Positions 1 through 64,000 of a stretch of DNA of 64,000 nt are shown one piece after another. Origin of the DNA: Sialis fuliginosa (Eukaryota; Arthropoda; Insecta; Megaloptera; Sialidae); NCBI GenBank assembly GCA_961205875.1, contig OY540810.1, positions 22,196,001 through 22,260,000 on the forward strand, given 5' to 3'. The position numbers and the translations under genes were made by a program. The notes under the pieces were generated by a model. That model was not told where the DNA came from, did no database searches, and saw nothing but the letters and a program-made list of their open reading frames with translations. The number at the start of each line of letters is the position of its first letter. Position 1 is the first letter of the stretch.

Positions 1-294
1 ACAATTCACAACTATATTGATACATTTTTATACAATTTTATTAGAAAATGCTAATTTCATATGTTTTTTTAATATGTGCCTTTCTTATCTAATTATTCAA
101 TATAATTTTTTCTTTTCATTTTTATTATTAAATATCAATTGAAAATTTTCCTGAATTCTGACCTGCCTTAACTCAATTATCATATAGGTACCCTTAAGCA
201 ACTTTAGGAACATGACATTTCATATAGTGAATGTTTCATCAAAATCAGTGTAGTAGTTTTCTTATCAAATCAAAATAAACAGACAAATTTTGAA

Positions 295-1023
295 GGGTAG
301 TATTTAAGCGCACAATATTTTATATACTTTGAGCATTAAATATATTGTATTTGAGTAATAACTTTTTGAATTCTGAACATTATACTTGTGTATGATTTAA
401 TTTGCTTTAATTTTATAACTTTTTGGTGGGGGGGATGTTCCATTAACCTCCCCCCCCCACCCGAAATAAAATAAAATAAAATAATTGTATTATTGAATTA
501 GTTTTAACTTTATAACTTTTAAATAAATAAAATAAGGTTAACCTGAAGAATATAACGTTATCGACGTCACAACTATCAAATATCACGTGTTGATGTGTTA
601 GAATAGACCGAACTTAACCTATCATAACCTAACCTAACCTAACGAAAACTAACTAACCCAAAACTAATCAACTCGATTTCGCCCCAATAGATTGTCCTAA
701 CCAAGAACAGTTAACTTGTATTTTATTAGAACATCAACTCTGTGCGATTTATAAAATATTATATAAATACATGATATTGCTCATTTAGTATAAATCTCAC
801 CAATTTAATACTCATTTAGCCATTTTAAGGAACATTTTTTTTCGTGTCATTTTATTTGTTTTATAAACAAAAAGTATTTTCTTAACGATAGTTTATATTA
901 ATTATTGCTAAAATACAAAAAATACTGTTCAATATTGTTTATAAATGCTATAATAGTTTATTAAATGTTCTTCATTATTTCTCATTTAATTCAAAATAGT
1001 GCGCGTTTAATTAATTTTTTCCA
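295..1023. mobile_element. Non-autonomous DNA transposon, copy 1 of a 0.6-0.7 kb family
   Basis: This segment is closely related, in the same orientation, to 12707-13311. Both copies start with a GGGTAGTATTTAAGCGC-type end and finish with an inverted counterpart (AAATAGTGCGCRTTTAATT). Shared internal stretches include 'cacgtgttgatgtgttagaa' and 'aacatcaactctgtg'. Copy 1 carries extra AT-rich sequence near 365-540, including a G-run/C-run pair at 427-462 and AAATA repeats. No coding sequence is visible. The CCTAA repeats near 620-645 belong to this element and are not a telomere. Superfamily is unclear; copy 2 suggests an 8 bp duplication (hAT-like). Confidence 0.75.
427..483. repeat. G-run / C-run pair followed by AAATA microsatellite
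   Basis: A run of G near 427-434 and a run of C near 451-459 could pair as a short hairpin. They are followed by several AAATA units. The stretch lies inside transposon copy 1 and is missing from copy 2, so it is a later insertion or expansion. Simple-sequence tract with no evident function. Confidence 0.6.
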
Positions 1024-1556
1024 AATTTTAAAATTGATTGAAAAACGAGAATAGACTTTAAAATTACTATACATTACTCAAATCTGAAAATACTGTGAGT
1101 TCAATTAGTATTTTTTTGAAAATAGAAACACAAAGATTAAAATATACTCGTATCAAACAAATCTGATAAGGTATAATATCTTAAAAATACGATAGACGAT
1201 CAAAATTCTATATGTAGTGAATAATCTATTGTACTACGTATTTGTTACTCATTCACTTTGCAGAATGTCACCGTTATTTTTTCAGGTAATAATATTGAAT
1301 TTATAAACTTGTTTACATTTTATTTTATTAGTTTTTTTGTTGTTTACCAATTTTCATGTTAACAGAACATTTTGTCTTCACAAAAACTGCAAATAACTAT
1401 TAAAATCATAATTAAATATAAATATAAACATTTATTTTATAAATAACAAACAGGACCCCGTGTTACCCAGAAATTAAAAAATATAAATTATAGGAAACAT
1501 AAAGTAGTCTCTTTATTTAATACTTTATTTTATTTTTTTTATATTAGGATGTTTCA

Positions 1557-1897
1557 TGTCCGGTATTATAAAGGAGCTAACAAATTTGCTAGCTTGCAAA
1601 CACTTCTTTCAAATGGGGTATTAATTATGTGATAGTATATATATGTATATGGATTAGTTATGGAATTTAGATCAGTGATACTTCAACTTATTATAACTCA
1701 GTTGGCGACTCTGATTATACAAAATAATTTTCATATCACTACTGTTTTAATACCGTTAGTGTTTATTTACCACGCGTGCGCGAAACTTGTCAATCACTTC
1801 ATGAAATTTCAAGGAAACTGTCAGATAGGTTTGCAACCTTATTTGAAAGTATTTGCAAGCTTGCAAATTTTGTTAGCTCGTTTATAATACCGGACAT
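1557..1897. mobile_element. MITE with about 60 bp TIRs (GTCCGGTATTATAAA family), copy 1
   Basis: The two ends are long imperfect inverted repeats. Each begins GTCCGGTATTATAAA and continues with 'agctaacaaa' and 'gcttgcaaa' words. The body is about 340 bp. It contains a short open frame on + (1660-1887) whose first ~35 residues recur in the copy at 51.6 kb, because both are the same repeat. Inverted-orientation copies lie at 50739-50973 and 51576-51837. No transposase is visible, so it is a non-autonomous element. Superfamily not determined; no convincing target-site duplication. Confidence 0.8.
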
Positions 1898-1998
1898 CAG
1901 ATTAATAATTTTAAAAATTAGTACATACTACCTAGACTCTAGCTGCTATATTGTAATTATTATAACTGCTATATAGTTATTATTATCTCTACGTCCTA

Positions 1999-2110
1999 AA
2001 GATACTCCAATAAGAGTTATGATAACGTCGTCATTTTAGCCAAACCAGCGGTGACGTGGTATATTCCAAAATTCATTAATGTAGGTATTATTTTTAGCAA
2101 GCATAGAAAA
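1999..2110. repeat. Dispersed repeat carrying the empty site of the 8.46 kb MITE
   Basis: The sequence 'gatactccaataagagttat', followed by 'gataacgtcg', 'ggtgac' and 'tttagcaagcata', is paralogous to the DNA flanking the MITE at 8464-8701. The TA at 2011-2012 is single here but duplicated around the MITE at 8462-8463 and 8702-8703. This copy therefore preserves the pre-insertion state. No coding potential seen. Confidence 0.8.
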
Positions 2111-2114
2111 AAAT

Positions 2115-3890
2115 GAAATTAAAATTGAATATAATGTAATATTATAAAATATATTTAATGATATTGATTGATAAAATCAGAAAATATGTATGTTTATGCG
2201 TGAGACTTGGTTACTACAATTAATCAGAAATCGTTTGGGCTGTCTAAACTTACTAAATTCATTTTAAATTAACATCAAAATATAAGCATGTAAATGTGCA
2301 TACTTGAAAATTAACATCTGAATTCTTTTTTTGCATATTATATATCCGTAATTGTGAATGCATTAATTATAGCTATTCCCAATGAAAAAATATATATTGT
2401 AACAAATAAATATTAAAAACTCTAAAATACGCAGGTATTATTATGATAGTTTATTACATCTATTGTTTTTTAATTGTATGTTATTGAAATTAATACACGT
2501 GATAAGACCTTTGTTATGTATGTGTGCACGTATGTATATGCAAATAAATGATTCCTCTTATAAAATAAACTTCTGATTTCTATTTGTATTGTCAACTGCT
2601 TATGTATTAACATTTGACCACAATTTCATATCATAAGTACGTAGGTACTTAAATAATAATCGTATTGGTATTTTCCACCATTATTTATCAATTAATATTT
2701 AATAATGTATTATATGTAACTCAAATTAAATGGTATACATTGTATGATATGTAAACCTAACTTTTAATATATTTTTTACAGATAGGTATTTATATAAAAC
2801 TATAAATATATAAATTCAAAGACATACAAAAAACTCAATGAACAATTATGGAATCAATTCGGTGTCCATCCGTCTGTCACAGGCAATTTTCTCTGAAACT
2901 ATTTTACGTAAAATTTAAAATTTAGCACAAAGATAGGTGGTTCAATTAGACGTGAAATATAAAAAGTTGAATTTTGATTCTGGGGGTAATATCAGGGAGT
3001 AAATTGGGAAATGAGAAAATAATTCCAAGGGCACAGGTTTTGCAAAGTTTTCAATAATTTTAGTAGAGGGCTGATGGCATGGAACACTAATTGTGCAAAT
3101 ATACGAGTAGCTTGCACTTGTCTTAATTTTTTATACTGTATTTACCCGCATTGAAAAATACTTGTTTATACCTATGCCAAGTATATAAAAATACATATAT
3201 ATACAACATACATTTAGTGGTAAATTTCGTAAGCGTTGTATATACTTACGTTACTTATACAACGTAAGTATTTGAATTTAAGCATATAATATAATATATT
3301 TTTTGGCGTATAATCGTCGTATACTCTTTGATATATCTTTCATACAAATGTTGTTGATTAACTCTAGCTAAGAGAGATTTCAAAAATAGAAAATTAATTA
3401 TTTATAAATATATACAAATACATACATCTATACATACACAGACGAGATATTTTAAACATACCTTTACTTGACAAATATAAATAAAAAGTCACCTTATAGT
3501 GGGAAATTTTACAACTTTTTGTATGAACAAAAAAGTAATCTAATTTAAAGTGATTTTCCCTTATTAATAAAATTCCCATGAAGTGAGACAACGATGCCCT
3601 TTTTCTTGGAAATTATTTAGTTTGTTTGTGTTAAAAAATATCTCCGAAAACTTTCAAATTATTATTAGTCAAATGTTTCTAAGAAGCATAGTATCTAAAC
3701 AATTTCGTATAGGTAATCAGCAGTAATCACAAACCTGTTGACCGACAAGATATACATATATGTAACATAATATCAAATAGTGGAAAGTACGAAACTACGA
3801 AGTGTTCTCGTATGTAATTATGATACTCGTATAATATATACATACATACATAGGTAAGTAGAAATATCTCTAATTATAATTCATTAATTT
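2115..3890. other. AT-rich stretch without a recognisable gene
   Basis: No credible open frame is present on either strand. Around 2850-3080 there is a diverged repeat containing 'ccgtctgtcac' and AT-rich words typical of the window's dispersed families. A perfect small hairpin lies at 3243-3270. The rest is low-complexity AT sequence with TATA, ACATACATA and TAGGTA words. Confidence 0.6.
3243..3270. repeat. Perfect 10-bp-arm hairpin
   Basis: TACTTACGTT, then an 8-base spacer, then AACGTAAGTA: a perfect inverted repeat. The left arm is preceded by a further partial copy of the word near 3228. It could form a small hairpin or be a transposon footprint; nothing beside it indicates transcription. 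Confidence 0.6.
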
Positions 3891-3911
3891 ATCATCCCGG
3901 GAAAAAATTTC

Positions 3912-4120
3912 AGATCTAAAGTGATCAAATCAGATCTGCATTTTTACAGATCTGTTTTGATCTCCATTTTGGAACATATCAACGCAGATCAACACAGATC
4001 TATGTTGATCTGCGTAGATCAACACAGATCAAAACAGATCAACACAGATCTGAGTAGATCAACACAGATCAAAACAGATCTGCGTAGATCAACACAGATC
4101 AAAACAGATCTGCGTAGATC
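3912..4120. repeat. GATC tandem array, left arm
   Basis: Successive 10-base words such as agatcaacac, agatcaaaac and agatctgcgt form a higher-order 30 bp unit, clearest at 4013-4120. Roughly 20 GATC sites occur in about 210 bp. Short overlapping frames here on both strands only encode the repeat (DQHRSKQ-like words) and are not genes. Confidence 0.9.
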
Positions 4121-4431
4121 GGGGATTTGATTATGTTTTTGTACACACACACACAGCTTGACTTCCCGCAGTAACTGGGTTCGAAGAGCAATCCTGGAGA
4201 AGAGAACCACCATATATGTATTGTATTACCTTATTACTAACTGATCCGACTTGGCTTATATACGAATGAAAGTGAAAATACTGTGTTGGCGAGAGCTATG
4301 TTGCGATATTTATATATTATACATACATAATAATATGTACCTACTTATTCATAAATAAACTTTTGTCTACCTTAAATAACAAATACACATATACTATATA
4401 GAAACCTTGTTTATAATTTAATCAATTAAAA

Positions 4432-4790
4432 AAAAATTGTACAGAAACGTACTGAATGATATTTGAGGCCCGTGTATTAAATTAATAAATAAATTCACAA
4501 CCCACCCCCTGTCACAGATGAAGGGTTGTAATTGGTCTCATTCGATCCAGCGGGAAAAATACTTCGGGATACCAGGGGTATGGGGGGCAAAACAACCCTC
4601 TATCTAGCACAGGAGTCGAGATATTTACGATTTTCTATAATGAATACCATAAGTAGCGAAACAGAAAAAAATTCAATATTTACTGTTAATACAGCATAGA
4701 AACATAAGATATTATTATTAAATTTAATAAAATGAAAAAAAGTCCAGACACGTATTAAGTGATATTTAAGGCCCGTATTGTTAAAATAAC
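4432..4790. repeat. Imperfect direct repeat and an embedded 'cgggaaaaatac' repeat unit
   Basis: The block 'acagaaacgtactgaatg ... gatatttgaggcccg' at 4432-4485 recurs diverged at 4736-4790. 'aacaaatacacatat' occurs beside each in permuted order (4379 and 4789), as expected of a broken tandem duplication. Between them, 4500-4640 holds 'gggttgtaattggtctcatt' plus 'gcgggaaaaatac', a dispersed repeat also present at 7.77, 27.9, 58.8 and 60.1-60.5 kb. Confidence 0.65.
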
Positions 4791-4845
4791 AAATACACAT
4801 ATTTTTTTTAATTGATTAAAATACAAACAATACGTTTCAATCTCA

Positions 4846-5230
4846 CGATCTACGACGATCTGCAATGATGTACAACGATCTACAAAGATCAACAACGATC
4901 TGTAAAGATTTACAACGATCTGCAAAGATCTACAACGATCTATAAAGATCACGATCTGCAAAGATCTGCAACGATTTACAAAGATCAATAGCGATCTACA
5001 AAGATCTGCAACGACCTACAACGACCTACAACTATCTGCAAAGATCAACAACGATCTATTAAGATCACGATCTGCAAATATCTATAACGATCTGCAAATA
5101 TCTACAACTATCTGCAAAGACCTACAACGATCTACAACGATCTGCAAAGATCACGATCTACAAAGATCTACAGAGACCTACAACTATCTGCAAAGACCTA
5201 CAACGATCTACAAAGATCTAAAAAGATCTG
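4846..5230. repeat. GATC tandem array, right arm (about 38 units of 10 bp)
   Basis: Ten-base units of the form cgatctacaa / agatctgcaa run almost without interruption. Occasional 2-6 base insertions (for example 'agatcacgatct') shift the register. Its inverted orientation relative to the left array means the two arms could pair in part. No open frame of substance is present. Confidence 0.9.
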
Positions 5231-5389
5231 ATTTGTTCCAAAATGAAGATCAACCGAGATCACTTCATTTCTGAAATTTTTTCCCGGAATGTTTATTATT
5301 AAGATTGTAAAATAACAATTTAAGAACAACATATTAAAAGAATATTAAAATTTTAAAAAACATCTGCCAAGTATGAAAATGTAGTTAAT

Positions 5390-5580
5390 TAATTATCGAA
5401 CAATTTCAATAAACACCGATTTAGTATTCTCATGAACTGCCATTCGTTAATCATTTAATTTTTATACAATTTTAAAATACTAGCCTGAATATTTTTCATA
5501 TTTTTTTTTAATTTTTGACAATACTTCAATCTAAATCTAAATGACATTTAATATTTCAAAGTAATTTTTTAAAGCAAATT
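5390..5580. repeat. Dispersed AT-rich repeat, copy 1
   Basis: It shares an ordered series of words with 8850-9080, including 'gaacaattt', 'gttaatcat', 'tttttatacaattt', 'tttttgacaat', 'tcaatctaaatctaaat' and 'atgacatttaat'. The copies are in the same orientation. No coding sequence; origin unknown. Confidence 0.7.
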
Positions 5581-5826
5581 AAGATAAATCTTTATAAGGG
5601 AATATTTTACAACTAACATTGTGTTGTGGTGACCTATAGTATAGAAAATTGAATGAAAGATTATATACAATTTTCACGTAACATGTGTCATTCTTGAGAT
5701 ACTTATCATGAAAAATTAAATATTTTGAGATGTCACCCCTTCCCATTACACACGATTTTGAAATGGGACCGTCCTCAAGCCAGACCCAACCAACCAACCA
5801 AGTTTCATTAATATTAGTTCAGTGTT

Positions 5827-7192
5827 ATATATATATAAGCATTTCCAGTAGTTTTTTTTAAAACAGGGCGCACGTATGTCACCGATTTTACTCCCAATTT
5901 TTTTTCTCAAAGTACATATCAAAAAAACATGTTTCCCAAAATCTTTTCCCCCCGCCCCCTTTTTTGGCCGAATTACGATTTTTTAAACTTTTGAAATCGA
6001 GCGAAATTAGACTTTTTTCGATAGTACCTTATTTTTCAAAATGTCCCTTATTATGCATTTTATAGGGCTCTTTTTCTTCGTTTTTTGTTGATCTTTCATT
6101 TGAAATCGGTTTCAGAGCGGAATATTCAATTTTGGCCGAATGCGGTACCAAAACATTAAGTTTGATTTTTTGTAAAAATAGTCGATTTTGAAATTGCCGC
6201 CAAATATTTTGGTTTCAACCAAAATACTTCCGATAAAGGTCATTTTATTCTATTTTTTATGTAGTTTCCAAATATTTATAGATTTTTTAATTTGGTCAAA
6301 AACTTTTAAAGTTACACTTGTTTTAAGATGTCTGATTTTCCAAAAAGCGCTATATTCACATCATTAAAACTTTTTAACTAAAATTTTTTACTTATGTAGA
6401 TTTGTAGGGAATTTCATATCGAATTAAGTAGTATATTTTTTATTCGATTATCATGAGCCCCGATATTTCAGAAACACTGAAAATTCCTGTAAATTCTTAT
6501 CTTTAATACACGAGTAATTAGGTGTTTTATAAAACTATATCTCACTTAGGAGCTCAATATGAAAAAATGTTTTTTGAGGGTTGTTTTAAGTATAAAGAAA
6601 TAAACTTTTGCCAAAATTTGGTGCAATTTGGAGTATAGAGAAAAAAGTTTTAATGATGTGAATATAGCGCTTTTTGGAAAATCAAACATCTTAAAACAAG
6701 TGTAACTTTAAAAGTTTTTGACCAAATTAAAAAATCTATAAATATTTGGAAACTACATAAAAAATAGAATAAAATGACCTTTATCGGAAGTATTTTGGTT
6801 GAAACCAAAATATTTGGCGGCAATTTCAAAATCGACTATTTTTACAAAAAATCAAACTTAATGTTTTGGTACCGCATTCGGCCAAAATTAAATATTCCGC
6901 TCTGAAACCGATTTCAAATGAAAGATCAACAAAAAACGAAGAAAAAGAGCCCTATAACATGCATAATAAGGGACATTTTGAAAAATAAGGTACTATCGAA
7001 AAAAGTCTAATTTCGCTCGATTTCAAAAGTTTAAAAAATCGTAATTCGGCCAAAAAAGGGGGCGGGGGGAAAAGGTTTTGGGAAACATGTTTTTTTGATA
7101 TGTACTTTGAGAAAAAAAATTGGGAGCAAAATCGGTGACATACGTGCACCCTGTTTTTTTAAAAAACTACTGGAAATGCTCATATATATATT
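5827..7192. mobile_element. 1.37 kb fold-back element with about 540 bp arms
   Basis: The left arm (about 5827-6375) and right arm (about 6640-7192) are near-perfect reverse complements. The outer end reads AGCATTTCCAGTAG on both sides. The inner arm contains 'aaaaagcgctatattcac' at about 6342 and its complement at about 6655. The unpaired centre is about 265 bp. Low arm divergence suggests either a recent element or gene conversion between arms. Flanks are TATATATA on both sides, so the duplication cannot be resolved. No transposase; frames in the arms are chance readings. Confidence 0.85.
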
Positions 7193-7199
7193 AGTTACG

Positions 7200-7330
7200 T
7201 GTGACAAGGATTTAGGGGACAGACAGACACGGAACAAAAAGTGTTTGTCTTGATCTGAAACGGATAGATCAAGTTAAAATTTTGAAATCGGAAAACATTT
7301 TTTTCTCATTTAAATATTGAAATCTCCAGT
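7200..7330. repeat. Dispersed 'acagacagacacggaac' repeat
   Basis: It contains 'gacagacagacacggaac', 'aaaaagtgtttgt' and 'aaattttgaaatcgg'. Related copies lie at 11330-11480 (same orientation) and 51385-51570 (opposite). It is non-coding and of the common insect repeat type with a CAGACAGA core; family unknown. Confidence 0.65.
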
Positions 7331-7754
7331 TTCCTGTACTTTTTATACGAGTATATATTTAATTTCCTTCAATAGTAATGTTATCACCAGTTCAAACAAA
7401 GTTTTCCTCTACTTTTTCATTGCATATTGTAGTAGTTCAGGTGAAAAAAAACAACAGATATCTCATACATGGTAGATGGTATTCTACATATACATATATA
7501 AAGCAGGGCTGGTCAACCCGCCACATATGAAGAAATTATGTTTAAAAAATATTATTCTATTTATGTGACGTAACTAATCATTTTAATTGATAATTTTGTT
7601 TTATAATATAATACAAAATTAGAATTTGAAGTATTATTGTAAATAAATAAAACCATTATTTATTAGTATTTTAAATATTTGATACCATACATATATATTT
7701 TGTTGTTGGCTATATGTATTATTACATTTACTATGATTGAACACTTGCTTGTTT

Positions 7755-7815
7755 TTTCCTCTCGGATTGAATGAGACAAATTACAACCCTTTATCTGTGA
7801 TGATGGGGCGAAATA
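7755..7815. repeat. Single fragment of the 'cggcgggaaaaatac' repeat, reverse orientation
   Basis: 'ggattgaatgagacaaatta' followed by 'caaccctttatctgtgatga' and 'ggcgaaatatt' matches the tandem unit at 60.1-60.5 kb and the reverse complement of 4500-4560. Short and diverged. Confidence 0.65.
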
Positions 7816-8449
7816 TTGAGATTTTTTTTTCATTAATTAATTTCATACTATGTTCAGTTTTAATTTTATTTTTGTATGCTTGTTTAAAAATAATACATAA
7901 ATGAATTTTTAAATAAATCCCGTCACTGGCTGTATGGCTGAAAATATTATATTTTCTATGATATAAAAAAAAAGTACAAATTATAAACGTATTTTTTAGA
8001 TGTCCACTTATTTCATCTCTTAATAGTTCAATATTGAATACGACACGGTTTTATAAATAAACCTATCGAGTCACCACTAAACTAAATATGCGATAATCCT
8101 ACATAATATCAACAAAAAATAAATACTTCTTATATCATATTTTTTTATAACCACTTATGCAAATAGCATGAAAGTCTAGTTCATGATCAAGTTTCCTTGA
8201 TCTGCTGAAATCAGTTGAAAGTGAATGTTGTATTAAACATAATAATATATTGTATACATACATACATACATGGATTGTATACAAATACAACAGTATCAGT
8301 TCAAGGACGTTCAAGGTATGACTGGTTGAATTACTTTTTTGCTTAAAATTGCACACTAACGCGTCTATGCGGTGCAGGGCCGTATGATTCAGTCAAGTAT
8401 ATCCCCACAACTTACAGGCCAATGTAAATTTATTTTGTAGATAAAGATA

Positions 8450-8463
8450 GAGATACTCCACTA
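8450..8463. repeat. Left flank and TA duplication of the 238 bp MITE
   Basis: 'gatactccac' plus TA (8462-8463) corresponds to 'gatactccaa' plus TA at 2001-2012 in the empty paralogue. The second TA lies at 8702-8703. Confidence 0.8.
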
Positions 8464-8701
8464 ATCCTGGGTCGCATAAAGCAAAATTAACAACGATTAG
8501 TTAATCAGTTGTTTTCAAACTATGATTAATGTTAATTCTAAACTTATTTTCGATTTGTAAATGAACAATTCACTAAATATGATAATTTTTTATCTTATAA
8601 AATCTATCATAACTGTGATTGTTTTTTAGAATTAACGTAATAATGGTTTTAAAACAACTGATTAACTAATCGTGATTAATTTTGCTTTATGTAACCCGAG
8701 G
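8464..8701. mobile_element. 238 bp MITE inserted at TA
   Basis: Terminal inverted repeats of about 55 bp share 'cataaagcaaaattaa' and 'gattagttaatcagttgttt' with their complements at 8656-8690. The interior is AT-rich and also partly palindromic. The insertion interrupts a dispersed repeat whose intact version is at 1999-2110, which proves the boundaries and a TA target duplication. TA duplication fits Tc1/mariner-type elements (family knowledge). No protein coded. Confidence 0.9.
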
Positions 8702-8800
8702 TAAGAGTTATAACAACGTCGCAATTTTTAGCCGAATTCGAGGTGACACGATTTATTTGTAAAAAATCGTTTTAGCAAGCATACTAAAAACATCAGCCAA
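8702..8800. repeat. Right flank of the MITE, continuing the interrupted repeat
   Basis: 'taagagttataacaacgtcg', then 'gaggtgacac' and 'ttttagcaagcata', parallels 2011-2105. It continues into the 8850-9080 repeat. Confidence 0.75.
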
Positions 8801-8849
8801 ATAAATGCACGGTGCTTTCTCGTGCTATATTCACCAAAGGTAATTCATT

Positions 8850-9080
8850 ATTGAACAATTTAAATAAAAAAACAATAAAATATTCAGATAAATTACCTGG
8901 CATTGGTTAATCATTGAATTTTTATACAATTTTACTAAAAAATATTAGTTCGAAATTTTTTTAAGACGCACCTGATTATTTTTTCGTGTATTTTTTATTT
9001 TTTGACAATTTCAATCTAAATCTAAATTTTTCTGTTATACAAACGTCAAAATGACATTTAATTTGTCAAAGTAAATAGCA
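8850..9080. repeat. Dispersed AT-rich repeat, copy 2
   Basis: Paralogue of 5390-5580; see that entry for shared words. This copy is slightly longer and joins directly to the MITE-interrupted repeat at 8702-8800, so the two may be parts of one larger family. Confidence 0.7.
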
Positions 9081-10310
9081 AATATGCCATAGTGAATAGA
9101 AAATTTTGTTTAAACATATTAACTTAAAATATGGCCTTAAAGTACCTTACAAATACAAATACACATAATTATAAAACAATGCATGTGAGCAACTTGTACA
9201 ATATTGTACATATCGTACATATACATTATATATAAAACAAAATATAATATAACTGTGAAGACAATTTGATTACAGTTTGAATCCGTAACAAGACATTATT
9301 AATGAAACATTTTTATTTACTGAATGCATCATTGAACTTGAAATGTTACTTCGACTTCAATGTAAAATAAATGAATATAAATATATATGTATATATGATG
9401 TATGTATGTATGCGTATTGTGCCTATATCAAAAAGTGGAAAATTTTGTTGTCATTGTCTACAGACAACTGTATTTTATTAATCAATATGGAACTAACTTT
9501 ATTCTGCTGATATCTTAATATATCATTATTCACTAACTATTGAACTATTCTGTTGTCGTTGTCAAGTATTTATAAAAAAAAATTTGAGTCTTATTAAAAA
9601 ATGATACCAATATTTACCCATTATGTCCATTATGTTACAATTTAAAAAAAATGTTTAATTATGTTTTTAAATTAAATTATATCTGAAATGGTTCGTTTCA
9701 GAAAAAAATGTTAATGTCCAATTCATTTTTTAATACCTATCAAGTTATTCAGAATGATTCGTTTTATACATACGTATAAGAAAGTTTTATGACTCCATGA
9801 CAGCTTTTTTTTTATTTCTGGTAATGAAAAATCTAATTTTGTAATAACAAATGTATAAACATTGTATGGTTACAATTAATTATATACTTGTAATATACGA
9901 TCATCAAAAACTTTTACCTTATTTAATTAATAATTAATTAAGCAATATTTTACACGGAAACATTTATTAATTTCTTGTTGAATGGCAATTGATTGATTCT
10001 CACCCAAATCAAATTTGCATATTATATTATATTCAAAGCGGTTTTATCTAGATCATGATTCACGAAATTCTTTAAATTCTGAACGGGGAAAACCTCAATA
10101 AGCTATCATTCGGTCTTTGCTACTGTCTAATTTTTTATTTTAATAAATTGTAACCCATCACACTGATGTTGAAACATAAAGAGAAAAAAACTTCTATTTA
10201 TAAAATGTACAGTTTGTACAGGGTGTAGAAAATAACTTCATTATTTCGAAAAAGTCTGCCAATTGATGGTACAGTGCTTCATCGTGCTAAAATTTGCAAA
10301 AATTGTAATA
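9081..10310. other. AT-rich stretch, no gene seen
   Basis: No open frame of interest on either strand. Contents are AT-rich unique-looking sequence with short TATGTATG and TACATA runs near 9380-9410. Nothing resembling exons flanked by splice sites stood out. Confidence 0.55.
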
Positions 10311-10317
10311 ACCTTTT

Positions 10318-10905
10318 TACTTTCTTATATCCATGTATGTATATGAAATATACATAATATATAAGTAAAGTATTGTTAAGCCGATTTTTTTCAAAATCCG
10401 GATTTTGATGGAATTATCCATTTTGACCTTCCCTGAATCCATTCTGACTATTTTCGCCTTGATGTCTCTGTGTCTGTCTGTCTGTAAGCGCTGTAACTCA
10501 AATACGACAAATCGTAGAAGGATGAAATTTTATATGTATTTAAAATTAATTTTTGTCTGGGAAGAAAACGTCTTATTTTTGAAAACGATCTTTCAACCTA
10601 CGTTGATTTTTGAATTTTTCGAATTACTCTGAAACAGTGCAAAATAGAGAAAAATGGTCAAGTTAAAAATTGTAGGTAATATCAATATCTATAATTTATG
10701 TTCTATTCATTTTTTCGCAAAACGAATTTATGGGAAAAAAAATTTGTATTATAATTCAAATGGTTCATAACAGAGGAGAAATATCTGCCATGAGTGTCAT
10801 GGGACTTTCTTATACGTATTACAGAGATTGAACAGTGTGTGTGTTTGCCATAGGTACCATGGGACTTTCTTATACGTAATACTGAGAGTAAACAGTGTGT
10901 GTGAG
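10318..10905 (+). repeat. Dispersed repeat B, copy 1 (with 60 bp tandem duplication)
   Basis: Ordered words such as 'aaatccggattttgatg', 'ttgaccttccctgaat', 'gctgtaactcaaatacga' and 'catgggactttcttatacg' recur in reverse orientation at 25262-25990. Partial copies lie at 37815-38010 and 49640-49960. At 10788-10905 a 60 bp segment ('gccat...catgggactttcttatacg') is tandemly doubled. The 75-codon frame at 10405 is a reading of this repeat. It belongs to a class of insect dispersed repeats with a CTGTCTGTCTG core; superfamily not known to me. Confidence 0.75.
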
Positions 10906-11329
10906 TCTAAATAATTACATAAAAAATTCTTTCTGGCTAAATCATAAAAAAAAAAAATAATTCGAAAATTCAAAAATTTACAAGAGTAAGCATTCATTTT
11001 CAGTTATTACGTTCAAAAAAATTCATTGATATATAATATTAATATAAAGAATAATATTATCTATAGTTTATGTCTCATTCATTTTATTCTACTTTATAAG
11101 TTTGTTAAAAATGTCTTAATAAAATAAGAATTACGTACACTACTCCCTGTTAGGATTACGTATAAGAATGTCCCGTGGTTCCCAAGACAGATATTTATAT
11201 AAAATTGCTCTACAAAAGAACTCAATATAATTTTCACTTTCGTTCCTGAGATATTTATTTAAAAATATATTTTATGTTTTAATCAACTAACAAACCAATT
11301 TTAATTAAAATCTGTTCAGTGATTCATGA

Positions 11330-11480
11330 GTAATGCCTCTGGCAAGGATTCAAGGAACAGATAGACATACACGGAACGAAAAGCGTTTGTTTTAACGCTT
11401 TTAACCTAAAACAGAAACATCAAAACATTTTTCAGCTTTCGGAAATTCTTTTGGTATGGCAAGGAAACGAAATTCTCTAT
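11330..11480. repeat. Dispersed 'agacatacacggaac' repeat
   Basis: Diverged copy of the repeat at 7200-7330: 'aaggaacagatagacataca', 'cggaacgaaaagcgtttgt', 'tttcggaaa'. Non-coding. Confidence 0.6.
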
Positions 11481-12698
11481 AAAAGAAATCTTATGAATGT
11501 ATTGATTACTTTCAATAGTTAAAAAAACGTATCAAGTTTTTCAGGTATCTACACGAAAAAACGTGCAAAAAATTAAAACATATCTTATAACATAGTATAA
11601 AACAATTAAGTACCTACTACGAGTACAAGTTTATTTTTTAGACCAGAACTGCAATGTACGTCAGAGAGATCAGAGTTTATTTTAATTTACGATGTAAAAA
11701 ATCTAAAATGAATTAAAACACGTAAGGTGTGTCATGGTCTGTAGGAACTATAGACAGTATAATACTATCTGATTAGGTTTCAGATTAGATAAAAATAATC
11801 TTGATTTGGAATTTGTTGTATACGTCATTTATGCAATATTATTCCAAGAATGAAATGAATGCAAAAATAATTTTAAGTGTGATTTTTTGACGAAAATAAA
11901 ACATGTTTTATTTTTTGTCTATTTTTTGGTATTTTCTAGGGATATTAACGTTCGCTATATTAGTGCTTTGCTAATTTGTGCTAATTTTCATGGTTTTGTT
12001 TTAATTATTGATTTTTATTTTATCTTCTTTAACAAGGAATGATTCTGCTTAATGTTTTGTTGATATATATTATTATTCTATATATTTTCTCTAAGATGGT
12101 ATTGCTGATGAAGTCAAAGAAATTATTGAAAAAAATTGATAAGTGCAAAACGTTTCAAGGTTCAATTTTAAGTACTCAAAAATGAAAAAAATGACAAATA
12201 TAATACATGCTTTGGATATCTTATTGTCAAAATAAAAAGAATCAAAAGTTTCTTATCTTGCATTTTGAATTTTTAAAGAAAATTGTAATACATATTAGAA
12301 GTTATTAAAGAATGAAATGGTAAATTTTAATTTATTTTAATTAATAAAATTAATTTTCATTAAAATGCAAGATTTCTTCGTAAATACTAGTTTTAATTAA
12401 TGAAAAAAGAAAACTATTTTTAAATTTCATTTTTATGTACTCAGGTGTATAGAAACACATTTATTTATTTCATTTCTCCACCCAACACAATATATTGGTT
12501 GTTGCTTTAAAACACTACCTAAAATATACATTACTCACGAAATGGTAGAACGTGAACGCAATTTAACAAAACCTTCAGACAATTAATCATTCGTAGATAT
12601 TGCCTTTATTTGTACACAGCAGGGGCGTACCATAGCACAAGCATCTAGCTTCACCAAATAAAAAGCACATGATTAAATATCAAAAAATCGACTGTACA
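11481..12698. other. AT-rich stretch, no gene seen
   Basis: No credible coding region. Near 12621 'cagcaggggcgtacca' resembles a lone hAT-type end, but no partner was found. The rest is low-complexity AT sequence. Confidence 0.5.
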
Positions 12699-12706
12699 CA
12701 ACATAA

Positions 12707-13311
12707 GGGTAGTATTTAAGCGCGCATTATTTTATATACTTTGAGCATTAAATATATTGTTTTTGAGCAATAACATTTTCCATTTTGAGCATTAAATTTT
12801 GTTTTGCACAATAATATTTGATTTTATTAATATTGTATAATCTTTAATTTTATAAGTTTTATTTTATTATATTATATACGTCACAACTATCAAATAACAC
12901 GTGTTGATGTGTTAGAATAGACCTAACCTAACGAAAACTAATCAACTAGATTTCGCCCTAATATATTGCCCTTACCAAGGACAGATATTTGTATTTTATT
13001 AGAACATCAACTCTGTAAGATTTATAAAATATTAAATAAATACATGATATTGCCCATTGAGTACAAATCTCATCAACCTAATACTCATTTAGCCATTTTA
13101 AGGAGCAATTTTTTTCTTTGTGTCATTTTATTTCTTTAATGAACAAAAATTATTTTTTTAACGCTAGTTTATATTAACTATTGCTAACAAAAAATACTGT
13201 TCAACATTGTTTACAAATGCTATAATAGTTTATTAAGTGTTAGAATAGTTTGTTTAATGCTCTTCACTGTTTTTCATTTCATTTAAAATAGTGCGCATTT
13301 AATTTGTTCCC
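12707..13311. mobile_element. Non-autonomous DNA transposon, copy 2 (605 bp)
   Basis: This shorter copy of the 295-1023 family has clean ends: GGGTAGTATTTAAGCGC on the left and, reversed, GGGAACAAATTAAATGCGC on the right. The flanks are CAACATAA (12699-12706) and TAACATAA (13312-13319), an 8 bp duplication with one mismatch. Eight-base duplications are typical of hAT elements, but the terminal GGG is not the usual CAG. No coding sequence. Confidence 0.8.
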
Positions 13312-13319
13312 TAACATAA

Positions 13320-15260
13320 ATAATTCCGTACAAAATCAATGTATTATAATTGTATTATAAATGAGAGTACCAAAACTGACTATTTTTTTATTTTTTTAGT
13401 GTTAAAGATTAGAAATTCAAATATACGTAACTATACAAGTTTTGGGCTCACAATCAGCAAACTTTTTACTACATTATACGTACCTACTCACTAAAACCGT
13501 ACAATCCTTCCATTACCCGCTATACTGATCAAAAATAGGATCAAGTTTCGTTTGGACCTACACATCACATGATCAATTGATATTTGAGTTCCTAACCTTT
13601 AACCCTAAAAACTGGCCTTTGTCGGACCTTTTACCGGTCAGCAAGCCACAAACTAGATCAATTTGACATTATCTTCATTTATATTGATTTTGGGCGGGGT
13701 CTTTTCAAAAACAATAATTGTGGTTTCTTATAATTTTAAATAATATTATTTTCTCTTAAAAAATATTCATTTGTTTTAATCTCTTTTCTTTGATCATTGC
13801 CATAATAAACAATTCTCAAAAAATAGAAGACAACAGAGACGATTGACTCAGTTCAGGGTCGAGAAGGTTTTCTAAATATTGTTTTATTTTATTGTTGGTT
13901 TTCTTTTTACTATCGAATTTTAAATAAGGTAATCCTGCATTTATATTTACGAGTTTTGCCTTTTCCTCCCCTTATCAAACAATATAACAACATACCTAAG
14001 TACATTTACCGCCTACACATATACAGTACATTGGTAATACAAACCTATATAATAATACCATGTAGTTTGATTTTTAATACAAATGTATGTTATGAATAAT
14101 ATTATTCATAAGTTTAGTTACTCATGTATACTAAATTAATTAGTATTTTTTACAGAAAAGAAAATAATAAGTAATTATAAGATGTTGACTTTGTTCTATT
14201 TTATATTACCTATATCAGGTTTTCCCAAACATTTTTAAACGCGAACTGATTTTTCCATCATATGACCCACATATTTTATTATTATACTCGTAGAATAGAA
14301 AATATTTGTTTATTATGATAAAATTACATAAAATTTTTTAATTGTTTTAACTCATTAGAAAAAAAAAAAGTTTATAAAAATTAACAAAAATGGTTTATTT
14401 TAATTATTAAGGAGGTAAAATTACAAAAGAAATACAAATATAAATAAAAAGTCGTTTAAGTTTTTAATTATAGAGTGGAACTTTAACAGCCCCTTGTTTT
14501 TCCCAAGGCACTTCACAAACTGTGCAAGACCATTATTTCAAATGAAACGCTATGTTTAAATTTTTTTATTTTTTTATTTGTAGTTTGACTAAATGGGGCT
14601 ATTTTAAAACCTCTGCACTAGTAACTCTTGAATTTTTTTCGAGGTGGGATATTTTTAGTACCACCACCTATATTTACGTATTAAAAAGGTGGGACACTTT
14701 CTGCCTGTTATGCCTCAAACAGTTAAGAGTACCGTATTGCTATAAAATTTTTTTTGATTTTTCAAAATAACTATTTTCCATTTTTCTAAAAGTGAAATAA
14801 TAAGGAATTGATTCTTTTTCAAAATATTTTTTTGTTGGTTGTTTTTATAATCAGAAGCAAACATAGTTGAAAATAATTTTAAAAATCAATTTTTATAACA
14901 AATTAACATACAAGTAAATAGAAGATACATTTTTTTTTAATAAAAAATTAAGTATTGAGCTCCAGTTTTATCAAAATCTGTTCTTGGCCATGTAAATCTC
15001 CAAACAAACCAATCAGAACCCAGTATTTGCTATTTAACAGATGTGTACCAAGCTGTTAACACAAACAAACTGGTAACGTAGATAGATAGAAAAAATCGGA
15101 CAGAGTCATATTTTTATTAAATTATGTACGTAGTATCAAAATTATAAAATCTTTAAGAATTAAGTATAAACGGTTAAGCATGCAGCTTAGTTGTTTATGC
15201 GTGTTAAGAGCCTATTTGCGTCTTCAATTGCCTTTTAATTCTGAGTAAATATACAGGGTT
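13320..15260. other. AT-rich stretch, no gene seen
   Basis: No recognisable coding sequence or clear transposon ends. Short open frames such as 14552-14770 are phenylalanine/serine-rich readings of T-rich DNA. A 'ttttcccaaacattttt' word near 14220 resembles a decayed hAT end. Confidence 0.5.
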
Positions 15261-15270
15261 TTTGAAAACA

Positions 15271-15468
15271 TAACACAGCTACACAAAACAAAGGTACGGA
15301 ACTTTTTCGGAAACCATTGTATTTTTATTTATTTTGAAACGCTGAATCCGAATTTGAGGTCAAAATTAGTCGGATAAGGGGCTATTTTGACCTCAAATTC
15401 GGATTCAGCACCTCAAATACATTGATCTCCGAAAAAGTTCCGTACGTTTTTTTTTGTGTGGCTGTGTA
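15271..15468. mobile_element. About 200 bp palindromic element
   Basis: The arms share 'acggaactttttcgga' (about 15296) against 'tccgaaaaagttccgt' (about 15428), and 'ctgaatccgaatttgaggtc' against its complement at about 15394. Outer ends are 'acacagctacacaaaa' and its diverged complement. The spacer is about 25 bp. This is a typical small fold-back MITE; no duplication could be defined. Confidence 0.8.
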
Positions 15469-15639
15469 ATTTTTTTTTTCATATTAATATCATTCATTAT
15501 AAAATAAAACCTTAACTTGGAATGATTATTTGCTTGACATTAGTTATTAATTATTAATATTACTATTTATTATATTATTTATTATTATTTATACTGTATT
15601 TATATTTATAATAGATCGTATTGAAATACCTAAATATGA

Positions 15640-16055
15640 CTACATCATAAACCCTAACTAGAACTGTATATAAAACGAGACGACAGTCAGTTGAATCTCG
15701 TCTCGTCTCGGTTTTTAGAACTGAAGTATCGTCTCAGTCTGACAGTCTCGTGGAAATTAAAGTCATATTATTTCAGTCTCGTCTCGAGAAAAAACTGATT
15801 TCATCTCAATCTCGTCTCGTACACGTGACCGGAACCGAGACGAGATCAAAACCGAGAAAAACATCGGTCTCGTATGATTTTTTTTTATAAATTTTTAATA
15901 TAACAAATATTATACATTTTGCTTTAAAAATTAAAATTAAATATAATATAGATTCTCAACTACAATAAATTTAAAAATAAAATTAATAAGTTTTATAAGT
16001 CTCGGTTTCATCACGTTAAAATTTAAGGCATTCTCGTCTCAGCGTACAACCCTAC
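15640..16055. repeat. CGAGAC-rich dispersed repeat
   Basis: Dense CTCGTCTCG and CGAGACGAG words occur in both orientations, so the region is internally palindromic. It ends in 'gcgtacaaccctacca', matched loosely by 'cataaaccctaacta' at the other end. Smaller relatives are at about 34190-34325, 39835-39890 and 55450-55490. No coding sequence. GC- and CpG-rich relative to its surroundings, which marks it as transposon-derived. Confidence 0.65.
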
Positions 16056-16572
16056 CACTAAAATGATTGAGATACTCTAATGTGCATGAGAACCGATTAA
16101 GCCCCTATTCGCCACTTAATATAATATAATCATTAATTATGATGGATGTTAATCGATGTGTGAATATTATTTACACGCTGCATGACTTTTATTGGAAACT
16201 AACCACTTCTCGTTTCACAATACCATTGTCATTTGAGTTTTCAGAAAATATCATTACATTGTATTGGAACTTTTACGACCTTAAACCTGACGTATTTGTG
16301 TCAACTAATACACTACACGATTATTTATAACATCGACTACCAGTATTTTATGACTTGTGATTAGCATATTATCATTTCCAGAGTAACGAGGAAGAAATGG
16401 TTATTGTTGTTTCCTTTAATTAGGATCCGTGTAAGAAAATTTATTGTTATTTTTATTGAATTTTCTATATAGACATTTTTCAATGTTACTCTATTATTAC
16501 CATGTATTGTTTATTTATATTTGTTATAATTAAATTTATTACTATTGAGCATTGTAAAAACATACAATCATA

Positions 16573-16985
16573 TAAGGCACTGGCACCAGTCTTAGCCGCT
16601 TTAAGAGCAAGGTTTACTGTTTTATGGGATTAATGGGCTTCTTTTTTGTAATTCTCATGAACTCAGGTTACTAATAAAACAAGTATATAACTCTTTATTA
16701 AATTAATTTAATTACCAAAGTCCTCAAATATAGTTTCTTTTTTAAATTATAGCCTTTTATTTATTAATAAATAAATTATACTAATAATTAATTTAAATGT
16801 CTACCATTTTGACACTTATTAGCTGATTGTCATCAAATCACGCTGTAGGACAGTTAAATGTATATACATAGATTAATATTCAGAAATGATAGTAATCAAA
16901 TATCAACAAATATTTCAAATTCAGTACATTTAATTAAAAAATAGCCATTACTAGGGTCCTATCCAAGACTGGTGCCAGTACCTTA
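16573..16985. mobile_element. 413 bp MITE with ACTGGCACCAG ends, TA duplication
   Basis: The termini TAAGGYACTGGCACCAGTC are inverted on the two sides and flanked by TA (16571-16572 and 16986-16987). The terminal sequence itself contains the palindrome CTGGCACCAG. Body words 'taattaatttaaatgt', 'ggtcctatcc' and 'gtacatttaattaa' recur in copies at 45100-45400 and 55500-56020. TA duplication fits Tc1/mariner-type mobilisation. No transposase visible. Confidence 0.85.
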
Positions 16986-16989
16986 TAGT

Positions 16990-17780
16990 CAAAATCCAAA
17001 ATCCTGATCAACATAAATATTACAAATCGGCGCGGCGGAACGTAAATGATTATAATAGAACCTACCTACACAAAAACTATTAAAGTTGGCTCAATAGATT
17101 AATTACGAATTGTTTTGGTTTGAGCTGTGCTGCTGACATGCTCAATAATGCTCACCCTGAATCGCATAGAACAGGATCTATTCACCAGGAGATAATAAAC
17201 AACGCGAATCGCGTTTCTTTTTAATACTAATCACGGTATTCATTTTCCACGACTTTATGAATTTGCTTGTCTCCGATAATTACGATATTTGTTTCTAGAA
17301 TTTAATTAGAATAGAGCAGAAATGTTTTTGATGTATTGAAATTTTATTATAAAATAGTAGTTGTTTTTATTAATTTATATTTTTTTAATTCGGTTTGATT
17401 AGTAAAGGGGTAGTAGCGATAAAGACCTATATAGGCTCTTGATTTCAAAATATGCGAAATTGATTTCTGTTTTTTTTCCAAAAACAAAATAATTTATTGG
17501 GCGACAAAAAAATACTTTTTCTCTGTAACAAAAATCTGAATAAGCGATTCCAAAGGTTTTTCGTAAGCTAGAAGTTATTTTTTTTTTAGTAAACAGAAAT
17601 AAATGACAAAAAAACGGTAGTAAAAATTGCTGTATATTTGAGAGTAAAAAATAAACATTATTAACTCGGTAATGGTCGTATGTTTAGGACTATATGCATT
17701 TATTTTTTTTATTAGGTATTCCACCGTATAACTTTTAGAACTGCAAATATGAATTTTAGAGCTGTACTCTATAATAACCT
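16990..17780. other. AT-rich stretch, no gene seen
   Basis: 17155-17215 ('ggatctattcaccaggag ... ataataaaca') has a diverged partner at 20258-20292 ('ggatctattcatcagcca ... caataaacac'), so both may be remnants of one repeat. No coding evidence. Confidence 0.5.
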
Positions 17781-19765
17781 CAGTGTTTTTTTACTTTACA
17801 ACATATTGGACGAGGACGATTTATTTCGCGACACACCAATTAAAAATCCCAACAAAATTTAAATATATTTTACTAGTATGAACAATAAATTCTTATTATA
17901 ATAAAATAATATAGTTAATATATTTAAAAAAATATTATATACTCATCCAAACAATTAAAGGAACAAGAATTTAAACATTTTTTTTGGGTGTTTTTTGAAG
18001 TGCTGTATCTTTGTGAAAAATGATCGTATCGAAATAAAACAAAAAGCATTTTAAAGCTTCAAGTTTCTAGTTTTGAGATTTTTTAGCATAATTTTTTTTG
18101 AGTTACGGTTATTGCGCAATCAAAAGAAATAGTGGGACACAAAAATTTTCTAATTTTTTAAATTTTTTTTAAGGGTCCTCGGGCTTGGGAAATTTTTTTT
18201 CAGTTAAACCAATGCATTGGTCAGTTAACTTGTTTATTCAGCTTTAATTTGCTTTTTTTTTTGGTCTCTCTCAATTTTTTTTCGCCGAGATATCTGCCTT
18301 TAAATGAAAAATGATTCTTTTGTCTTCGATCATCAATATATCAGCAACTAATGATTAAACAGTAAATTTAAGGTCAGTTTTAAAAACTTGAATACATTTC
18401 CTACAAGACCCTTTCATGACTTAATTTAAAAAAAAATTTTTTTTACCCTCACCATTAGTGTGAAAAAGTACAAAAAAATGACCTTTTATGTTCTTTTAGT
18501 AAATCTATCGCTTACTTTTCAAATATTGATGGGAAGATTAATGTTGCCAGGTGATTTTACAGCTTAATGTACCTCCAATAGCCCTGTAAATTTTTAAATT
18601 GATCCATCGAACCGTTTTTCCGGACCGATTGATCAAAGTTTTACAAAACAATTAAAGGAACATGTGTATTGTGTAACAGACTGGAACATAACATTGTGTA
18701 ATCATCATCAAAATGTAGAAAACGATTTTTGATTTTATTTACAGTTTTGTATTAGTTACTTGTTAAATTTTAAATGGAGAAAAAAAATTCAAAAAAATTA
18801 AAAAAATAATTTTTTTTTAAATTTTGAATTTTTTTTTCAAAATTTTTAAAACATTTCAAGAAACAATACTGACTCATTTTTGACTCGATTCGGCTTTTGC
18901 GTACCATAATTTTACTCATCTTGAATTAATTGCATTAATTAATTCTTTCGCAGCGGGAACCGTACGAAATTGTAAAATAATTTTGTCTCGCATGTTGGAA
19001 TCGAATTAATACGCAAGCAAAATTTGATCAGTCGGTTCGAAAAAACGGTTCGATGGATCAATTTAAAAATTTACAGGGCTGTTGCAGGTACATTAAGCTG
19101 TAAAATCACCTGGCAACATTAATCTTCCCATCAATATTTGAAAAGTAGCGATAGATTTACTAAAAGAACATAAAATGTCATTTTTTCGTACTTTTTCACA
19201 CTAACGGTGAAGGTAAAAAAAAAGTCATGAAAGGGTCTTGTAGGAAATGTATTCAAGTTTTTAAAACTGACCTTAAATTTACTGTTTAATCATTAGTTGC
19301 TGATATATTGATGATCGAAGACAAAAGAATCATTTTTCATTTAAAGGCAGATATCTCGGCGAAAAAAAATTGAGAGAGACCAAAAAAAAAAGCAAATTAA
19401 AGCTGAATAAACAAGTTAACTGACCAATGCATTGGTTTAACTGAAAAAAAATTTCCCAAGCCCGAGGACCCTTAAAAAAAATTTAAAAAATTGGAAAATT
19501 TTTGTGTCCCACTATTTCTTTTGATTGCGCAATAACCGTAACTCAAAAAAAATTATGCTAAAAAATCTCAAAACTAGAAACTTGAAGCTTTAAAATGCTT
19601 TTTGTTTTATTTCGATACGACCATTTTTCACAAAGATACAGCACTTCAAAAAACACCCAAAAAAAATGTTTAAATTCTTGTTCCTTTAATTGTTTGGATG
19701 AGTGTATATTTTTAAAAAAATCGTGGTACACTACTGTGCCGCGGCGTACAGTTTGGTAGTCACTG
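17781..19765. mobile_element. hAT-like remnant split by a nested fold-back
   Basis: The left end CAGTGTTTTTTTACTTTAC with 'ttatttcgcgacacacca' and the right end 'ctgtgccgcggcgtacag' with 'ttggtagtcactg' resemble a familiar hAT non-autonomous class (CAGTGGTTCCCAAAC... GTGCCGCGGCACA). The 17941-19703 palindrome sits between them. Flanking 8-mers (AATAACCT and ACTTAAAC) do not match well, so the outer element is old or the boundary is off. Confidence 0.5.
17941..19703. mobile_element. 1.76 kb fold-back element, arms about 700 bp
   Basis: The left arm (17941 to about 18640) and right arm (about 19020-19703) are near-exact complements. The outer end is ACTCATCCAAACAATTAAAG and the inner arms contain 'agtaaatctatcgctactt'-type words. 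The loop of about 380 bp begins with 'acaattaaaggaacatgtg', echoing the terminus. CAATTAAAGGAAC near an end is common in Tc1/mariner relatives, so a mariner-derived non-autonomous element is likely. A TA duplication is plausible but ambiguous because flanks are TATA-rich. Confidence 0.85.
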
Positions 19766-19769
19766 ACTT

Positions 19770-21740
19770 AAACTAATTTATAGTTGAAACAATTGAAGTG
19801 AGGGACAAAAATACGAAAATTAGATTTTGATGTAATTCAAATAAGTATTCCTTTCTCTATCAATTTGTGTATTTCGATGTCTCTTATTTGTGTTTTATAT
19901 TTACTGACAATTTTTTAAAGGCTTAAACATATTTTTTTTAATAAAAAATATTCTAAGACCTAGATCTTTATTAATTACCACCTTTAATAATTTTGATATT
20001 CTTAGATTAGAGAACTAATAATTTTAAACGATTTCTACCTTAACATAAATCAATCGTTTTTTGCTAAAATATTATTTAAATAACAATATTAAAGTAACAA
20101 AAAATCTTGTAACGCAGTGATAATTATTGTAATTAACCCTAACTTTACTAACTTTACTAAAAGCCACAGCAAAAAGTTAATTTAGTCGCGTTGATTTCTG
20201 AAAGGTTCATTAAATATGAAACGATACAAAACGATGTACTCTTCCCGTTACAACGACCGGATCTATTCATCAGCCAGACAATAAACACAGGATAGTTTAA
20301 ACAGGGTCACTGTAGCACAGCATGACTTCCAGCTATTATAGTAAACTACAATTAAATTCCGTAAATTGCATTGCACAGTATATGCATACTTTGCATACGC
20401 GTATGTTGTCTCTACTTCCCTTCTATTATCAACATCATACTCGTACCGTATTTTTTTAATACCCTGGGGAACTTTTTTAGACAGCTTTTAAACGTTTTAA
20501 TGAAATTGTATCTATTTTTTTAAATATCACAAATTGACAGATAATAAAGCTCTACATTTTTCGATTTTTGTAATTGAATTGTAGTCTCGATCTCAAATTT
20601 TGCAAGATGTATTTTTATTTATAAATTTAAATAGTGCAAATAACTTATTTTGATTTTAGAAGGACCTAATATGTCGCTGTCCCCATTTTCTTACATTTTA
20701 TACGTGTTAAAAATGATTAGAAATCAAATTAAGCAGTTACTAATTACTAATTACCACTACGCAGTAGTAAAACTTAATTTATATCGATCGTGAAAAACTG
20801 GAACAAAATCGTCGAAGTTGAGTTTTATATGTGCAGAGTCGATACTGCCCGGGCAATGTCAGCATTACACATTGATGCTGGACAAAGTTAAAAGAAATGG
20901 TGAGTTAACGGACTTGGCTCGGTTTTAAGCAGATGGAACTTCCATCGATATTATTGGTGAACTAGAGACCGATGAATTTTAAGGCCCCAAATTTCTAATC
21001 CGGACTTACTTTAAGAAAATCTATCGACATTTACAAGTATGTATAATTATAAAAATGTAGTTTTGTTCTCGATAAATTTATACACATAATAAAATCAAGT
21101 TAATTATAATAATAATAATAATAATAATTTATTTATTCAGTATTACTCCTGACAGAAAGCATTGAATAAGTCCAAATAAAGAAAGAAACAAATATAAAAA
21201 TATAACATAATACATATATATAACATTACCTATAATAATACCAATAATTAAATGAATGCAGGTACTATATACTTGCAAATTACATATATTTATCTATGTT
21301 ATGGAAATATTTATATTCCGCTATTTTTTATTTTTTGATACTAGTATGTAGTATATATAAATATAAATTTTATTTATCAAACTATTATACATAGGTGATA
21401 CTATACAATTCTTAGTCGTTTTATATCGATTATTTATTTTATGAAATATGTATAAAGTATTGATTTAAGCAGTTTCCAATGAAATATTTATTTGGTAAAA
21501 CACTTACATTCTTAATAATAGTACCTGTATATGTTTCTCTTTATTTATTAAAGAAAAAAAAGTCCCTGTTAAAATAAATCTAAATTACGTATTTATTTGT
21601 ATTTCATATTGTAGTTTGGTAAAATGATGGTAACGTAGTACAAAACTAATCTGGGTTTATATAATACAATATATTGAAGTGTTTGTTGAGTATAGGGGTT
21701 GTAATTGTAAGTTATATTGTTCTATCATTTAATACTTTTT
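19770..21740. other. AT-rich stretch, no gene seen
   Basis: Contains a short (AAT)n run at about 21105-21130 and a moderately GC-balanced patch at 20800-20990 with 'gcccgggcaatgtcagc', which might be unique host sequence. No open frame supports a gene. Confidence 0.5.
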
Positions 21741-21753
21741 ATAGTGGGGGTTT

Positions 21754-22076
21754 CAGTGGCATAGGAACGGGGGGGTTTTGGGGGTCGACCCCCCCCCCCG
21801 AAATATTCAATGTTCTTAAAATATGCGAAATAAGTATAATAATTTTGAATTGAATGACTTTTCTGTTGTTTCATACAGTTGACTGCACTTAGTTATATGA
21901 CTAAAAAAAAAGGCCTTCAATAACTACTTATTAATTAACTTAATTGTGTGACCTTTTTTTTAAGATTAGAAATTATAATTATCATTTGATTAGAAATTGT
22001 AATAATAATTTCGCATATTTTGGAACCCCCAAGCTTACCCCCCCCCCCCCCGAAAATTTTTCTTACTTCGCCACTG
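21754..22076. mobile_element. 323 bp hAT-type MITE with perfect 8 bp duplication
   Basis: It begins CAGTGGCATAGGAACGGGGG and ends CTTACTTCGCCACTG, inverted CAGTGGCG-type termini. The flanking GGGGGTTT is present on both sides (21746-21753 and 22077-22084). An 8 bp duplication plus CAGTGGCG ends is the hAT hallmark. Near each end is a long homopolymer (G then C on the left, C on the right). The body is AT-rich with no transposase. Confidence 0.93.
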
Positions 22077-22089
22077 GGGGGTTTTATTA

Positions 22090-23260
22090 TAAAGTTTTTA
22101 ACACAAATCAATAACCCTGTGCACTTAACAATATATTTATTAGATACATATCTAATAAATTTCATCGACCTATTGACCTAATTTCACTCTAATTTAACCC
22201 TTTGATTCAATGTTGAATTTGGAACAAGAATTTAACGATTCAATTTTAAAATGTATATATTGTCGGATATTATACTGAATTTGCTCTAGAGCAAAATTTA
22301 AGCTAACGCTTTCTGCGAGGCATTTAATATAAATCAGTCTAAAATCAGTGGTGTAAGATGTACAGTCACCTGCATTACTGGTCTTGCAGTTTGTATTCAT
22401 TTTCGTTTAACACAAACTTAGTAGGCTCCTCCCATTTGATTATTATAATATTTAAATCATTTCTCCATGTATCAAACAAAGACAGATATTTAAAAATTCA
22501 TTTGCTAGATAAAGAACTACTCTTCGTTTATAATAGGTACTCATATATATTTGTGCAATTAAATTATTATATAATCTATTGAAAATTGTATACGTAAATT
22601 TTGTGGCAATAAATATTTGATATTCCGAATTTTAGTATTTAAATATATTAAACTTGATAGAAAAAGATAACCGATGATGTTTGTCTTTAAATTTGGAATC
22701 TGTTGTAAGCGATTCTAGCCTTTAGGGTGCCAGACGAGTTCTGCAGGCGACTGTACATCATAGAGTGCATATAATTTTCAATATCTAATGAGCATCTATA
22801 AAAGATAATATGGAATAAATTATAACATATATTTCTTTAATAACACGTTATTTTGTTATATCTCTTACATACGATCTTTCCTTAAATGACCTGTATTTGA
22901 TGAACCATTTATGGTCAATTTAAAGAAGTTTCACTATATCATACACTTCGAAAAAACCGTCCTAATTTATTATTGATGTAAATCTATCAATTTTATAAAC
23001 AATAAATTACTTAATCTCTTAAAATACATACATCAAAATTTAAATCTAGTAGAATTTATTTGTCATAATACGGGATATACAAGAAGTATTACCTAGCTAC
23101 GAGTACATTAATATTTTGAGCTACTGCTAACGAACTAAATCCTAGCAAAATAAATAAATAAATTACTGGAGAGCACAAATCACAGCCAATCGTATCCTCT
23201 CTGGCAAAAATCATTACAAATATAATCCATGGCAAAATATAATCAAAGAAACCTTAAAGC
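22090..23260. other. AT-rich stretch, no gene seen
   Basis: Short frames at 22194-22400 (-) and 22358-22582 (+) overlap on opposite strands and have no recognisable domain. No repeat boundaries were evident. Confidence 0.5.
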
Positions 23261-23264
23261 TGTT

Positions 23265-23480
23265 TAACGGCGGTGTTATCGATCGTTGTTATCCCCCGGT
23301 TTCATTGTTTGGCGTTACAGTTACACACAGCGCGAGAGAAAGAGACGGGGGATGGGGCTCTGTTGATGGGAGTGCGGGGAAGGGTGGTGGCCAACAGACT
23401 AACTGATATTGCGTATTTGATATATATGTGTATGCAACAGGGGCGGTTCGTCTTTATAGTTACTGTAGAACTGCAATACA
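23265..23480. other. GC-enriched patch, possibly repeat-derived
   Basis: This patch is noticeably less AT-rich than its flanks ('cccccggtttcattg', 'gcgcgagagaaagagacggg', 'gtgcggggaagggtgg'). A 71-codon frame on + (23273-23488) crosses it, but lacks recognisable motifs and begins at no obvious exon signal. It ends at the perfect hairpin 23476-23498. It could be a decayed element or a small exon; I cannot tell. Confidence 0.35.
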
Positions 23481-23498
23481 ACCCTTAAAGGGTTGTAT
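23476..23498. repeat. Perfect 11-bp-arm palindrome
   Basis: ATACAACCCTT, one base, then AAGGGTTGTAT. 'acaaccctt' words also occur in the window's 'cggcgggaaaaatac' repeat, so this may be a junction of two inverted repeat fragments rather than a terminator. Confidence 0.7.
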
Positions 23499-23499
23499 C

Positions 23500-23730
23500 A
23501 CTCAGAATTTTTTTTAATTGGTTTAAAACTATCTAAAAATGATATTCCAGCACATTTATGGGTGGGAAGCAGAATTAATCAGCAAGCCAATCTTTTTAAT
23601 TTTCATGTAGTAAACATGTTTTGAAACTTTAAACGCAATTATCTCAAAACCATGTTTTTCAAACTGGTTTGCAACATAACTCAGCCCATTTCTATCCGAT
23701 TAACTGTAGCCTCTTCGATGTATCTATCGA
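23500..23730. repeat. Fragment of 'gggaagcagaattaatcagc' repeat
   Basis: 'gtgggaagcagaattaatca' and 'caagccaat' match, in reverse, 43320-43375 ('ttgattagaattttggttct' plus 'gcttcccaacaac'). Both are diverged non-coding fragments of one family. Confidence 0.45.
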
Positions 23731-23990
23731 TGTACTAAAGATGTTTACGATCAATAAACAATAATATTTTTTATACACAATTTAAGATCGATTTTTTCAT
23801 AAAAATAGTTTAAATATGCCAAAATTGTAAAAATCAATATTTTTTAATAATATCAGGTACTTCAAAGAAAAACCCATATAAAACAAGAATTTTTTTGTAT
23901 TGCTGTAACTGCTATCTGGATATTGCTAACCTGCACACCGTTTACTTTCTCGAAAACAGACGTTCTCGATTGTCCCACTGCCACGAGGTT

Positions 23991-25255
23991 ATTTTGTATT
24001 ATAAATCAAAATAAAAAATATTTTTTTATACCCTAAGACATTTATAATAAACCCTCAAAACTTTACTTTGATTGCTTTATTAGCAGTGAAGGAAAAAAAT
24101 CTTAAAAAAGGTCTTATTTTTTAGCACGTCTAAGTGATATAACCCTTTTGCGTGGCAAAGATCGAGTGATATGAGCCAATGGAAATCAAATAGTATAACC
24201 GCCTACAGTTATGGTATGACATGTAACAAGATTTCGTTCTTTTGGCACTATATTAGAAATGGCGCACGTACCACGTGCCACACTACTTCAGTGAGAACAT
24301 GGATTTTTGGGTATACAATCGCAATGAGCTTTTGAAAGTAAATTATCTAAAACCATTTTGAAAAAAAAATTGAATATGAAAATATATTTTAATTTATTAT
24401 TTTCATTAAAGTATTTTAAATAATAAATGTATAGGTACTATTGATAAAAAATTGTGATAAAAATCCTCCATGTTTATTATTATTATAATAATCTATAAAA
24501 ATTATTTATTCGAAAACTAGAATTACTCATTGCAATCGTCGACCCAAAAGTTGTAACCTCCCCTTGTTAGATATTATACATTATATTCTAAAATTCATTT
24601 AGTATAGGTATTAAAATATTACGAACTTTCAACGGATAAAAACCATCAAATTATCGTTTCTATATCTGATTTTTTATAAATTAACTATAAATGTAGTATA
24701 TTTATATACACATCAATCATAAAATGATAATTATCACATATGTAAGTATTTTAATTTGCGATTGAAAATGTTTAGAACAAAAATGTATTCTAAAATAGTA
24801 ATTTAAAATTAAGTACGTAGTTTTTAAAATATGATTTTAATCAGATGCAAAAAAAAAAAAATTGATCATGTGCCACCACTGGTATTTGTAATCTATTACA
24901 CTCACCGCTAACAGCAGCGCTATGGGTAATATATTACTATTTACAAACGCTATTCAATAGCTATATGTGTAGGTACTGAAATCACCATAAAGCGTCTACT
25001 AAGTATGAATTATTACTAACGCTTATTGCTTGCTACGTATACTGACTTTTAATGGAAATAAAGTTTGTTAAATACCGAGCACTACAAATATCGTTCTTAA
25101 TACTAAAATTTGAACTTTTAAATATTTGTTTTTATTTAAATCTTATTTTAGTTTTACCATTTTTAATAACGATTTAAAAAAATCATAAACTATTGGATTA
25201 ACTGATAATTAGAAATATTTTTTTTTATAATAATTAATTAGAATCACCCTCATTA
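23991..25255. other. AT-rich stretch, no gene seen
   Basis: Around 24255-24285 there is a small palindromic word ('cgcacgtaccacgtgcc'). No credible coding region or complete element. Confidence 0.5.
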
Positions 25256-25261
25256 GAATTC

Positions 25262-25990
25262 ACTCTCAGTATTACGTATAAGAAAGTCCCATTGTACCTA
25301 TGACAGACATGTACACTGTGCAATTTCTTAATACGTATAAGAACACTCATGGCAGATATTCTCCTCTATTATTTCTTCTCTGTTATGAACCATTTGAAAT
25401 ACATATAATTAAAAACAAAAAAAATTAATTAATTAATTAATATTACCTATAATTTTTAACTTTACCATTTTTCTCTAATTCGCATTGTTTCAAAGTAATT
25501 TGAAAAAAAAATCAAAAATCGACATTAGTAAACATCCGTATCCGGTTGAAAGATCATTTTCAAAAGTAGGAAGTTTTCTTCCCATAGAAAAATTAATCCT
25601 AAATATAAAATTTCATCTTTCTACGATTTTTTCGTATTTGAGTTACAGCGTCTACAGACCGATCGAAAGACACACAGACATCATTCAGGGAAGGTCAAAA
25701 TGGATAATTTCATCAAAATCCGGATTTCGAAAAAAATCGGTTTCACAATACTTACTTATACTCACAAGTAGCGTACCGATAGGGACGGGGGGGGGGGGCA
25801 TTTCCCCCGAGCGGCAGTTTGTTAAGGACTGCACAATTGTGGATTGGGGGCGGCAAATTCGAAAAAGATCTTCAATTTTCATATTTAGTTAGTATTACAA
25901 GGGGCGGGGGGCGGCAAATTTGCAATTTGCCCCTACAGTACGCTACTGCTTATACTATATGTATATTTCATATACAATATACATGCGTAT
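25262..25990 (-). repeat. Dispersed repeat B, copy 2, interrupted by a hAT MITE
   Basis: The reverse complement aligns in order with 10318-10905: 'ctttcttatacgtaatactg', 'ggttcataacag', 'aaatccggattttgatg' and 'atgtatatgaaatatacat'. The 135-codon frame at 25485-25892 reads through this repeat and into the inserted MITE, so it is not a gene. The insertion at 25763-25948 divides the copy. Confidence 0.85.
25763..25948. mobile_element. 186 bp hAT-type MITE with perfect 8 bp duplication
   Basis: Flanked by CTTATACT on both sides (25755-25762 and 25949-25956). The right end inverted reads CAGTAGCGTAC. The left reads CACAAGTAGCGTACC, the same end with about three extra bases. Near both ends are G-runs and 'gcggca' words. 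It inserted into repeat B, whose uninterrupted counterpart is at about 10340-10380. Non-autonomous. Confidence 0.9.
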
Positions 25991-25999
25991 AAGAAAGTA

Positions 26000-26400
26000 A
26001 AAATATAATTTCTCATTATAAAAATATTAAAAGAAAACATAAAAAGTATCCACAAATACATAAATTCGTGACTTTTTATTTTGAATACCCGATATGATAT
26101 AATATAATAAAATATTAATTTAATGAGTTGTTAAAAGATTATTTTTTTCCTAGTTAGTAATTTGTGTTTTTAAAGCCAAATATATTTTTTTCTGTGTTTG
26201 CTATTGATATTCAATCTTAGTATTAATTTATTATTCATAATTTCAAATATAGGATTAAATTTCTCCAAGAATATACCCTCTTTCCTTTTCTCTTCCACAA
26301 TCATAATTTTTCTAATATTCTTCATATTTTTCAAAATTAAAATATTCCCAAAAACATACAACAAGTAGGTACATTAATGTACAATCCAAATAATATAACC
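26000..26400. other. AT-rich stretch, no gene seen
   Basis: Low-complexity AT sequence. The frame at 26170-26364 (-) is lysine/isoleucine-rich chance sequence. Confidence 0.5.
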
Positions 26401-26409
26401 TTTGAGTAA

Positions 26410-26660
26410 ATTTGCAACCGTTGTTTGACAACATGTTTGCAGTTTGAGTAGAGAGTTAATGGGAATTGCAGACCGGTCGTTAGGCATGGCATGTAGTGGC
26501 CGTACGCAGCCGATATGTACGGAATGTAATTTAGCTCGTGACACAGACTGGGAAATCTGCAGAATCCCTCTTTTACCGACCCGATGATGATTTCTACAGC
26601 CTTGATCGACGCTGGAAAGGTCGTAAACCTAGGACGAACTGATGCACACGATTGAGTTTT
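26410..26660. other. GC-balanced unique-looking patch
   Basis: This patch is compositionally richer than its surroundings ('gaccggtcgttaggcatggc', 'ggccgtacgcagccgatatg', 'gatcgacgctggaaaggtcg'). A 135-codon frame on - (26337-26744) spans it, yet its translation has no domain I recognise and flanking codons are AT-driven. It could be a non-coding exon, a conserved regulatory segment or an old element. Low confidence in any role. Confidence 0.35.
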
Positions 26661-27540
26661 TTGTTTGTTTATGTATCTTTCTTTTGTGTATTTGGTATTA
26701 TTAATTTGCATAGATATTAATTGTAGGTACTTATGATTGCACATTCAGTGAGCGTGAACTTAAATGTTCAATTATATACATTTGACCTTGAGCTTGTAAA
26801 AAATAAACAAACATTCGAAAAGTTTTATTAACCTTTAATAAAATACTTACGTTTATTTTTAAAACTAATTTTGGACTTTTGCCAAATTAGTGTCAGTTTT
26901 AAAAGATTTCCTTTTAAAAGCTATTTACATAAATTATGAAACTATCATAGAACTGAAAATAATTCGCTGAATATACATTTTCATAATACTTATTTTCAGT
27001 TATGAATCAATTCTAAATTCCGGTATAATTATTATTTATATACATAAGATGCATTTCTTATCGGCTGGATTATTCCTTTTCCAAAAGCTCAGTGATATGT
27101 TTTGTCATTTTTGTGCATTTGATTTTATTTTATGAAGGGTTGCTTACAAGGAATATCTGACGAAATGGGAGTTTGCTGATGGACCAATCATTGCAGGTTC
27201 ATAGATAGATATTGGGGACCTGATATATGGGATCTTTTCAAATAATAAATATATTTTATCTATTTAATAATGAAAACAGTATTCAATATCAATTAAATAT
27301 AATTCGAAAAATCTTATTTTAATTAATAGATATAAAAACTAACGTTAAGTTTAACTATGTATTTTTCTACAAATCGAAGAACTAATTCTAATAGGCCAAT
27401 TGAAGAAAATTTGACAGGAGGCCAAAAAAGTATTTACTATTGCAAATTATGCTGTTTACCATAAAAATTTCTAATAATTTCATAAAATAAAATATAAAAC
27501 TAATTTAATAATGCCTCGAATAAACAAAAAATTTAATAAT
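26661..27540. other. AT-rich stretch, no gene seen
   Basis: No coding or repeat structure was recognised apart from diffuse AT sequence. Confidence 0.5.
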
Positions 27541-27544
27541 CTTA

Positions 27545-28050
27545 ATAAATAATATATAAAAATATAGGTTTTGGTGCGTATGTATGTGAGATCATCACGC
27601 CTAAACCATTGCACGTATCGAAGCCATATTCACACAATATATTCGTTTGGTGCTCCGTTAAGTTTATCTTTTTTTGGACCCGGTAGGTAGCGCTGGGGTC
27701 GAGAATGTGTATTTATGACCCGAATATTGGCCCATATTCAGAATATATGTTAGTTACGTGAAAATAAATATTTTTACAAAAAATGGACCCGATAGGTGGC
27801 GCTGGATATTTACGAAAATGTGTATTTACGGTCTGATTTGACTGTATTCAGAATATGTTTGTACAAAATATTTTTATGTAGTACTTCTGATAGGTGACGT
27901 TAGGTGATTGTTTCCCCCCCCCCTAAAACCCCCACCTCCATGGTATTTTTCCCACCGGATCTAATGAAACTAATTACAACCCTACATACGTGACTGGGTG
28001 TAAAATATTAACTCCCGTGCGAAGCCGGGTCGGGTCCGCATGTTTATAAT
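27545..28050 (+). mobile_element. Helitron-like (Lep1-type) non-autonomous remnant
   Basis: A start of the type 'ataaaaatataggttttggt', a 'cgcctaaaccattgcacg' segment, a 'cccaccggatctaatgaaac' repeat unit and an end 'actcccgtgcgaagccgggt' follow the plan of short interspersed elements common in Lepidoptera. Those usually end near 'gaagccgggcgggtcgctag' and have been assigned to Helitrons. The terminal CTAG is missing here, so the copy is truncated or decayed. Two ~120 bp subunits ('gacccggtaggtagcgctgg', 'gacccgataggtggcgctgg') are tandem-like. Family assignment from memory. Confidence 0.5.
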
Positions 28051-28284
28051 ATATAAAATATCTTTATAATTTTATTTCAACAAAAAGTCAATTTCAAAAA
28101 TTTAGACGGTTGATTTTAATTATTTATATCAACTATTTAAGTTTAACTATAAAATATTTGACTAGGTAAATAAAAATTGTTCTAATTTATGTTACAATTT
28201 TATATTTCTATAAGAACTAGAAGTATTGCAATACCAATAAACAATACATACATAAAGTTCGTCGCAATTAATTTAAACGTTAGA

Positions 28285-28515
28285 CGAGCAAAAACGTAAA
28301 CGAAAAACTCGGCGTGTCTGTCTCGCTAAAGTCACGACGTTTTCAATTGGAGAAAAGCTCTCGAGATCGAAGAAGCGCTGACACCCTAACCCTCGTACGT
28401 GCGAGGTCAAGGTTACTCGAGTCAGCAAATGGTACATACGAGATTATAGGCGGAATATCGTAATTGTTTGTGTGTCTACGCACGTTACGCCCGTTTTAAC
28501 ATTTTGTGAGTTGTA
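28285..28515. promoter_or_regulatory. CpG-enriched patch, possible regulatory DNA
   Basis: About 230 bp with many CG dinucleotides in an otherwise CG-poor setting ('aaaaactcggcgtgtctgtc', 'gctctcgagatcgaagaagc', 'cctcgtacgtgcgagg', 'tacgcacgttacgcccg'). It contains a short palindrome CCTCGTACGTGCGAGG and the word 'gaggtcaaggtta', which resembles a nuclear-receptor monomer half-site. No repeat partner was seen in the window, so it may be unique host DNA. No TATA box or exon could be tied to it. Confidence 0.35.
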
Positions 28516-28657
28516 AAGATCGTCTTACATATTTCAACTAGAATTTATTTTATTTGAAACATTGGATGATAACGGTTAATAAACTGATATTTATTTATTT
28601 TTAATTTACTTGAATAATGAATAATTTCGCGGTATATTATCTTGACTCAACAGAATA

Positions 28658-30674
28658 GTCCAGCCAATGAAGCAGAAAAAATGCTCAAAATGGGAAATTC
28701 TCCGGAACAGCAATTTTATGGTTGATTCTTATAGATTTTGAGCCGCTGAACGCGGAAAAAATAACGCGCCTGCGTGAGGAGTGGGGCTTCACCCCTAAAA
28801 ATGGGGTTAAAGGGTGAACATCAAGTTTTTTTCCCATTTTTTCGATTTATTTCAAAAACTAAATCGACGACGGGGTTATATTATGGTTGATATTTGTAGC
28901 TGATACTCAAATGAATCAATTGAGACCAGTTAGATAAAATTTAACCAAAAAACACCCCTTCCAGAGGGTGAAAAATCCGTAAAATTGTTAATTTTCGGTG
29001 CTCATCAGTAAAAATTGAATAACTCTGGGGCACATCATCGCACAGACTCGTATATTGGCTTAAATTCTTCCTAAAACTCCAAAGAACTGAGATCAACCAT
29101 AATATAGACAAATATGAATAGATTTACTAACGATATTAGCCAATATTTAACGGTGTGTCACAAAATATTTAAAAAAAAATGTGTTGCACTAAAAATCAAG
29201 TAAAAAATTCAGGAATCAATATTTTTTTACCAAATTGCATTTGTAGCTTCTATTTATACCTACGATCAAGTCTGCATAAGAAAAAAAGTTTTTCATGCAC
29301 ATAAATGCATTTACAAGGTGGTCCCCATAGGTGTTATCAAATAGGCTGTATCTTAGCTCCTAGTTACCTGATTTCAATTTTCTTTTGTTTATTATAAAGT
29401 TCTTATTGAGAAGATTTTTATGGATAATATTTATTGTTCTCTAAACATTGAGGGTTCTCTACAACTTTCGAAAATCTAAAAATTTCACTTTTTTCGAACT
29501 TTATTGCTGAATAAAATATTTTTTTAAATTGTGGGCAACCCTCAACACTTAGAGAAAAATAAATAATATCAAAAAAAATCTTATCAATAAGAACTTTACA
29601 ATAAACAAAAGAAAATTGAAATCGGATAACTAGGAGCTGAGATACAGGCACTTAGATATCACCGGTGGGGGCTATCTTTGATAGCCACCATTTTGTGCCC
29701 TGTATGGATTTTCATGTAGCTTCCTATCTAAAAATCTCCCTTTTGACTCTATCTATGACCATTGAATGTGGCATATTCCAATCAAAAAGTTTATCGCTAT
29801 TTTACATACCAGTCGTACTATAGCTATTTATTACGTTTTCTTACATTTTATTACGAAAAATGCATTTTGTGAATTTTTATATGAGTTGATAAGAGAGAAT
29901 ATACAAGTGTTAGGTTGTTATGAATCAATATACGCAAATTAAATAAATTTTTAGAGTTTATTTCTCGAAAATACCTTTTTTAATTTGTTTTACTACAAAA
30001 TGCGGTTTGATGCACTTTGATATGCATTTTAAATGCATTTACGTGCATGAAAAACTTTTTTTCTTATGCAGCCTTGATCGTAGGTATAAATAGAAGCTAC
30101 AAATGCAATTTGGTAAAAAAATATTGATTCCTGAATTTTTTACTTGATTTTTAGTGCAACACATTTTTTTTAAATATTTTGTGACACACCGTTAAATATT
30201 GGCTAATATCGTTAGTAAATCTATTCATATTTGTCTATATTATGGTTGATCTCAGTTCTTTGGAGTTTTAGGAAGAATTTAAGCCAATATACGAGTCTGT
30301 GCGATGATGTGCCCCAGAGTTATTCAATTTTTACTGATGAGCACCGAAAATTAACAATTTTACGGATTTTTCACCCTCTGGAAGGGGTGTTTTTTGGTTA
30401 AATTTTATCTAACTGGTCTCAATTGATTCATTTGAGTATCAGCTACAAATATCAACCATAATATAACCCCGTCGTCGATTTAGTTTTTGAAATAAATCGA
30501 AAAAACGGGAAAAAAACTTGATGTTCACCCTTTAACCCCATTTTTAGGGGTGAAGCCCCACTCCTCACGCAGGCGCGTTATTTTTTTCGTATTCAGCGGC
30601 TCAAAATCTATAAGAATCAACCATAAAATTGCTGTTCCGGAAAATTTCCCATCAAATTGCTTCATTCACTGGAC
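28658..30674. mobile_element. 2.0 kb fold-back element with TA duplication
   Basis: The left arm (28658 to about 29320) and right arm (about 30030-30674) are near-identical complements of about 650 bp. Ends are GTCCAGYSAATGAAGCA, flanked by TA at 28656-28657 and 30675-30676. Arm words include 'acgcgcctgcgtgaggagtg' and 'ggggcacatcatcgcacaga'. The centre holds another inverted element (29322-29672). TA duplication suggests a Tc1/mariner-type transposase acted in trans. No coding sequence; the small frames are arm readings. Confidence 0.9.
29322..29672. mobile_element. Nested inverted element inside the 2.0 kb fold-back
   Basis: The arms (about 29335-29440 and 29565-29665) pair through 'tgtatcttagctcctagtta' and 'attttcttttgtttattata' against their complements. 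The centre contains a smaller palindrome around 'ttgagggttc'/'gcaaccctcaa'. Beyond the right arm, 'ctatctttgatagccacc' may be part of its true end, so the outer limit could be near 29705. Confidence 0.7.
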
Positions 30675-30942
30675 TAGAAACCAAAAATAATCTTTTGTCC
30701 AATTATTACTAATAACTGTATTGTGTGAAATTCTTTAGTATTTATTTTGGAATTTAAAAGTAAAAAAAACTTCTGTCAAATTCAATTCTGTCAAAAAATT
30801 CGGTATTCATCCCTCAGTGACGGCAAAACGTAAAAATTGATAGGAAAATATAAAAATTTAAATTTACTTCCTGAAATTTGAATATATTACATTGGGTTTA
30901 GTCGTTTTCGACTTTCGGCCTACTCACAGGAACCAATTGCAC

Positions 30943-31660
30943 TGTAGGGGAGATTGGGGTAATCACGAACGCGGGGTAATTACGAACGCAGGGTATAGTC
31001 GAGAATTCAGTGGTTTCAGTATGTTAGAAGAGGAAAGCTAATACTTGTCATTAGTTGGGTCTACGTCTAGTATCGGATTGTTAACAGTCAGTATAGATGA
31101 CGATCATAGTACAAAGTAAGCTTAGTTCCATTTTTATATCATATTTCATCTAATAACTGATATGTAATTAATATAAATCTGATTAATTTATGCCCAACTT
31201 GATCAAACAGTATTTGATGTCACCCGTATTGTTATTATTTGATCCTAACTTCAAAAAAAATTATGTCTATTTTTTTCAAGCTCGTGGGGTAATAACGAAC
31301 AAATTAAATGGGGCGGTTCTGAACGTTGTAAAAAAATACTGATGAAAACTAAAATTGGAAAAAGTGCGAGGAATTGCAATAATTTTAAAGAAAATAACCA
31401 AAAGAAGAAGTGCCAAGTAAAAAAGAAAAAGAAATGAAGCTTTTCATAAGGAAAATAAATCTTTTTGTTATTATAATGAAAAATATTAAGATCCTTCTGT
31501 CGAAGACTTGGTAATATGCAACAAGTGTAATTTATAGGCATATGATAAGTGTATCAGTTGTTTATGTACATCCAGAGGCTTTTGTTGTAAACTTTGTGCT
31601 AATTAAGTTTAATTATTCCACAGTTTGTGATTACCCCATGCTAGTCGGGTAGTCACAAAT
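30943..31660 (+). mobile_element. Decayed DNA transposon with 'ggggtaatcacgaac' motifs
   Basis: It starts near TGTAGGGGAGATTGGGGTAA. The motif GGGGTAATNACGAAC recurs at about 30955, 30973 and 31288. Inverted relatives ('gattacccca', 'gggtagtcac') lie at about 31629-31655. The interior includes a broken coding end (31502-31606). Pogo/Tigger-like ancestry is my best guess from the C-terminal zinc finger; the terminal repeats alone do not settle it. Confidence 0.5.
31310..31606 (+). pseudogene. Broken transposase C-terminus with Cys-rich zinc finger
   Basis: The frame from 31502 reads EDLVICNKCNL, a stop (TAG in place of an expected TGG), AYDKC, then ...GFCCKLC and a stop at 31604-31606. The spacing CxxC...(W)AxxxC...CxxC is the treble-clef-like finger found at the end of many insect pogo/Tigger and related transposases, commonly written C..C..WAHE.C......C..C. 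Upstream codons are lysine-rich with further stops. It is dead. The 96-codon opposite-strand frame (31251-31541) is its shadow. Confidence 0.5.
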
Positions 31661-31699
31661 ATATAGGGTTTTGTTTTTGTTTTTAATTTAAATTTTGTT

Positions 31700-32440
31700 T
31701 TTATATTTTATTGAAATTATTACAGAAAATGTAAAAATAATAGATTATTTAATAATAAATACACAATACATATATTGGTTTCTTACTCAGGTTTTAATTT
31801 ATTTGATTTCTGCCTTAGGTGTTCGTAACTCATTACTTACTACGCATGCGCTAAATTGTCAATAAAAGTCGAAGAACTGTCATAAAGTTTGACACATCGT
31901 TTCAAAATGCTTGCAAGCTAACTAATTTAAGTGATTTCTTGAACATATTTTAATAATATTTTCAAGGCAAAAAAAACATATATCCAACTAAACATTATTA
32001 TAATATTTTCAAACATCCTCTTCGTAGAAATTTTTTACATATAACTGAGTTAACTAACCTTTATAATTTCAAAACTCTCCTATTTAATACCACGCACAAA
32101 AACAATCACAATTAAATGTCCACTAAAACTACAATGGTCATTAACAAATTATTGTAATAACGCGGTTTTCTGGTAGCGTATAAATAATATATATGTTAAT
32201 ATGTAATTTAAAAAAGTATCTATATTTAATTTTAGCACATAACCATGAACATATTATCTGAATTTTGATAACAGAGTAATTCTTAATGTAAATATTGTTA
32301 AACATAAAACATGCTATACCTAATCATTTTTGTGTAAATAATTAATATTTTCTTATCAATTAAATATAAGTTTAATATAAAAAAAAACCTTCAGATTATT
32401 TTATAAATAAAATGTATATTTTATAACTATAAATGGAAGT
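31700..32440. other. AT-rich stretch, no gene seen
   Basis: Around 31840-31920 ('acgcatgcgctaaattgtca', 'aatgcttgcaagctaac') lies a decayed fragment of the 1557-1897 MITE family. No coding evidence. Confidence 0.5.
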
Positions 32441-32456
32441 GTGTTGAAGTTGAAAC

Positions 32457-32670
32457 CAGGGCTGTGGAGACGGAGTTGGTGTCGGTAAAGAGATACCGAC
32501 TCCGACTCCATTAATTAAACAATGATTTTTACACACTTATAATTATTTTTTTAAGGATAATATATTTTGAAGTACAGTAAAAGAGTAGATGTCGAATTTG
32601 AAGTCGGACAGTGGACAAATAGAGCAGTTGGAGTTGTAGATTTTTATACCGACTCTATATTATAGCCCTG
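32457..32670. mobile_element. 214 bp hAT-type MITE (CAGGGCTGTGGAG family)
   Basis: Ends CAGGGCTGTGGAGACGGAGT and, inverted, CAGGGCTATAATATAGAGTC. Both are followed by GTCGGT-type words. The flanks GTTGAAAC (32449-32456) and GTTAAAAC (32671-32678) form an 8 bp duplication with one mismatch. CAGGGCTGTGGAGTCGGAGT is a widely seen animal hAT-class terminus. No transposase. Confidence 0.88.
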
Positions 32671-32814
32671 GTTAAAACAATAGTACATATAAAATTCAAA
32701 TTATATGCTTAATTATGTTATCAGAAGAATAAAAGCAATTGTATTCCAAAAGTAACAAACGATTGATATGATTTTGATAAGGATTATATTCATTCAGAAT
32801 TAAAACCACTAGAA

Positions 32815-32960
32815 AACTTGTCGCTCGACACGTGTTCAGTCTCTTGATGAGGACTTTTAGTGAAGTCGATACACGTGTCAAGTAACATTGTTTTCTTGTG
32901 GTTAAGGTGTATAATTTTAGTTTAAGTGATAGTATAAATGTCCTCTAAATGTTATATAAA
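32815..32960 (+). ncRNA. Hammerhead-ribozyme-like repeat, copy 1 (core mutated)
   Basis: CTC TTGATGAG, stem GACTT/AAGTC with a short loop, then GATAC ACGT GTC. This follows the minimal type I hammerhead layout seen in schistosome and Penelope-like element ribozymes (CUGAUGAG - stem II - GAAAC NNNN GUC). Two conserved core bases are changed (C3 to T, and GAA to GAT), so cleavage is not expected. An upstream 'ctcgacacgtgt' could also pair with the downstream 'acacgtgtcaag'. The tail 'gttaaggtgtata' is shared with copy 2. The nearby minus-strand frame is a chance reading. Confidence 0.5.
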
Positions 32961-34150
32961 AAAATTACAATATGCTGTATAATTTTTACTACTCTCAAAT
33001 TGGTAAAAATTAAAAAAAAACACCGAAAATTCGGTTATTAAAATATTGATAGAATTTTCTTTAGTGTCATCATAAAATAAATAAAATATATTTAGAATTT
33101 AAAAAAATGTCCGTCTACTATATGGTGCCCAAAGATTACCAACAAAGCCGTTCAAAATTGGAATTTGGCACACTAATTTATAAACATAAGGATAATCTTT
33201 TCCCAAATTTTTATCCATTTACTATTGGTTAAGTTACAAATAATGCATTTGGTTTTAGTTTTTATATTTTTTGTATAAAGTTATGTAATAAACTCACGGG
33301 GTTTTTAATTATTTCGTTTTATAGGAGGCTATATAATGTTTTTTTGTCTTTACCCGTCTTCTTTACTCTTTACCGCAGGGCCCTAGACAGTTGCCTAAAC
33401 AAACCGTAAAAAGGCCGGATTTTTTCGAAACGGTCCTAAAAATGCCTTCCGGAAATCACTTAATGTAATGAATTCAGATACCTAGAACAAGTTAATAAAA
33501 AAAAATTGCTCCTTATAGTTCCTTATTTCTGAAAATGACTCCACTACTCTGCAAAACGATATGCAAAAAATTCTAGTTTATTCATACAAAAAACAATATT
33601 AACTTATTTTTTGTTTAAGTAAAAGTACCCTCAGTTATTAGAAAATCAACAAAAATACTTAATTAATAACACATTCAGTTTTTTTAACATCTAACATGCA
33701 TCATTAAGAACTGTCGGAAAAACAAAAAAAGTAAAGAAGAAAGAAGAAGCAAACACTTGAACAAAATTAAAAACACATACACTTAAAGACTTCAAGTTCT
33801 GTTTCCTTCAACAGCAACACAACAAGGATGTCTGTACTTTAAAAGCTTCGTTCACTTCGAGCATAATTCCACAGAGAAACAAGTGACAACACCTAGTTCG
33901 TGCAAAAAAGAACTTTTTCCGTATTATCACTATACCGACTACTAACTTATATCATCTAACTTACGACAAATATTTACAAACTCTTGTGTACGTTTTTATT
34001 CTCAGAGCCAAATCACATTTGGCACGGAAACTTTTGAGTCGTTTCCAAAACATAAAGCACGCTATATTTTACATGCAAGTTTATGATAATTTTATGGGAT
34101 ATTATTAAGTCAGGAAACGATAATATGTGAACGAATATCACTTATGTAAT
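32961..34150. other. AT-rich stretch, no gene seen
   Basis: No coding region. At 33376-33410 'cagggccctagacagttgcc' resembles a hAT-class end without a partner. Other sequence is AT-rich. Confidence 0.5.
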
Positions 34151-34179
34151 GAAATATTTAAGGATTAATTGAGATGAAA

Positions 34180-34330
34180 CATTTATCACTCTCGTTTCGT
34201 AACGAGATCGGGGCCGAGACGAGATTTAAAATCGAACGAGACGATACCGTTTATATTTTACAAAACGAGACCAGGATGAAGCCTACTTTATTTATAAGTA
34301 TCGCTGAAAGTCTCGGTTTGCACAACCCCA
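34180..34330. repeat. CGAGAC-rich repeat fragment
   Basis: 'aacgagatcggggccgagac', 'cgaacgagacgatacc' and 'aaagtctcggttt' mark it as a relative of 15640-16055. Confidence 0.6.
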
Positions 34331-34410
34331 CAAACTTCTACCCTTAATTAAACGAACTATAATTTTTGTTATTGTACGTAATTTTGGGCGCTGACCTTCA
34401 AAACTCTTTG

Positions 34411-34842
34411 CTATAATCAAAAACAGAAAATTAATATCAATTTTGGGAGCCTATACGAGTAGTGATAAATTTTTTTGGCCAAATCTAATAAATGATTTTT
34501 GTTGATCAGGTTTTTCTCTAAAATTTCCTTTTTTGTACCGCTATACGATCATTTTTGCCCGAATTATGAAGAAAAGACTTTTAACTTTACAAATTTGCTT
34601 TTGGAATTTTTTATAATCATTTGTTCCCTAATTATAGGTATATAGTTAAAGTGTATTTTTTGCTTTGATCGTAAATAACTCTGTCAAAATGGTCGAACAG
34701 CAACACAATAAACGCAAATTTTAGAGAAAAATCGGATCTATAAAAGTAATTATGTAGATTTAGTCAAAAAAAATTTTTTCACGGCCCGTAGAGGCTCTCA
34801 AAATTGATACTAATTTTCTATATAATTTAATTTTACAGCTAT
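34411..34842. mobile_element. About 430 bp inverted element
   Basis: The left arm 'aaaattaatatcaattttgg' / 'gagcctatacgag' pairs with right-arm 'gtagaggctctcaaaattga' / 'tactaattttc'. Inner arms share 'ctctaaaattt'/'aaattttagag'. Centre words ('caaatttgcttttggaattt', 'ctttgatcgtaaataactct') recur inverted at 43700-44090, so this is a two-copy family here. No duplication resolved. Confidence 0.7.
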
Positions 34843-34859
34843 GTTTTTTAACGATTTGG

Positions 34860-35855
34860 GATTATATTATATTATATTATAATGTTAAATTGTATACTTC
34901 TATTACAAATTGAATTTATAATCGATTTGTTTGAAATAATTAAATTACAAGATAAACTGTTTTACAGAAGTATGTATAATAAATTATTTTCATCGCATCT
35001 AAAGCTAAAGTAATTACATAAAAACAACTAGCATGGTGTTTATCACTCGAATGACTCGAATCTCATCATTTTATTACTTCTTTGTGTAACTCGAACACGA
35101 ACCTGTATATATAAATAGTTAAGGAATGTACTATCCTTAAAAAATATAACGTTGCAGACAAGTTTACCTTGAAGGTCATTCATTATAAACGGTACATTTT
35201 TAGTACTTCAAACAATGCATTATAAAAAATGTTACTACACTAGTATTTTTTTATACTGACAAAACAAAGTGATAACCAAATTCTTAAGGTATAATTATTT
35301 TGTTTACTATGTGTAGCAAATTTTATTCAGTAGTACATATCTATTAGTGAATTAGTCTATAGTTTTAATTATTATAGTTTTAGATAGGCCTTGGACTTTT
35401 GCTTACGGATTTTAGATTTTTAACGATATACCAAGTTTTTGTTTCGTTTATAACAACTTTTGTATATTGCAAATTGCAAGTCATTTTTGATATTATGCTA
35501 TACAGGTGTATATTTGGTGATTGCGAGAATCAAGTTGATCATTAAAAAATATTTATAATATGTATCAAAGTTAATAAATTATTCTTTTTAAATATCTCAA
35601 GGACTTGAAAAATTTATGGAACATTCTTGTAGTGCATTAAATTTTCTATAAGAAAGGTCATTAAAACTTTTGTTGTTAAATATTTCCTTACAAAGATATG
35701 TCTCTCTTTGTAGAACTGTTTTAAAGTATCTAGGTTTTTTAGAATACGTCAGATTTTGTATTTTATCGATATTAATTTAAAATTATTTGATAATTAACTC
35801 CAGTTTCTGCATTTAGCGGGATTTAGTGAGGAAGCACTGTGCTATTATTTTTTTA
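34860..35855. other. AT-rich stretch, no gene seen
   Basis: Includes a short ATTAT run near 34863-34880. No open frame or repeat boundary found. Confidence 0.5.
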
Positions 35856-35859
35856 AATA

Positions 35860-36357
35860 TACTGTGTCCCAAAATAGATGTAACAAGAGGTGTAATGAAC
35901 AATTTTTTTTCGAATTTCGGAATGATATTTGGTGATCATTAGTGATTAAGCCTTGCATGATGTAAAACTAAGGTATACCAAAAAAAGTTCTTAATTTTTT
36001 TAATAATAAGTATGACAAGTGACATATCGTTCTAAAGTAGAGTAAAAAACACATTCAAATATACTATATCCAATTTAGTGGTCCACAAGAAAAACTAAAG
36101 TTAGGGCTTGTAACTCTCATTTAATCAAATCTGAGATCCCCATGCTGGAAAAGTTATTTGGGACACCCTGTATAAATTTGTTCTTGGTTACTTTTACAAC
36201 TTTGCTTATAAAACATCCTGTAGAAGACAAAATCAACTTATTTTTGGTATACGTTAGTTTTACATCAAGCAAGACTCGATCCCCAAACGTCATTTCGAAA
36301 TTCGAAATTATTTTGTTCATTACACTTCTTGTTACATTTATCCTGGGACACACTGTA
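35860..36357. mobile_element. 498 bp mariner-like fold-back, TA duplication
   Basis: Ends TACTGTGTCCCA and, inverted, TACAGTGTGTCCCA, flanked by TA (35858-35859 and 36358-36359). Arms of about 130 bp pair through 'gtaacaag'/'cttgttac', 'tgatgtaaaact'/'agttttacatca' and 'ggtataccaaaa'. The centre carries another terminus-like word 'gggacaccctgtat' at 36160, suggesting a second, nested end. CAGTGTGTCCCA ends are common in mariner-derived MITEs. The two overlapping ~77-codon frames on opposite strands are readings of the palindrome. Confidence 0.85.
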
Positions 36358-36364
36358 TATATGC

Positions 36365-37180
36365 AACTGACGTAAAATGTTTTTTACAATGCTGTATATA
36401 TAACCAATATTATAGCTCAAATGAGACCAAATTAGCAATAATATTAAACATGATTTAATATGTTAACAGTTTCATTAAAATATTATAATATACGTAAATA
36501 TAATTAATCATTTCATGCATATATTATTTTTTATTTATTGTTTTATACTTTCACTATACGAACCAATCAAAAGAAAAAAAGAACTAATATTATAAAACAG
36601 TTTATTTTTGTTATAATAATAAAAAACATGTTTTATTTACATTTTATTTTTTAACTAAAATGGTTGATTGATAGAACTTATATATGTCCTAGGACAATTC
36701 AGGCAACAATCACGAGGTTCTAATAATCATAGGTAGCTCCCAAGGATTAACTACCCAATAGGATCTTATCATACAATTAAATAAATTATTAAAGCAATTT
36801 TATTTTCTGAAAATTCAATTATTATTATTTTACAAAATCGACAATATTTATTTAATACCTAGTTTCTCGACTAAAGATTTTATATCACATGTATAATAAA
36901 TAGTTAGATAATTCTAATTGTATTAACAACATATAAAATCCAAAGCAAGGCTGAATAGCAAAGTATGTATTATTATAATTAGTCCACCCATTTAATTGTA
37001 AAAGGAACAAAAAAAAATTAAAAACTATTATAATTTATTGAACAGTTTTAGTTTGGTTATTAAATATAATTACACAGGTTTTGAAACAATTTCGTTATCA
37101 ATAACAAATATTATATATATATATATATACAATACATATACACATTATTATATGAACATGAATAATATTGAATATTAACA
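36365..37180. other. AT-rich stretch, no gene seen
   Basis: Holds a TA microsatellite at about 37112-37128. No coding region. Confidence 0.55.
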
Positions 37181-37184
37181 CTTA

Positions 37185-37665
37185 ACTGGTATCGTAAATT
37201 TTACAAACGTAACTGGTATCGTGAAGTATTTGCGGCCCCACTGAAGATAAGCCTTTGGCAAGCTAGTTTCATTAATTAATGGTACTGGATAACAGTTTAT
37301 AAATGGTAAATAATACACTCATTTTATATAATCAACTAGCTTTTACTGCCATTATTTGACTAAATTATCTTCTACGAAAAATCCCAATAAAGTTCCTTTT
37401 TTGATGGTTTTGGATACCTACCTACAAAAAATGAATGTTTTTAACAAAAATATTATTATTTTTATCTAATATGAACTAATTAAGCATATTTTATGCCTCT
37501 AATTAACAATTAAAAAAAATTAACTGGTATCGTGGGGGCCGGCCGGCCTTTAACACGCACGAACCTCCATCCCTGAAGATGTTAATGCGCCAAACGTCCG
37601 GTACCTGCCGCGAATCGCGACGTAATAAAATTACTTAAAATGGCGGGTGCACACGATGCTTAGAT
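37185..37665. repeat. Direct repeat 'aactggtatcgt' with CTGAAGAT modules
   Basis: 'aactggtatcgt' occurs at about 37187, 37210 and 37520. The second and third are each followed by a GC-richer block ending in 'ctgaagat' (37245 and 37573), so a segment of about 310 bp is duplicated. The 37535-37665 block is CpG-rich and contains GGCCGGCCGGCC and 'ctgaagatgttaatgcgcc' then 'aaacgtccgg'. CTGAAGA...AAACGTC is reminiscent of decayed hammerhead-like motifs in Penelope-like elements; tentative. Confidence 0.45.
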
Positions 37666-37814
37666 TTTTAGAAAAACATCAAAACTTGATTTGTTAAGGG
37701 TTAAGACAAATCAAATTAATGAATAATTTTTTTAGTATCTCTACATTTATTTTACTAGAGCTGTAAACTGTAACTATAGACATGCAAAATTATTGTCGCA
37801 AAATACTATGTGTT

Positions 37815-38010
37815 AGACGTATTTATTTTTTACATAGTCAATCGGTCTGTCTGTAAACATTGTAACTCAAAAACGACAAATAGTGAAAATTTATATTTAG
37901 GATCAATATTTATAATTTTGTTTCGAAATATTTTTAAAACAGCTAATGCAAATTTAAAAAAATCTTCTTTCAAAAAATATTTAATTAAGAAAATCATCGC
38001 GTTTTTTTAA
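37815..38010 (+). repeat. Dispersed repeat B, partial copy 3
   Basis: 'tcggtctgtctgtaaacatt', 'gtaactcaaaaacgacaaat' and 'tcttctttcaaaaaat' align with 10470-10600. The 66-codon frame here is repeat-derived. Confidence 0.6.
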
Positions 38011-39340
38011 TAATATTTTAAATAGCACGTAAGGGAAATAAATGTTTGCAATCAATATATTCTGTGTATAACCCCATCAGTGACTCCTCGAATGATTTCT
38101 ACCATATATAACTCCTTACACCTTAAAATAAATGATTTAATGATTTTAAAAAACTATTTTCTCTCTGATCAATTAACAAATAAAAAAAGTTATTATTTAT
38201 TTTATTTTATTTTTAAACTAATTTCTAATATGTATATAATAATTAGTAAAAGTATTATATTTATATGATATATAGTTTTAAAAAAAGGTTGATAACTACT
38301 ATGTTATACAGAATAACACGTTTTCAAACATTTCAAATAATTAAAACTTAATTAACGGATACCGAAATACACACAGACGCTTTATAGCGTTCATCTAAAA
38401 GCTTCATCAACAATTTATTCAATTACAAATTAGATACAAAGCCAAGGGAGCATGATGTGTATCAGATCAATAAAATTAAACGAATCTAAAATAGATGGAA
38501 AGAGATAGCAACAGAAATAACATGTTTAATTCATTATCTGTTTTTGTGTTCACGTTAAACAAGTGTGTGCTTTTGATTTTTGTAACTTTTTTGCAACCTT
38601 TTGTTTCATTGGCGTGAAAGCAAAATAATGTTCGCTTTAATCATTTTTTTATTTATTTTAATAAAATATACAAACTATTGCCACATATGGTATATATCTA
38701 ACAAATGTTTTATAGGTCGAGTAGGTAACATACTATATTAAACAAATAGTGCATAAACATATAGGTACGAGAAGATATAATATTACTGGAGAGATAATTA
38801 CAACAGAACGTGGGCTTGTAGAAATATAATAAAACAATCGTATCATATTGCTCCTTCTATACTATTCAACTTAAAATCCGGGGGCGCGTTATCGTATGGA
38901 CCTAAAGGGTAATTGCTTGGGGGCCTGAAACCAATATTTAATCAACTCATTTAGCCCGGTGTACCTAGTTAGCCATGAAAAATGTAAAACTTCGGAACCC
39001 GACTGTAGTGAATGGATTTTTATGAAACTTTTTTCATTGGGTTTCTAATCGTAAGAACTTTGATCTTTTACATTAAAAAAATATTGCTAGCAATTATTTA
39101 ATTATTTATGAATCAATCCATGTTAGTGGTCCAGCACTGGTTGATTGGCTATAAATTGGTTTTTTATATGCAATTACCCTAACATGCTGGTAGTTCAAAA
39201 TAACCATAATTTTAATTTTAATGTTTTTTGTTTTCTCGTGGCTGCAATATTTATTTTACAGGGCACAACATTTTTTTCACTTTTTGCAAAAACATCCCCT
39301 TAAAAATGATTTTTTTTAAAGAGATGTGAATTAAGGGTCA
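38011..39340. other. AT-rich stretch, no gene seen
   Basis: At 38875-38990 'ccgggggcgcgttatcgtat' and 'gggggcctgaaacc' look like part of a decayed hAT-class element, but no paired ends were found. No gene. Confidence 0.45.
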
Positions 39341-39344
39341 AATT

Positions 39345-39480
39345 TACTGGAACTGTTAGGCTCCTGATGAGGACTTCTTGTGAAATCGAAACACGTGTCG
39401 AGTGACATTGTTTTATTATGGTTAAGGTGTATATTTTTAGTTTAAGTGAAAATTATTGCTCATAGGTATAGTAAGTTATA
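39345..39480 (+). ncRNA. Hammerhead-ribozyme-like repeat, copy 2 (core intact)
   Basis: CTC (39361-39363), CTGATGAG (39364-39371), stem GACTTC/GAAATC closed by TTGT, GAAAC (39388-39392), ACGT, GTC (39397-39399), then GAG. CTC/GAG could form the base of stem I, AC/GT a two-base stem III, and GTC the cleavage triplet. This is the minimal type I layout known from Penelope-like and schistosome elements. Weak points: one extra G before stem II, one C-A mismatch in it, and stem I supported by only three or four pairs. The downstream tail 'ggttaaggtgtata' matches copy 1. Confidence 0.6.
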
Positions 39481-39834
39481 ATGTTATTAAAAATTGATAT
39501 TTCTATGAAAAGTTGAAATTTGAACCATGAAAGACTGCAAAAAATTGAATTTGAGATTTCGTTATTTCTTATAAAAAATGGCGTGAAAAATTTTAAAATC
39601 AGCATGTGAAATCTATCTATAGGTATATTGTAAAATTCGACAAAAAAAGTTTGGTCAAAAATCGACATTTAAAACTCGAATACATTTTAAAAATTTTATT
39701 TATAACAAAGTATCGTTAATTGTGTCACGAGCATGACTGTGCGTAAGTAAAAATTAAAATTTGTAAGTGTTTATGAGTAAAAGTTACTCACACACTCAAC
39801 TTAATCCAGGATGGTATCAAAATGTGTTTAATTT

Positions 39835-39890
39835 CTCGTTTCGAGACCAAGACGATATCTAGAAAAATCTTGTCTCAGAGTGCATCCTTA
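39835..39890. repeat. CGAGAC-type repeat fragment
   Basis: 'tctcgtttcgagaccaagac' and 'tcttgtctcagagtgcatcc' relate it to 15640-16055. Short and decayed. Confidence 0.5.
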
Positions 39891-40084
39891 GTTAGTAATA
39901 TTATTATTATTCTGTTATCCGTCGGAATTCAATAAATCAATTACACACACAATTTTATTTTCTGGAAAAGAATTTTCTTTCAATGACTTATATAAAAGTA
40001 CCTACTAAGGACAAAGTTTTATCTTTATTACAGTACTTATTAAAAATATAGATATATGTATGTATACATGGATACTTTCTCTAT

Positions 40085-40335
40085 GCATACTTGTAAATCG
40101 ATATTTATTGCTTCGATTCCGAAGAAATCCCTGTTATCCGCTAACAATGCATATTATAGCCGGCACGATTATGGGCGTCCGTTGCAAATAAGATCGTAAA
40201 TTAAAAAACAACCTTATCCGCCGACCTCGACGTCTCATACAGCGCGTGGTATATACCAGCAAATGCAATCGAAACTTTGTATAAATAAACTTACGCTCGT
40301 TGCAAACGGACGTGGAAATTAATTACATTCAAGTT
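40085..40335. promoter_or_regulatory. CpG-enriched patch with TATA-like box and inverted repeat
   Basis: The patch holds 'atagccggcacgattatggg', 'atccgccgacctcgacgtct' and 'catacagcgcgtgg'. TATAAATA lies at 40280-40287 on +. GGCGTCCG-TTGCAA (40175-40187) is repeated inverted as TTGCAAACGGACG (40301-40313). The inverted pair could be ends of a ~140 bp MITE or paired binding sites. No downstream initiator or exon could be confirmed, so promoter status is only a possibility. Confidence 0.35.
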
Positions 40336-40339
40336 ATTT

Positions 40340-41255
40340 AAATGCTTTCAGGATTTTATACAGAAACAAGGTTTACTTGAAGCAAGAGAAAATTAATGAA
40401 AATGATATCTGTTGAAGACAGGAAAATTATTCTTGCCGTCCAACAATATTGATTTAAGAAACAAAAATAATAAAGTTCCGATTTTTATTCTAATAATAAT
40501 AATAATAATAATAATATATCTATCTATCCTTTTTTATAAATAGAAAATAGTTTAATTCTTAAGGTATTTCTCAGTGAGCCACAAGGTTTGCAATATGAGA
40601 AAAATATAATAAAATCAAGAGAATGCTTAAATTTTGTACGAAACTAAAAAAGAAGAAATCAAAGAAATGATTCACCACATTAAAAATCAATTAATTTTGA
40701 CTATATCATTGCTCACAGGTGGTAAATCATTTCAGGATTTCGAATGGAGCTTCTATTTATATTTTTTTAGTTATTTAAAAAAATTGGGCTAACACTTATT
40801 TTTTTTATTTTTCCGAGAAATAATACATTAAGGTATAATTTATATTTATTTATTTTTATTTTTTCATTTATACTTTCAAACATATACCTACTTACACATA
40901 CATATTTGAAATTTTTTTCAAATATATTATAATGTATATTACTTATAATTTTTATTTGATAGTTTCTTATCAACTTTATTTACAACTCTTAAGTAGATAG
41001 AAATACTAATTGATTACCTACATATAACTGAGATATGTAGTATATTTTTAAATAACTAAGTATTATCAACATACATATGCACATATTGTAAGTACCTACA
41101 TACTTGAACTTGTCTTTACTCTTATCAGTATAATTGAAAACATAATAAATATGACATACGATATGATTTATTTATATTTATACTATATTTACTTCAGACC
41201 TCATCTACTGAAAATTTCATTTAGTATTATTAACTACATGTTAAATTATACTTAA
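40340..41255. other. AT-rich stretch, no gene seen
   Basis: Contains an AAT microsatellite at about 40491-40516. No credible gene. Confidence 0.55.
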
Positions 41256-41264
41256 ACTTTAAAA

Positions 41265-41493
41265 CAGTGGCGCGTTATACAGTAGGCACTAACAATAAGT
41301 AACTATCCATAGGATCCCGAAGTAAAATATGTATATTTTGAAGACTCTTGAAGAGCCAAAAAAGGTCTTCAGGTATTGTAAAATGAAAATTTTGTTTAAT
41401 GTTGGTATCAATTTTAAAAAAATATTCAACAAAAAATGAGGGTCCTGAATATTTATTTTACCCGAGGCTCCTGGTTATTACAACGTGCCACTG
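41265..41493. mobile_element. 229 bp hAT-type MITE (CAGTGGCGCGTTATA)
   Basis: The left end CAGTGGCGCGTTATA pairs with right end TACAACGTGCCACTG. CTTTAAA occurs just outside both ends but offset by one base (left ctttaaaa, right cctttaaa), an imperfect 7-8 bp duplication. The interior has no coding potential. Confidence 0.8.
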
Positions 41494-41627
41494 CCTTTAA
41501 ATGTACATTTAGTGTATAAATTATATGAACTGTAGGTATATAATAGAATGTGAATTAAAACACATAGGAACCTAGTTCCTTTAAATAATCTAAATTAGTA
41601 ATAAATCAATATACATATAATGTATAC

Positions 41628-41722
41628 ATGTGGCTTCGGATGTGAAAAAAGACCAATATCTTTTGGGGGGCTTTTTCCAATTTTATTTTATTTATAAATT
41701 CACATCCAGCGAAGGTCTTATA
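41628..41722. repeat. Short inverted repeat 'cttcggatgtgaa'
   Basis: GGCTTCGGATGTGAA at about 41632 faces TTCACATCCAGCGAAG at about 41699. The ~90 bp between holds a G6 run. Probably a tiny MITE. Confidence 0.5.
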
Positions 41723-41729
41723 GAAAAGA

Positions 41730-43030
41730 GCGTTCAATTTTCTACAAGAAATATTTAAAAATGCATAAGCACATGTAATTTAATTTTACTTCAATAAAGA
41801 ACTAACTATTGCGAATAATAAATTATTACATAGGTATATTTATTTAACAATAAGAGTAGATATATTTTACATAAATATGTATATATATTTATTATGCATA
41901 TACATTTTTTTAAATTAGAGATGGGCTAATGTTTATTAAAGTAAGTCTTACCTTTATTTTTTTCCTTTAAATGCAAACAATTCCCGATGTCACCCACACA
42001 AGCTCGTGTCCCCACAAAAACACAGTAACAATTAAATTAACTGAAACGTTGTATATAACGCATATACCATTCATTACATCCTATCAAGGGGCATTTATTG
42101 AGCTAGAGTTTTTATTTAGGTGCTCTATGATGTTGATAACTTCGACATTATATACAGAGCAGATCTTTATATTGTATTACACTATTAATACAAACTTTAT
42201 ATTTTAAAAATTAGTGGAATCTGCTATTAGTAAGAATATAAAAGACTCTTCAAAATAATGAAGGGATCAAAATATGACCAAAAAGGAGTAATATTTAATT
42301 ATGGTAAATAAGATAAATAAATACTTTTTTATTTAGCAATATTTTGATCTCTCAGTTATTTTGACAAGTTTTTATTTATTAATTTGTACTATATGTTTTA
42401 AATATGGGTAAAAAGCCCAAAAAATTAAAAAAAGAAGCCGTCATTTGTAAATTTTACTGAGTAAATTTGAAATAAATAAATCAATCAATATGTCAATAAA
42501 ACACAAAAATATAAAACTTTAACTTTTGAAAGAGATAAAAGTTGCGAATTTTGTTTTGATGTTACAAGATCATAATTTGTCGGGACGTAATGATGTTGCC
42601 AATGTACGTAACGAACCGAAAAAGCAATTTCCGGTTCATTTTCAGCATTAATTTTGTAGGAAATTAAGGCGTCATATTATGTACAAATGTACACACATAC
42701 ATGTCAATTTAGTCCTTAATAAAGTGAATGTTATTCAGTATTTTAAACCAATTTTTGTTATTTATGTACATTTATCTGTATCTTCAGTAATTATAATTAT
42801 TAAACAAAAACATTTGTAATCATCTCTTCTAATATAAATTAAATTAAATATTTAAGAATTTAATTATGTATTTAGTAATATCATTTATGACGCTTAAAAT
42901 TTTAAGCTTATTTCAGGATTTTTTTTTTCGTAAAAAAATAAAATATAACTTTTCAGTATTTTTATGTTTTTATTTGCATCTTAAATGATACAAAAATTTT
43001 TTTTTTTTTGTAAATTGTATAATACTTTGT
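41730..43030. other. AT-rich stretch, no gene seen
   Basis: The 78-codon frame at 41971-42207 has no domain I recognise and no repeat partner in the window. It could be a chance frame. Everything else is AT-rich non-coding sequence. Confidence 0.45.
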
Positions 43031-43034
43031 ATTT

Positions 43035-43400
43035 TTTGAGGTCAAAGTAGACTCCTCGAAAAAATGTGGATGGGTGGTGGAATGCACAGCTCCACTTGCA
43101 GTGATTTGAAACAAAAAATATATTTTTATTTTATAGACTTGTCTCTATCGTATTACCAAGGATTCGACATTTATATTAATATAAAACAAAATGACAGACT
43201 TGTAACAATTTTTTTTAAATCGTGTTTTTTCGTTGAAAATCGATAAAAAAGGAAATTATTAATAAAAATAATTTTTTTTAGGTTATACGATAACTATTAG
43301 TTTGTAGAACAACGTGTTAAAATTATAGCCCGATCGGTTGATTAGAATTTTGGTTCTGCTTCCCAACAACCGAGAAAAAACACGTTTAAAGATTTAATAA
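43035..43400. repeat. Dispersed repeat related to 23.5 kb
   Basis: 'cgatcggttgattagaattt' and 'tggttctgcttcccaacaac' match 23570-23600 in reverse. The 60-codon frame at 43064-43246 lies in it and is not convincing. Confidence 0.4.
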
Positions 43401-43699
43401 CAAATGTTACACAAACACGGCCCGTTTTCTTCTATGTGCTATAATTTCGTAAATAATTTGAATTTCGGTCTATAATTTTTACTGTATATTCTCAATTTAT
43501 TTTAATTTCAAAATATGTATAAAAAATCGAAATACTGCCTTAACTCTATAAAAATGTAACTAAAAATAAAAACGTAAACTATGTTTTCTTGAACTTCGTA
43601 GTCAGTCAACTTTTAATTCATTTTTCATTCAAAACAAATGTACTAAGAACATAAAAAAAGTCTTGTACTCTTAATCAGGCTATATTTTTCTTACGCATT

Positions 43700-44090
43700 T
43701 TCGGAGGCTGAATACAAATTTGACAATAAAAAGCTCGCTAGAGAAGAAAAGTGATATCAATTTTGAGAATCTCCACTGACCATTATTAATTTTTCTAACC
43801 AAATCTAATGAATGGCTTTTATAGAACAGACTTGTCTTCAGGTTTTTTTTACATTGCTGTGCGACCATTTTTGAAAGAGTTATTTGCGATCAAAGCAAAA
43901 ACAATACTTTTAATTTTGAACGCCTATAACTAATGATTATAAAAAAATTCCAAGAGCAAATTTGTCAAGTTGAAAGTATTTTCTTCATAGCTTGGTCAAA
44001 AATTATCGCACAACGACAGTCAACATTTTTGGGGGTCAGCGAGCTTTTTTACTATCAAATATTTATCAGCACCCAAAAATACATAAGAAA
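43700..44090. repeat. Second copy of the 34.4 kb inverted element (diverged)
   Basis: 'gtgatatcaattttgagaat', 'aaccaaatctaatgaatgg', 'gttatttgcgatcaaagcaa' and 'gagcaaatttgtcaag' correspond to words in 34436-34700. The minus-strand frame at 43680-43868 is repeat-derived. Confidence 0.6.
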
Positions 44091-44149
44091 AACATAATCC
44101 AGTTAATACAAGAACTTCATGTAGAAGGTTAAACATTTAAAATATTTTA

Positions 44150-44275
44150 ATGTCTCGTGTATTTATGATCACCTGTATGCATAATTTTTAATAAAACCAT
44201 GGTTCTATCAATTGAAGAGTACTCAATATGCATTATAACATTTTATGATTCACGAGACATGCTACATTAAAACAA
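44150..44275. repeat. Short inverted repeat 'aatgtctcgtg'
   Basis: AATGTCTCGTGTATTTATGATCA-like sequence near 44149 faces 'tttatgattcacgagacatg' near 44243. The spacer is about 70 bp. Likely a small decayed MITE. Confidence 0.45.
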
Positions 44276-44279
44276 TATT

Positions 44280-45095
44280 CTGTTTTATATCAATTATGAT
44301 TGATACCAATTGGAAGGCTATTTAAACATATACAATTATTTATAGATTGTTTTATTTGTTTTAAATGCCAACGTTTATAATATGATAATATATTGTAATT
44401 TCGTCAAGTCCATGTCAAAAACAACAAGGAAAGACAAATTAGTACAACGTATCAAATTTAATTATCAACAATATATATATTTCTTAACTATAATGAGTAA
44501 CTCGTTAAAATATTTACATAGGTACTATTCATAAATTGAAAATGAGATTTTATATATATACTATACATACATAATATGCTAAACAACTTACGTACTTTTG
44601 CTCATATTGACATTTAGTCCAAGCTGTGGAGGCTAAAACAGATTATTTTTAGGTACAGTTTTGCTAATTACAGGATTTGTGACAAATGTGTTACCCTTAG
44701 TTTGCTCCGATTTTGGTTGTCCGCGTCAGGGAAAACCATGGTGCAATTGCAAAATTCTTCAAATTTTCTGAATTTTGCTAAGTATTATACAAAAAAAGTC
44801 TCAAATAAAAGGTATTCGCTATAAAATTTCCTACAACCTCCATTTTGAAAAAAAAATTAAAAATTCATTTTTTTATCCGCTGCGCTGATTAAAATGGCTG
44901 AAACTGTTTGTATGTGTTCCCAAAGACTTATATAATCGATTACCGCCATAAAAAAGTAAACATTTTCAATTATTTGGCAAATGGTAGCACTAAAATCTTT
45001 GTTGAGTTTTTTTTTATTATAAATCAATTCAATTGCTTCATAGAACCAGCAACATTAAAAAAATAATAGCCAAAAACTTGCTCGGAAAAATTATT
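44280..45095. other. AT-rich stretch, no gene seen
   Basis: A 'ggttgtccgcgtcagggaaa' word near 44717 stands out slightly, but no element or exon could be defined. Confidence 0.45.
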
Positions 45096-45099
45096 TATC

Positions 45100-45400
45100 T
45101 ATTGAATTATTTTGTTAATGTTTTTTTCCATTAATGGATAAAGTAAAGCCTGTAATGTGTACCCAGTGATGGACACTTGCTAATGATTATAAAATGATAA
45201 GTACTAACACTAATAATTAGTTTAAATGTCCTCCATTTTGACATCCATTGTTGGATTGTCATCAAATTTAGCTATTTTACAATTGAGAAAATATAGATTA
45301 TGATTCAGTAATAACAGTAATTTAGTTTAGTACATTTAATTAAACAAGAATTTAACACTGGGGTATGATCGTATGATCCAAAACTGATGCCAATACTTTA
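45100..45400. mobile_element. ACTGGCACCAG-family MITE, copy 2 (decayed, right part)
   Basis: 'ttaatggataaagtaaagcc', 'gatggacacttgctaatgat', 'aataattagtttaaatgtcc' and the end 'aaaactgatgccaatacttt' align with 55650-56020 and with the right part of 16573-16985. The left end is not identified and the right TIR is mutated. Confidence 0.7.
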
Positions 45401-45474
45401 TTATTATTTTCATTAATTTCAAATAAAACTGCATCGGTTTAATATATTCGTTGTGTGATAGGGGTAGGCTAGTA

Positions 45475-45676
45475 CAGCGGTTCTTAAACTAGGGTTCGCG
45501 GAACTTTTGCCGGGGATCCGTGAAACATGTTTGGCATAAATTTAATTACTTTTACATTTCTATTTACCAGTGATAAATTAGTATCTAACGACCTTTCCTG
45601 TTTTTCTGTCAGGGTATCCCTGAAAAATATTTGTTCAAAAGGGAGTTCCTAGACTACATAAGTTTAAGAACCGCTA
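45475..45676. mobile_element. 202 bp hAT-type MITE (CAGCGGTTCTTAAACT) with perfect 8 bp duplication
   Basis: Starts CAGCGGTTCTTAAACTAGGG and ends AGTTTAAGAACCGCTA. Flanked by GGCTAGTA on both sides (45467-45474 and 45677-45684). CAGYGGTTCTTAAACT is a classic hAT terminus. The interior ('ggggatccgtgaaacatgtt', 'agggtatccctgaaaaat') is partly palindromic. Non-autonomous. Confidence 0.93.
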
Positions 45677-45729
45677 GGCTAGTAGATAAATAAATAACCT
45701 AAGGAGGTAGTTCCTACATTACATGTAGG

Positions 45730-45990
45730 AAATGCCAGCTTTAACGATGGGCCTAAGTTTAGCCCAATGTTGGGTTGCCAGTGTTGCTTTTTTTATATTG
45801 ATCCCAGTCTAGACCAAACTTCAGGTCACCTATTTTTTACCCAAGATTGGGCCAACTCTGGACCAGCCTTTGTATGATGAGCCTTGGCCGAGTCTTTACG
45901 AGTCTTTAACGTAGTTATCATTTATATCTTGGCCTAGTGTTGGCTAGTATCGGTGCAAGCTTGAGCCAACCGTGACCCGTTCGTAATTTC
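45730..45990. repeat. Degenerate TTGGCC-rich repeat array
   Basis: Repeating words of the form TTGGNCCAA / GGCCNAG / CCAACNNTGG occur throughout: 'tagcccaatgttgggttgcc', 'acccaagattgggccaac', 'ttggccgagtcttt', 'cttggcctagtgttggctag', 'gcttgagccaaccgtgaccc'. Units are about 14-20 bp, often palindromic, and strongly decayed. Similar TTGGCCMAA arrays occur in MITE-like repeats of several invertebrates (general recollection). Confidence 0.55.
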
Positions 45991-45999
45991 CTGAATGGA

Positions 46000-47500
46000 T
46001 ACTTGTACTAGTGTTATATTCTTCGATTTACACTAAGCTAGTAGCTGTCTTAAGTAACTCACCCTTTTACTATATCAATGTAAACCCATTCTAATAATAG
46101 TTAACCTAACATTTAAAATAAACAAATAACAATTATAATTCTTAACTTTGCTTACCTTATTGTTGAGAATAGTTTTCATGAAGAACTTATACATTTTGAC
46201 GGCTGTTGTTAGTTTCTTCTATGTAATAAAAATAGTTCTATGTTAATTATTATTTTATATCTAAATATTAATTAATACGCTTTATTCGTCCATTGTTATA
46301 TTTAAATTTTATTATTTATTATTTATATAATTTAATATTTTTATATCTTTTCACTCAAACTTTAAGATAAGTCAAATATTATATAACAATACCTGTAAAT
46401 GAAGAAGTTATTATTAATTATTAGGTAGTTAATTATTTATATTTATATTAAATTATGTTAAATTTTATAAATGCGTGTTAATGTGCGCCTGTAATGACCC
46501 AAGTAAATGTATGTATATTAAAAAGAAATACACACTTTTAAGGCTTTCCCACGCTTAACTGAGATTTGCTGTCATATTCACATTAAACATATTAGAGAAA
46601 ATAAAAATAAAGCAGTGTTATTATGTAACAAACACGTGGTTTAGAAAAAAACTGCTTCAATTTCAGTTTTTTACTTCCGTTCGTTTAGAAAGGAAGTTAT
46701 TGCTACTCTAAAGAAAAACATCGAGTTTTCGCCAGATTATTTTTTGAAGCCCTCCAAACTATATTTTTTATGTTTGATTTGAAAAAAAAGTTATCAATAA
46801 ACATAAATTTTATTAATAGTTTTAATTAAATTGTTCAAAAGAGTAAGAAGTTCTAGGACTTGTCCATTTAGCCTTTCTTTATTTAATTTAAATGTTTTAA
46901 AAATTTTAAATCAAAATAAATAATTTCATTTACGATAAGAATGGTGCGTTGCCATGCAACCTATAAATATATTGTTGATCATTGGTTATAGATTAATCCA
47001 TAAAAAATTAAGATATAATGCACGATGACATAAAATTATTGTTGACTTAATACTGCAACTCTAAAATTAATTAATATGTAACTACATACATATTGAATTG
47101 ATTGAATATTTTATGCTATTAGAGCAGTTATGTATCTAATCTGACTAATATAATTTTATTTTAATGAATAATAAGTATTGTACATATTTTCATATATTAT
47201 TATGTAATAATTGTTTCTACGAGAATCATTTCTTCTTCGATGTATTTGTTATATTTAAAAATAACAGTCTAATATTTCTAACAAAATTAATATAGGTATA
47301 TGTACTTAATGTATAAAATAAACTTTTAATTGATTTAATTTAAATATACGCATATGTATAGATGCGAAAAAAATAAACATTATAAAGATATCGGTATTCA
47401 AAATGTTATATTAAATGACATATTATTAAATAAATCATATAAAAATTACTTTATTTTATTTCTACATCAACAATCACCGACAAATATACTTAAAAACAAT
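46000..47500. other. AT-rich stretch, no gene seen
   Basis: No convincing coding region or complete element. If 47.5 kb is a promoter reading leftward (minus strand), this stretch would be the start of its first intron. Confidence 0.5.
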
Positions 47501-47514
47501 TAACACCAAACAAC

Positions 47515-47715
47515 GATCAAAGCACACGCGATCTTCGGTCCGGGACGCGTCGCGGCGTGGTGGCGATACAACGACGCGTAGCGTAACACTCGCCGGCACA
47601 ACACACGGAACAAACGCCGGAGTGTAGCCGGAGTCGTCCGGGCACAGGCGTAGTGGATGCGCGGTTGTTACTCTAAGATGCGCTATACGTTTACTGATTC
47701 CGGGTGTGTGTTTTG
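47515..47715 (-). promoter_or_regulatory. CpG-rich island, candidate promoter / first non-coding exon
   Basis: About 200 bp of sharply elevated GC and CpG ('ccgggacgcgtcgcggcg', 'caacgacgcgtagcgtaaca', 'gaacaaacgccggag', 'gccggagtcgtccgggca') in a CpG-poor AT-rich setting. It has no inverted ends and no partner in the window. On the minus strand TCAGT (47697-47693), an arthropod initiator match, opens the island. Reading on gives a 5'-UTR-like sequence and a possible donor near 47487. On + a possible donor GTAAGA lies at 47725. Strand and function are inference. Confidence 0.4.
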
Positions 47716-47957
47716 GGGGGAGGGAGTAAGAACGTTAGTGGTAGTTTTGTTGTTTGCTGCAAATGTTAAAGATACATATAGGTACATATTATTGATGCTG
47801 TAGAAATTATGATGTTTTTGATTTTAATTGGAGAAGTTCTAAATACCTATGTATTATTGTAGGAAGTTTTTCATAATTTTTATATTTATATTTTACTAAT
47901 TTTGTTTTCCTATATAGATGAAATAACATGGACTGGCCATAAAATATACACCCTTTT

Positions 47958-48330
47958 TTAGGATTCCGTAGAAAACTAGGAGCCCTCATAGTTTCGCACT
48001 GTGCGTCCGTCTATATAAATTTTAGACCGATTAAGATGAAATTTTGTATACGGACGTAGATTGATAACCCAAAAACAAAAATGTTTTTGAAAAAAAAAAA
48101 TTTTGGAGACTCTTTCCATAGACTGAAAAGTATACTCAATTTTTTTTACTTATCCCATTGAGTGGGGTGTCTTTAGATAGGTCTCCTAAAATGCGACAAA
48201 TAATATTTCAGGATCTTTTGATTTTAGCAATTTTGAATTTTAAACACGATAGATTTGTGTTCAAAGTTGTTATCAGAGCGCGTCCCCCTTTATTTTCTAA
48301 ACTATAAGCAAAACTCAGGATAAACATTTT
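47958..48330 (+). repeat. 'ggaaccct / gtccgtctatataaatttta' repeat, copy 1
   Basis: 'cgtagaaaactaggagccct', 'gtccgtctatataaatttta', 'gaccgattaagatgaaattt' and 'gggtgtctttagatagg' recur at 62990-63420 (+) and, reversed, at 57060-57420. This family is characteristic of lepidopteran genomes in my experience. Its class is uncertain (non-autonomous retro- or rolling-circle element). The 60-codon minus frame at 47807-47989 only clips its edge. Confidence 0.75.
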
Positions 48331-48339
48331 AATTAATGT

Positions 48340-49240
48340 AGGTATATGGTAAAAAGTCATGTATTTGTAATAAAATCATAGCTTTAACTTGCAGGCCCAG
48401 GGCTAAGAGAGGCCCGGCGTGGTGAGTCAAAAAGTTGTTTTTGCGGTCGTCGCCAAAAAAAATATCCAAAGTTTCTTAGCAGAATAAAAACTAATCGATA
48501 TTAAACTAACAATAAGTAAATACGGAGCCTGCACAAAATGTTATGATTTAATAAAAAGAAATATTCATAATAAAAGTTGTAGAATTAAACATGTACAAAT
48601 AAATAAATCGAATTTGAAATGAAGTGTATAATAAACTTGTATTTGATTACTTTTTCGTCACTGGAGAAAAAATGGATACGATTTACCTCGATCTACCCAA
48701 CTGTGAAATTCCAGGTTAATTTTTAAGACTTATAAACATAATTAATGTAAAAACAATGAAATATACATAGATATTTATTGTTATTATTTTTATGATGGTC
48801 ATAAAACATATTATGTGCATATACAAAATGATTCCAACGTGTTAATAATTGTAAATAAATTAACAAAAGATCATTAAGCTGGATGAGTACACAAGTGTCA
48901 GCCATTGCACGAACACACGTGCTATGTTCTGCGTATCAGACAGAACGGATGGTAAGTATAATCCTATAACATACATATATTATTATTCATATAACATACA
49001 ATGATAATAAATCTACAGGTGCGATTGAGTTATTTCTTGCACGTATAATGAATTTACAGAATCAGTAATATATCCTGATTAGTAGTTGATATTTCTTATG
49101 AAAATTAATAATAAGGTCGCATCAAATCTCTTGATCATATTTTTGTTTTAATTTATTGCCAGTCAAAAATTTCACAATTTTTTTTATAATATATCAACGG
49201 AAGAAAGCTTATACAAAATAAACAACATATACCATATTAC
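48340..49240. other. AT-rich stretch, no gene seen
   Basis: 48390-48460 holds 'gcaggcccagggctaagaga' and 'ggcccggcgtggtgagtc', GC-rich and bounded by AG and GTGAGT. A mini-exon is conceivable, but a decayed transposon end (CAGGGCT...) is as likely. Other sequence is AT-rich. Confidence 0.4.
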
Positions 49241-49264
49241 AGTAGAACGAAAGACCGACATATT

Positions 49265-49470
49265 TTTCAGTTTTTAGCGTTCCGAAGAAACCCTATTAAT
49301 CTCACTTTGTCGTCCGTCCGTTCTTCCTTTTCAGTCAAAGCAAAATATGTCGTAAACTATATAAGCTAGAAACTTGAAATTTTTACTGAACATGTAAAAT
49401 AAAGCTCTCTAGTAAAATATGTACAAATTTTTTGAAAAAATAATTTTTCAAAGGGGACGCGAAGGGGTTA
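49265..49470 (+). repeat. 'ccgtccgttcttcc ... cagtcaaagcaaaatat' repeat, copy 1
   Basis: 'ccctattaatctcactttgt', 'cgtccgtccgttc', 'tcagtcaaagcaaaatat' and 'acttgaaatttttactgaac' match, in reverse, 61385-61580. No coding function. Confidence 0.75.
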
Positions 49471-49639
49471 AAGCAAGAAAAAAAAATGTATACCAAGACA
49501 TGTACGTCAAAATGTACAACCAAAACAGTTGAATTTGACCCTTTTTCTTATTTTTTTCTAAATCAAAAATGGCCCTTTGGGAGGAAAAATGAACAGAACA
49601 TAAATTATAGATAAGAGCATTTTCTATAACTTTAATACA

Positions 49640-49960
49640 AAACATTTTTTCTACTGCGCATCATTTCAAAAATAATTCGAAAAATTAAAAAAATTACTTT
49701 AGTAAACATCCATTTCCGGTTTAGTGATAGTTTTAAAAAATAGGAGATACACATCTACAGTATACAAGAACCTTAAGTTTAAAATTTCATGTTTTTAAGT
49801 TCTCACCTGTATAGCGTTCACAGACCACAGACAGACAGACACACACACACACATACGTCATTGAGATAATGGTACGTGATTCAGGGACCCTCAATAGGTG
49901 TAAATCCGTTAAAATCTTCGAATTTTTTCGTGATCACTATACTTTATTATACAGTACATT
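49640..49960 (-). repeat. Dispersed repeat B, diverged copy 4
   Basis: 'ttagtaaacatccatttccg' and 'ttaaaatttcatg', followed by a CAGACAGACAGACACACACA microsatellite and 'cagggaccctcaa', parallels 25530-25760 in the same orientation as that copy. The AC-repeat expanded here. Confidence 0.6.
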
Positions 49961-50339
49961 TTATGTATGTATTGATATGTGTCTTAGCTAGATCGTACTC
50001 CACGGTGCGGTGTGGTCAAAAAGGAACTATTCCGATAGGGTGAGCTGTCAGTTGTTAAATAATTCGCTGTTTCCATATCACAATTTCGTTTTTATTATTA
50101 AACTAAAAGAATACAAAGATTAAATAAATTAAATGTTCTAATTGTTAAAGGTATATAATCACTGATTTAATTGTTTACAATTAGATGACAATTTGCTCGA
50201 TTGCATTAGTTTCGATTTTTACCACTGAACGTGTCACTACCATCGCGACATATCAATAAAAAGGTAAAAAATACAAATATATTTTTTTGCGCGCATCAAA
50301 ATTGTTGATATCTCAAAATGAGCTTTTAGACCGGGAGCC

Positions 50340-50620
50340 GACAACCCCCAAAACATACGTCATCGAGTTTCGAGATAATTTATTTATATTCGGATAGTTT
50401 TTCTACAGTAGGTAAAACAAATGCTTGTCGGCCGCGACATATGTATCTTGTCCAGTTATTAGGTGCTTATTTTAGGTGAACTTTTACGTCATCGAGTTTC
50501 GGGCTGAATTATATGCCAAATTAAAGCTATAACAATGTACTTTTTAAATCTTTCGGTCGGCCAGCTCATATCTTGGCAGTTTTGTCAGTCCGACCAAATT
50601 TATCTTTAAAAAAGACCAAT
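50340..50620. repeat. Diverged tandem duplication with 'tacgtcatcgagtttcg'
   Basis: TACGTCATCGAGTTTCG occurs exactly at 50356-50372 and 50485-50501. Each is followed, about 70-80 bp on, by a 'cggccgcgacatatgtatct' / 'cggccagctcatatcttg' block. Two units of about 130 bp are implied. Composition is richer in CG than the flanks. Possible transposon interior; no frame is intact. Confidence 0.6.
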
Positions 50621-50738
50621 AACTCGCGAGGTGACCCTCGCCGATTTTGTTGCAATTTCATATACTAATAGTTCAATCAATTCTTAGGGACACGCATTTT
50701 TTTTCTATGTGTGATAACGACCATTTAAGGGGTGAAAA

Positions 50739-50973
50739 TCTTGACAAGTTTCGCGCACGCGTTGTAGGTAAATACCAACGGTATTAAAACAGTGGTGATA
50801 TTATGAAAATTATTTTGTACGGTGAAAGATGCCAACTGTGTTACAATTGGTTAAAGTGTCACTGCTCTAAATTCCATAGCTAATCCATAGATACTAGTAC
50901 AGAATTAATACCCCATTTGAAAGTGCTTGCTAGCTAGCAAATTTTGCTAGCTCCTTTATAATACCGGACATTA
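50739..50973 (-). mobile_element. GTCCGGTATTATAAA-family MITE, copy 2
   Basis: The reverse complement aligns with 1660-1897: 'gcgcacgcgttgtaggtaaa', 'taccaacggtattaaaacag', 'ccaactgtgttacaat' and the end 'cctttataataccggacat'. Only the right-hand terminal repeat is clear; the left end is truncated. Confidence 0.75.
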
Positions 50974-51384
50974 AACATGTTTATTGCGGATTAATTATAT
51001 AACAATGTAATTATATCTAAACATATTAATTAACTTATTAATTTTTTTTTGTATAAAGTATCTATACTTATTGTTAGATATTAATTTACATATATTGACA
51101 TTTGGGCGTTTCATAATTTGATTGATTGAAGTCAATAACAAACTACTTATACTAGAATTGAATATAAGAAATATGATATAGGCACATACTTTACTTTCAT
51201 TCCTGTAATATAATATAGAATGGTTAAATGTAAAATTTATAAATTAAAAATTCTTATTATGTACTTTGTTATTAAGGTTATGCATATTCGTCATGATAAT
51301 TATTTTGTAAAAAATAAGTATTACTTTCTAAAATCACAATTTAAAAAATATCATGATTGTAATCAATACAGGTTTATCAGTCTT

Positions 51385-51570
51385 TTATATAAATTTATTG
51401 ATTTTTGCTTCCTTGCCATGAATGAAAGATACGATAAGCTTTGCTGAATTAAAAAAAAATTGTTCTCCGATTTCAAAATTTTCACTTGATGTTTTCGATT
51501 CAGAACAAGAAAAACAATTTTTCCGTGTTTGTATGTGTCTGTGTCTATATGTCAGAGGACAGACACACAC
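51385..51570 (-). repeat. Dispersed 'acagacacggaac'-type repeat, reverse copy
   Basis: The reverse complement contains 'aaacacggaaaaattgtttt', 'tcaagtgaaaattttgaaat' and 'cggagaaca', matching 7200-7310. The three overlapping 60-75-codon frames here are repeat readings. Confidence 0.6.
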
Positions 51571-51575
51571 AGACC

Positions 51576-51837
51576 TAATGCCCAGTATTATAGCTAACAA
51601 GCACTTTCAAATGAGGTTTCAAACTTAACAGTTCTCTTGAAGTTTTTTGAAGTGTTAAACATCAACGGTATTAAAACAGTGGAGATATTATAAAAATTAC
51701 TTTGTACGGTCAGAGTCGCCAACTGTGTTACAATAAGTTGATGTATCACTGCTCTAAATTCCATAGATACTATCATAGAAATAATATCCCATTTAAAAGT
51801 TCTTGCTAGCTAACAAATTTGCTATAATACCGAACAC
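51576..51837 (-). mobile_element. GTCCGGTATTATAAA-family MITE, copy 3
   Basis: The two inverted ends are 'cagtattatagctaacaagc' and 'gctaacaaatttgctataat' plus 'accgaacac'. The interior 'gtattaaaacagtggagata' and 'ccaactgtgttacaataag' matches copies 1 and 2. The minus-strand frame 51594-51776 shares about 30 residues with the frame in copy 1. A further lone end lies at about 51860-51910. Confidence 0.8.
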
Positions 51838-51919
51838 TAGTCTACCATAAGTTTGATACCCCGTTCATGCTAACACATTTAATTTAGTTTTTTTATAATA
51901 CCGGATATCACTATGTACT

Positions 51920-53590
51920 TCAAATTATTATTTATTCTCTTTGATTAAAAAAAAAATAAGTCCTAAGTCAATACAATTTAAGTACTACTTTGCTAACAAT
52001 GAATATTAAATCTACAAAATATTAGTTATTGATATAGGAAGCAAGTACCAATAAATATAAGGATATGCAGTTTATTTTTATAATTACATACTTGCTATAA
52101 GTTGGATCACACCCTCTATAATAAATAGTTCTATTGTGTACGTTAATACAAGGTGAATGTATTTTTGTATTCTTTATTACAGCATTATACCATACAAATA
52201 AAATCATTTATAGAGGAAATCAAGCTAAACGCCTAACTATATAGATAAAAATCGTTTAAAAATATGCATTATCATATTACATTAATATATTAAATAATAT
52301 GTTATTTTTTGATTAAATAATAATGTTGATTTTTTTCTGTTTGTCCCACTCGGCCCACCCAACAATATTTTATCTTTTAATAAATGTTTTTGTTTCTATT
52401 TTTATACATCAGGAAATAATTTTTAAGAAAACGGTAAAATACAAATGTTTTTCTAGTCGTCCGAATTTATACCCACATTCATTTTGGTTACATTGAACAG
52501 TACAATTACTTACAATTAACTAGTTTTTTTTTAGTTTAGAGTATTACTTAACTTCGCCCACATAGATTGCATTTTTAATATGAAACTAAAAAATACGCTA
52601 TTTGTATTGTTCATGCAAATATGATTTTGAATATTATTATATTAATAATAATTTATATATTTATAAACAATTACATCATAATAAAATCGCAGTGTACATC
52701 ATTGTAGACTGGTTCCGGTGGATAGAGAAATTATGATTTTGTTAATACATCATCAACCAATTTTAATTAATTAACATTAATTGTAAATAAACCTTAACTT
52801 AATCCGACCTGGGGGCGATACGAGCGATTCTTGGTTATTATTTTTAATTTCAAGATTTTCAGAACACAAAACTTATAGAATTAGAAATGATTGATTGAAA
52901 ATAATATTGACATACAAGGATAGCACAATTAACCTGAAAATGTTTTTTTTTGTTAGTATTTTAAATTTTAGCAAAATTTTACATTTTTGCCACCCTCTTC
53001 TCCTAAGAAATTAATTACTTCTCCCCCTGGGAAAATTTTCTGCAGACGCCCTAGTATTGTGTAATTCTTTCTTTATTACACTACAGTACCTAGTACATAG
53101 AAACTATTTTTTATCCAACCACAATAAAATTTAAATCATTTTTATAGGTGTGCCTTTTCTAGAATGTTTTTAGTAATTATAAAATCATAAAAATATTTTT
53201 TTACTTTTGATAAAAAAAATATACATTATTTAAAAAATCGATACGAAAAACAAATCAGTCAAATCAACTATGACAAAACCAGTTACTTGTTACTTTATTC
53301 ACAATTGGTAAATTACAATAATTTGAAAGTAATTATCAGTTTATAATAAATATCATATGAAGTTCGAGGTAACCAATTTTTTTCGATGAAAATTTTTTCC
53401 CTTGAATAATTAAGGCATACAAATGATATTTTTTTAAACATGTAATTTAATAGTTTCTTATGTAAAAATAAGAACAGTGGTAGCCTATAATGAATTAATC
53501 AGATAATTTGTATTTGAAATTCATTATCATTATTTAAAGTCTATTGATTAAACAATCATAAATTTTTCATTTATTCATAATATCTAATCT
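51920..53590. other. AT-rich stretch, no gene seen
   Basis: Near 52980-53055, 'ctccccctgggaaaattttc' and 'tgcagacgccctag' resemble one end of a CAGTGGCGTCTGCAG hAT-class element, without a partner. No gene. Confidence 0.45.
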
Positions 53591-53600
53591 ATATAATTTA

Positions 53601-54054
53601 TTAGGGTGGTCCTTTTATGGGGTTAGGTCAAATTTTGACCGAACCGCCCCCCAAATCAACTCCAAATAATTCAAAAAAAATGTGGAAAAAGTTTCAGCCC
53701 TCTATCTTGAAATATGGCCATTACCAGAGGAGGGTGATTTTCCCATTTAAAATACACGTGTTTTTTCGATTTTTCAAATACCTGCGTACTAGAGTGTCTT
53801 AAATTCTTTCTAAAAATCTAGAATATTCCTAGTACCCATATTCCATATCTTGATGGATAAATTAAATTTGTGATTCAATGTTGACAGCTATATGGGCCAT
53901 TTGGTCATTTCATGAAGAGAAAATTTTCTGGTAATGGCCATTTTTTAAGATAGAGGGCTGAAATTTTTTCCACATTCTTTTTAAATTATTTGGAGCTGAT
54001 TTGGGGGGCGGCCCGGTCAAAATTCGTCCTAACCCCATATAAGGACCACCCTAA
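53601..54054. mobile_element. 454 bp inverted element (TTAGGGTGGTCC), TA duplication
   Basis: Arms of about 130 bp begin TTAGGGTGGTCCTT and share 'cccccaaatca', 'atgtggaaaaa' and 'agccctctatctt', then 'atggccattaccag', with their complements. Flanked by TA at 53599-53600 and 54055-54056. TTAGGGTGGTCC ends are known to me from mariner-type non-autonomous elements. The frame at 53617-53802 reads along the left arm. Confidence 0.88.
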
Positions 54055-54059
54055 TATAC

Positions 54060-54286
54060 ATATAATAATAAAAATATATATAATATGCCCTAACTCACTA
54101 ATTCATCATCGCCGAACCAAAACTCCTGGACCTAGAAACGTTTAATTTTATGATGTAAGCATTCACTAAGAAAGGATTTTTCGAAATTCAACCCTTACGG
54201 GGGTAAAGGGGAGCGTAAAAGTTTATATGAGAAAAAATATTTTTTTGTTCAGATTATACAAGATGAGCGAAGCCGCGTGCAGATCC
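54060..54286 (+). mobile_element. Helitron-like / Lep-type short element, decayed
   Basis: 'ccctaactcactaattcatc', 'gaaccaaaactcctggacct', 'ggggtaaaggggagcg' and the end 'gagcgaagccgcgtgc' follow the layout of abundant insect short elements ending in 'gcgaagccgcgggc...CTAG'. The canonical CTAG end is absent. The element abuts the palindrome at 54287. Assigned from remembered consensus. Confidence 0.45.
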
Positions 54287-54348
54287 ACTTTAGGGTATTA
54301 ACTCAGCTTCCTATGTATGCATAGGAAGCTGAGTTAATACCCTAAAGT
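54287..54348. repeat. Perfect hairpin, 29 bp arms and 4 base loop
   Basis: The left arm 54287-54315 is exactly complementary to the right arm 54320-54348, with loop TATG. Arm words: 'actttagggtattaactcag' and 'cttcctatg'. No mismatch is visible. It lies directly against the 3' end of the Helitron-like remnant. It may be a template-switch inversion formed at the element's end, or a small stem-loop RNA source. Confidence 0.92.
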
Positions 54349-54454
54349 ATTAAAAAATCATTTCGACTTGAAACCCAAAATTTTTTTGCTAAAAAAATGA
54401 CTAAACAAGTAAATCGATTTGAAAAATACTAAACTGAAAAAAATAATTTTTATA

Positions 54455-54620
54455 AGCTATGAACCCCTAGTAGGTTTCCACTGACTGCCACTGGATGGGA
54501 GTTTGGCAGACCTTGATCGAGTGAGCGGTGGTAGAGAGAACCAATTGCGACAATGGCACATATCGTGCCCCACTGCGCCCTTCACCTTGCCATGTACAAC
54601 AATTCATTCCGTAATTTATT
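54455..54620. other. GC-balanced unique-looking patch
   Basis: 'ccactgactgccactggatg', 'cagaccttgatcgagtgagc' and 'gtgccccactgcgccc' stand out from AT-rich flanks. No open frame, repeat partner or end structure was recognised; 'cgtgccccactgc' may be a hAT-class relic. Confidence 0.3.
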
Positions 54621-54931
54621 TTTTATTCTGGCTGTATCTCAAGAACTCACCTCCATACACGGTGTGAAAATCGATGCAGAGTTTTCACTTCACTGGTATG
54701 TTTGTTACATGAGGTAGCAAAAGCCGAACATGTGTAATTTAAACAAAAACATTCAAAGGTTTCTGGTTAAAAAGTTTTTTAATTTATATAAGTAAATAAT
54801 AACTCATTCAATTTCATCTTTCGTTTGATTTTGATAGTTTTTAAAATATTTTTCAGTTTGTATGTTTATATGTTCCGAGTTAACTAAAACACACTTATAA
54901 TTAATCGATTATGGTAGATCTTTCAATATTA

Positions 54932-55073
54932 TGCCGTGTTTAGACCGAAAAAACAAAACAGCCACATTGTGTTTTTTTGACAAAAGTGCAACCAACCCTA
55001 TACATTTATAAAAACGATATGTTTTAAAACACCGTTTTGCTGTTTTAAATATTTTTTTGGTCTAAACACGGCA
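54932..55073. mobile_element. 142 bp MITE with TTA duplication (Harbinger/Tourist-like)
   Basis: Inverted ends TGCCGTGTTTAGACC(G)AAAAAA and TTTTTTTGGTCTAAACACGGCA are almost perfect over about 22 bp. TTA is duplicated at 54929-54931 and 55074-55076. A three-base TTA/TAA duplication is typical of PIF/Harbinger elements. Interior words 'aaaacagc' and 'gctgtttt' extend the pairing. No coding sequence. Confidence 0.88.
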
Positions 55074-55449
55074 TTAGAAAGCTTAAGATCGTAGTTTAGG
55101 CTATATTGCAGTGATATTCAGACTTTTTCTACTCACACAATACTACGTTTTTTCGGCGAACCTTATAGAAAAACTTATCTTAAAATAATAATTCGAGAAT
55201 TGGTTACTGCGCAAGTATTTATGATATTGGGATTAGACTACAAAAACAGAAAAACTTATACATAACTATTTTACGTACACTAGTATATAACTTCTCGCTG
55301 AGCATTAATTTTCAGATATAACCAAAATAATATCTATATTTTTTAGTTAATAAACACTAGTCAACTAGTGTGAGTGCTTTATATTTTTTTTTTTTCGAAT
55401 TTTAATTTTGACTCACGGAACCCCCAGAAAGGAGAACATAGTTTGAAGA

Positions 55450-55495
55450 CCACACCAAGACGAAACTTTTTCGGTCTTGTCTCGACGTTGTTTTT
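55450..55495. repeat. CGAGAC-type repeat fragment
   Basis: 'caccaagacgaaactttttc' and 'ggtcttgtctcgacg' relate it to 15640-16055. Confidence 0.45.
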
Positions 55496-55499
55496 TTGC

Positions 55500-56020
55500 G
55501 ATTTATGGGCCTGTTTTTCGTAATTTCCATACGAACTCATGTTACTAATAAAACAAGTATCTCATTATTAAGTCAATTTAATTACCAAAGTCTACAAATA
55601 TAGTGTGTTTTTAAATTATAGCCCTTTATTTTTTTTATGTTTTTTTCTCCAGTAATGGATAAAGTAAAACCAATAATGGGCACCCAATGATGGACACTTT
55701 CTAATGATTATAAAATGATAAGTACTACGATACAAAACTTATGAAATAAAAAATCGTCAACTTGTAAATAATGTAAAGCAGTTGCTATGAAAATATAATA
55801 ATTAGTAAATAGATCACACTAATAATTAATTTAAATGTCCACCACTATGACACTCATTGGCCGATTATCATCAGATTAAGCTGTTTTACAGTTAAATGTC
55901 TATAGATTATGATTCAGTAATGGCAGTAATCAAATATCAACAACAATTTCTAATTTCGTACATTTAATTAAACAAGAATCCAAAATTGGGGTATGATCCA
56001 AGCCTGGTGCCAGTACCTTA
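55500..56020. mobile_element. ACTGGCACCAG-family MITE, copy 3 (longest interior)
   Basis: Aligns with 16615-16985: 'ttactaataaaacaagtat', 'caatttaattaccaaagtc', 'ttaatttaaatgtccacc' and end 'gcctggtgccagtacctta'. It contains an interior of about 200 bp (55640-55830) also present at 45.1 kb but missing from the 16.6 kb copy. The 5' terminal repeat is lost. Confidence 0.75.
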
Positions 56021-56109
56021 TCTGCTTCAATAGATAAAACTTTTTTTAGAGCAAATGTGATAAGTATTGCTAGATGCTTGCTAGTCGGTGGGTTTTATCG
56101 TTTTTGACG

Positions 56110-56290
56110 AGTAAATAGGGCTGCCATCGCACGATCGCCGACCTACGACAAAAAGGTTTAAAAACCTGCTGTATGAACCTTCGAGGCGCGAGGCCCCTCG
56201 GGCCGCGAAGTCGTAGGCGATGGCCCACGTCGCCCACGCCTTGCGCCGCCTCTGTATCTGACTCTAGTTTCGGTGCAGCCCTAATCATAA
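56110..56290. mobile_element. GC-rich insert with AGGGCTGC / GCAGCCCT ends
   Basis: A ~170 bp GC- and CpG-rich block ('cttcgaggcgcgaggcccct', 'gccgcgaagtcgtaggcgat', 'gtcgcccacgccttgcgccg') bounded by AGGGCTGCC (about 56118) and GTGCAGCCCT (about 56273). The ends and composition point to a non-autonomous transposon. The 84-codon minus frame 56070-56324 runs across it and into its AT flanks, and is not a credible gene. No duplication found. Confidence 0.55.
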
Positions 56291-56299
56291 AGATACTCC

Positions 56300-57050
56300 A
56301 TCCAGGGGTTATTTTAGTATGCAACTGTAGCTTGTTTGTGCAGCTCTGAAACCTGAGAAGCTTTGCCTTAAATTCTGCAGTTCTAAAATTATATTTAAAT
56401 TACTCCTGACTCTATCCAAGGAACTAGGTAATAATATAAACTAGCACTAGATGAATAGCGCGATGATCTGAACACTCGGTCGGAAAGGCATTCACCCATT
56501 ATAAAATATATTCAAGCCAAGCCGTGAGTATACTATACGCTAGTTGATACATAAATACATTATTAGTTTTCGATTTTAAATATTAGCATTTACATACATA
56601 TATTTAAAATTTCTGTATACATAATTAATAAAGCTTATGAATATATGTAATATGTAATACAAGTACTGTTTTATTTTTATTTTTACAGTGTAAAATTTTA
56701 ACTGTGTCATTTAATCTACAATCTACAAGGTTCTACATAGTTTTTAAAAATATGTTCCTATTACGGAATTATAAATTATTATCAATAAAGATCAAATCTC
56801 TAGTCTATAGTGAGTCTACACATTGTGTACATATTTATTATATTTAAAAATTAAACATTAATCATTATCGATATAAATCATGCAATAATAATAATAATTA
56901 CTCTCAAGTTACAATATATTTATTTTTAAATAAATCATTTCGGTGTCATTGAACAATATACAGTTATAAATCAAAATTTTCAAGTAAATTAATTATTTAT
57001 GATATTTCATAATTTCATTAACATTATGTTATCACAAAGTTTCTCGTATC
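56300..57050. other. AT-rich stretch, no gene seen
   Basis: No coding region recognised; short AAT and TA tracts occur at 56640-56960. Confidence 0.5.
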
Positions 57051-57059
57051 TTCGATATT

Positions 57060-57420
57060 GTAAGGAAGCCAAAAAATTAGTTATTAAAAGCTACATTCTG
57101 GATTTTTTTATCGTGACTGAAGGGTTAAAATCAAAAGGTCCTAGAATATATTTTGTTGAATTTTTGGACACCTATCTAAAAATTCAATGAGGTAAGTGGA
57201 AAAAATTTAATTAATTAATTATTAAAAATATTTTTTCAAAAATCTTAACATTTCTGTTTTTGGCTCATCAATTAATCTACGTCCGCGTATACCAACTTTC
57301 ATCTTAATAGGTATTTATATAAATGAGATAATGGGGGGGGGGGGGGACATACAGACGGACGGGCGGACAAACAGACAAAAGGAAACTATAAGGGTTCCTA
57401 TTTTTCTACGTAATATTCAA
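57060..57420 (-). repeat. 'ggaaccct / gtccgtctatataaatttta' repeat, copy 2 (reverse)
   Basis: The reverse complement gives 'taggaacccttatagtttcc', CGTCCGTCTG words, 'atataaatacctattaagat' and 'ggtgtccaaaaattcaac', in the same order as 47958-48200. A G-run of about 13 at 57333-57346 replaces part of the CTGTC core. The 63-codon frame at 56999 overlaps it by chance. Confidence 0.7.
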
Positions 57421-57506
57421 TGATCATTAATCTAAATACATCAGTTATGTTAAACAGTTAATTAAATGAAATATAATCAAAACTTTAAAATATGGTAAAA
57501 TAGGAG

Positions 57507-57626
57507 CAGTGGCATAAACCAGATTTAGATCAATTATTTTTACTGTGGAATGAGGGGGGTAATTTACATATTACATGACCCCTCGTTTTATTGCCCCACC
57601 CCCCTCTACCGCTGGATACGCCACTA
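57507..57626. mobile_element. 120 bp hAT-type MITE
   Basis: Ends CAGTGGCATAAACCAG and, inverted, TAGTGGCGTATCCAG. Flanks AATAGGAG (57499-57506) and AATATGAA (57627-57634) match at 6 of 8 positions. The interior has 'ggggggtaat' and 'ccccacccccctctacc'. It resembles the 21.75 kb MITE in its ends but is much shorter. Confidence 0.75.
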
Positions 57627-57939
57627 AATATGAATCAAAATGACTATAAGGAACTTACGCCTAAATGATTAAAAAGGTCCCTACATTCTACTTCTACACA
57701 TTATAACTTTGCGGATATAAATAAAATTAGATTAAATTATTATACCGTTCAATATGATAAAATATTAATAATTATTAATTATAATTAAGAATCGTCGATT
57801 TTAAAACAATTTTCCTAACAGCACCATCTAGCGTTATTAATCCATTAGTATGAAAGGGAACATACTTTTTTGTAAACTGATAGCAAAGATACGAACCTTT
57901 AATGTCGAATGTATACTACTGTTACACTGTTTACTAAAT

Positions 57940-58190
57940 GCTCAAGAGATGGCGAAATTGGATTTTCAGTTTTTCTCGTAATTTTGATTTATGTCATTGA
58001 GTAAAAAATAACAAGAGAAACAACGTATACGGGAGAGTTGAAACGCAGTAGATATATGAACCATGCACTATTTGAGCCCCAGGAAGTGCTGGTATCTATT
58101 GAAAAAATTATTAATTATTCATATGAAATATCTGGTTTTCGACTCTGCTAAATCGTCAGATTCTAAGCTCCGCCCTTCTAAAATGATTTA
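57940..58190. repeat. Dispersed repeat, partner of 61.85-62.04 kb
   Basis: 'cattgagtaaaaaataacaa', 'gagaaacaacgtat' and 'taagctccgccc' correspond, inverted, to 'gttgtttctcttgttattct', 'ttactcaatg' and 'aaggcggagcttaag' at 61852-62037. The 88-codon + frame 58063-58329 starts inside it; I see no known domain in it, so it is left uncalled. Confidence 0.6.
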
Positions 58191-58795
58191 CGAACGTCTT
58201 GTTTACATTATTTTAAGTCGGCTGATACGTGATACAAAGGCGGAAAGAACGTTGCAAGAAATATTCGTTACTTATTATCTTTTTCTTTTAAATAAAACAA
58301 AAAAAATATGTAATGTTAAAATTATTTGAGATAATTGCTGCTATTAATAATATAATAGATTTTTGCTTTAAAATAGGTTTTTATAAGTTGTAAGAAATTT
58401 AAATTTGTGACGCGATGTTACATTACTGATGATATAATAAGTAAAATTAGATTGATCGTTTTATTCATTTCAAATTAATATAAAAATATATCAAAACTAA
58501 AAATATGGTTCTGCGGTTTTTTGTATCTACATTGCTTTAAACATAGAATATGGATTGTGGACCGATACATATTACATATAATAATATATACAAAATAAGT
58601 TTTTTTATCTTCTTCAATGAAAATTAAAAATTCTTTTGTTTTTATTTCTCAAATATTATTTATTAAAATTACTTTTGACCAAATATCATCGAAATTTTTA
58701 TTATTTATGTACATTTTTTTGATATTTTGAAGAATTAAAAATCCTTTTTTTAGGCCGACGCGACGGCTGGAATGTTTCTACATATAAAGAAAAAC
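58191..58795. other. AT-rich stretch, no gene seen
   Basis: The tail of the 88-codon frame (to 58329) is lysine/asparagine-rich. No splice-site context or domain supports an exon. Confidence 0.45.
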
Positions 58796-58814
58796 AGAAA
58801 AAATAATAATTTAA

Positions 58815-59183
58815 TATTGCATCCCCTGTCGCGTATGGAGAGTCGTAATTATTTTCATTCGATCCGGCGGGAAAAATACTATGGGGAAGTACCCTCTCTC
58901 GCATAGGAGCCGAAATATTTACAATTTTTTAAGTTCGGTTAGGTAAATAATACATACCTATAGATAATACAAATTTTTGTATGATAATCGATAAACAGGT
59001 CAAATTTTACACACCCATTTTTTTATCTAATACATTTTTCGGGATACAAAGTAGCATATGTCGTTCTTCAGGATGCAAGCTATCTTCCAGCCAAATTTCA
59101 TGAAGATCGGTTCATCGGTTTAGTCGTGAAATGGTAAAAAAAACAGACAAACACACTTTCGCATTTGTAATATTAGTATGGAT
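58815..59183 (-). mobile_element. Lep1/Helitron-like short element with 'cggcgggaaaaatac' unit
   Basis: Reading the minus strand, it begins near 'ccatactaatattacaaatg' / 'cgaaagtgtgtttgtctgtt' and continues with a 'gatgaaccgatcttcatgaa' segment and 'atcctgaagaacgacatatg'. It reaches a diverged 'ccgccggatcgaatg' unit at about 58865. This order is typical of the very abundant lepidopteran short elements. The far end (GAAGCCG...CTAG) is not visible. Confidence 0.6.
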
Positions 59184-59189
59184 TTGAAG

Positions 59190-59420
59190 CAATGAAAAAA
59201 AATTGGAATAAAAGATTTCACGATTTCTATTACTAAACATTACATTCTAAAAGGTAAGCTGAAACGTCGAAAACCACACGTAAAATCTCGGCTTGAAACA
59301 TTGAAAGCTTGTTCAAATTGTCCAATAAGAACTAGAATATTGTGTAAGGAATGTGACGAGATTTTGCGATGTGTTTCAAAAACAAACACTAAAATAAGTC
59401 AGCTATCAGAGAGAGGCAAG
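59190..59420 (+). pseudogene. Possible transposase C-terminal zinc-finger fragment
   Basis: A frame starting in 'ggtaagctgaaacgtcga' reads KRRKPHVKSRLETLKACSNC, then ...RTRILCKECDEIL. The pattern CxxC-x7-CxxC after a basic stretch recalls the cysteine-rich tails of piggyBac-like transposases. The frame stays open from 59301 to 59501 but loses resemblance after the second pair. It begins just after the Helitron-like element's end. Alternative: a chance Cys pattern. Confidence 0.3.
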
Positions 59421-59509
59421 GGGACTCACAATAAAAAAGCACCCCAAAATGTACACAGTAATTTGAATATGACTGAAAGATATAAAACATGTAGTTTATA
59501 ATGTCTTAT

Positions 59510-60060
59510 CACTAAAAATTCCGAAAAAAATTATGATTTTTTAATTTTTACCCCCACCATATTGAATTAAAAACGGGGAATGAGTGAAAATATTTACTGT
59601 AATAGTGTATCTAACATAGAATTTCACTTTTATTATAAGTAGCTCATAAAAGCATGATACAAAAAAAATCTTAATTTTACAATTTTTTGTATTATTTTTA
59701 ACATTTTGGTGAGTTTAAAATGGTTTAAGGTGAGAAAAAAAATGTTTTCTTAAACTCTGATACCTCCGATCACCGTTGATCATAGTTTCAATTCAATTCT
59801 GATACTCTTTCGACTCGAAAAAAAAGTGAAAATAAAAAATCTCTTATTTTTTGATACTTTTCGACTTAAAATCCGCCATATTTTTTTTTCAGAGCCATAA
59901 AAATGAAATTTTGAACCCGGAAATAGAAAGAGCACACTCGAAAATAGTAAAATACATTACTTTTATTTATATTACTTCCATTATTCTTAATGAGTTTGGA
60001 GCTCTAAGATTGACGAAAAAAATTGTTATTTTGGTCCTTAATGGGTTAAATAGCCGTTAC
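59510..60060. other. AT-rich stretch, probably decayed repeat
   Basis: Contains 'ccccaccatattgaattaaa' and 'ctccgatcaccgttgatcat' but no definable element. The + frame at 59851-60114 runs into a long C-run (translated as prolines) and is not a gene. Confidence 0.45.
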
Positions 60061-60073
60061 CCAAAAAAGTGGT

Positions 60074-60510
60074 ATCCCCCCCCCCCCCCCCCCCGATCGA
60101 ATGAAACAAATTAAAACTATCCATATATGAAAGGGGGTGAAATATTAAATTTGTTTCCTTTTATTCATTATAGAAAAACGTAAATATCACGGCTCATATG
60201 CGTGATAGGGGGTTGTTTTACCTCTAAAATCCTCAACCCCGTAGTATTTCTCCCGCCGGATCTAATAAAACTAATTAAAACTCTTCATATTTGAATAGGG
60301 GGTGAAATATTCCTTTTTTTTCATTCATTATACAAAATCGTAAATAACTCAATTCCTATGTGAGATAAGGTGTTTTTTTTCCTTCTAAAACCCCAACCCT
60401 CGTGGTATTTTTTCCGCCGGATAGAATGAAACCAATTACAACCCTGAATAAATAACAGGGGGTGAAATATTAATGACCAAACAATTTTTTTCCATACAAA
60501 CTTTTCCACC
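60074..60510. repeat. Tandem array, about 160 bp unit, three copies
   Basis: Unit starts near 60092, 60255 and 60413, each beginning CGATCGAATGAAAC / CGCCGGATCTAATAAAAC / CGCCGGATAGAATGAAACC. Each continues with 'agggggtgaaatatt', 'attcattata', 'cgtaaat' and a 'ccccaacc...gtggtattttt' block. Single units of this family lie at 4.5, 7.77, 27.9 and 58.8 kb. A C-run of about 17 precedes the array. The minus frame 60321-60593 is a reading of it. Confidence 0.85.
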
Positions 60511-60534
60511 CCCTTGCAATCCTTTAGGTGTTGT

Positions 60535-60612
60535 TTTTTCGGGAGACTATGTTGCCCATGTCCTTCTTCAGAATATAAGACACACTTTCGCATTTATAAT
60601 ATTAGTATAAAT
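60535..60612 (-). mobile_element. End of a Lep1/Helitron-like element
   Basis: On the minus strand: 'atactaatattataaatgcg', 'aaagtgtgtctta', then 'tctgaagaaggacatgggca'. This is the standard start of the abundant short elements also seen at 59183. With the array at 60074-60510 it forms one mosaic element whose interior has expanded in tandem. Confidence 0.65.
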
Positions 60613-60629
60613 AAAAATAAATTCTACTA

Positions 60630-61384
60630 ATTGTTATCTATATTTTGACACCCCACATGCCTACTATATATGAAAATAAAAATAAAAAATTCTATGACGT
60701 CCCTCCCTATTATTCCAAAATTTAAAATTATATTGTTGACTTTAGTATTTATCTTAGGTAGTCTCACCACAGCCTCATTACCAATTTTTTTTCAGTTTTT
60801 TTGAGCCAGTAGTTACAAAGTTAGAGGGGGGGGGGGGGACAAAATAAAATATTACTTTTAGTCTCCTATAGGCGCCATTTTTGAGTTAGAAAAAAAATAA
60901 AATATGGTCATATTCTACTAATTGAGATCTATATTTCGATAACCCACATGCCTAGATATGAAAATTAAAAATTCTGACACCCGTCCCTATTATTCCAAAA
61001 TTTAAAATGATATTATTGACTTTAGTATTTGTCGTTGGTAGTCTCACTAAAGCCACGTTACCAAATTTTTGCAGATTTTTTGAACCAGTAGTTACCGAGG
61101 TAGAGGGGGGGGGGCAAAATTAAAAACTGCTTTTAGCCTCCTGCTGGCACTATTTTTGAGTTAGAAAAATAGGGTCAAATTTTACTTATTGAAATCTACA
61201 TTTTGATACCCCACACGTCTTGATATAGAATTGTTTTTTTTTTTTTGATTTGCTTTAAAGCTCCCTGCTGGCGCAATTTTTGATTTTAAAAAAAATAAGA
61301 AAAAGCGTCAAATTCCACTGGTTTGGTTATACATTTTAACGTGCCACATATGCCTTGATATAAAAAAAATATTTTGTTTACCTA
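60630..61384. repeat. Tandem array, about 270-290 bp unit, decaying
   Basis: The word 'ctatattttgacaccccaca' (60639) recurs as 'ctatatttcgataacccaca' (60928), 'ctacattttgataccccaca' (61193) and a shortened form at about 61330. Shared blocks include 'tattattccaaaatttaaaa', 'gactttagtattt', 'ggtagtctcac', 'ccagtagttac' plus a G-run, and 'gcgccatttttgagttagaa'. G-runs (about 11) at 60823 and 61105 are aligned within the units. No coding sequence. Confidence 0.8.
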
Positions 61385-61580
61385 ACTTCTCCTTAGCGTC
61401 AACCCTGAAAAATTATTTTTTCAACAAAGTACATATTTTACTAGAAGGCATTATTTTACATGTTCAGTAAAAATTTCAAGTTATTAGCTTATATAGTTAA
61501 CGAGATATTTTGCTTTGACTGAAAATGACGGACGGACGGACGACAAAGTGAGATTAATAGGGTTTCATCGGAACCCTAAA
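61385..61580 (-). repeat. 'gacggacggacgacaaagtgag' repeat, copy 2 (reverse)
   Basis: Reverse complement of 49265-49470: 'atgttcagtaaaaatttcaa', 'ttttgctttgactgaaaatg', 'gacggacggacgac' and 'gtgagattaatagggttt'. It follows the tandem array directly, so array and repeat may be one element reading on the minus strand. Confidence 0.75.
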
Positions 61581-61849
61581 AAAGAGTTTGTTCATTATTT
61601 TAATTTTAATAATACATTTATTATACCAATAATTTTTCCAACTACTAACATAACTTTTTCAATTACATATAAATACATATTCATGTTAGAAATGTATCAA
61701 ATAGATCAGTCGCGCCCGACAGAAGGTTAAAAATAAAATAATAGTACGAATCACAAGTCACAATGTGTGAAATAGTTAAGCCGCCGCTTCGATGTTTACA
61801 TTTACATGAACAGAAACTAGTAATACATATATTAAACTGGTTTGGGTAA

Positions 61850-62045
61850 AGGCGGAGCTTAAGCTTAGAGTGCTGTCAAGCGAGGGGTACGGGACGGATA
61901 ATTTTGTATCTTGGATAATAAGTTAGTTCAAGTTCCGATTGTAAGATGGCTTGAGTGCTGCCATCTAGAGCTTGGAACATCGTCCCCGTTTCATCAAAAT
62001 ACATTGCGTTGTTTCTCTTGTTATTCTTTACTCAATGTTTATGTA
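61850..62045. repeat. Dispersed repeat, partner of 57.94-58.19 kb (inverted)
   Basis: See 57940-58190. This copy has extra GC-rich words: 'gtgctgtcaagcgaggggta' and 'gagtgctgccatctagagc'. Similar 'ccatctagcg' is found at 57824. Confidence 0.6.
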
Positions 62046-62188
62046 TATTAAAAATAATCAATATTTTGCGTTTTCTACTATATACAGTAGGTATGTAAAC
62101 AGAGTAATAAAAAGATTTGATGAAAACTTAGAAATTAATCAAAAGATTTATTTATAATTAAAATTTATTTTTTATTTTTTACTGAGTT

Positions 62189-62986
62189 CCGTTTGCACCG
62201 TACTAGTTAAGTCTGGCTTAAACTTAAGTCAATCTTAAGACAACGATTTTTGTTGCACCGTTCTCCACAATTTCTTAAGTCTATCTTAAATCTAAGTCCT
62301 TGCTTGCGAGGTCTTAAGTCAAACTTAAAGTAAGGAACCAATAGGAATCGAGTGTTCGCGCATGGTCATTACATCGACAAACGACATACTACTTTGTACA
62401 TAACCTGGACGACCTGGACATTACTGCATAACCTATAAACGTCTGTCAAATACTGTTTTGTGTTGAATTCAATCATGGATATTTGAATGCACGGTATTTT
62501 TGAGGACGATTTAGATATTATAGACATTATTGAGTTTGGCTTTCCAAGACTGAATTATACCCGTTCAAATTATTTTAATGATATGGATGAATCTAATTTT
62601 TATTGATGGTTTCGTTTGATGACTATTATAATATGTATAAATAAATAAAAATACTTTAAATTATTATTTCATTTTTTTAATGTATCCTTTTTTATATCTT
62701 ATGTCTAGTAAATACATTTCTCTTTTAAAATTATGTTCCTCTGTTTTGAATTTCGACTAAAATATGTGTTTGACAGATGCATTTTTGAAAAATCAGCCTC
62801 TTGATGAAAGTACACAAACATAAGATATAAAAAGTTACTAGATTTTTACAGTGTTGTCATGTTTAACGGTCTTATAGCTAAGCATGATGGCTTGGGAGAC
62901 GGTGCAAACGAAGCAAAACTTAAGCTTTGCTCAGACTTAATCCAGACTTAGCTAAGCCTGACTTAAGATTAATACGGTGCAAACGG
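62189..62986. mobile_element. Decayed Harbinger-type element, about 800 bp
   Basis: The inverted ends are CCGTTTGCACCGTACTAG and, reversed, CCGTTTGCACCGTATTAATC. Subterminal regions are rich in CTTAAGTC/GACTTAAG words, and 'agtctggcttaaacttaagt' pairs with 'acttagctaagcctgactta'. The interior keeps the start of a HARBI1-like frame (62475-62621), which supports PIF/Harbinger membership. The expected three-base duplication was not recognised. Copy 1 of another repeat begins immediately to the right. Confidence 0.75.
62475..62621 (+). pseudogene. HARBI1-like transposase N-terminal fragment, broken
   Basis: The frame from the ATG at 62475 reads MDI, a stop, MHGIFEDDLDII..., then FGFPRLNYTRSNYFNDMDES, NFY, a stop, and WFRL. 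The segment FGFPR...Y.RSNYF.DMDE..F...FRL is the conserved N-terminal start of Harbinger transposase-derived proteins in insects (the stretch before the DDE nuclease). Two in-frame stops and loss of everything after WFRL show a dead internal-deletion derivative. The catalytic domain is absent. Confidence 0.7.
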
Positions 62987-62989
62987 GCA

Positions 62990-63425
62990 TAGGAATCCTT
63001 ATAGTTTCGCTCTGTCAGTCTGTCGGTTTGTCTGTCTATATAAATTTTAGACCGATTAATATGAAATTTGGTGTAAGGATGTAGATTGATAACCCAAAAT
63101 CAGAAATTATGAAATTTTTGAAAATACATTTTTTGGATCGCCTTTGATAGGGGTGTCTTTAGATAGGCAACATAAAATGTTATATGACCTTTGATTTTAA
63201 CCCTTCAGTCACGATATATTTGCTTTTAAATGTCATTATTAGAGCAATCCCCTCCCTCTATTTTTTTCTAAACTATCAATTCAAAATGTAATCAAAATGT
63301 AAATCAGAATGTAACTTTTAACTAGTAATTTCAATGAAAATTATTTTTTATAAAAATAGTTTATGAACATTTTTGAGATAACTATTTTTTATTAATCGTA
63401 ATGAGATTGAGTACGGAACCCTATA
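62990..63425 (+). repeat. 'ggaaccct / gtctgtctatataaatttta' repeat, copy 3
   Basis: 'tctgtctatataaattttag', 'accgattaatatgaaatttg', 'gtagattgataacccaaaat' and 'ggggtgtctttagataggca' match 47990-48330, and the end 'gtacggaaccctatatat' matches the family's other terminus. It abuts the Harbinger element. Confidence 0.75.
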
Positions 63426-64000
63426 TATCATGTGCGTGCCGAACACGTACTTACTTCATCTGTAGAAAAATACGATTTAATTCCAAATCCTATTTTTTTT
63501 CAACCTCATACAATTTATTTTACTCATTTATATTCATTATGTTTGTCTCTTCGCATTCTCATTCGTGGAGATTTATTATAAATACCATTGCTTTTTATAA
63601 CATAATAAATTTCATTTATATAAAGGATATAAGAAATAAAAGTAATTTTGATTTACAAATTTAATCAATAATAATATAATTTTACAATTTTATGCTAATA
63701 TTAAAGCTGCGGCCACACGTACTGCCCATATACGCAATATTTACTGCAAGCTAGAAATCTATTCAATGCAATTAAATCAACCCACATTGAAGAAAAAAAA
63801 GATTTTTATAAATAAGTATCTAGGAAAAAATAAATTCTAATAATATTTGTTTAAATTTTAAATTGCAAGTGTCAATAAAAAAGAACAACTGCTCTTTAAC
63901 ACAAAATTTAGTACAATTAACATTGTCTGCTGTCTACTTAACACTTAATTATTATAATAAATAAGAACCTAAACTAACAATAAGATCATAAGAAATCATT
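63426..64000. other. AT-rich stretch, no gene seen
   Basis: The 87-codon + frame at 63401-63664 is serine/phenylalanine-rich, overlaps the repeat end and has no domain I recognise. Near 63705, 'agctgcggccacacgtactg' is typical of the end of a known insect repeat type ('gcggccacac'). No gene. Confidence 0.45.

Follow-up and report, generated by a model that had tools for sequence, protein, structure and literature searches.

A mobile element family with a terminal GATC triplet and 10-bp GATC arrays in the genome of Sialis fuliginosa

Results

Borders and parts of the element

The window analyzed is a stretch of 64,000 nucleotides of the genome of Sialis fuliginosa (contig OY540810.1, positions 22,196,001 to 22,260,000), an assembly of 392 Mb in 20 contigs with a GC content of 27–30%. 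Positions 3896–5288 of the window are occupied by a complete non-autonomous element of 1393 bp, belonging to the long class described below. Its borders were set by the comparison of copies and by a target-site duplication (TSD) of the dinucleotide AT, recognized by flank comparison at 3894–3895 on the left and at 5289–5290 on the right. The left end consists of a terminal inverted repeat, CCCGGGAAAAAATTTCA (3896–3912, forward strand), followed by an array (3913–4120, forward strand) with 19 GATC words mostly at 10-bp spacing; the array opens with a phased triplet (3913–3936, forward strand), in which the distances of GATC to the tip are 18, 28 and 38 bp. Then come a left inner segment (4121–4329) and a middle segment (4330–4838, approximate borders) that shares sequence with a dispersed repeat. 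The right part contains, on the reverse strand, the right array (4844–5231), the right phased triplet (5248–5271), with GATC present at 38 and 28 and the word at 18 lost in the window copy, and the right terminal inverted repeat (5272–5288), mutated in its last base (A at 5288 in the window copy, G in 34 of 39 right ends). The matching inverted ends described in the initial annotation of this locus are thus present, with borders, 3896 (C) and 5288 (A), that lie one base further out on each side.

The window copy is 95.8% identical to copy L014 over 1396 aligned bp, and its longest open reading frame, of 77 aa, lies partly within the right array. The inverted repeat between both arms is limited to the outer 60–90 bp, approximately, where one block of 52 nt (79%) overlaps with another of 33 nt (85%), and the left and right arrays have different spacers. 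The element displays the features of a non-autonomous DNA transposon or MITE: inverted ends, TSD, many copies and no transposase gene inside. Relatives of the middle segment occur elsewhere in the window, at 60162–60465, 58798–58931, 27901–28001 and 7752–7839. The region 60159–60471 is formed by two tandem units of about 160 bp related to the middle segment, followed by a tail that we take to resemble the 3′ ends of RTE-type non-LTR elements.

Copies, target-site duplications and empty sites

A genome search with the ends had been proposed in the initial annotation; the 18-bp end gave 880 exact matches (432 forward and 448 reverse), versus none for the reversed control. An exact 2-bp TSD was found in 33 of 39 paired elements (mean of 7.9 with shuffled flanks), and flank duplications of 5 bp or more in none of the 39. 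These elements were obtained by automatic pairing from the fetched loci, without L001, L002, L004 and L005, which duplicate L009/L010; the 39 rows include a mispaired one (L022), two of L025 with a common right end, and one displaced by one base (L033). The six rows without TSD are L018, L022, L023, the second one of L025, L033 and L045. Loci with an unrecognizable partner end, e.g., L032, L034, L043 and L046–L048, are outside the 39.

The duplicated dinucleotides were TA (12), AT (7), TT (3), TG (3), AA (3), TC (2), CA (1), CT (1) and AG (1). Around them, C occurred at −1 in 19/33 sites, G at +2 in 13/33, T at −4 in 22/33 and A at +5 in 25/33, the outer-flank background frequencies of these bases being 0.12, 0.11, 0.38 and 0.39, respectively. 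Within single sites, positions −4 and +5 were complementary in a fraction of 0.58 and positions −1 and +2 in only 0.30, so the palindromic target is a property of the average. Uninterrupted paralogues of the empty site, with a single copy of the dinucleotide, were found for L026 (TG), L036 (AT) and L041 (AA). The duplication of 2 bp at insertion is what a 2-bp staggered cut would give.

The linkage of the ends to the interior was studied with a 36-bp marker of the left inner segment (106 genomic places with up to 3 mismatches) and a marker of the right array (143 places, same tolerance), 100 places of each being considered. In the part of contig C1 below 35.94 Mb, an exact end in the correct orientation lay 900 bp or less from 14 of the 17 left-inner markers listed and from 13 of the 16 right-array ones, with a chance expectation of about 0.001 per marker. 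Genome-wide, the right-array marker was 600–760 bp from at least 58 of the 100 left-inner markers listed. In view of the TSD, the empty sites and the marker linkage, the region 3896–5288 of the window is, as the initial annotation had proposed, one mobile element, and not two adjoining satellites.

Structural classes and age

Exact ends formed 37 pairs of inward-facing neighbors on C1; in 32 of these pairs the ends were less than 8 kb apart, with lengths of 601–700 bp (16 pairs), 1278–1404 bp (8 pairs) and 203, 263, 361, 970, 1617, 3146, 3309 and 3636 bp. The copies of about 700 bp that were fetched form a palindromic class, with two right-type ends flanking an inverted middle segment, in which arrays are absent and little is kept beyond the terminal triplet. 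In the long class, including the window copy, one arm is of the left type and the other of the right type, both with arrays; the copies of an old class, of about 300–400 bp, carry shorter arrays in each of their arms. The mean pairwise divergence was 2.2% for the long class (9 copies), 2.8% for the short class (11 copies) and 13% for the old class (6 copies), and the number of GATC words per copy was 39–50, 8–10 and 11–17, respectively.

Regularity and growth of the GATC arrays

The 10-bp GATC arrays that had been noticed in both arms are real. The left arm (3913–4120) contains 16 pairs of GATC words spaced 10 bp, and the right arm (4844–5231) 27 exact words, also with 16 such pairs. In 1000 dinucleotide shuffles of each arm, the mean number of pairs at this spacing was 0.03, with maxima of 1 and 2. 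Only 2 GATC occur in the middle of the element (4121–4843), and the remaining 62.6 kb of the window contain 116, with one pair spaced 10 bp. The suggested autocorrelation at 10 bp was also found, since base identity at lag 10 was 0.61 in the left arm and 0.68 in the right one, and it was still 0.55–0.70 at lags of 20, 30 and 40. Tandem Repeats Finder gave periods of 10, 30 and 40 in the left arm, and of 10, 16, 20, 76 and 96 in the right arm.

A set of 14 selected copies yielded 11 right arms, and all of them except that of L015 were used for the consensus of the right array (10 arms). This consensus contains 39 units of approximately GATCTRCAAM, separated by 35 steps of 10 bp and three of 6 bp, which are phase breaks. 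In these units, the four GATC positions contain 1.52, 2.00, 1.45 and 1.66 bits of information versus 0.76–1.66 bits in the six spacer positions. The left array retains GATC and the 10-bp pitch with spacers unlike those of the right array, in units that were chosen by GATC.

The indels between aligned array copies measured 10, 20 or 40 bp. The array marker lay at distances from the right tip that were equal modulo 10 in 11 of 13 copies, i.e., the length of the right arm changes mostly in 10-bp steps. In young long copies, changes affected 19/1548 bases in GATC phases versus 21/2318 in spacers (p 0.34), with no sign of constraint on these arrays following insertion. GATC phases thus mutate as spacers do, and the changes of length indicate that whole units are gained and lost by the arrays.

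The terminal GATC triplet

A new observation is that most ends of the family have in common a GATC triplet, with its words at distances of 18, 28 and 38 bp to the tip, despite spacers that vary with the type of end. In 36 elements (72 ends; L022 and L025 were excluded and one end of L033 was placed by hand), GATC was present at these positions in 66, 65 and 62 ends, respectively, and at all three in 54. GATC was less frequent at other offsets, with 13 ends for 54, 8 ends for 48 and about one or two ends for each of seven further offsets. The pattern formed by the inner tip and the triplet had 918 exact matches in the genome, with none for the reversed control, and among the exact tips of C1 up to 34.46 Mb the triplet was full in 79 of 95 and incomplete in 16.

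The spacer at positions 32–37 is TCGGTT in right-type ends (44) and AAATCA in left-type (12) and old-type (11) ends, i.e., it differs at every base between the former and the latter; the bases beyond position 41 differ among the three types. The GATC at 38 is nevertheless present in 42/44 right-type, 12/12 left-type and 8/11 old-type ends. In old-type ends, GATC bases departed from the consensus in 4/132 cases versus 23/198 for spacers (Fisher p 0.007), while the difference was not significant when the three types were pooled (14/804 versus 33/1206, p 0.18; 67 of the 72 ends, leaving out five of other types). It should be taken into account that the ends are kin by descent, so that the words are not independent, and that left-type and old-type ends have the same spacer 32–37.

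Search for an autonomous partner

The autonomous relative whose transposase the initial annotation had envisaged between such arms was not found near 189 marker places: among the matches listed, the nearest of 164 domain or protein matches (146 DDE_Tnp_4, 8 tnp2 and 10 MULE; YqaJ was excluded) was at least 9.7 kb away. The family, with its 880 exact tips, is only partly covered by these marker places, some of which may mark one element twice. The family matches in the genome were at least 146 for DDE_Tnp_4 (best 150 of 189 candidates scored), 2 for Transposase_21, 10 for MULE and 16 for YqaJ, and the tnp2 protein query gave 8. Concerning MULE, none of the 10 matches was within 9.7 kb of the 189 places of this partial mapping of the family.

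No family ends were found within about 1.5 kb on either side of 20 of the 146 DDE_Tnp_4 matches; L052 and L057 showed one weak end resemblance each (5 mismatches allowed in 20). Four of the eight tnp2-like places (C10, C14:1730109, C11 and C13) showed no family ends in about 2–2.5 kb on each side, a search that at C13 covered the flanks and excluded the stretch around the open frame itself; L075 showed one weak end resemblance (6 mismatches allowed in 20).

As other observations on these loci, long open frames related to tnp2, of 748, 933, 826 and 716 aa, were found in L069 (C10:1744038–1746281), C11:624318–626525, L070 (C14:1730109–1731770) and C13:17827641–17828702. In the one of C10, a copy of the middle-segment repeat (85.5%, 311 bp) lies directly after the stop codon. 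ISL2EU-like loci were found in L049/L050 (C1:39661030 and C14:6009813), L051/L052 and L053/L055, with DDE and YqaJ genes about 1 kb apart on opposite strands; because the genes are open and the copies are 98.2–99.8% identical, these copies are probably recent. Of the 146 DDE_Tnp_4 matches that were scored, 51 lie on contig C14 (16.8 Mb), far above its share of the genome; this contig is possibly a repeat-rich or special chromosome.

The presence of unusually long copies was also considered. The middle segment was at the expected distance, up to 260 bp, from at least 74 of the 100 left-inner markers listed and not from 26, although, as 100 of its 113 places were compared, ordinary copies may be present among the 26. 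At C1:30714534, about 3.9 kb separate the left-inner marker from the middle segment. A few loci among the 26 were read, namely L018, L026 and L037. Among the long-spaced end pairs of C1, considered as autonomous candidates, L026 (3.3 kb) and L018 (3.6 kb) were rejected because these copies are enlarged by nested palindromic elements, and L025 (3.1 kb) because another element, with ends of its own, is nested in it. The insertions in L018 (1062–3380, about 2.3 kb) and L026 (about 1060–2910, about 1.8 kb) are two different palindromic elements, nested in long-class copies at a similar place between the left inner and middle segments. The one in L025 (4113–6001) has ends near GCCCGGTCAAA, an apparent TA duplication, and inverted arms of about 660 bp that flank an open frame of 195 aa with no Pfam match over the cut-off.

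Discussion

Relationship to known superfamilies

The arms of Drosophila FB elements hold 10-bp repeats. The present family resembles Foldback-type elements (Tetris, Tm1, FB) in its non-coding copies, its inverted arms and its variable numbers of short tandem repeats. As to the arms, arrays are present in both of them, but in the window copy the pairing between arms is confined to their outer part, and the palindromic copy of about 700 bp is devoid of arrays. In the passages of the sources compared, Tetris has tandem units of about 220 bp in the arms and TSD of 8–10 bp (PMC4079207), while Tm1, from nematodes, has units of about 14 bp and TSD of 8–10 bp in 45 of 53 elements (PMC3169594). Here there are instead 10-bp GATC units, unlike arrays in each arm and TSD of 2 bp in 33 of 39 elements, and Foldback/MULE was rejected because these are not duplications of 8–10 bp.

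Tc1/mariner was rejected since TA accounts for just 12 of the 33 matching TSD. CACTA termini carry a CAC(TA) motif, and subterminal repeats are typical of CACTA elements. The family tips are CCCGGG, without this motif, and four tnp2-like loci have no family ends in their flanks; on the other hand, the length of the TSD lies within the 2–4 bp given for CMC (CACTA/Mirage/Chapaev) in the passages compared of PMC4482050, and the genome contains tnp2-like genes. Membership in CMC is possible despite tips without CAC.

Concerning the PHIS group, short palindromic targets are a common trait, being A|AT|T, with AT only, for ISL2EU, and C|TNA|G for NuwaII (passages of PMC4482050). However, the TSD of the present family comprise nine different dinucleotides, and the ISL2EU-like pair L049/L050 begins with another end; the family does not fit ISL2EU, since AT makes up just 7 of the 33 TSD and the commonest neighbors are C before and G after, rather than A|AT|T. 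The family is like MITEs in being short, non-coding, bounded by inverted ends, flanked by TSD and present in hundreds of copies, and unlike them in having a long class of 1.3–1.4 kb with arrays.

Elements of the P type produce TSD of 7–8 bp. Galileo, of the P superfamily, is alike in its long arms with tandem repeats, but the 2-bp TSD argues against this assignment and the P-type TSD is absent. Still, with a THAP domain that binds several sites within the tandem repeats of the arms (passages of PMC3688188), Galileo is the closest experimental precedent for arm-repeat binding among the passages compared. No such element as the present one was found in the passages seen of the open-licence PMC literature (including PMC4482050, PMC4079207, PMC3688188, PMC2872659, PMC3169594 and PMC3143072); an entry in a repeat database is possible.

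Interpretation of the triplet and the arrays

From the sequence comparisons, the reading that we favor, with a probability of about 0.6, is that of a non-autonomous, MITE-like cut-and-paste family, foldback-like members included, in which the triplet would be a putative docking module and the long arrays its expansions. Movement would take place in trans, by means of a DDE transposase encoded elsewhere and acting on the inverted ends CCCGGGAAAAAATTTCA. The three palindromic GATC words, one per helical turn, could dock the transposase or an accessory protein. Slippage or unequal exchange would expand the module tandemly into the arrays of the long class, which would perhaps add binding sites but would be dispensable for movement. 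The long arrays look dispensable because the abundant class of about 700 bp, half of the close C1 pairs, keeps little beyond the triplet.

The initial annotation had suggested that the arrays may be phased binding sites, for a transposase or a host protein, facing the same side of the helix. Phased binding is plausible, at the level of sequence, because the triplet is common to types of ends with different spacers. In B-DNA, three words spaced 10 bp apart face nearly the same side over the 20 bp that they span, and the claim of a common side fits the triplet. It does not hold for the whole right array, because the three 6-bp steps reset the phase and the coherence of GATC phases was 0.27 at a period of 10.0 and 0.35 at 10.5. 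The left array showed greater regularity, with a coherence of 0.64 at 10.0, 0.67 at 10.2 and 0.29 at 10.5.

Among the alternatives, it is possible, though not the likelier case, that the arrays are functionless repeats produced by neutral slippage, with GATC persisting through descent from one seed unit. The unit-sized changes of length agree with this, as do the success of a class without arrays and the lack of sparing of GATC in the array copies and in the pooled ends. However, neutrality leaves unexplained the sparing of GATC in old ends, as well as its conservation at 38 beside a fully different spacer 32–37.

It is rather unlikely that the long arrays are functional as multi-site binding arrays, i.e., as transposition enhancers or arrays for host proteins, by analogy with Galileo, whose THAP domain would be the model for such binding. 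In favor of this, the right-array units contain 1.45–2.00 bits in GATC versus 0.76–1.66 in the spacer positions, and both GATC and the pitch of 10 bp are maintained in the left array despite its other spacers. Against this, the array-less class of about 700 bp makes up 16 of the 32 C1 pairs below 8 kb and is similarly young (2.8% versus 2.2% divergence).

More doubtful is the idea of an undescribed lineage with C|NN|G targets and a 2-bp stagger, in which three GATC words on one face would be read by a multimer and amplification of the word would lead to satellite-like arrays.

The initial annotation had also considered that the arms could act as a hairpin or bent DNA, which would make a folded strand the mobile intermediate. 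The hairpin finds partial support: the left arm alone does fold strongly (z −10.6), and one copy of about 700 bp (L010) forms a near-perfect hairpin without arrays, with −315.9 kcal/mol versus −59.3 on average for 20 shuffles, but the folding of the right arm is modest (z −3.5) and the inverted repeat between the arms of the window copy comprises just the outer 60–90 bp. A duplication of 2 bp is compatible with DDE strand transfer, and a folded intermediate seems very improbable. Finally, a chance neighborhood of two satellites, with ends and arrays occurring independently, is hardly credible: among the matches listed on C1, 27 of the 33 markers are linked to an exact end and the 6 without one within 900 bp are explicable by mutated ends, and to this are added the TSD of 33 of the 39 elements and the empty sites.

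Transposons with repetitive arms are already well known, and the function of their repeats is rarely testable. In the genome of S. fuliginosa, sister classes with the same tips coexist with and without arrays, so that the minimal end and the growth of the array are experimentally separable. The module common to most ends suggests a route by which a terminal recognition motif may turn into a satellite-like array.
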